Shown here piece after piece: positions 1 to 25,833 of a stretch of 25,833 nucleotides of DNA. The notes under the pieces were generated by a model. It ran no database searches. It was not told the DNA's origin and worked only from the letters and a program-made list of their open reading frames with translations. The first letter of the stretch is position 1, and each line of letters begins with the position of its first letter. The translations under genes and the position numbers were made by a program. Source of the DNA: Dehalococcoidia bacterium (GTDB lineage: Bacteria; Chloroflexota; Dehalococcoidia; UBA3495); NCBI GenBank assembly GCA_030753265.1, contig JASMCQ010000105.1, positions 1 through 25,833 of the forward strand, written 5' to 3'.

Positions 1-68
1 TCGAACCCACACACCCGTTAAGGTAGCGGATTTTAAGTCCGCCGCGTCTACCGTTCCGCCACCCCGGC
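1..68 (-). tRNA. tRNA-Leu (anticodon TAA), 3' end cut by window edge
   Basis: Read on the minus strand the gene begins GCCGGGGTGGCGG, followed by the D-arm motif GGTAGACGC typical of leucine tRNAs. The anticodon arm is CGGACTTAAAATCCG, with loop CTTAAAA and anticodon TAA. The variable arm and the first part of the T arm (GTGGGTTCGA) are visible. The acceptor 3' strand lies outside the window, so the gene is partial because of the edge, not degraded. It is the third tRNA of a minus-strand group. Confidence 0.93.
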
Positions 69-141
69 AGGTGGACCTATGGTATTCCCGAGTGAGCGCA
101 GGAGAAAGGTAGTGGAGACTGTTTCGCCCTTGCGGTGGAAA

Positions 142-286
142 CCCCGCCGTGCGCGGGCTCGAGGGCTGCCGAGCCCTCGGGCCGCGGGGCCGGATTGGAG
201 GAGCGGTGCGGGACGGCGCGGTCCTGGCTGGCGCCGAGCCGAAGCCAGGCGGACCCGGCCGTTGGAGGGAGGAGCCGTGCCGCTCC
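142..286. other. Strongly structured GC-rich spacer between tRNA genes, possible unassigned RNA
   Basis: The 235-base spacer between tRNA-Cys and tRNA-Leu(TAA) contains no credible gene but folds heavily. Bases 156-167 pair with 172-183 (12 bp including one G-U, loop GCCG), enclosed by 142-147 with 184-189. A second nested set is 200-206 with 280-286, 214-217 with 258-261, 220-222 with 253-255, and 223-229 with 243-249. I looked for RNase P, SRP and tmRNA signature motifs on both strands and did not find them. It may be a processed tRNA-operon spacer, a repeat-derived structure or an unknown small RNA; the strand is undetermined. Confidence 0.35.
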
Positions 287-303
287 GGAGTGGCGAGATT
301 GAT

Positions 304-380
304 TGGAGGCGACGGGCGGATTCGAACCGCCGAATAGAGGTTTTGCAGACCTCCGCCTTAGTCCACTTGGCTACGTCGCC
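304..380 (-). tRNA. tRNA-Cys (anticodon GCA)
   Basis: On the minus strand the gene starts GGCGACG and ends CGTCGCC-T-CCA, so the acceptor stem pairs fully and CCA is encoded. The anticodon stem GAGGT/ACCTC closes loop CTGCAAA, giving anticodon GCA. The T arm GGCGGTTCGAATCCGCC is canonical. It follows tRNA-Leu(GAG) after only 30 bases, which suggests joint transcription. Confidence 0.96.
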
Positions 381-410
381 GTGGTTCTTTATCAACCAAT
401 GTCGCCGAGT

Positions 411-497
411 TGGTGCCGAGGGCGGGATTTGAACCCACACAGGCGAATGCCCACGGCCCCCTCAAGACCGCGTGTCTACCAATTCCACCACCTCGGC
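411..497 (-). tRNA. tRNA-Leu (anticodon GAG)
   Basis: This 87-base class II tRNA begins GCCGAGG on the minus strand and ends CCTCGGC-A-CCA with encoded CCA. The anticodon stem CGGTC/GGCCG closes loop TTGAGGG, so the anticodon is GAG. A long variable arm (GGGCATTCGCC) follows, as expected for leucine tRNA. An extended -10 promoter about 18 bases upstream suggests it is the first gene of the tRNA group. Confidence 0.96.
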
Positions 498-514
498 CTA
501 GCCGTGCGCCGCAT

Positions 515-523
515 ATTATATCA
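515..523 (-). promoter_or_regulatory. Extended -10 promoter for the tRNA group
   Basis: On the minus strand the sequence reads TGATATAAT, a perfect TATAAT box (515-520) with the extended TGn element (521-523). Transcription would start near 508, about ten bases before tRNA-Leu(GAG). No good -35 hexamer is seen at the usual spacing, which fits an extended -10 promoter. Confidence 0.6.
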
Positions 524-775
524 TGTTCATCTGTGGGAGGCACCACGGTTTCACCTAAAATCAGGCTCGGGCATCGCTCCGGGAATGCCCCGGTCCTGCG
601 GCATTTCCAGATCCGGCAGCGTGGCATTCCCCGGCCCAGAAAGGATTCCTGGGCTCGCGGGTAACGCGCCGGCCGCAAGGGGAGCTGGAAGGATTATCCA
701 CGGGCCGGTCCACCTCGAATTCAGCCGCGGTTTCCCAGGGCAGCCGGTGCTGCTTGGTGCCGCGAAGAAGGGGTC

Positions 776-784
776 TGATATAAT
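776..784 (+). promoter_or_regulatory. Extended -10 promoter upstream of the MaoC pair
   Basis: The plus strand reads TGATATAAT: TATAAT at 779-784 with TGn at 776-778, the same nine bases as the tRNA promoter on the other strand. A weak TTGGTG lies at 754-759. The predicted start is near 791, leaving a leader of roughly 60 bases before the ATG at 850. Confidence 0.5.
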
Positions 785-849
785 CCGGATAGCCGCCAGA
801 CCAGCCGGGTCTGGTTGGGTAGGCCGATACTCGACGCTGCGTGGGTGAC

Positions 850-2061
850 ATGACGGAACCGGAAAATGTGGTCAGGTTCAAAGACCAAGCCTACACGGTC
901 GCGACCCAGGTACCGGGGCTGGATGACAACAGCCTAGCCGAGGCCAGGCGGCTGATTGGGGTGGACTACCGGGGAGCTCAAGCCACCGTGGAGATAACCC
1001 GGGAAAATATCCGCACTTACTGCAATTACATGGGCAGCGACAATCCGCTGTTTCTGGACCCGGAGTACGCGGCCCGGACCCGATGGGGCGGCATCGTTGC
1101 CCCTCCGGTGATGGTCGGCCAGGCGATAATCGCGCCGGGCCTGCGGGGCATCCAATGGATCTACGCCGGCACCGAGTGGGAGTTCTTCCACCCGATGGGT
1201 CCCGGCGACATCATCACTCAGAGTGGCCGATTGGTCGATGCCGTGGAAAAGCGAGGGCGGACGGTGCCCCGGATGATTCTTCAGCATGGCGAGGTGGATT
1301 GCCGCAGCGCGGATGGCGTCCTGGTGGCCAAGACCCGGACCCAGGTGATGCGGACGCCCCGCCGCCAAGCCCCCGGGGGCATGAACTACCACGTCGACCC
1401 TCACCGGTGGTCTCTGGAGGACCTGGATGCGGTGGAGCAGGAGATGTTGGAGGAGTCGGTCCGCGGCAGCCTCCCCCGCTACTGGGAAGAGGTAGCCGAC
1501 GACGAACAACTGCCCCTGGTAACTTACGGCCCCCTGAGGGTGGTGGATATCGCGTTCGCCGGCAGCTACACCGATTCCGGGGCCACCAGCGGAGAGGGAG
1601 TAGGCCATCCCGGCGGCCACGTATACCAGATCCTCAACCGGCGCCGCCATCCCGCCGACACCTTTGTGGACCCGGAGACGGGGGTCCAGGACCATCCCCA
1701 CCGGGGGCATTGGGAGGAGTTCATGGCCCGGGAAGTGGGGATGCCGGGCGTCTACGACATCGGCCCTCACCGGTTGTCCTGGCTCTGCCGCTACATGACT
1801 GACTGGATGGGGGACAACGCCTTCCTGGTCCAGGTCGGAGGCTTCTTGCGCCGCCCGAACATCGTCGGCGATGTCACCAGATTGCGGGGACGGGTCGTGC
1901 GCAAATGGGTGGAGGGTGACTATCACCTGGTGCAGTGCGACATTTCGGCGGTGAACCAACGGGGCGAGAATATCATGCCGGGGAGCGCCGTGGTCTCGCT
2001 GCCATCGGTGCATGGCCCGGCAGACCAACCCATCGTCCCTCCACCCCTGGAGCAGAGGTAG
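850..2061 (+). CDS. FAS1-like/MaoC-type acyl-CoA dehydratase, long form
   Basis: The protein of about 403 residues belongs to the double-hotdog MaoC family with an N-terminal FAS1-like dehydratase domain (about residues 35-175) and a second hotdog-like half (about 230-390). The N-terminal half shows the signature SDNPLFLDPEYA followed by GGIVAPP and GTEWEFF. The His often seen after NPL is Phe here, so this half may bind rather than catalyse. The C-terminal half carries IGPHRLSW and TDWMGD. Such proteins hydrate or dehydrate 2-enoyl-CoA or related thioesters in the cytoplasm; the substrate cannot be told. A GTG at 841 in the same frame is an alternative start, and neither start has a clear ribosome site. 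A paralogue follows eight bases later. Confidence 0.87.
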   Translation: MTEPENVVRFKDQAYTVATQVPGLDDNSLAEARRLIGVDYRGAQATVEITRENIRTYCNYMGSDNPLFLDPEYAARTRWGGIVAPPVMVGQAIIAPGLRGIQWIYAGTEWEFFHPMGPGDIITQSGRLVDAVEKRGRTVPRMILQHGEVDCRSADGVLVAKTRTQVMRTPRRQAPGGMNYHVDPHRWSLEDLDAVEQEMLEESVRGSLPRYWEEVADDEQLPLVTYGPLRVVDIAFAGSYTDSGATSGEGVGHPGGHVYQILNRRRHPADTFVDPETGVQDHPHRGHWEEFMAREVGMPGVYDIGPHRLSWLCRYMTDWMGDNAFLVQVGGFLRRPNIVGDVTRLRGRVVRKWVEGDYHLVQCDISAVNQRGENIMPGSAVVSLPSVHGPADQPIVPPPLEQR

Positions 2062-2068
2062 CCCTCCC

Positions 2069-3184
2069 ATGCTTTTACCAAGTACTCCCACCGAAGGACT
2101 GGATCCCGCGTCACTTGAGGCGGCGCGGGCCCTGATCGGCGTGCCGTTGCGCCGCCCCCTGCACAACTGTCTGGCCAGCCGTCCGGCCATCAACCGTTGG
2201 ACCAAGAGCATTGGCGACCGCAACCCTCTTTGGCTGGACCCCGCTTACCCCGGAAATGGCGGCGAGGGCCGCATCGTTGCGCCCCCGTGCTGGCTGTACA
2301 GCGTGGACGCTACCTGCATCGCCCCCAAGCTCCCTGAGCTTCACATAATATATGGCGGCACCCAGTGGGAGTTCTTCAAATTGGTGCGCTTGGGGGACCG
2401 AGTCCGGTCCGAATCGCGCTTGGTCGACGTTCAAGAGAAAGAGGGGCGGTTCTGCGGGCCGATGGTCCTCCAAACGGGGGAAACGGCCTTCACCGACGAC
2501 CAAGGCGAGGCCGTGGCCAAGGCTACCTCATGGGTCCTGCGCACCCCTCGGGCCCCGGCTATCGACGCGGGGAAGTACCGGGAGTGGCGCAAGCAGCCCC
2601 TGACCGAGGCGGAGGCACTGGCCATCGAGGACGCCTATGACGCCGAGGAGATAAGGGGCAGCCAACCGCGCTACTGGGAAAGCGTGAAGGAGTCGGACCC
2701 GCTTCCCGCCATCGTCCGGGGGCCGCTGACCTCCGAGGAGATGATCCAATTCATCAACGCCACCCGCCCAAGCCTTGGCTTCAAGGAGTTCCTGCGCTAC
2801 CGGCAGCGCCACCCCGGCTTCGCCTTCCGTGACCCGGACAACGGCTCGTGGGAAAGCTGGGAAGCTTCCATGCTGCGGGATGACGTGGCCGGCATGTTCG
2901 GGTTCCCCTACGCCCATGACTCGGGCATCGACCGGATATCCTGGGTGAGCAATCTTCTGACAAACTGGATGGGAGACTCGGGCTTCCTCAAGTCTCTGAG
3001 CGTCACCTTGACCTTGCCCAATGGGTATGGCGACGCCACCTGGTGCCGGGGCCGGGTGACCCGGGTCTACCGTGAAGAAGACCGGCGCCTGGCCGACGTG
3101 GCACTGTGGTGCGAAGACCAGCGGGGCCAGCAGACGGCCCTCGGCCGGGCCACCGTGGCCCTGCCCTCCCAGGCGGCGGGCTAG
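2069..3184 (+). CDS. FAS1-like/MaoC-type acyl-CoA dehydratase, second copy
   Basis: This is a 371-residue paralogue of the preceding gene with the same architecture: GDRNPLWLDPAY, then IVAPPCWL and GGTQWEFFKL in the N-terminal half, and GIDRISW with TNWMGDSGFL in the C-terminal half. The ATG at 2069 was chosen because CAGAGG lies ten bases upstream, inside the end of the previous gene, and because homology to the paralogue begins just after it. The His position after NPL is Trp here, again unlike catalytic R-hydratases. Tandem copies of similar length suggest one transcript and possibly a heteromeric enzyme, which is inference. Confidence 0.87.
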   Translation: MLLPSTPTEGLDPASLEAARALIGVPLRRPLHNCLASRPAINRWTKSIGDRNPLWLDPAYPGNGGEGRIVAPPCWLYSVDATCIAPKLPELHIIYGGTQWEFFKLVRLGDRVRSESRLVDVQEKEGRFCGPMVLQTGETAFTDDQGEAVAKATSWVLRTPRAPAIDAGKYREWRKQPLTEAEALAIEDAYDAEEIRGSQPRYWESVKESDPLPAIVRGPLTSEEMIQFINATRPSLGFKEFLRYRQRHPGFAFRDPDNGSWESWEASMLRDDVAGMFGFPYAHDSGIDRISWVSNLLTNWMGDSGFLKSLSVTLTLPNGYGDATWCRGRVTRVYREEDRRLADVALWCEDQRGQQTALGRATVALPSQAAG

Positions 3185-3192
3185 GGGGTGCG

Positions 3193-3558
3193 ATGCCCCA
3201 CCGGGGTCGCCGGGAGAAACAGGTCCGACTAACCGTGTTCGACAACGAGCCCATGGCGCGGCTGGCCGAGCAGCGGCTGCGGCAGGCGGGCATCCGGTGC
3301 GTCATCCGGTCCTTGCGAGGCGGGCCCGGCCTCTGGGGCTCGGCCTATAACCTCCCCCATGACCTGTGCGTCTACGAGTCCGACCAGATGCCGGCCAGGG
3401 AAGTCTTGGACCTGGGACCCCAGGAGTTGCGGGAGCGGGAACGCCGGGGCACTGCGCCGGAGTCGAGATCGACTCTCTGGCTGGTCTTCGCGGGAATCAT
3501 CATCGCTGCGCTGGTGCTGGGCATCGTGGTTCCCTTGATCTCCGGCTCGGATGGATAG
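3193..3558 (+). CDS. Small DUF2007-like protein with C-terminal membrane anchor
   Basis: The 121-residue product starts at an ATG preceded by a GGGGG run, eight bases after the second dehydratase stop. The N-terminal part (VRLTVFDNEPMARLAEQRL, then AGIRCVIRS) resembles the DUF2007 or putative signal-transducing fold, in which a short ferredoxin-like unit is often joined to a membrane segment. Residues about 95-116 (WLVFAGIIIAALVLGIVVPL) form one clear transmembrane helix at the C terminus. The function is unknown. Position and spacing suggest co-transcription with the dehydratases, without implying a shared role. Confidence 0.72.
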   Translation: MPHRGRREKQVRLTVFDNEPMARLAEQRLRQAGIRCVIRSLRGGPGLWGSAYNLPHDLCVYESDQMPAREVLDLGPQELRERERRGTAPESRSTLWLVFAGIIIAALVLGIVVPLISGSDG

Positions 3559-3764
3559 ATAGCCCTCTGCGCCGGTATTCCCTCTGGGACTCCCTGTTCC
3601 GGGCCGACTCGGAAGCGCCCAAGTGCCGCGGACCTCTCGGGCCGGCCTCCTTGCCTATTTGAGTACCGGCCACGTTCCGATTACCTCCTGCCCTCCAACA
3701 GGATCGCGACGTTTTCAGGCAGTGGCAGCGGGAAGGATAATGGGCTATCATTCAGGCAATCACG

Positions 3765-3838
3765 AGCGGCCAGCTATCAGCAGCTACAATTCCCTCCGAA
3801 CCTGAAAGCTGAAAGCTGAAGGCTGATAGCTGACCGCT
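3765..3838. repeat. 17-bp inverted repeat with internal GCTGAAA tandem units
   Basis: AGCGGCCAGCTATCAGC (3765-3781) and GCTGATAGCTGACCGCT (3822-3838) are inverted copies with one mismatch. The right half also holds short direct repeats of the form GAAAGCTGAAAGCTGAAGGCT. It lies in the 300-base gene-free stretch 3559-3858, ending just before the Shine-Dalgarno of the next gene. The rest of that stretch shows nothing I can identify. Confidence 0.7.
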
Positions 3839-3858
3839 TGCACCACGGAGGGGTCGCC

Positions 3859-4725
3859 ATGAGGACAACCACCAAGCTTCGCCAAATGCTGGCCTCGGGC
3901 CAGATGATTACCGCCCCATTCGTTCTTAACGCGTTCCATGCCAAGATCGCGGAAGCGGTGGGCTTCGACGCGGTGTACATGACCGGCGCCGGCACGGCCG
4001 CCGAGAAGGGCTTTCCCGACGTGGGCCTGCTGACCATGACTGAGATGGTGTCCAACGCCAAGTACATCGCCAACGCGGTCGGCATTCCAGTGGTTTCCGA
4101 CGCCGATACCGGCTACGGGAATCCGCTGAACGTCCGGCGCACGGTTCGGGAGTACGAGTCCGCCGGGGTCGCCGGCATCCACATCGAGGACCAGGTATTC
4201 CCCAAGAAGTGCGGGTTCTTCGAGGGCAAGCAGGTCATCCCCATGGAGGAAGCGGTCCAGAAGATCCGAGCCGCCCTGGACGCTCGCACCGACCCCGACT
4301 TCGTCATCATCGCCCGCTGCGACGCCTACGCCGTCACCGGTTGGGAGGATACGGTCCGGAGGTGCCGCGCCTACATCGACGCCGGCGCCGACCTGGTGTT
4401 CGTCGATGGTGTCAAGACGTTGGATGATCTGCGCAACTACGCCGCCGACCTGCGGGACCTGCCCCGGATGTACAACGGAGACCTGTTGCCCACCCAGGAG
4501 GTGGCCGCCCAGGGTTTCAAGCTGATGATCTGCGGCAGCACCATCTGGCTGGTCTACAAGCAGGTGCGGGACGCCTTCGAGGAGCTGAAGGAGACAGGGA
4601 GGGTGGACCCAAGCCGGGTTGCCACCCGCTGGGACGCCGCCGGCATGCTGGGGCTCCCGGAAGTCTACGAACTGGAGCGGAAGTACGGCGTGTCCGGTGC
4701 TACGATCGTCGAAACGAGGAGGTAG
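3859..4725 (+). CDS. Isocitrate lyase/PEP mutase superfamily lyase
   Basis: The 288-residue protein has the TIM-barrel signatures of the superfamily: GAGTAAEKGFPD near residue 43, the metal-binding DADTGYGN at 81-88, and HIEDQVFPKKCGFFEGK beginning at 108. Cys118 sits at the position of the catalytic Cys of isocitrate and 2-methylisocitrate lyases, followed by a flexible loop. ARCDAY occurs near 154. It could be a methylisocitrate-type lyase or another C-C lyase of small 2-oxo or hydroxy acids; the family is too diverse to name the substrate. The ATG at 3859 is preceded by GGAGGGG at eight bases. A GYD-domain gene follows after three bases. Confidence 0.87.
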   Translation: MRTTTKLRQMLASGQMITAPFVLNAFHAKIAEAVGFDAVYMTGAGTAAEKGFPDVGLLTMTEMVSNAKYIANAVGIPVVSDADTGYGNPLNVRRTVREYESAGVAGIHIEDQVFPKKCGFFEGKQVIPMEEAVQKIRAALDARTDPDFVIIARCDAYAVTGWEDTVRRCRAYIDAGADLVFVDGVKTLDDLRNYAADLRDLPRMYNGDLLPTQEVAAQGFKLMICGSTIWLVYKQVRDAFEELKETGRVDPSRVATRWDAAGMLGLPEVYELERKYGVSGATIVETRR

Positions 4726-4728
4726 ACC

Positions 4729-5055
4729 ATGGCTCGCTACATGAAACAGGCTAGCTATTCCAGCCAGGGGCTCGGGGCCCTGATCAAGGACCCCCAAGAC
4801 CGGAGCGCGGCGGTGCGGCAGATGATCGAGTGTCTGGGCGGCAAGCTTGAAACCTTCGACTACACCTTCGGCGACTACGACGTGGTGGCTATCTTGGAAC
4901 TCCCCGACAACGTGACCATGATGGCGATGTCCATGGCAATAGCCAGCAGCGGCGCTTTGAGGAATTTCAACACCACCGTGCTCCTACCGATGGACGAGGC
5001 CGTCGAAGCCATGCGGAAGGCGTCGGCCGTGGGCTACCAGGCGCCGGGCCGCTGA
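4729..5055 (+). CDS. GYD domain-containing protein
   Basis: A 108-residue single-domain protein of the GYD family. The GDYDVVAILELPD motif near residues 46-58 corresponds to the family's name-giving segment, and the overall size fits a dimeric ferredoxin-like barrel. The start is secure: AGGAGG lies six bases before the ATG, and the gene begins three bases after the stop of the lyase, so the two are translationally linked. GYD proteins have no established biochemical role. Its tight pairing with a PEP mutase-family lyase is the main clue to its job. Confidence 0.85.
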   Translation: MARYMKQASYSSQGLGALIKDPQDRSAAVRQMIECLGGKLETFDYTFGDYDVVAILELPDNVTMMAMSMAIASSGALRNFNTTVLLPMDEAVEAMRKASAVGYQAPGR

Positions 5056-5081
5056 CCCGGCGTCCCGGCCGTTGGAGCTTC

Positions 5082-5119
5082 ATTGCCCGGATTTTCCGGA
5101 ATCGGGCGGCCCGGGCAAT
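5082..5119. repeat. 9-bp inverted repeat after the GYD gene
   Basis: ATTGCCCGG (5082-5090) and CCGGGCAAT (5111-5119) form a hairpin just downstream of the GYD gene. No T-run follows, so a terminator role is only possible. Confidence 0.4.
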
Positions 5120-5130
5120 ACCCCACATTT

Positions 5131-5287
5131 GGGCCTTGCCTCAAAAGCACCCTGGCATATGTTACCCCGAGTGAGGCGAGGGGTCTGGGGCGGTGGGTCA
5201 AGGTTGCCATGGAGGGACCCCGCACCACCCCGATAGAATCGGGGTCGTCCCTGCGCTCCTCGGAATGACGGATTTGAGGCAAAGCCC
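5131..5287. mobile_element. MITE-like element with 15-bp terminal inverted repeats
   Basis: GGGCCTTGCCTCAAA (5131-5145) and TTTGAGGCAAAGCCC (5273-5287) are inverted copies matching at 14 of 15 positions, bounding a 157-bp non-coding unit between two converging genes. Inside are CCCCGATAGAATCGGGG (a perfect short palindrome) and, on the minus strand, GTCATTCCGAGGAGCG, a motif that recurs near 23200. No target duplication is evident. It could equally be a palindromic repeat with no transposition history. Confidence 0.6.
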
Positions 5288-5359
5288 CACGCTTGTGGCC
5301 GGCCCCTGCCGGATGTACTGAGACCCGGCAGGGCCACTTCGTACCAAGGATGACTTTTG

Positions 5360-6247
5360 TCAGTGGCGGGGCCGGTCCTGGAATTCCCGCTCAGTGGTCT
5401 GCGCCTCAACCTCCTGGTACTCGGGGAGGCTGATCAGGGCCTCAACCTCGTCGCGCATCTCCCGCACCCGCTGCTCGTTGATGCCGATGTGGCCGGTGTC
5501 CTTCAGGCTCTGGTAAACCTTGCGGAAACCGTCGACCGCGGCGATTATGGGCGCGGTGGCGTAGATCATTATCTGGTAGCCCAGGTCCGTGTACTCTTGG
5601 ACCGTGATATCGTCGGCCCCGGCGATGACCAGCAAGGGAACATCGGATACGCCTTTGCGGTAGGTATCCAGGTCTTCCTTCTGGCGCACGCCCCGGGGCA
5701 TTATCACGTCGACACCCAGGTCGCGAAGGGCGTTGCCCCGGCGGATGGCTTCGTTCATGTCCCCTTCCACTGCGGAGAAGGCGTCGGTGCGGCCGATGAT
5801 GATGAAGTCCGGGTCGGTGCGGGCTTGCAGCGCGTACTTCATCTTTACCAGGAACTCGTCGCCGGGGATGACATGCTCCAAACCCGCGTGGTATGAGGCC
5901 CGCTTCGGAAAGAACTGGTCCTCTATGTGGATGGCGGCAATGCCCGCGGCCTCAAAGGTCCGGACAGTGTGCATGGCGTGCACCGGGTCGCCATACCCAG
6001 CGTTGGCGTCGCAGATCACCGGCAAGGAAACCGACCGGGCCACCCGGGCGGCTACGTCCACCTGCTCGGTCAGGGTCATCAGCGGCTCGGTGACGGCCAG
6101 ATGGGCGCCGCTCATGTATCCCCCGGTATAGACAGTGTCGAAGCCCAACGACTGGATCAGCCGGGCCGATATGGGGTCGTAGGCCCCCGGCGCTACGATG
6201 GGTTGTCCGGAAATTAGCCTATTTTTCAGGTCGGATCGTGCTGACAA
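5360..6247 (-). CDS. Isocitrate lyase/PEP mutase family protein lacking the catalytic Cys
   Basis: The 295-residue product has the superfamily barrel with DANAGYGD at 80-87 and HIEDQFFPKRASY beginning at 107. The position of the lyase Cys is Ala117, and the second metal-site Asp is Asn82. GRTDAF follows near residue 155. Those changes argue against isocitrate or methylisocitrate lyase activity and leave oxaloacetate decarboxylase-like or other activities open. The start is TTG: GGGAGG lies six to seven bases upstream and no in-frame ATG fits better. Transcribed towards the first lyase across the MITE-like element, it is a diverged relative, not a recent duplicate. Confidence 0.85.
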   Translation of the reverse strand: MSARSDLKNRLISGQPIVAPGAYDPISARLIQSLGFDTVYTGGYMSGAHLAVTEPLMTLTEQVDVAARVARSVSLPVICDANAGYGDPVHAMHTVRTFEAAGIAAIHIEDQFFPKRASYHAGLEHVIPGDEFLVKMKYALQARTDPDFIIIGRTDAFSAVEGDMNEAIRRGNALRDLGVDVIMPRGVRQKEDLDTYRKGVSDVPLLVIAGADDITVQEYTDLGYQIMIYATAPIIAAVDGFRKVYQSLKDTGHIGINEQRVREMRDEVEALISLPEYQEVEAQTTEREFQDRPRH

Positions 6248-6288
6248 TTTCGGCCTCCCTTGTTATGTTTGGAAATTGACTTGGGCGC

Positions 6289-6348
6289 GCCCTCACCCCG
6301 GCCTTCGGCCACCCCTCTCCCAGTGGGAAAGGGGCCGGGGGTGAGGGC
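6289..6348. repeat. Palindromic CCCTCACCCC-type repeat
   Basis: GCCCTCACCCCGGCC at the left and GGCCGGGGGTGAGGGC at the right pair with one bulged base across a loop that includes CTCTCCCAGTGGGAAA. It fills the space between the LLM oxidoreductase stop and the next gene. No T-run follows on either side. This form of repeat is widespread in intergenic regions of many bacteria. Confidence 0.7.
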
Positions 6349-6351
6349 ACC

Positions 6352-7305
6352 CTAATCTTGGGGTATCAGGGGCATCACCTCTCGGGCGAACTGTTGCATC
6401 TCCTCTTTCTGGCCGGCGATGCTATCGGCCGGGAAGCTGAGGATGAAGTTCCGGACCCCCAGGTCCTGGTACTGCCGCAGGTCGGCGGCGATCTGCTCGG
6501 GCCGGCCGCTCATGGCCTTGCGAGATAGCATCGGGGTCTTCTCGAACGATACCCCGGTGCTGAACGAAATCGATACGGCGTCTTCGGCGCGCCCGGCCTC
6601 CTTGGTCAAGGTGCGAAGGCGGGCTATTTTCCCGGCCATTTCCTCGGGTTCCAGGATGGCGGGAGGGCGCAGGCCGATGGGCACCCAGCCATCGCCAAGC
6701 CTGGCGGCGCGACGGATCGCCGGGCCGGTGTGCCCTCCGATCCAGATCGGCGGATGGGGCTTCTGCACCGGCTTGGGCATAAACCCGCTGCCGGAAAGCT
6801 GGTAGTGCTTCCCGTTGAAGACCGGCTCGTCCTTGGTCCACAGCTCTTTGTAAAGCTGCAGGTACTCGTCGGTCACGGGTCCTCTGGCCGCGTAGGTGTC
6901 CAGCCCCAGCGCCTTGAACTCCTCTTCCATCCAGCCGACGCCCACCCCCACAATCACCCGGCCCCCCGAGAGCGCGTCCAGGGTGGCCAGCGTCTTGGCG
7001 GCTAGGACGGGATTGCGGTAGGGCACGATGAGCACGTGGGTGCCCAGCCGCACCCGCTGGGTGCAGCCGGCGAGGAAGTTGAGGGCCGACAACGCCTCGA
7101 AGTACGGCTGGTCTGGGCTGAAGACGGCCACCCCGTCCGCGGAGTAAGGGTAGAAAGACTGGACCTCACGGGGCAGAATGATGTGGTCGCTGACCCAGAC
7201 CGAGTCGAAGCCCAGGTCTTCGGCCCGCTGGGCCAGGGAGCGAATCCCCTCCGGGGTGGCCAGCTGCCCCCGGGTGGGCAGGGAACATCCAAAAGTCACG
7301 GGCAT
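6352..7305 (-). CDS. LLM class flavin/F420-dependent oxidoreductase
   Basis: The 317-residue protein is a luciferase-like monooxygenase barrel. Visible family features are the N-terminal GCSLPTRGQLATPEGI, AEDLGFDSVWVSDHI (residues 28-42), TLDALSGGRVIVGVGVGWMEEEF around 108-130, and PPIWIGGHTGPAIRRAARLGDGW around 186-208. These place it in the TIGR03619-like F420-type branch, but the cofactor (F420 or FMN) cannot be proved from the sequence. AGGAGG lies nine bases before the ATG. It is probably the first gene of a short unit with the PEP mutase-like gene downstream. The substrate is unknown. Confidence 0.9.
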   Translation of the reverse strand: MPVTFGCSLPTRGQLATPEGIRSLAQRAEDLGFDSVWVSDHIILPREVQSFYPYSADGVAVFSPDQPYFEALSALNFLAGCTQRVRLGTHVLIVPYRNPVLAAKTLATLDALSGGRVIVGVGVGWMEEEFKALGLDTYAARGPVTDEYLQLYKELWTKDEPVFNGKHYQLSGSGFMPKPVQKPHPPIWIGGHTGPAIRRAARLGDGWVPIGLRPPAILEPEEMAGKIARLRTLTKEAGRAEDAVSISFSTGVSFEKTPMLSRKAMSGRPEQIAADLRQYQDLGVRNFILSFPADSIAGQKEEMQQFAREVMPLIPQD

Positions 7306-7424
7306 TGGACAACTCCTCCTGGGGCTTTCCGGGTCATCTTACTCGAAGCGGCGTCCCGGCGTGTTGGCTCAGCAGCTAAGGGTTGACTCGGGTACTAGCC
7401 GCCAGAGACATTCCCCGGCCGAGG

Positions 7425-8051
7425 CTACTTCCGAATCACGTAGGTGCCGGCTATGTGGTCGTGCCAGCCGCGCTTTTGGGGGTCCCAGCCGACCCACAGG
7501 TAGCCCAACCCGATGGCGATGGCCGAGACAAATTTGCCCACGATCTCCCGAAGGGCGGCGCGCCCGATGCCCGGCACGTTGCCTCTGGCGTCCACCACCT
7601 TGATGCCCAGGGCCATCTTGCCGAGGGTCTGGCCTTTGAGGCCGGTGAGCAACACGTAGTACGCAATGGATAAGAGCGCTCCGGTACCTGGGAACCCCAT
7701 TATCGCATCCACACTTGCACTAACGATGCCGGTCAGGATGGCGTCGATCACCACGGCCGCCACCCGGATCCAGAAGCCCATGTACCCTACATTGGTATCG
7801 GCTCCCCAGCCCGCGCCCACGCCCGCGCTCGCAACGGAAGTGGGGGCCGTGCCGGCGCCGGTCGCGGCACCGCAACCGGCGCAGAAATGAGCACCCAGTT
7901 TGATCTCCGTGCCGCAGTGGCCGCAGAACGAAGGATTGACCTCGACTCTCGTCCCGCAGTGAAGACAGAAGCCGGCATCCGGGGAGATGCCTTTGCCGCA
8001 GTTAGGGCAAGCTTTCTGGCCTTCCATCCAACCTCCCGAGTCCTGAGCCAT
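7425..8051 (-). CDS. RDD family membrane protein with double zinc ribbon
   Basis: The 208-residue product opens with two zinc ribbons: four CxxC pairs at Cys15/18, 29/32, 43/46 and 57/60. A Gly/Ala-rich linker follows (about 62-85), then an RDD domain with FWIRVAAVVIDAILTG near 92 and GQTLGKMALGIKVVD near 145, and two to three membrane helices. I chose the ATG at 8051 because a GGAAGGGGGG stretch precedes it and the extra upstream residues are unlike the family. RDD proteins sit in the cytoplasmic membrane; some have been linked to ion transport, but their role is poorly defined. It is the last of four small membrane-protein genes in a row. Confidence 0.85.
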   Translation of the reverse strand: MAQDSGGWMEGQKACPNCGKGISPDAGFCLHCGTRVEVNPSFCGHCGTEIKLGAHFCAGCGAATGAGTAPTSVASAGVGAGWGADTNVGYMGFWIRVAAVVIDAILTGIVSASVDAIMGFPGTGALLSIAYYVLLTGLKGQTLGKMALGIKVVDARGNVPGIGRAALREIVGKFVSAIAIGLGYLWVGWDPQKRGWHDHIAGTYVIRK

Positions 8052-8118
8052 CACTGCCCCCCTTCCGATAGCGGTTGATTTCTGTTGCCTCCGCCCTCGC
8101 GCCCAATACTCGCTAGCT

Positions 8119-8598
8119 CTACGGCGCCAATACTGTGAACGGATAGGCGGGAACATTGCGCAAAACCCAAAATAGAACAATCACCCCCAACAGCATCCAG
8201 ATCCAGTTGGCCGGGATGAAGACTTCCGGCATGCGCCGTCGACTCAACCCAGAGACGGCACTGGAGAGCAATGAGTACCCCACGAAAGGCAGCGAGAGGA
8301 CCATCAAAGGGTTGAACCCAAACGCCTGCAAGAGGTTTCCATTAAGCAATTGGTGTAGCCCGCGCAGTGTGCCGCAACCGGGACAGTAGAGGCCCGCCAC
8401 GGCACGGAACGGGCATGGTGGGAAGAGCCCCGACTCACCGGGCTCAAAAGCAAGAAGGACCGCTGTGCCGGTGACCAGTAGCAGCACGGCGCCCGCGATG
8501 ATCCAGCGCGAATCAACGGGCGATCCGTTGGTCCGCGGGAAACCGGTAACGTTTCCAACCAATCGACTAACCACTGACCACTGTGCTGCATGCCGCAA
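8119..8598 (-). CDS. DUF2752 membrane protein
   Basis: The family signature is CPFRAVAGLYCPGCGTLRGLHQLLNGNLLQAFGFNPL, starting about residue 62. Hydrophobic segments lie near 33-51, 95-113 and 133-150. No function is established for DUF2752; the conserved Cys pattern suggests a metal or redox site next to the membrane. The start is uncertain. TTG at 8598 gives 159 residues and overlaps the upstream gene by 32 bases, while GTG at 8574 gives 151 residues and overlaps its stop. Neither has a good ribosome site, which suggests translational coupling to the CD225-like gene. Confidence 0.8.
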   Translation of the reverse strand: MRHAAQWSVVSRLVGNVTGFPRTNGSPVDSRWIIAGAVLLLVTGTAVLLAFEPGESGLFPPCPFRAVAGLYCPGCGTLRGLHQLLNGNLLQAFGFNPLMVLSLPFVGYSLLSSAVSGLSRRRMPEVFIPANWIWMLLGVIVLFWVLRNVPAYPFTVLAP

Positions 8599-8998
8599 TC
8601 GGGACCCAAAGGGCGACCAATCCCAGCCCGACGCCGAAAGAAACCCAGACCCAAGTTTTGGCTGTCCTGGAGGTCCTTACGGCTCCCTCATGATCACCGC
8701 TGGCCAGTTTGCCATTGACCTGCGCCGCATAAACGATCGCGACGACCCCGAATGGCATGCAGCAAAACAGCGTAACTAGGATCGCCTGTATCAGATAGTT
8801 GGGAACATGGGCGTAAGGATGACCCGCCAGGCCGGTGCCGAACGCGGGACCGGAAGCCGGTCCGGCAAACGGTGGCGCCTCGGTTGCCCGGGCCTCGGCT
8901 CCGCACGAGGGGCAGAAGCGGTTATTCGCTTCGAGCGCCTGGCCGCAGCTGGAGCAAAACTTCCGGCTGCCCCCGAAGGGTTCCTGGCTTTGTACCAT
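8567..8998 (-). CDS. CD225/dispanin-like protein with zinc ribbon
   Basis: A 143-residue protein with an N-terminal zinc ribbon (FCSSCGQALEANNRFCPSCG, Cys pairs about 15/18 and 29/32), a Pro/Gly-rich linker, and a CD225 domain: PNYLIQAILVTLFCCMPFG (about 66-84) then VYAAQVNGKLASGDHEGA and a second membrane helix. The CCMPFG and VNGKLASGD segments match the core of the dispanin family, known in animals as interferon-induced membrane proteins. The bacterial function is unknown. The start is supported by TGAGG about eight bases upstream. It overlaps the DUF2752 gene, so the two are probably made together. Confidence 0.87.
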   Translation of the reverse strand: MVQSQEPFGGSRKFCSSCGQALEANNRFCPSCGAEARATEAPPFAGPASGPAFGTGLAGHPYAHVPNYLIQAILVTLFCCMPFGVVAIVYAAQVNGKLASGDHEGAVRTSRTAKTWVWVSFGVGLGLVALWVPIAACSTVVSG

Positions 8999-9171
8999 CT
9001 TTCTACCTCAGGCCTCGGGCGGGTGAATCTTCCTCCGCCAGGTGGGGGAGCAAAGGGCAGACATCAAGAGTCAGCCCTGCTTGAATTCAACCGCCTTTCG
9101 GAGCAGCCGGTGTTGCCGCTATTGGCTGGACTGTTCTATTACGTCTCTATGCCGTCTCGCGCGGCCTGGCG

Positions 9172-9651
9172 TCAGCGGGGTGCCGCCCGGTTCAAGTCCA
9201 TCTGGACCAGGAACCAGACAACCGGGGCGAAGACGATCCATAGAATGAAAATGGCGATCCCTGGGTATTTGCCACCATTGAACTCAGCGTACTCGGAAGA
9301 GTGATGCCACTGAGCGAAAAGATTGGCAATCGGGATTATCGAAAGAAGCGTCCACAGACCCGCCCCTTCCGTCTTTCCGTTCGCCTTCTGCATCTCGTCC
9401 AGAGTCACGTAGTACCAGTAGATCACGTAGATACCAAGTGTCACGATGGTCAGAACGACCTGCATGATCATGTTGCGGTTCTTGATGTGGCCGGTGCTTG
9501 CCGGTCCCCCGGCGGCGGCCGGAGCGGAGGCGGGCTGCCCGCCGGCCGCGGATCCACAGCTAGGGCAAAAACCGGTGTTCGCTTCGAGTTCCTTCCCGCA
9601 ACTGGAGCAAAACCCTCCGGAAGGACCGCCACTCTGCTGTTCCTCTGCCAT
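9172..9651 (-). CDS. Zinc-ribbon DUF4234 membrane protein
   Basis: The 159-residue protein begins with a zinc ribbon (FCSSCGKELEANTGFCPSCG, residues 14-33), then an Ala/Gly/Pro-rich linker, then a DUF4234-like region: IMQVVLTIVTLGIYVIYWYYVTLDEM from about 62, and two further helices near 98-112 and 131-148. TLGIYxIYW is the hallmark of that family. GGGAGG lies about six bases before the ATG. It is the first gene of the four-gene membrane cluster and diverges from mnmA across a 248-base region that should hold promoters for both directions. The function is unknown. Confidence 0.85.
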   Translation of the reverse strand: MAEEQQSGGPSGGFCSSCGKELEANTGFCPSCGSAAGGQPASAPAAAGGPASTGHIKNRNMIMQVVLTIVTLGIYVIYWYYVTLDEMQKANGKTEGAGLWTLLSIIPIANLFAQWHHSSEYAEFNGGKYPGIAIFILWIVFAPVVWFLVQMDLNRAAPR

Positions 9652-9899
9652 GACACCCTCCCCGTTTGCCCCCTCGCCGGTGCCGGTGCGATATCGATGT
9701 GACGAAGCGCGGCAAACACTCTCTGGTTCGATTCGAATGCCGTAGGCTTTTCCCCGTGCGACACCCGGATGGGCCGGATTGTAGCTGGGTCGATTCAGAC
9801 TGTCAACTCGTGGATTGCTCGGGTAATTGCGCCATCCCGCCGTTCGGTTGAACCCTCAACCTTCGCTATGCTAGGCTGTCTGTAGAGGTGCGCGGGCCG

Positions 9900-11063
9900 A
9901 TGGTGGAGAAGGTGGCCGTCGCCATGAGCGGCGGGGTGGACTCGTCGGTTGCTGCCTTGCTGCTCCAGCAGCAGGGCTACCAAGTCGTGGGCGTGACCAT
10001 GAAGCTGTACGGCCTGGAGCACACCGACCTTCCCAAGTACTATAAGGGTTGCTGCACCGTTGGCGATGTGGTCGACGCCAGGACGGTTTGCCGCCGGCTG
10101 GGCGTCCCGCACTACGTCCTCAACGTTCAGCAAGAGTTCCAGGCCCACGTTATCGACTACTTCTGCTCCGAGTACCAGAACGGCCGCACCCCCCACCCCT
10201 GCATCGCGTGCAACGACAAGATCAAGTTCAATTTCCTGATGACCCGGGCGGTGGCGCTGCAGGCGGATTACGTCGCCACCGGCCACTACGCCATCATTGA
10301 GCGCACCCCGGACGGGATGGTGTTGAAGAAGGCCGTGGACCACGGCAAAGACCAGTCCTATGTCCTCTTCGGCATGGGGCAGCCGGAGCTGGCCCGCACG
10401 TTGATGCCGGTGGGCGCTTACCCGAAAGACACCATCCGGCAGATGGCGGAAGATGCCGGGCTCGGCGTCGCCAGGAAGCCGGATAGCCAGGACATCTGCT
10501 TCGTGCCCTTTGGCGACTACCGGGCCTTCTTGAAGGGACGGGTGCCGTCCGTCCCCGGCTCGATCGTCAACCAGGAAGGGGAGCAGGTGGGCCGGCACCA
10601 GGGCATCGAGTCATTCACCGTTGGGCAGCGTCGCGGGCTGGGTATCGGCAACCGGGAACCGTGCTACGTGCTGCGGTTGGAACCCGAGGCCAACCGGGTG
10701 GTGGTTGGGCCGGAGGAGGCCCTTTACCAAACGCGGATGTGGACCTCTCGGGTCAACTACACCCTGGGGCGGGCGCCTGATGGGCCGGTGGAAGTGGGAG
10801 TGAAGATCCGCTATAAGTCCGAAGAGGCTCGGGCTGTGTTGCACCCACGGCCCGAGGGAGCGCTGGTCTGCTTTGAGCAGCCGCAGCGGGCGGTTACCCC
10901 CGGTCAAGCGGCGGTGTTTTACCGGGGTGACGTGCTTTTGGGTGGTGGAACGATCGAGAGGGACATTCCGGGCGGGGAGACGGTGGGAAACCCTTTCTTT
11001 CAAGAAAGGGTTTCCCACGCCCTTCCTAAAGAATATTTGCTTGACCAGGGCTCGAATGCCTGA
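9900..11063 (+). CDS. mnmA: tRNA-uridine 2-sulfurtransferase MnmA
   Basis: This enzyme thiolates U34 of tRNA-Lys, Glu and Gln using ATP and a persulfide. The 387-residue protein shows the PP-loop SGGVDSS at 10-16, HPCIACNDKIKF with catalytic Cys104, and DSQDICFVPFGDY with the partner Cys200. KDQSYVLFG and the RRGLGIG motif further on are also typical. The ATG at 9900 is preceded by GAGG at eleven bases; GTG at 9888 is an alternative four codons earlier. It is the first of three genes with overlapping or nearly overlapping ends (rnhB, yraN follow). Confidence 0.95.
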   Translation: MVEKVAVAMSGGVDSSVAALLLQQQGYQVVGVTMKLYGLEHTDLPKYYKGCCTVGDVVDARTVCRRLGVPHYVLNVQQEFQAHVIDYFCSEYQNGRTPHPCIACNDKIKFNFLMTRAVALQADYVATGHYAIIERTPDGMVLKKAVDHGKDQSYVLFGMGQPELARTLMPVGAYPKDTIRQMAEDAGLGVARKPDSQDICFVPFGDYRAFLKGRVPSVPGSIVNQEGEQVGRHQGIESFTVGQRRGLGIGNREPCYVLRLEPEANRVVVGPEEALYQTRMWTSRVNYTLGRAPDGPVEVGVKIRYKSEEARAVLHPRPEGALVCFEQPQRAVTPGQAAVFYRGDVLLGGGTIERDIPGGETVGNPFFQERVSHALPKEYLLDQGSNA

Positions 11064-11691
11064 CTTGTCGATGGAGCAGGGTCTTTACCGGCGGGGCGTG
11101 CCCCTGGTGGCCGGCGTGGACGAGGCAGGAAGGGGGCCGCTGGCCGGGCCGGTGGTGGCCGCAGCCGTCATTCTGCCTCCCGCGCTATCCGGCTCCGAGA
11201 CGTGGCTGGACCTGCTGGATGACAGCAAGGCGCTGTCGCCCGCCCGCCGCGAGCGAGCCGTGGATGCGATTCGGAAGCATGCTCTGGCAATAGGCGTGGG
11301 CCAGGCGGGCCCGGAAGAGATCGACCGTCTGGGCATCGGGCGGGCGACCATCGAGGCCATGATGCGGGCCGTCGCGGAGCTGGCGGTGCAGCCCGCTCAC
11401 CTGCTGTTCGACTTCGTTCACCTGCGGGAATGCCCGCTTCCTTTTCAGACCGTGGTTCGGGGCGACAGCCTCAGCTACTCCATCGCTGCCGCTTCCAACG
11501 TGGCCAAGGTGACTCGAGACCGCTGGATGCGGGAGGAGGACGCCCGCTTTCCCGGCTACTCTTTCGCCAAGCACAAGGGTTATCCGACCGCGCTTCACCT
11601 GGAGCAGCTTCGAAGGCTGGGGCCTTGCGACATCCATCGCCGCTCCTTCGCCCCGGTGCGGGAAGTCTCCGGACCGATGCGGGGCGGCTGA
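11056..11691 (+). CDS. rnhB: Ribonuclease HII
   Basis: RNase HII removes ribonucleotides and RNA primers from RNA-DNA hybrids. The 211-residue product has the catalytic GVDEAGRGPLAGPVVAAA (Asp22, Glu23), DDSKALSPARRE, Asp119 in LLFDFVHL and Asp155 in KVTRDRWM, so all four acidic residues are present. HKGYPTALHLEQLRRLGP near the C terminus is also characteristic. The ATG at 11056 overlaps the mnmA stop by eight bases, indicating coupled translation; a Met five codons later is the only other candidate. Confidence 0.95.
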   Translation: MPDLSMEQGLYRRGVPLVAGVDEAGRGPLAGPVVAAAVILPPALSGSETWLDLLDDSKALSPARRERAVDAIRKHALAIGVGQAGPEEIDRLGIGRATIEAMMRAVAELAVQPAHLLFDFVHLRECPLPFQTVVRGDSLSYSIAAASNVAKVTRDRWMREEDARFPGYSFAKHKGYPTALHLEQLRRLGPCDIHRRSFAPVREVSGPMRGG

Positions 11692-11692
11692 A

Positions 11693-12061
11693 TTGCCGAC
11701 GCCCCGGACCCGGCTGGGCAACTGGGGAGAGGAGCTAGCCGGGAGGTTCCTCGAAGAATCGGGCTACAGCATCTTGGACACCAACTACCGCTGCCGCTAT
11801 GGCGAGGTGGATATCGTGGCCCGAGACGGTGAAGAGTTGGTGTTCGCCGAGGTGCGCACCCGCCATGGCGGCGGCTTCGGCGCTCCCGAGGAATCCCTCT
11901 CCGCGGCCAAGGTGCGGCGGTTGGTGACTACCTGCCAGGACTACATCCAGCGCCGGTCCGAGGAGGACACCGAGTGGCGCATCGACCTCGTTTGCGTCCA
12001 CCTCGACCGGGGAGGTGAGGCGACTCGCATCCACCACCTCCGCCACGCCATCCAGCTATAG
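11693..12061 (+). CDS. YraN family (UPF0102) endonuclease-like protein
   Basis: The 122-residue protein matches the UPF0102 family, a restriction endonuclease-like fold. GNWGEELAGRFLEESGYSILDTNYRCRYGEVDIVARDGEELVFAEVRTR spans about residues 9-57 and contains the conserved E, D and ExK-like positions, here ExR. The start codon is TTG, one base after the rnhB stop, with GGGGCGG just upstream; an ATG would lose the conserved N terminus. The cellular role is not settled. The rnhB-yraN order is common in bacteria. Confidence 0.9.
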   Translation: MPTPRTRLGNWGEELAGRFLEESGYSILDTNYRCRYGEVDIVARDGEELVFAEVRTRHGGGFGAPEESLSAAKVRRLVTTCQDYIQRRSEEDTEWRIDLVCVHLDRGGEATRIHHLRHAIQL

Positions 12062-12253
12062 GTCCGCGGGGAGGGCCCAGGTGGTCTTCGTGCCGGGGGA
12101 GTCATGTATCAGCAGCCCGTGGCGGGCCGGCTCCGTTGACCCCGCTTCGGACTGCTCGGATACTGGAAAGCCGGTGAGCCGGCAGGTCAACAGCGCCGTC
12201 AATACTATCAGCGCGAAGAGGACCCCGATGACCAGACAGGAATACCGCATCAT
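12056..12253 (-). CDS. Possible small membrane or secreted peptide
   Basis: A 65-residue reading frame converges on yraN and overlaps its last six bases. It begins MMRYSCLVIGVLFALIVL, giving a strong N-terminal membrane segment or uncleaved signal (about residues 4-22), followed by a polar tail without motifs. GAGGAAC lies about nine bases before the ATG. Without this gene the 420 bases between yraN and the next plus-strand gene would be mostly empty. I do not recognise a family, and chance cannot be excluded in GC-rich DNA. Confidence 0.4.
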   Translation of the reverse strand: MMRYSCLVIGVLFALIVLTALLTCRLTGFPVSEQSEAGSTEPARHGLLIHDSPGTKTTWALPADL

Positions 12254-12418
12254 CGGAGATGTTCCTCGCCGGCAGGACGTTTGCTCACGCTCATCTCTTC
12301 CCGGCTCGAAGCACCCGGCATCGCGCCGGGGGCCGGCCGGTTTCTGAAGGACTCGAAGCTTCGCTCGGAGATACCCTGGTGAATCTCTCGAACGGCGCTG
12401 GGATTGTACACCAGACCT

Positions 12419-12439
12419 CCGGCGGACTGCCACCGCCGG
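12419..12439. repeat. 7-bp perfect hairpin in the leader of the MDMPI-like gene
   Basis: CCGGCGG (12419-12425) and CCGCCGG (12433-12439) pair across a seven-base loop, about 45 bases before the start codon. The rest of 12254-12483 shows no recognised element. Confidence 0.35.
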
Positions 12440-12483
12440 GCCGGGCCGTCCGGGGCGCAACATTAACGATGGAGGTACGCTCG

Positions 12484-13317
12484 ATGGACCAGATGGCTAG
12501 CCGCATCGCTTTGATCCGGGGCCTAGCCGGCCGGCTGCGGGAGTTTCTGGCCAGCCTGTCTCAGGAAGAATGGGTCCGGCCCAGCGCCTGCGACCTCTGG
12601 GAGGTCCGGGACGTGGTGGCCCACGTGACTTCGGGAGCGGGGCGCCAGCTCGATAGCATGCGCCGGGGGATGGCCGGCGACTCCTCGCCACCGCCGGGCT
12701 TTGAATCCGTGGACCTGAGCGCGCTGTCGGCATCCAACGTCCAGCGTGACATCGCCCTGCGCAAAGAGCTGGGAGAGCAGCTTCTGCCGGTCTTCGTCGC
12801 CCGGCACGAGGAGCTGACCGGGCTGCTGGACGGCTTCGGCGCCAAGGGTTGGGACACACCGTGCTGGCACGCCAGGAAGGGCGCCATGCCGGCGGAGGAG
12901 TACGTCGACCTGCGGGTTCAGGAATTGGCTATCCACGACTGGGACATTCGTTCAGGCCTCGACGCCGGGGCTCGCCTGGACCCGGAGAGCGTCCCGGTGT
13001 TGCTGGAAGTTGCCCTCACCTGGCTTCGGGCCAGCTTCCGGCCCGGTCGCCCGTTGGACGCCCCGGTGGTCTTCCGGTTCGAGGTCACGGCTCCGGCCGG
13101 CTTCATCCACGACGTGGTCGTCAACGGCGACGGCTTCCAAGTCGACCAGGCCGGTGGGCCGAAGGCCGACGTGGTGGTGCGGTGCGATGCCGACTCCTAC
13201 CTGCTGTACCTGTACGGAAGGCTCACCGCCGCCACGGGTGTCGCCACCGGCCGGCTGTCCGTGGACGGCGATGCCTCTCGGCTCCGGCGGTTCGAGGAGT
13301 GGTTTAAAGGTTTCTAG
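12484..13317 (+). CDS. Maleylpyruvate isomerase-family, DinB-like protein
   Basis: The 277-residue protein belongs to the TIGR03083/MDMPI family. An N-terminal four-helix DinB-like domain carries SACDLWEVRDVVAHVTSGAG near residues 33-53 and a later RVQELAIHDWDIRSGL. The C-terminal third, from about 185, resembles the SCP2-like module (APAGFIHDVVVNGDGF, then RLTAATGVATGRLSVDGD). Some members are thiol-dependent isomerases; most are uncharacterised. GGAGG lies eight bases before the ATG at 12484, which favours it over the ATG at 12469 that itself overlaps that GGAGG. Confidence 0.82.
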   Translation: MDQMASRIALIRGLAGRLREFLASLSQEEWVRPSACDLWEVRDVVAHVTSGAGRQLDSMRRGMAGDSSPPPGFESVDLSALSASNVQRDIALRKELGEQLLPVFVARHEELTGLLDGFGAKGWDTPCWHARKGAMPAEEYVDLRVQELAIHDWDIRSGLDAGARLDPESVPVLLEVALTWLRASFRPGRPLDAPVVFRFEVTAPAGFIHDVVVNGDGFQVDQAGGPKADVVVRCDADSYLLYLYGRLTAATGVATGRLSVDGDASRLRRFEEWFKGF

Positions 13318-13423
13318 GGAGAGAAAACAGGCGAGGTCTGACCGGCCGGCCTCAATGGCTGCGCCCGTGACCTGGGCCATTGATATTCCGCTGCCCTGCT
13401 GCTAACCTCGTGTTCAGTCGCTA

Positions 13424-13464
13424 GGAAGCCAGTCGGAAGCCAATCGGAAGCCAATCGGAAGCCA
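13424..13464. repeat. Four tandem 11-bp units, GGAAGCCAATC
   Basis: GGAAGCCA recurs at 13424, 13435, 13446 and 13457, exactly every 11 bases, with spacers GTC, ATC and ATC. The run ends a few bases before the Shine-Dalgarno of the FAD oxidoreductase gene. Confidence 0.85.
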
Positions 13465-13479
13465 GGGGAGTAGCTGCAA

Positions 13480-14604
13480 GTGGTCAATGAAACGAGGGAC
13501 GCAGTCGTCGTCGGAGGTGGTATCGTCGGTTGCCTTACCGCCTACCTGCTGGCCCGGCGGGGCATGAAGGTAACCATCCTGGAGCGGGACTCGGTGGGCA
13601 GCCATGCATCGGGCTTCGCCTTCGGCGAAATGGGCCCCCTGGATGGCGCCGGCCTTCCGGACCCCCTCCTGGACTTCAGCGTCTGGTCGCTGCAACGGCA
13701 CGGCACCCTGGCCGGGGAGTTGAGAGAAGCGGGCGGAGTCGACAACCAGTTCCAGGTGTGCAACCGGCTGAAATTGGCCTTTGACGAGGAGGATGTCCGG
13801 GCCTTCCACGAAGACCTGAAGTGGCAGAAGGATGTCCGGGAGCTTGGAGTGGAGTGGCTGACGCCCGAGGAGGTGGTGAAGATCGAGCCGATGGCCAACC
13901 CCGCGTGCCTCGGAGGAGTGTACATTCAAGGAGTCGGCGCGGTGGAGCCCTATCGCCACAACCTGGCCGCGGCCCAAGCCGGGGAGAAGATCGGCGTGAC
14001 ACTCTTGCAGCGCCGGGCCACCGGCCTGATCAGCGAAGGCGGCCGCTGCCTGGGAGTGACCTACGATGGCGGCCGGCTGGAGGCTGGGGTGGTGGTGCTG
14101 GCCATGGGGCCCTGGACCCAGCAAGCTTCGGACTGGTGCGGAGTCAACATCCCGATAAGTCCCCTCAAGGGGCAAATTCTCCGCCTACAACACAGCTCGA
14201 GCCCAATCAAGACCTCCCTGCATTGGGGTGGAAGCTACGTGGTCACCAAGCCCGACGGGCTCACCTGGGCGGGGACTACCGAGGAAGAGGTGGGGTTCGA
14301 CGAGGAGACGACCTCCGGGGCCAGGGACGAGATAATGGGCGGCTTGCTGACCATGGCCCCGTCGCTCTCGGAGGCGCAACTGGTGCAGCAGACGGCGTGC
14401 CTGCGGCCCCTGTCCTCCGATGGACTGCCCATCGTGGGCAAGGTGCCCGGGTGGCAGAACCTCTACCTGGGCACCGGCGCCGGGCGGAAGGGCATACTGT
14501 GGAGCGTGGGCATGAGCCACGGGCTGGCCGACCTGATTGTCACCGGTAGCACCCAGGTACCCGGCCTGGAGTTCCTGGACCCCGCCCGGTTTGGTGGGGA
14601 CTAG
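13480..14604 (+). CDS. FAD-dependent oxidoreductase, DAO family
   Basis: The 374-residue protein starts with the dinucleotide-binding motif VVVGGGIVGCLTAYLLARRG (residues 9-28) ending in LERD, followed by SHASGFAFGEMG, as in glycine/D-amino acid oxidases and related dehydrogenases. The C-terminal part has CLRPLSSDGLPIVGKVPGWQNLYLGTGAGRKGILWSVGMSHGLADL, the second FAD-contacting segment of the family. The substrate, probably an amine or amino acid, cannot be named. The start codon is GTG at 13480 with GGGGAG about ten bases upstream; the tandem 11-bp repeat lies just before it. No partner subunit gene is adjacent. Confidence 0.9.
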   Translation: MVNETRDAVVVGGGIVGCLTAYLLARRGMKVTILERDSVGSHASGFAFGEMGPLDGAGLPDPLLDFSVWSLQRHGTLAGELREAGGVDNQFQVCNRLKLAFDEEDVRAFHEDLKWQKDVRELGVEWLTPEEVVKIEPMANPACLGGVYIQGVGAVEPYRHNLAAAQAGEKIGVTLLQRRATGLISEGGRCLGVTYDGGRLEAGVVVLAMGPWTQQASDWCGVNIPISPLKGQILRLQHSSSPIKTSLHWGGSYVVTKPDGLTWAGTTEEEVGFDEETTSGARDEIMGGLLTMAPSLSEAQLVQQTACLRPLSSDGLPIVGKVPGWQNLYLGTGAGRKGILWSVGMSHGLADLIVTGSTQVPGLEFLDPARFGGD

Positions 14605-14632
14605 GGGAACTAGCGAGACGGTCGGAGGGTCA

Positions 14633-14845
14633 TTACGCCGATACCTCCACCGTCTCCGTCCAGGTATCTGGCTCCGGGATGGGCAGGTGCTCAAGCCGCA
14701 TGCCCTCAAGGTGAAACTCTATGGCATCGAGGATGTTCCTCTTTACCTCTTCCTGGGTAGCGCCCGTCGCCACGCAACCGGGTAAGTCTGGCACGTAGGC
14801 TGAGAAGTTGTTGGCCGCCTTCTCGTAGACTACTGCATACTTCAT
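14633..14845 (-). CDS. HicB-like (UPF0150) protein without an adjacent HicA
   Basis: The 70-residue protein reads MKYAVVYEKAANNFSAYVPDLPGCVATG and then IEFHLEGMRLEHLPIPEP, the full HicB-like RNase H-fold domain found in type II antitoxins. It lacks a C-terminal DNA-binding extension. The ATG at 14845 directly follows a purine-rich GGAGAGGGGAGGGA ribosome site. No HicA-like toxin is encoded on either side, so it is an orphan; solitary HicB-like proteins are common and need not be antitoxins. Confidence 0.85.
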   Translation of the reverse strand: MKYAVVYEKAANNFSAYVPDLPGCVATGATQEEVKRNILDAIEFHLEGMRLEHLPIPEPDTWTETVEVSA

Positions 14846-14881
14846 TCCCTCCCCTCTCCTCGCAGCCCCCGCCATCCTCCG

Positions 14882-15571
14882 CTAGGCGTCCTGCTTCCGC
14901 GCCACCAGCAGCCCGTCCTCTCGGGTGATGGGCATGGCGAAGGGGTAACGGTGGACCTGAAGGGCCAGGTCCACGTCCTGAGGGTGGTATTGGGGCTGGT
15001 CGTCGTCGAAGAACTTCCGGGTGGCCCCGCCTTCCATAATCAAGCTTCGAAGCGCCGTCGGGTCGGGCTTTCGCCCCTCCAGCAGGTTCCTCAGGTAGAG
15101 GGCGCAGTGCTCGTCCTCGTCGGAGCGGACCATACCGTGGTCGCCCATGGCGATGATTGAGACCAGGGGCGGATTCTCCCGCCGGATGGCGTTCACGGTG
15201 GCCTCGGCCACCACGAAGGAGCCCAGGTAGATGGACTCCGCCCTGGTCGCCGCCGCGACTCCCACCGTCCCCGCCCGGGTGGACTGCACCAGGGATTTGC
15301 CGGTCAGGTCCACCTGGGAAATCTCGTAGGGGGAGTTGCCGAAGTCGAACCCTTCGGGGCGTTTCCCGCCTTCCTCGCCCATCAGCAGGTCTCCCACTCC
15401 CCTCTCGTGGAGGGCCAACGCCTCCTCCACCTCGGCCACCAGCACGAGCCGGGTGGCGCCGTGGTCGAAGGCGATGGCGGCCGTGGTGAACGCCCGGAAC
15501 ACGTCGATGATGATGACCGTGCCCTCGGCCTCTCTGGCGTCGCGGGCCAGGCTGCCCAAACGTATCTCCAT
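14882..15571 (-). CDS. 2-phosphosulfolactate phosphatase family protein (ComB-like)
   Basis: The 229-residue product shows the ComB fold signatures: GTVIIIDVFRAFTTAAIAFDHGA (about 17-39), FDFGNSPYEI near 75, STRAGTVGV near 96, and a late SDEDEHCALYLRNLLEG. In methanogens ComB dephosphorylates 2-phosphosulfolactate on the way to coenzyme M, and bacterial homologues are frequent without that pathway. No comA or comC gene lies nearby, so the substrate is uncertain. The ATG at 15571 has AGGAG just upstream; longer N-terminal readings lack support. Confidence 0.85.
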   Translation of the reverse strand: MEIRLGSLARDAREAEGTVIIIDVFRAFTTAAIAFDHGATRLVLVAEVEEALALHERGVGDLLMGEEGGKRPEGFDFGNSPYEISQVDLTGKSLVQSTRAGTVGVAAATRAESIYLGSFVVAEATVNAIRRENPPLVSIIAMGDHGMVRSDEDEHCALYLRNLLEGRKPDPTALRSLIMEGGATRKFFDDDQPQYHPQDVDLALQVHRYPFAMPITREDGLLVARKQDA

Positions 15572-15689
15572 AAGACTCCTGTTGGTCAAGAGATTATTTG
15601 GGGGCGGTGCCCCTCGCTCCTCCGGGTGAATGTGGGTGGCCTGCTGCCCGTAGAGCCTATTCAACAACTCCGAAGGAGGCCATTCCTGG

Positions 15690-15831
15690 TCCTTCGACAA
15701 GCTCAGGACGAACGGAATGTCCCCGATCCCCGAGCGAACGGATTATCCCCGTTGGACCGCATGTTCTCCGTCTGACCGCATGCTCCCCGTTGGACCGCAT
15801 GTTCTCCGTTCGTGGTGAGCTTGTCGAACCA
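15690..15831. repeat. TTCGACAAGCTC inverted repeat enclosing three 19-bp tandem units
   Basis: CCTTCGACAAGCTCAGGACG (from 15691) and the inverted CGTTCGTGGTGAGCTTGTCG (from 15807) form the arms of an element in a 314-base gene-free stretch (15572-15885). Between them GTTGGACCGCATGTTCTCC occurs at 15751-15769 and 15789-15807, with the variant GTCTGACCGCATGCTCCCC at 15770-15788, giving three head-to-tail units. A second copy of the arms, without the tandem units, is at 22270-22332. Nothing else is recognised in the stretch. Confidence 0.85.
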
Positions 15832-15885
15832 CACCGGCTGGTGATTGGATAGGCTTTGAGCCGGTTCGAGGGCCGCGCCGCCGGG

Positions 15886-16206
15886 TCAAGCCACCGAGGC
15901 CCCGCGCCCCAACATCATACCGCCGGACATCTCGATCACCCCGTTCAGGCGGCGGAAAAACAGGAACTTTTTCAGGTCAATATCGATGCTCCGGGCCTGC
16001 CGGGCCAGGTCCGGCGTTACCAGCAGCTCGACTCCGTCTCGCCGGACAACCCGGTACCGGGAAGTGTCCCGCCTGCCGATGTGGGTATCGACCGATACCT
16101 CTACACTGCTGCCCGCTCAAGACGACAGGCAGATCAGGTCTACGGCCGCCCGCCCGCCCTTCTTCTGAATCTCGGCTCGGGCATTATCGCTAAGGGTTAC
16201 ATCCAT
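15886..16206 (-). CDS. Putative selenoprotein, IscA/HesB-like small protein with in-frame TGA
   Basis: The frame opens at ATG 16206, seven bases after GAGGA, and runs 106 codons to TGA at 15888-15886. Codon 30 (16119-16117) is TGA, giving CLSSU followed by AGSSVEVSVDTHIG. The downstream part (YRVVRRDGVELLVTPDL, then IDIDLKKFLFFRRLNG) keeps the G/C-rich third positions of neighbouring genes, so it is coding. A SECIS-like hairpin lies directly after codon 30. The N-terminal VTLSDNARAEIQKKGG resembles the IscA/HesB-like family, for which selenocysteine forms and CC-motif forms are known; I assign that from memory. The function is presumably redox or metal handling. It follows YqeK and HIT genes. 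The alternative is a pseudogene with a nonsense mutation. Confidence 0.75.
16079..16106 (-). promoter_or_regulatory. SECIS-like stem-loop
   Basis: In the mRNA, GGUAUC (16099-16094) pairs with GAUACC (16089-16084) around the tetraloop GGUC (16093-16090). A lower stem GUGU/ACAU flanks an AGA/C internal loop. The loop begins 23 nt after the in-frame UGA, within the usual 16-37 nt of bacterial SECIS elements. GGUC is also the apical loop of the E. coli fdhF SECIS, where its G and U contact SelB. The bulged U of that element is not reproduced exactly here. Confidence 0.7.
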
Positions 16207-16236
16207 CAGGTTTCCTCGGCCTGGGTTTGTGATTCT

Positions 16237-16264
16237 AAGCGGACCTCAGGCGCACAATCCGCTT
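16237..16264. repeat. 7-bp hairpin between yqeK and the putative selenoprotein gene
   Basis: AAGCGGA (16237-16243) and TCCGCTT (16258-16264) pair across 14 bases in the 77-base gap. No T-run follows on the minus strand, so read-through into the selenoprotein gene is plausible. Confidence 0.4.
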
Positions 16265-16283
16265 AAACATTAAGATGCTCCGC

Positions 16284-16871
16284 TCATTGGGTAGATGCAA
16301 CCCCTGCCGCCAGCAGGTGGTTGCGGGTCTCGATCATCGCCGGGTGGACCATCGAGCCCTGGGACACCATCGAGACGATCTCCCGGTCCAGAAACTCCAG
16401 CACCGCCCGGTCCAGGTTTTCCAACGCCATTCGGCGCAACTCCGGTAGGTACGGATACCTGGCTATCTTTTCCGGGTCCAGCTTGTCGGCCAAGAAGACC
16501 ACCTTCCCCAGGCCGTCCAGAGACGGGTGGGCGGTGGTATGCCAGTAGACGGCCTGGTAGAGGGCTGGGTCGTCCAAGCCGGACTCCCGCTTGAGGATCT
16601 CGGCCCCCACCGGCCCGTGGAGCAGCACCGGAACCTCTCGCTCCACCGCTCCGATGGGGAGGCCCATCTCCGTGGCGCGGCGGGTCAACTCTTCTTCCGG
16701 CATGGCACGGGCCACATCGTGGGCCAGCATGCCCAGAGCGGCCCGTTCCCCATCGATTCCATGGCGACCGGCCAGCTCGCGGGCAATCCCTCTGACCCGG
16801 TATATGTGCGCCTGAAGGCCGTCGGGCAGGGCATCCACCCTTCTCTGAATCTGATGGACCAGCTCGTCCAT
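16284..16871 (-). CDS. yqeK: HD-domain hydrolase, YqeK-like diadenosine tetraphosphatase
   Basis: YqeK proteins cleave Ap4A symmetrically to ADP. This 195-residue protein has the metal-binding HD pattern: His22, the His51-Asp52 pair in LAHDVAR, His85 in LLHGPVGAEIL, HTTAH at 111-115, and Asp129 in VVFLADKLDP. The last two segments distinguish YqeK from other HD proteins. GGAGGA lies about six bases before the ATG. The gene starts 14 bases after the HIT gene stop, so the two are one transcript; both families act on dinucleotide or AMP-linked substrates. The usual partners nadD and rsfS are not adjacent. Confidence 0.9.
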   Translation of the reverse strand: MDELVHQIQRRVDALPDGLQAHIYRVRGIARELAGRHGIDGERAALGMLAHDVARAMPEEELTRRATEMGLPIGAVEREVPVLLHGPVGAEILKRESGLDDPALYQAVYWHTTAHPSLDGLGKVVFLADKLDPEKIARYPYLPELRRMALENLDRAVLEFLDREIVSMVSQGSMVHPAMIETRNHLLAAGVASTQ

Positions 16872-16885
16872 CCAGCTTCCTCCGC

Positions 16886-17233
16886 TTATCCCATGGCCCC
16901 CAGCGGCTGGCCGCCGAGCAAATGTAGATGCAAGTGCTCTATTGCCTGTCCCGAGTCCGTGCCCTGGTTCATGACGAGCCGGTAGCCGCTCAGGGTCACG
17001 TCTTCCCGCCGGGCCATCTCCTCCGCCACGACGAACAGGTGCCCCATGATCGGCACCTGGCCGGGGCCCACGTAGGCCAAAGACGCCAGGTGCATGTTGG
17101 GGATTATCAGCAGGTGGACCGGCGCCTTGGGGCTGATGTCGCGGATCACGATGACCCGGTCGTCGCGGTAGATTGGCGCCTCGTGAGTCGTGTCACGGGC
17201 TATCGAGCAGAATATGCATTGCCTGGTTGTCAT
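16886..17233 (-). CDS. HIT family hydrolase
   Basis: The 115-residue protein is a HINT/PKCI-like histidine triad hydrolase. It has CIFC near the N terminus (Cys6, Cys9, as in zinc-binding members), SPKAPVHLLIIPNMH in the middle, and the triad HLHLHLLGG with His100, His102 and His104. Such enzymes hydrolyse AMP-linked phosphoramidates and related nucleotides in the cytoplasm. The ATG at 17233 has GGAGG ten bases upstream; the longer reading upstream of it lacks family similarity. It leads the pair with yqeK. Confidence 0.92.
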   Translation of the reverse strand: MTTRQCIFCSIARDTTHEAPIYRDDRVIVIRDISPKAPVHLLIIPNMHLASLAYVGPGQVPIMGHLFVVAEEMARREDVTLSGYRLVMNQGTDSGQAIEHLHLHLLGGQPLGAMG

Positions 17234-17384
17234 TCTATGTACGCCTCCATCCCTGACCGGCCTTTGGTGTGCCCCTGGAAAACGGTCCGCGGACCCGGCC
17301 ACGCGCTCGTGGCCCGGCGGCGCCAGGATGCCAACCGATGGGCCGGATTACCGGTAGCCCTGAAAGCAGACCGGCCTGGACTCA

Positions 17385-18518
17385 CTATTGGTCCAAATAT
17401 TGCAGCGCCAACTCCTTGTGGAAATTGGCATCCCCGTAGGTCAACTCCTGGACCTTGGCGCGCCGGGTGTAGAGCTGCAGGTCGTGCTCTTTGGTGAAAC
17501 CGATGGCGCCGTGGCATTGGTGCGCGGTAGCGCAAACCCGGTCGTAAGCACCGTTCACCCAGGCCTTGGCCATCGACACGTCCCGATCCGAAGGGCCGCC
17601 CTCGGAGACTCGCCAGGCGGCCTTATAGGAGATGTTGCGGCATCCCTCCACGTCCAACGCGATGTTGGAGCAGTGGTGTTGCACCGCCTGGAAGCTGCCG
17701 ATGGGACGTCCGAACTGGGTCCGCTGCTTCACGTATTCGACTGTCATGTCCAGCACGGCGCCGGCGCCGCCCAGCATTTCCACGCACCGTCCCGCGGTAG
17801 CCCGTTGCAGGGTCCGCGCCACCACCGGCCAACCCTCGCCCACCGGCCCCAGCGTCGAACCGGCGGGGACGCTTACCTGATCCAGAACCACCTGGCATTG
17901 CCGGTCCGAGGCGATGGTGTTGAGGGTCGTGATGCTGATTCCGGAGCTGTCCGAGGGTACTAGAAAGACGGTCAGTCCCTGGGCCGGGTCCGATTCGGAT
18001 GAGGTGCGGGCCACCACCAGCAGGATGTCGGCCGCTTGCGCATCAGGCACGAAAAGCTTGGTGCCGCTGATCAGATAGCTGTCTCCCTGTCGCTCTGCGG
18101 CCGTCTCAACCCCCGAAGGCTCGTAGCTAACCGAGGGCTCGGTCAAGGCAAGGGTCATGGTCAAGTCCCCGGCGCAGATTCGCGGAAGGATGTCCTGCTT
18201 CTGGGCGTCGGTTCCGGCGTCCAGCACGGCCAGGCCTCCCAGCACCACCGCGGAAAAGAAGGGGCCCGGGCACAGGGCGCGGCCCATCTCTTCCAGCAGT
18301 ACCGCAAGGTCGAAGAAGCTGCCCTCGGTCCCGCCGTATCGCTCCGGAAACGCCAGCCCGGTCCACCCCAGGTTGACGATCTGACGCCACAGTCCATCGG
18401 TATAGCCCCGAGGGTCTTCCTCCATGGTCCGCACGAACGTCAGGGGGCACTCCTGGGACAGGAACTCTTGGGCGCTGGCCTTCAGCATCTGCTGGACTTC
18501 GTTTAGCCCCAGGTCCAT
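17385..18518 (-). CDS. Acyl-CoA dehydrogenase family protein
   Basis: The 377-residue product has all three domains of the family. The N-terminal helical part contains NLGWTGLAFPERYGGTEGSFFDLAVLLEEMGRAL (about 48-81). The middle barrel has LALTEPSVSYEP and GTKLFVPDA, and the C-terminal helical part has VKQRTQFGRPIGSFQAVQHHCSN and HQCHGAIGFTKEHDLQLYTRRAK. It oxidises an acyl-CoA with FAD and passes electrons to ETF. The substrate is unclear; the short form resembles members acting on branched or cyclic acyl-CoAs. GGAGGGAGA precedes the ATG by a few bases. A good promoter lies about 190 bases upstream. Confidence 0.92.
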   Translation of the reverse strand: MDLGLNEVQQMLKASAQEFLSQECPLTFVRTMEEDPRGYTDGLWRQIVNLGWTGLAFPERYGGTEGSFFDLAVLLEEMGRALCPGPFFSAVVLGGLAVLDAGTDAQKQDILPRICAGDLTMTLALTEPSVSYEPSGVETAAERQGDSYLISGTKLFVPDAQAADILLVVARTSSESDPAQGLTVFLVPSDSSGISITTLNTIASDRQCQVVLDQVSVPAGSTLGPVGEGWPVVARTLQRATAGRCVEMLGGAGAVLDMTVEYVKQRTQFGRPIGSFQAVQHHCSNIALDVEGCRNISYKAAWRVSEGGPSDRDVSMAKAWVNGAYDRVCATAHQCHGAIGFTKEHDLQLYTRRAKVQELTYGDANFHKELALQYLDQ

Positions 18519-18714
18519 AACTCTCCCTCCGGTTGCCGGCTCGCCAAGGCCCTGGCCTTGGGTGAGCAGTCATTGGTTAGCAGGTTGCCGCTGCCGGTTG
18601 TAGCGCGGTTGCCCGAAAAAAGCGGGCCGTTTCTGCCGCCGCGGGTCTACGGGACCGGCGGTGGTGGTTCGTTCAGGATATCTATCACCGCTCCCAGGCG
18701 GTCAAAGCGACGCT

Positions 18715-18743
18715 AGTATAGCGTAAAGCGCAATCCGGCTCAA
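18715..18743 (-). promoter_or_regulatory. Sigma-70-type promoter for the acyl-CoA dehydrogenase gene
   Basis: On the minus strand TTGAGC (18743-18738) and TATACT (18720-18715) are separated by exactly 17 bases, matching four and five of six consensus positions. The predicted start near 18708 gives an unusually long leader of about 190 bases. Confidence 0.55.
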
Positions 18744-19001
18744 GGTTGAATGGATACTCGCCGCCAGCGCCGGGCCGGATATCGAAGCCCCCCGGTTGCG
18801 CCAATCCCAGGCGAGTGACTAACCGGTGAATCGATAAAGAGGCCGCTCCCGATTTCTCGCCGAGTTCTGAGCTTGAACTTCCACGGAGGCGGGGAATCGG
18901 ATGGGCGCAGAGCGGGCCGATCCCGACATTCTTGGCGGTTGTTGTCCCGATGTCCAGTCCCCTCGGTTGATGCCCCGCATCAGCCAAGGGGTCCACCCCC
19001 C

Positions 19002-19095
19002 ATCGTCTTTCCGGCGAAGGCCGGAATCCAGGGAGGCAAGACTGGATCCCGGCCTTCGCAGGGATGACGATGGGGTATCAAGCCATTTACGAGAC
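19002..19095. repeat. Palindromic intergenic repeat, copy 1
   Basis: The arms TTTCCGGCGAAGGCCGGAAT and CTGGATCCCGGCCTTCGC form a long imperfect hairpin. The unit then continues with ATCAAGCCATTTACGAGAC. Copy 2 at 22995-23090 matches through both the hairpin and this tail, so the tail belongs to the repeat. Confidence 0.85.
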
Positions 19096-19149
19096 AGTAA
19101 CCCGGTACGGGAACCATGCCCTACATTGAGCCACCCGGGACCGAAGCCC

Positions 19150-20319
19150 CTACACCAAGCCGCGCACGAAGGTGTCCAGCCGGTCCAGCGCCTTCTGGAT
19201 GTTTTCCCGGGAGTTGGCATAGGAGATACGGACGTACCCCTCACCGAACTCGCCGAAGCCGCTCCCCGACAGCAAGGCGACCCCGGCCTCCTGCATCACC
19301 CTATCCTCGAACTGGCGGCTGGTGAGGCCCGTTTCCGAGATGTTGGGGAAAGCGTAGAAAGCTCCTTCGGGCTCGGGGCACCGGATGCCCGGGATGCTGC
19401 GCAACCCGTCGGTGATGAGCCGGCGGCGCCCGGCAAACTCGGCGGCCATGGCCTGCACCGCGTCTTGAGGGCCGTCCAGGGCGGCGATGCCCGCGATCTG
19501 AGTGAAGGTGGCGGGACAGGAGATGTTGTTGACCGCCAGCCTGGTCACGTTCGGGACTATCTCTTCAGGCATGATTCCGTAGCCCAGGCGCCAGCCGGTC
19601 ATGGCATAGCTCTTGGAAAACCCGTCAAGGATTATGGTACGCTCCGCCATGCCCGGAAGGGCCGCAATGCTGTGGTGCTCGCCGGTGTACAAAATATCCT
19701 TGTAGACCTCGTCGGTAAGTATGTAAAGGTCGTCATGCTGTCTGACCAGATCGGCGATGGTTTCCAGTTCCGGCAGGGTCAGAATGGAGCCGCAGGGGTT
19801 CTCCGGGGAGTTGATGATGATGAGCCGGGTGCGGTCGGTGATCAAGGATGCGAGGTCGTCCAGATCGGGGTGATAGCTCTTCTCTTCGAGCAGGCGCATC
19901 GGCACCGGGGTGGCGCCGGCAAACCGGATCAAGGACTCGTATATGGGAAAGCCGGGGTTGGGGTAGATCACCTCCACTCCCGGTTCAGCCAGGGCCAAGA
20001 TGGCGTAGAACATGACGGGCTTGGCCCCCGGCGTGACCACCACCTGGGCCGGGACCGTGTCGATGCCCCGGACTTCCCGGCTGTTGCGGGCGATGGCCTC
20101 GCGCATTTCCATCAGCCCGGCCGTGGGGCCGTAGTGGGTGTAGCCGTCTCTGAGGGCTTTGACTCCCGCCTCGACGATATGGCTGGGCGTATCGAAGTCG
20201 GGCTCACCGATCTCCAGGTGGATGATATCTTTGCCCTGGGCCTCCAGCGCCCGCGCCTTGGCCAGCACCTCGAAGGCGGCCTCGGTGCCCAGGTTCAAAA
20301 TCTTGCTGGTGAGCTTCAT
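19150..20319 (-). CDS. PLP-dependent aminotransferase, class I (AspC-like)
   Basis: The 389-residue enzyme has the class I fold-type features: LEIGEPDFDTP (35-45), YGPTAGLMEMREAIA, NSPENPCGS with Asn174, LTDEVYKDILY with Asp203, and the PLP lysine Lys236 in FSKSYAMTGWRLGYG. EGYVRISYANSRENI near the C terminus carries the substrate-carboxylate Arg. It probably transaminates aspartate or another amino acid with 2-oxoglutarate. GGAGGAAGT sits directly before the ATG. The gene lies downstream of argG and the GNAT gene in the same direction but after a 160-base gap, so it may be a separate unit. Confidence 0.93.
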   Translation of the reverse strand: MKLTSKILNLGTEAAFEVLAKARALEAQGKDIIHLEIGEPDFDTPSHIVEAGVKALRDGYTHYGPTAGLMEMREAIARNSREVRGIDTVPAQVVVTPGAKPVMFYAILALAEPGVEVIYPNPGFPIYESLIRFAGATPVPMRLLEEKSYHPDLDDLASLITDRTRLIIINSPENPCGSILTLPELETIADLVRQHDDLYILTDEVYKDILYTGEHHSIAALPGMAERTIILDGFSKSYAMTGWRLGYGIMPEEIVPNVTRLAVNNISCPATFTQIAGIAALDGPQDAVQAMAAEFAGRRRLITDGLRSIPGIRCPEPEGAFYAFPNISETGLTSRQFEDRVMQEAGVALLSGSGFGEFGEGYVRISYANSRENIQKALDRLDTFVRGLV

Positions 20320-20479
20320 ACTTCCTCCATGTCACCGCTCAAAGAATGTCGTTGCTTCCGAAATGCCACACTTCGGGAAATGTCTTGCGAATCACCCTCT
20401 CTCCCGGTTGATGGATGAAGAGGGTGGGCCTTTACAGGACGGAACCACGGCGCCGGCGCGACCCGCGATGGAGACCGGC

Positions 20480-20932
20480 TCAAGACGCCGGGGCCCCGGC
20501 GTTCGGTCTTTCTGAAGCGTTGCGGCGCATGACGTTGATCCGGCCAACCCGGGCCGTGTAGCGCCGCCACTTGGGCGCCAGGCTGGGCGGCACTTCCTGG
20601 GGCTCAATCAATCCGAAGCCGAACCGGCGAAAAAACCCCACCTCCCGGTCCTCGCAAACCAGGTAGAGGGGGCCGTGATACCGCCCCAGCGGCCTGATCA
20701 CCATCTCCCGGCCCACGCCCCTGGTCCGAAGCCCATCACGGACGGCCACGCTGGCCAACTCGAGGAAGCCCTGGTAAGGCCTCAAGCGGGCGCATCCCAG
20801 GATGCCGCCGCCTTCATCCTCTGCGACAACGAACTGGCTTGCCTGTAAATCTTCCCCGTCGCCATCGACCAGGGCCACCAGATCTTCAATGGCCGACAGG
20901 TCCTCAGTCCCGGAGTCTCTCACCCACCACAC
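20480..20932 (-). CDS. GNAT family N-acetyltransferase, possible N-acetylglutamate synthase
   Basis: The 150-residue protein is a single GNAT domain: SQFVVAEDEGGGILGCARLRPY (32-53), ELASVAVRDGLRTRGVGREM (58-77) with the acetyl-CoA loop RTRGVG, and a late FFRRFGFGLIEPQEVPP. The FGF plus E..P segment and the small size resemble the short ArgA-type enzymes. It begins with GTG at 20932, twelve bases after the argG stop, with GGGGCGGG upstream, so it is co-transcribed with argG. That context supports a role in arginine biosynthesis, but substrate assignment is inference. The C-terminal 20 residues are a tail without similarity. Confidence 0.83.
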   Translation of the reverse strand: MWWVRDSGTEDLSAIEDLVALVDGDGEDLQASQFVVAEDEGGGILGCARLRPYQGFLELASVAVRDGLRTRGVGREMVIRPLGRYHGPLYLVCEDREVGFFRRFGFGLIEPQEVPPSLAPKWRRYTARVGRINVMRRNASERPNAGAPAS

Positions 20933-20944
20933 GTGGTCCCGCCC

Positions 20945-22135
20945 CTAGTCGGGCTGGACCTGGCTCTGGGTCCGTGACGGCAACCCGTAGATCGAAATGA
21001 ACCCTTCCGCGGCCTGGTGGTCGTACTGATCCTCCCGGTCGTAGGTAGCCAAACGGTACTGGTAGAGAGAGCGGGGGGCACTGCGCCCCGCCACGGTGCA
21101 GGTGCCTTTGTGCAGCCGCAGCCGGACGTCGCCGGTCACCTCGCGCTGGGTGCTGCGGACGTAGGCATCCAGGTCTTGGCGATGGTGGGTGAACCACAGG
21201 CCATTGTACACCACGTCGGCGTACTCCTGGGCGATGCGGTCCTTGGTCCGGGCCTGCTCCTTGCTCAAAGTCATGGCTTCCAGGGCCCGGTGGGCGGCAT
21301 GCAGCACCGTCGCCGCCGGCGCCTCGTATATCTCCCGCGACTTGATCCCCACCAGCCGGTTCTCGACCGCGTCGATGCGGCCCACCCCGTGGTTGCCGGC
21401 CACCGTGTTCAGGTGGCGGATGAGGTCGACTCCGGCCATGTTCTCGCCATCGATGGCGGCGGGAATCCCGTGCTCGAAGTGGACCACCAGGTAGGCCGCC
21501 TGGTCGGGAGCGGAGGCCACCGCGCTCGTCCAGGCGTAGGCCTCTTCGGGCGGCTCCGCCCAGGGGTCTTCCAGCTCTCCGGCCTCGGCGCTGCGGCCCC
21601 ACAGGTTTTCATCCACGGAAAACTTGCTGTTGCCGGGGCTGACGGGGAGACTCCGGGCTCGGGCGTACTCCAACTCATCCTCGCGGCTCATGCTCCAGTC
21701 CCGGGTAGGCGCTATGACCTTCAGCTCCGGGGCCAGGGCGCCCACGCCGACATCCAGCCGCACCTGGTCGTTCCCCTTGCCGGTACAGCCGTGGGCCACG
21801 GCGTAAGCGTCCTCGGCCTGGGCAGCCTCGACCAGATACCGGGCGATGAGAGGCCGTCCCAGGGCGGTCGCCAGAGGGTACTGGCCTTCGTAGATGGCGC
21901 CGGCCTGGAGGGCGGGAAACAGGAACTCGTTCACCAGGGTCTCTTTGCCGTCCACCGTCAGCGCTTTGGCCGCCCCGACGGTCAGGGCCCGCTGACGTAT
22001 CGCCTCCAGGTCCACCATGCCCAGGTCGATGGTCAAGGTGATGATATCCGCGTCGTACTTTTCCTTTAGCCAGGGGACTGCCACCGAGGTATCCAACCCC
22101 CCGCTGTAGGCCAGGATGATCTTGTTTTCCGCCAT
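20945..22135 (-). CDS. argG: Argininosuccinate synthase
   Basis: ArgG joins citrulline and aspartate using ATP in the penultimate step of arginine synthesis. The 396-residue protein has the PP-loop AYSGGLDTSVAVPWL (from residue 9), AHGCTGKGNDQVR near 114-126, APTRDWSMSREDELEYA, and SVDENLWGRS. Later VGRIDAVENRLVGIKSREIYEAPAATVL and GLWFTHHRQDLDAYV are also diagnostic. The length is normal. The ATG at 22135 follows AGG at about five bases and a further AGGAG upstream. The GNAT gene follows in the same unit, and argD lies upstream with one gene and a repeat-bearing gap between. Confidence 0.97.
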   Translation of the reverse strand: MAENKIILAYSGGLDTSVAVPWLKEKYDADIITLTIDLGMVDLEAIRQRALTVGAAKALTVDGKETLVNEFLFPALQAGAIYEGQYPLATALGRPLIARYLVEAAQAEDAYAVAHGCTGKGNDQVRLDVGVGALAPELKVIAPTRDWSMSREDELEYARARSLPVSPGNSKFSVDENLWGRSAEAGELEDPWAEPPEEAYAWTSAVASAPDQAAYLVVHFEHGIPAAIDGENMAGVDLIRHLNTVAGNHGVGRIDAVENRLVGIKSREIYEAPAATVLHAAHRALEAMTLSKEQARTKDRIAQEYADVVYNGLWFTHHRQDLDAYVRSTQREVTGDVRLRLHKGTCTVAGRSAPRSLYQYRLATYDREDQYDHQAAEGFISIYGLPSRTQSQVQPD

Positions 22136-22269
22136 AAGACCTATGTAGCTCCTTTACTTGCGCCGGTTGATGCCCTTCCGGGCCGAATCTGAATCTTGAA
22201 AATCCCAACCAATTCGAAGGCGGCCGCTCTGACCTGGTACCCAGCATCGAGTATCGACGTTACGATCAT

Positions 22270-22332
22270 CCGTTCACCCTGAGCTTGTCGAAGGGCGCCA
22301 GGCTAGTGGTTCGACAAGCTCACCACGAACGG
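22270..22332. repeat. TTCGACAAGCTC inverted repeat, second copy
   Basis: CGTTCACCCTGAGCTTGTCG (from 22271) and the inverted GGTTCGACAAGCTCACCACG (from 22308) face each other across about 17 bases, upstream of argG. The arms are the same family as those at 15690-15831, here without tandem units. Confidence 0.8.
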
Positions 22333-22363
22333 CGGCGGCAACGCCGATTATCGCAAGCAAGCC

Positions 22364-22780
22364 CTACTCGGGGATTACCCCAAGCTGTTGCATCATGCTC
22401 ATATTATCTTCCATACCCCAGTGTTCCACCACCTTTCCCCCGGAGATGCGGACGATGTGAATCTCCGCCAAGTCGATCTGATTTCCGGTGGGAGCGATAC
22501 CCATAAGGTCGCCCTGGTGCGTTCCCGTGGTCCTGATGCGTCCTACGACCCTGTCGCCCTCCGCTATCAGGTCTTCGACTTCAACGTGAAGGTCGGGGAA
22601 GGCGGCGAAGAACATCCCGAGGGCCTGTTTGAAGCCCTCCATGCCCGGTTCACCGAAGGGCGGCGGATTGTGGTCGAGATAATCGGCCGCGAAGAATTGG
22701 TCAACGGCGTCAGTGTTCTTGGCGTTTTCGACCTCCTCGATGAAGCGGCGGAAAAGAGCCTTGTTTTCCTCGAGTGACAT
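22364..22780 (-). CDS. SnoaL-like / ester cyclase family protein
   Basis: The 138-residue single-domain protein has the SnoaL-like NTF2 fold pattern: ENKALFRRFIEEV, DQFFAADYLDHNPPP, GFKQALGMFFAAFPDLHVEVEDLIAEGDRVVGRIRTTGTHQG and IVRISGGKVVEHWGMEDN. HNPPP, FPDLH and HWG are the usual pocket residues. Family members include polyketide cyclases and many uncharacterised proteins, so a reaction cannot be stated. AGGAGG lies five bases before the ATG. It stands alone between argG and argD with gaps on both sides. Confidence 0.88.
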   Translation of the reverse strand: MSLEENKALFRRFIEEVENAKNTDAVDQFFAADYLDHNPPPFGEPGMEGFKQALGMFFAAFPDLHVEVEDLIAEGDRVVGRIRTTGTHQGDLMGIAPTGNQIDLAEIHIVRISGGKVVEHWGMEDNMSMMQQLGVIPE

Positions 22781-22994
22781 GGAGCCTCCTGCTTTTATCG
22801 GGTCTATTTCATCGTTTCAAGAATAGGGTGGTGAGCGCCACCTCTCCCAAGGGACGAAGGTAGGGCCCGAGGTGCTCCGCCTCCGGCGCACTTGCCGGTT
22901 ACTATGAACCAAGGCGCTGGGAGCGATCCGACCTGTTGTACCGTCCTGCAAATCTCTGTACATCGGCTAGGTTGAGCGACCTTTCCTCTCCTGG

Positions 22995-23090
22995 ATCGTC
23001 TTTCCGGCGAAGGCCGGAATCCAGAGAAGCGCTAGCTGGATCCCGGCCTTCGCCGGGATGACGGACCGGGCATCAAGCCGTTTACGAGAC
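22995..23090. repeat. Palindromic intergenic repeat, copy 2
   Basis: Same hairpin arms as copy 1 (19002-19095), with changes mostly in the loop, followed by the shared tail ATCAAGCCGTTTACGAGAC. The arms match each other at about 25 of 28 positions. Confidence 0.85.
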
Positions 23091-23139
23091 GCTGGCTGTC
23101 AGTCTACCCGATGCAGACATTTGTCGTTTCGGCCGCAGG

Positions 23140-23201
23140 GAGGAATCTCGTTATTACGCTGAGATTCCTCATTGCTCCGCTCCTCGGAATGACATTCTGC
23201 C
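23140..23201. repeat. GAGGAATCTC inverted repeat with CATTCCGAGGAGCG-type end
   Basis: GAGGAATCTC (23140-23149) and GAGATTCCTC (23161-23170) form a perfect 10-bp hairpin with an 11-base loop. It is followed by CTCCTCGGAATGAC, the same motif found inside the MITE-like element near 5257-5269. Confidence 0.7.
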
Positions 23202-23255
23202 AAAACCAAGTTGGCTCAGTGCTACACCGGATAATGCCCTCACCTCAGCAGACTA

Positions 23256-24446
23256 TTAAATCTTCCCCAGCGCCTCCTCCAGGCGGCCCACGCCCTCGTC
23301 GATCTCCTCACGAGTGATGTTCAGCGGCGGCATTAGCCGGACGGCGTTGGGCTTCACGCCGTTGAGCAAGAGCCCGGCCTCGTTGGCGTGGGTCAAGACC
23401 TGGCCGGAGATATCACTTTCGAATTCAACGGCGGCCAGCAACCCCTTGCCTCGCACGTCGGTCACGAAGGAGAAGCGGGATCGCAACTCGTTCAGCCGGC
23501 CGAGCAGGTACCCCTCCATGACCTTGACCTGGGCCGGTATGTCGTTGTCGACGAGGAACTTGGTCCCGGCGTAGGCGGCGGCGGTGGTGAGGACGTTGCC
23601 TCCGAAGGTGGAGCCGTGGTCGCCGGGGACCAGGGCCATGCAGAACTCTTTGGACATGAATGCGCCGATGGGCACGCCGTGGCCGAGCCCCTTGGCCAAG
23701 GTGATCACGTCGGGCTCGATGCCGTACTCCTGGTAGCCGAAGAGGCTGCCCAGCCGGCCAATGCCGGTCTGCACCTCGTCCAGCATGAGCAGAATCCCCT
23801 GGCGGTCGCACCACTCGCGGACCCGGATCAAGTAGTCGTCATCGGGTATGTTGACGCCGCCCTCGCCCTGGACCGGCTCCAGGAACACGGCGGCGGTCTT
23901 GTCGGTGGTGGCGCTCATGATGCCTTCCACGTCGTTGTAGTCCACGTGGACGAAGCCGGGCAGCAGCGGGGTGAAGTTCGCCTGGTAATGGGGTTGACCG
24001 GTGGCTGCCACCGTACCCATCGTCCGGCCATGGAAAGAGTTGTAGGCGGTGATCACCTCGAAGGCGCCGTCCCGGTGCAGCTTGCCGTACCGGCGGGCCA
24101 GCTTCAACGCCCCCTCGTTGGCCTCGGCGCCGCTATTGCCGAAAAACACCCGGTCCAGGCAACTGTTATCGATGAGAATCTGGGCCAGGTGAAGCTGGGG
24201 CACGGTGAAGAACTGGTTGGAGGTCTGCACCAGCGTGCCGGCCTGGGCGACGATGGCCTCCGTCACCGCGGGATGGCAATGGCCGAGGTTGTTCACGGCC
24301 CAGCCGGCCACGAAATCCAGGTACTCTTTACCGTCGGCGTCCCAGACCCGGGTCCCCTCGCCCTTGACGATGACCACCGGCTGCCGCCGCACCGTTTGGG
24401 CGTAGTATTTGGTTTCGATGTCGATCCACTCGCTGCTCTTGCTCAC
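23256..24446 (-). CDS. argD: Acetylornithine aminotransferase-like class III transaminase
   Basis: The 396-residue protein is a class III PLP aminotransferase: YLDFVAGWAVNNLGHCHPAV (42-61), FFGNSGAEANEGALKLAR (101-118), FHGRTMGTVAATGQ, the PLP-contacting Asp223 in MLDEVQTGIGR, and Lys252 in ITLAKGLGHGVPIGA. HGSTFGGNVLTTAAA completes the signature. Length and motifs fit acetylornithine transaminase (step four of arginine synthesis), though ornithine or 4-aminobutyrate enzymes are close relatives. The start is GTG at 24446, overlapping the UPF0182 stop by four bases (GTGA), with GGGAGG about ten bases upstream. argG nearby supports the arginine assignment. Confidence 0.88.
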   Translation of the reverse strand: MSKSSEWIDIETKYYAQTVRRQPVVIVKGEGTRVWDADGKEYLDFVAGWAVNNLGHCHPAVTEAIVAQAGTLVQTSNQFFTVPQLHLAQILIDNSCLDRVFFGNSGAEANEGALKLARRYGKLHRDGAFEVITAYNSFHGRTMGTVAATGQPHYQANFTPLLPGFVHVDYNDVEGIMSATTDKTAAVFLEPVQGEGGVNIPDDDYLIRVREWCDRQGILLMLDEVQTGIGRLGSLFGYQEYGIEPDVITLAKGLGHGVPIGAFMSKEFCMALVPGDHGSTFGGNVLTTAAAYAGTKFLVDNDIPAQVKVMEGYLLGRLNELRSRFSFVTDVRGKGLLAAVEFESDISGQVLTHANEAGLLLNGVKPNAVRLMPPLNITREEIDEGVGRLEEALGKI

Positions 24447-25833
24447 TTCGTAGTACCTCCCAAAGACTCGCGCAGGCTCTCCAGTGCTTCCTCCAGTTCA
24501 TCTACCGCGGCGTCCAAACCGGACACCGCTTCGCCAATCCGGTCCAGTTCTTCCAGGCCCGGCGGCGTTTCACCGTCGACGGCCGGTGTTGAATCCGAAG
24601 ATTCCGGCGGGGCCGGCTTGTCGCCTACCAGCATGGCCAGCCCCTGCTCGATATCGTCGGCCATGACCACGTTGCCGGCGTCGGCCAGTATCACCTTCTT
24701 CAGTTCCGGGAAGGCCAGCCCCTCCGACTGGAGGTAGAGAGGCTCCACGTAGATTATCGCGCCGGCCACCGGAATGACCAGCAGTTGGCCCCGGATGATC
24801 TGCGAGCCGGCCCCTTCCCAGAGGGTGAACTGCTGGGAAATCCGCTGGTCGTTCTCGATCCGGGCCTCCACCTGGCTGGGCCCGTCAATCTGCGGGTCGC
24901 TGGGCACCTGGAAACCGAGGAGCCGCCCGTAATGGGGCGGGTCGCTGCGGGCTACCATCCAGCCTACCAGGTTCTTCTTCTCCCCCGCCGGGCTGAAAGG
25001 GACCATCAGCACGAACTCTTCTTTTTCCTCTTCGGGCATCTGCAGCACCAGGTAGGAAGGGGTCACCTCCACTCCCCGTTTGCCGAAACGGGTCTCCAAA
25101 GGAATGGCCCACTGCTCCGCCTGGTTGAAGAACACCTGGGGGTCGGTTACATGGTACCGCAAATAGGTGCGGGCCTGGGCCGAGAAAAGGCGCACCGGGT
25201 AGCGCATATGGTCTTGCAGGTCCTGTGGCATCGCCTCCAAGTCTTCGAACAGGTCTGGGAACGCCTTTCGATACATCCGAAGCAACGGGTCTTCCGGGTC
25301 GAGAACGTAAAAATGAACCTCCCCATTATAGGCGTCGACGGCCACTTTGACACTGTTGCGAATGTAATTAAGCTCGCCGTCCAGTCTGGCGGAATAGGGA
25401 TAGCGGTCGGTGGCGGTGTAGGTATCTTGCAACCACCAGATGCGCCCTTCGCCGTCCAGCACCGGGTAGGGGTCGGCGTCGAGTTCGAGAAACGGCGCGA
25501 TGGCTCCCACGCGCTCCCGGATCTGGCGGCGGTACTGGATGCGGCTGTCCGAGGTTACCTGGTCGGTGAGCAGGATGTTGATGTCGGAGAACTGCCAGGC
25601 GTAGGCGAGGCGTCGTAGCGCTGAGTCCAGGGATATCCCGCCGGCGCCATCGTAGTGCTGAAAGCCGGCGCTGGGGTTGACTTCCGGCATGGTGCTGTTG
25701 ACGATGGTGAAGTTTGCGGGGCTTTCACTGTAATACAGCTCGGGCCGCGACACCGGGAACTCACCCCGAATGGGGATGTCCTGGAGGAAGTACTGGGGGC
25801 GGCCCTCGCCGGGGCTGAACCCGGTGGTGGGGC
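24443..25833 (-). CDS. UPF0182 family membrane protein, C-terminal part
   Basis: The reading frame continues past the right window edge, so the N terminus is missing; about 462 residues are visible of a family that usually exceeds 850. Recognisable family segments are GEGRPQYFLQDIPIRGEFPVSRPELYYSE at the edge, ANFTIVNS, EVHFYVLDPEDPLLRMYRKAFPDLFE, the MRYPVRLFSAQARTYLRYHVTDPQVFFNQAEQWAIP stretch, and GAIIYVEPLYLQSE. These belong to the large extracytoplasmic domain; the predicted seven membrane helices would be in the missing part. The C-terminal tail is acidic and coiled-coil-like (EELDRIGEAVSGLDAAVDEL). The function is unknown. It overlaps argD by four bases. Confidence 0.92.
   Translation of the reverse strand, partial: PTTGFSPGEGRPQYFLQDIPIRGEFPVSRPELYYSESPANFTIVNSTMPEVNPSAGFQHYDGAGGISLDSALRRLAYAWQFSDINILLTDQVTSDSRIQYRRQIRERVGAIAPFLELDADPYPVLDGEGRIWWLQDTYTATDRYPYSARLDGELNYIRNSVKVAVDAYNGEVHFYVLDPEDPLLRMYRKAFPDLFEDLEAMPQDLQDHMRYPVRLFSAQARTYLRYHVTDPQVFFNQAEQWAIPLETRFGKRGVEVTPSYLVLQMPEEEKEEFVLMVPFSPAGEKKNLVGWMVARSDPPHYGRLLGFQVPSDPQIDGPSQVEARIENDQRISQQFTLWEGAGSQIIRGQLLVIPVAGAIIYVEPLYLQSEGLAFPELKKVILADAGNVVMADDIEQGLAMLVGDKPAPPESSDSTPAVDGETPPGLEELDRIGEAVSGLDAAVDELEEALESLRESLGGTTK

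Follow-up and report, generated by a model that had tools for sequence, protein, structure and literature searches.

A predicted selenoprotein gene with a conserved in-frame UGA and a GGUC-loop hairpin in Dehalococcoidia and related genomes

Does the in-frame UGA of a small minus-strand frame in Dehalococcoidia DNA end the gene, or does it encode selenocysteine (Sec)? The window, i.e. the whole 25,833-nt stretch analysed here, holds this frame at 15886-16206, with a start ATG at 16206 and a terminal TGA at 15888-15886. It translates as MDVTLSDNARAEIQKKGGRAAVDLICLSS-U-AGSSVEVSVDTHIG..., where U stands for the internal TGA at codon 30. The frame, its start and end and this TGA are all as the first-pass annotation had them, and a GAGGAA lies upstream.

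15886-16206, minus strand: predicted selenoprotein gene from ATG to TGA, encoding 106 residues of which residue 30 is Sec; 31 homologous copies have UGA at the same codon
16117-16119, minus strand: UGA codon 30 (predicted selenocysteine); TGA in 32/32 copies; distant homologues have the second Cys of their CC at this position
16129-16131, minus strand: Cys26 codon
16212-16217, minus strand: GAGGAA, resembling a ribosome site, upstream of the ATG, read from the sequence

We assign a probability of about 0.93 to the reading that 15886-16206 is a Dehalococcoidia-related selenoprotein gene, in which UGA 30 would be decoded via a GGUC-loop hairpin and SelB and whose product has a predicted IscA/SufA fold. 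This reading is held because the frame and its UGA are conserved, the hairpin is conserved and covaries, the Sec machinery is present in relatives, and Cys forms are homologous.

The UGA codon and the frame around it

A scan of genome contigs returned four relatives (L001-L004; Dehalococcoidia, SAR202, Chloroflexi) that are 49-63% identical in protein, with TGA at codon 30 in 4/4. A profile whose codon-30 column was mostly Cys in place of U, applied to 393 genomes in the class of G001 (a sample of a larger group), gave 28 places in 27 genomes, all with the internal TGA (28/28), and a second profile recovered the same 27 genomes. Together with the window and L002-L004, these places make up a set of 32 copies from 31 genomes, G001 having two copies in tandem. 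An in-frame UGA at one conserved codon, as expected of a bacterial selenoprotein gene, is found throughout this set, i.e. in the window and in 31 relatives from the two closest branches and 30 other genomes. CLSSU had been proposed as the active motif; U30 is indeed invariant in the set, but CLSSU is not conserved: L003 has Ser in place of C26, in L011 the Cys lies one position off, and no Cys is found there in the sister branch. Second copies were also seen in tandem beside the genes of L001 (L001:5593-5892) and L002 (L002:5996-6295, not among the 32). Their identity with the window protein is 46% and 43%, respectively; both have an in-frame TGA within CLDKU, and the L001 copy has a degenerate hairpin. 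No relative was confirmed in the viral contigs searched.

In the close pair L001/L002, changes at the three codon positions number 4:2:6 before the UGA and 7:3:31 after it. If the UGA were a true stop, in a decaying gene or through a sequencing error, only the downstream piece or nothing would be made. Public gene callers do annotate only the piece after the UGA: 9/11 database matches begin there, among them a GenBank SAR202 'hypothetical protein' (P0005), just as a fragment had been anticipated from gene finders. However, the UGA stands at the same codon in every copy and the L001/L002 changes are rich in third positions on both sides of it. Distant pairs are less skewed (window-L001, 8:3:11 before and 23:18:31 after), yet the protein is alike on both sides, and we regard a true stop as highly improbable. 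It is hardly conceivable that the coding strand is the other one and the hairpin a coincidence or another element. The plus strand does offer an open 136-codon frame at 15856-16266, but 31 of the 41 L001-L002 changes after the UGA fall on the third position of the sense frame and not on the wobble position of the antisense frame, and sense homologues extend to distant genomes. Judged from these comparisons, the minus-strand frame is almost certainly a real gene that annotation has overlooked, with UGA 30 read through as Sec.

Among the 120 of 213 database matches listed, at least 10 cross codon 30, with W in six, R in two, G in two and Cys in none; at least 14 others start after the UGA, and the remainder are 62-87 residues long. 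The earlier expectation of Cys or Sec at position 30 held for close relatives (Sec) and for distant homologues, the only ones with Cys, but not for the ten close full-length entries, which have W, R or G. With W in 6/10 of these entries, the UGA might be read as another amino acid, by Trp reassignment or near-cognate read-through without selenium. Yet W also fills further TGA places, as expected of code-4 calls: P0015 has it at the C-terminal UGA and the stop as well, and in 6/11 'RCW' proteins it stands at the position of the terminal TGA of L048. W at the Sec position is therefore probably the product of gene calling with genetic code 4. In addition, none of ten Pfam-matched window genes is interrupted by a stop, and TGA is the terminal codon of two. 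We consider decoding as another amino acid very unlikely, and other selenoproteins may hide in metagenome catalogues behind such code-4 W calls.

The database proteins with W at the Sec position, apparently from code-4 gene calls, include P0139-P0148, P0151 and P0015. The position is R in P0003, P0016 and P0156 and G in P0014 and P0021; these R and G codons are one base from TGA, and real Sec loss could not be told apart from sequence error.

The hairpin and the Sec machinery

Bacterial SECIS elements are hairpins downstream of the UGA that recruit SelB carrying Sec-tRNA-Sec. A hairpin with a GU-containing loop, as sought for a bacterial SECIS, lies directly downstream of UGA 30, and the window carries the motif at one place only.

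16084-16099, minus strand: putative SECIS hairpin, perfect 6-bp stem GGUAUC/GAUACC with loop GGUC
16081-16101, minus strand: codons 36-42 (EVSVDTH), a 21-nt DNA block identical in the window and L001-L004

The perfect stem and GGUC loop described in the first-pass annotation are present, 23 nt separating the TGA from the loop; the upper stem of 6 bp holds, but the lower stem described with it is doubtful. Shuffling the 45 nt that follow the TGA 500 times, with dinucleotides preserved, gives p = 0.008 for a GU-loop hairpin of this quality. The folding energy of the 49-nt stretch is unremarkable (RNAfold z -1.69; 11/200 shuffles fold as well). As folding energy alone is a poor test for this hairpin and for the C-terminal one described below, a hairpin-specific score was used instead. 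The decisive evidence is comparative, because the hairpin block is unchanged amid many synonymous changes: codons 36-42 are identical in DNA in all ten pairs among the window and L001-L004, and outside this block synonymous changes number 4-12 on the upstream side of the UGA and 11-28 on the downstream side.

Of the 32 copies, 29 have GGUC as the corresponding loop, the others being L011 (CGUG), L013 (AGUC) and L027 (GGUA). The hairpin shuffle test gives p < 0.05 in 29 of the 32, L034, L035 and L037 failing. Standard base pairs fill 95.7% of the 186 cells for the six-pair stem, compared with 28-61% when the partner is slid (32 copies, 31 distinct). One pair is GC in 22 copies, AU in 8 and unpaired in 1. 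Double-changed cells number 8 against a shuffled mean of 2.5, a value reached by 0/500 shuffles, with the double change limited to this one of the six pairs and two pairs never varying. Two of the five covariation measures were not above the shuffles, namely double-changed pairs (484/500) and further pair types (500/500). The AU form occurs in the window branch and again in the sister-branch loci L025 and L028, and L024 and L026, near relatives of these two, have the GC form. This distribution over both branches, read without a tree, suggests a repeated double change. The AU form has GTA as its Val codon, which makes up 14/266 Val codons in ten window genes.

SelB was found above cut-off in 28/30 carrier genomes (8/8 and 20/22), and tRNA-Sec in 26/30, with a UCA anticodon in three of three checked. 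Both occur in 24/30 carriers and at least one in 30/30; the gaps may come from incomplete assemblies. Within the class sample, 25/27 carriers have SelB compared with 123/189 non-carriers (p = 0.002, kinship uncorrected), the background in non-carriers being counted for SelB only and tRNA-Sec in carriers only. Neither the hairpin nor its co-occurrence with SelB and tRNA-Sec would have a role if the UGA were read as another amino acid. Under the Sec reading, the GGUC-loop hairpin downstream of codon 30 would recruit SelB with Sec-tRNA-Sec, and the ribosome would on that account insert selenocysteine at the UGA. That the frame is a selenoprotein gene missed by annotation and carries a bacterial SECIS, as proposed earlier, is strongly supported. 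The gene would represent a new selenoprotein branch, missed by gene callers, in a mostly uncultured lineage with marine SAR202 among the relatives.

Family relationships and a sister branch with a second UGA

The window protein matches NCBIfam NF041239 (CC/Se motif (seleno)protein, Moor_selen_rel, predicted from Moorella thermoacetica) at 40.1 bits, barely over the cut-off of 40. All 30 A2 members match this model at E up to 1, and U30 aligns with the second Cys/Sec of its CC/CU motif. The window protein differs in having SSU for the vicinal Cys: neither CC/CU nor CxxU is present in it, and the motif is C-x3-U with Ser beside U. Its relatives also fall under the cut-off in genome searches, and the sister branch appears to have two Sec, whereas the accessible part of a review gives the family CxxU and one Sec in its table (PMC13188914). 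As the cut-off is passed but the CC/CU motif is absent, we infer that the window protein is a variant branch of the CC/Se motif family and not a strict member.

In a 400-genome sample of the phylum, NF041239 gave four matches, none above the cut-off: G001, L046 and L047 (both CC) and L048 (CU), the last with a GU-loop hairpin of its own, seen by eye. Of 75 homologues, 43 were examined, with CC in 23, CW in 11, CY in 2 and CR in 1; the other 6 have Cys two places on (C-x-C or S-x-C). P0154 and P0155, both CC, are 62-63% identical to L048 with its CU. Aligned with 17 hand-picked Cys forms, the A2 profile places U30 on the second Cys (97.9%, E 6e-13). Pfam accession PF28096 is shown for many homologues.

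The classical HesB-like selenoprotein family (TIGR01911) was considered and rejected. It resembles the present family in being a small Sec protein named for HesB/IscA, and 1/30 A2 members matches weakly (E 0.035). The window protein, however, gave no match to the model and has U-A-G-S instead of UxGP, the motif of HesB-like selenoproteins in the accessible part of the review (PMC13188914).

A second, C-terminal UGA is found in 21/25 sister-branch genes, usually as PT-U-x-H-stop, and the other four have Cys there. It lies two to five codons before the real stop (L014:1501-1800, plus strand, and 20 more loci among L012-L036) and is followed by a covarying hairpin, most of which falls in the 3' untranslated part, beyond that stop. 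The mean z of the C-terminal region is -0.93 for the 21 UGA genes, +1.42 for the four Cys genes and +0.64 for seven others. The C-terminal U/C and a His are invariant in this branch. These features make it very probable that the sister branch uses two selenocysteines, U30 and the C-terminal U. The C-terminal site offers natural Sec/Cys swaps, with the hairpin present or absent accordingly. Along with the covarying SECIS and the tandem copies, they make clean comparative material. In the accessible parts of the open-access literature, where 'CC/Se' cannot be searched as a term, no two-Sec form of the CC/Se family is described, including in PMC13188914, PMC1088965, PMC2398784 and PMC9312934; within the same limits, no Dehalococcoidia branch of the family is described either.

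Predicted fold, the role of U30 and the gene neighbourhood

The 106-residue product would have one domain, with a predicted fold of the IscA/SufA type. The earlier label 'IscA/HesB-like' survives for this predicted fold and fails for family membership, as the protein has no Fe-S_biosyn match, no TIGR01911 match and no UxGP. Strict IscA/SufA membership was likewise rejected: a Pfam Fe-S_biosyn (PF01521) search of the window protein gave no match, and of the three cysteines only the Cys35 place is filled, by U30, with no counterpart of the C-terminal cysteines/CGC. Cys35 of IscA, with which U30 aligns, we take to be the first of its metal or Fe-S ligands, its other conserved cysteines presumably being C99 and C101. 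The sequence match is modest (37% and 61%), none of the IscA alignments reaches the C-terminal cysteines, and hhalign of the two-Sec branch alone against IscA was not significant (1.4%, E 0.036). The structure model has its lowest confidence at about residues 21-30 (mean pLDDT 66). A sequence search of solved structures returned none related (one row, E 0.74). The IscA-like DsrR of Allochromatium vinosum, which to our knowledge lacks the IscA cysteines, matches in fold only.

With this fold, the U30 selenol would sit in place of IscA Cys35 and, probably within an oligomer, bind either a soft metal or Fe/Fe-S. Such a selenolate metal or Fe-S site is our first choice ahead of a metal-free redox selenol, held at slightly under even odds. 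As the window protein has no CGC counterpart, such a site would depend on a partner subunit or on different ligands. The selenoprotein may instead carry U30 as a metal-free redox selenol of peroxidase or thiol-exchange type, the IscA fold being a mere scaffold, which is possible but on balance doubtful. The window protein has a single Cys besides U30 and no CGC, and most uncharacterised selenoproteins are likely redox proteins in the view given in the accessible part of the review (PMC13188914). Against this stand the alignment of U30 with a metal-ligand Cys of IscA, the invariant C-terminal U/C and His of the sister branch, which suit a metal site, and C26, the sole resolving Cys, which is not conserved. 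Returning to the metal-site reading, we tentatively suggest a Dehalococcoidia IscA-fold family in which ligand Cys has given way to Sec (one in the window branch; two in the sister branch, the C-terminal one beside a conserved His and presumably decoded by the second hairpin as its SECIS), with selenolate binding Fe-S or a soft metal; it is in this metal site that the doubt lies. If Sec does replace the IscA ligand Cys, the family would allow a direct test of selenolate ligation in an A-type-carrier fold.

Two genes precede the predicted selenoprotein gene on the same strand:

16284-16871, minus strand: HD-domain protein (PF01966), upstream neighbour; also beside the selenogene in L001, L002 and L011
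16886-17302, minus strand: HIT-family protein (PF01230); order kept in L001, L002 and L011

L002 has the same gene order as the window, ArgG, aminotransferase, acyl-CoA dehydrogenase, HIT, HD, selenogene, and so does L001, whose contig includes just an end of ArgG; L011 keeps HIT, HD, selenogene. For most other loci the comparison covered about 1.5 kb on each side, and the neighbours in the window and the compared loci gave no functional clue. The stretch at 15700-15850, which separates the selenogene from the next gene, has recurring phrases around GAACATGCGGTC and a CGACAAGCTCA-type sequence; judged by eye, it looks like an intergenic repeat. Elsewhere in the window, tRNA-Cys and tRNA-Leu genes lie at 304-497 on the minus strand, and a third tRNA match at 1-68 is cut off by the window edge.
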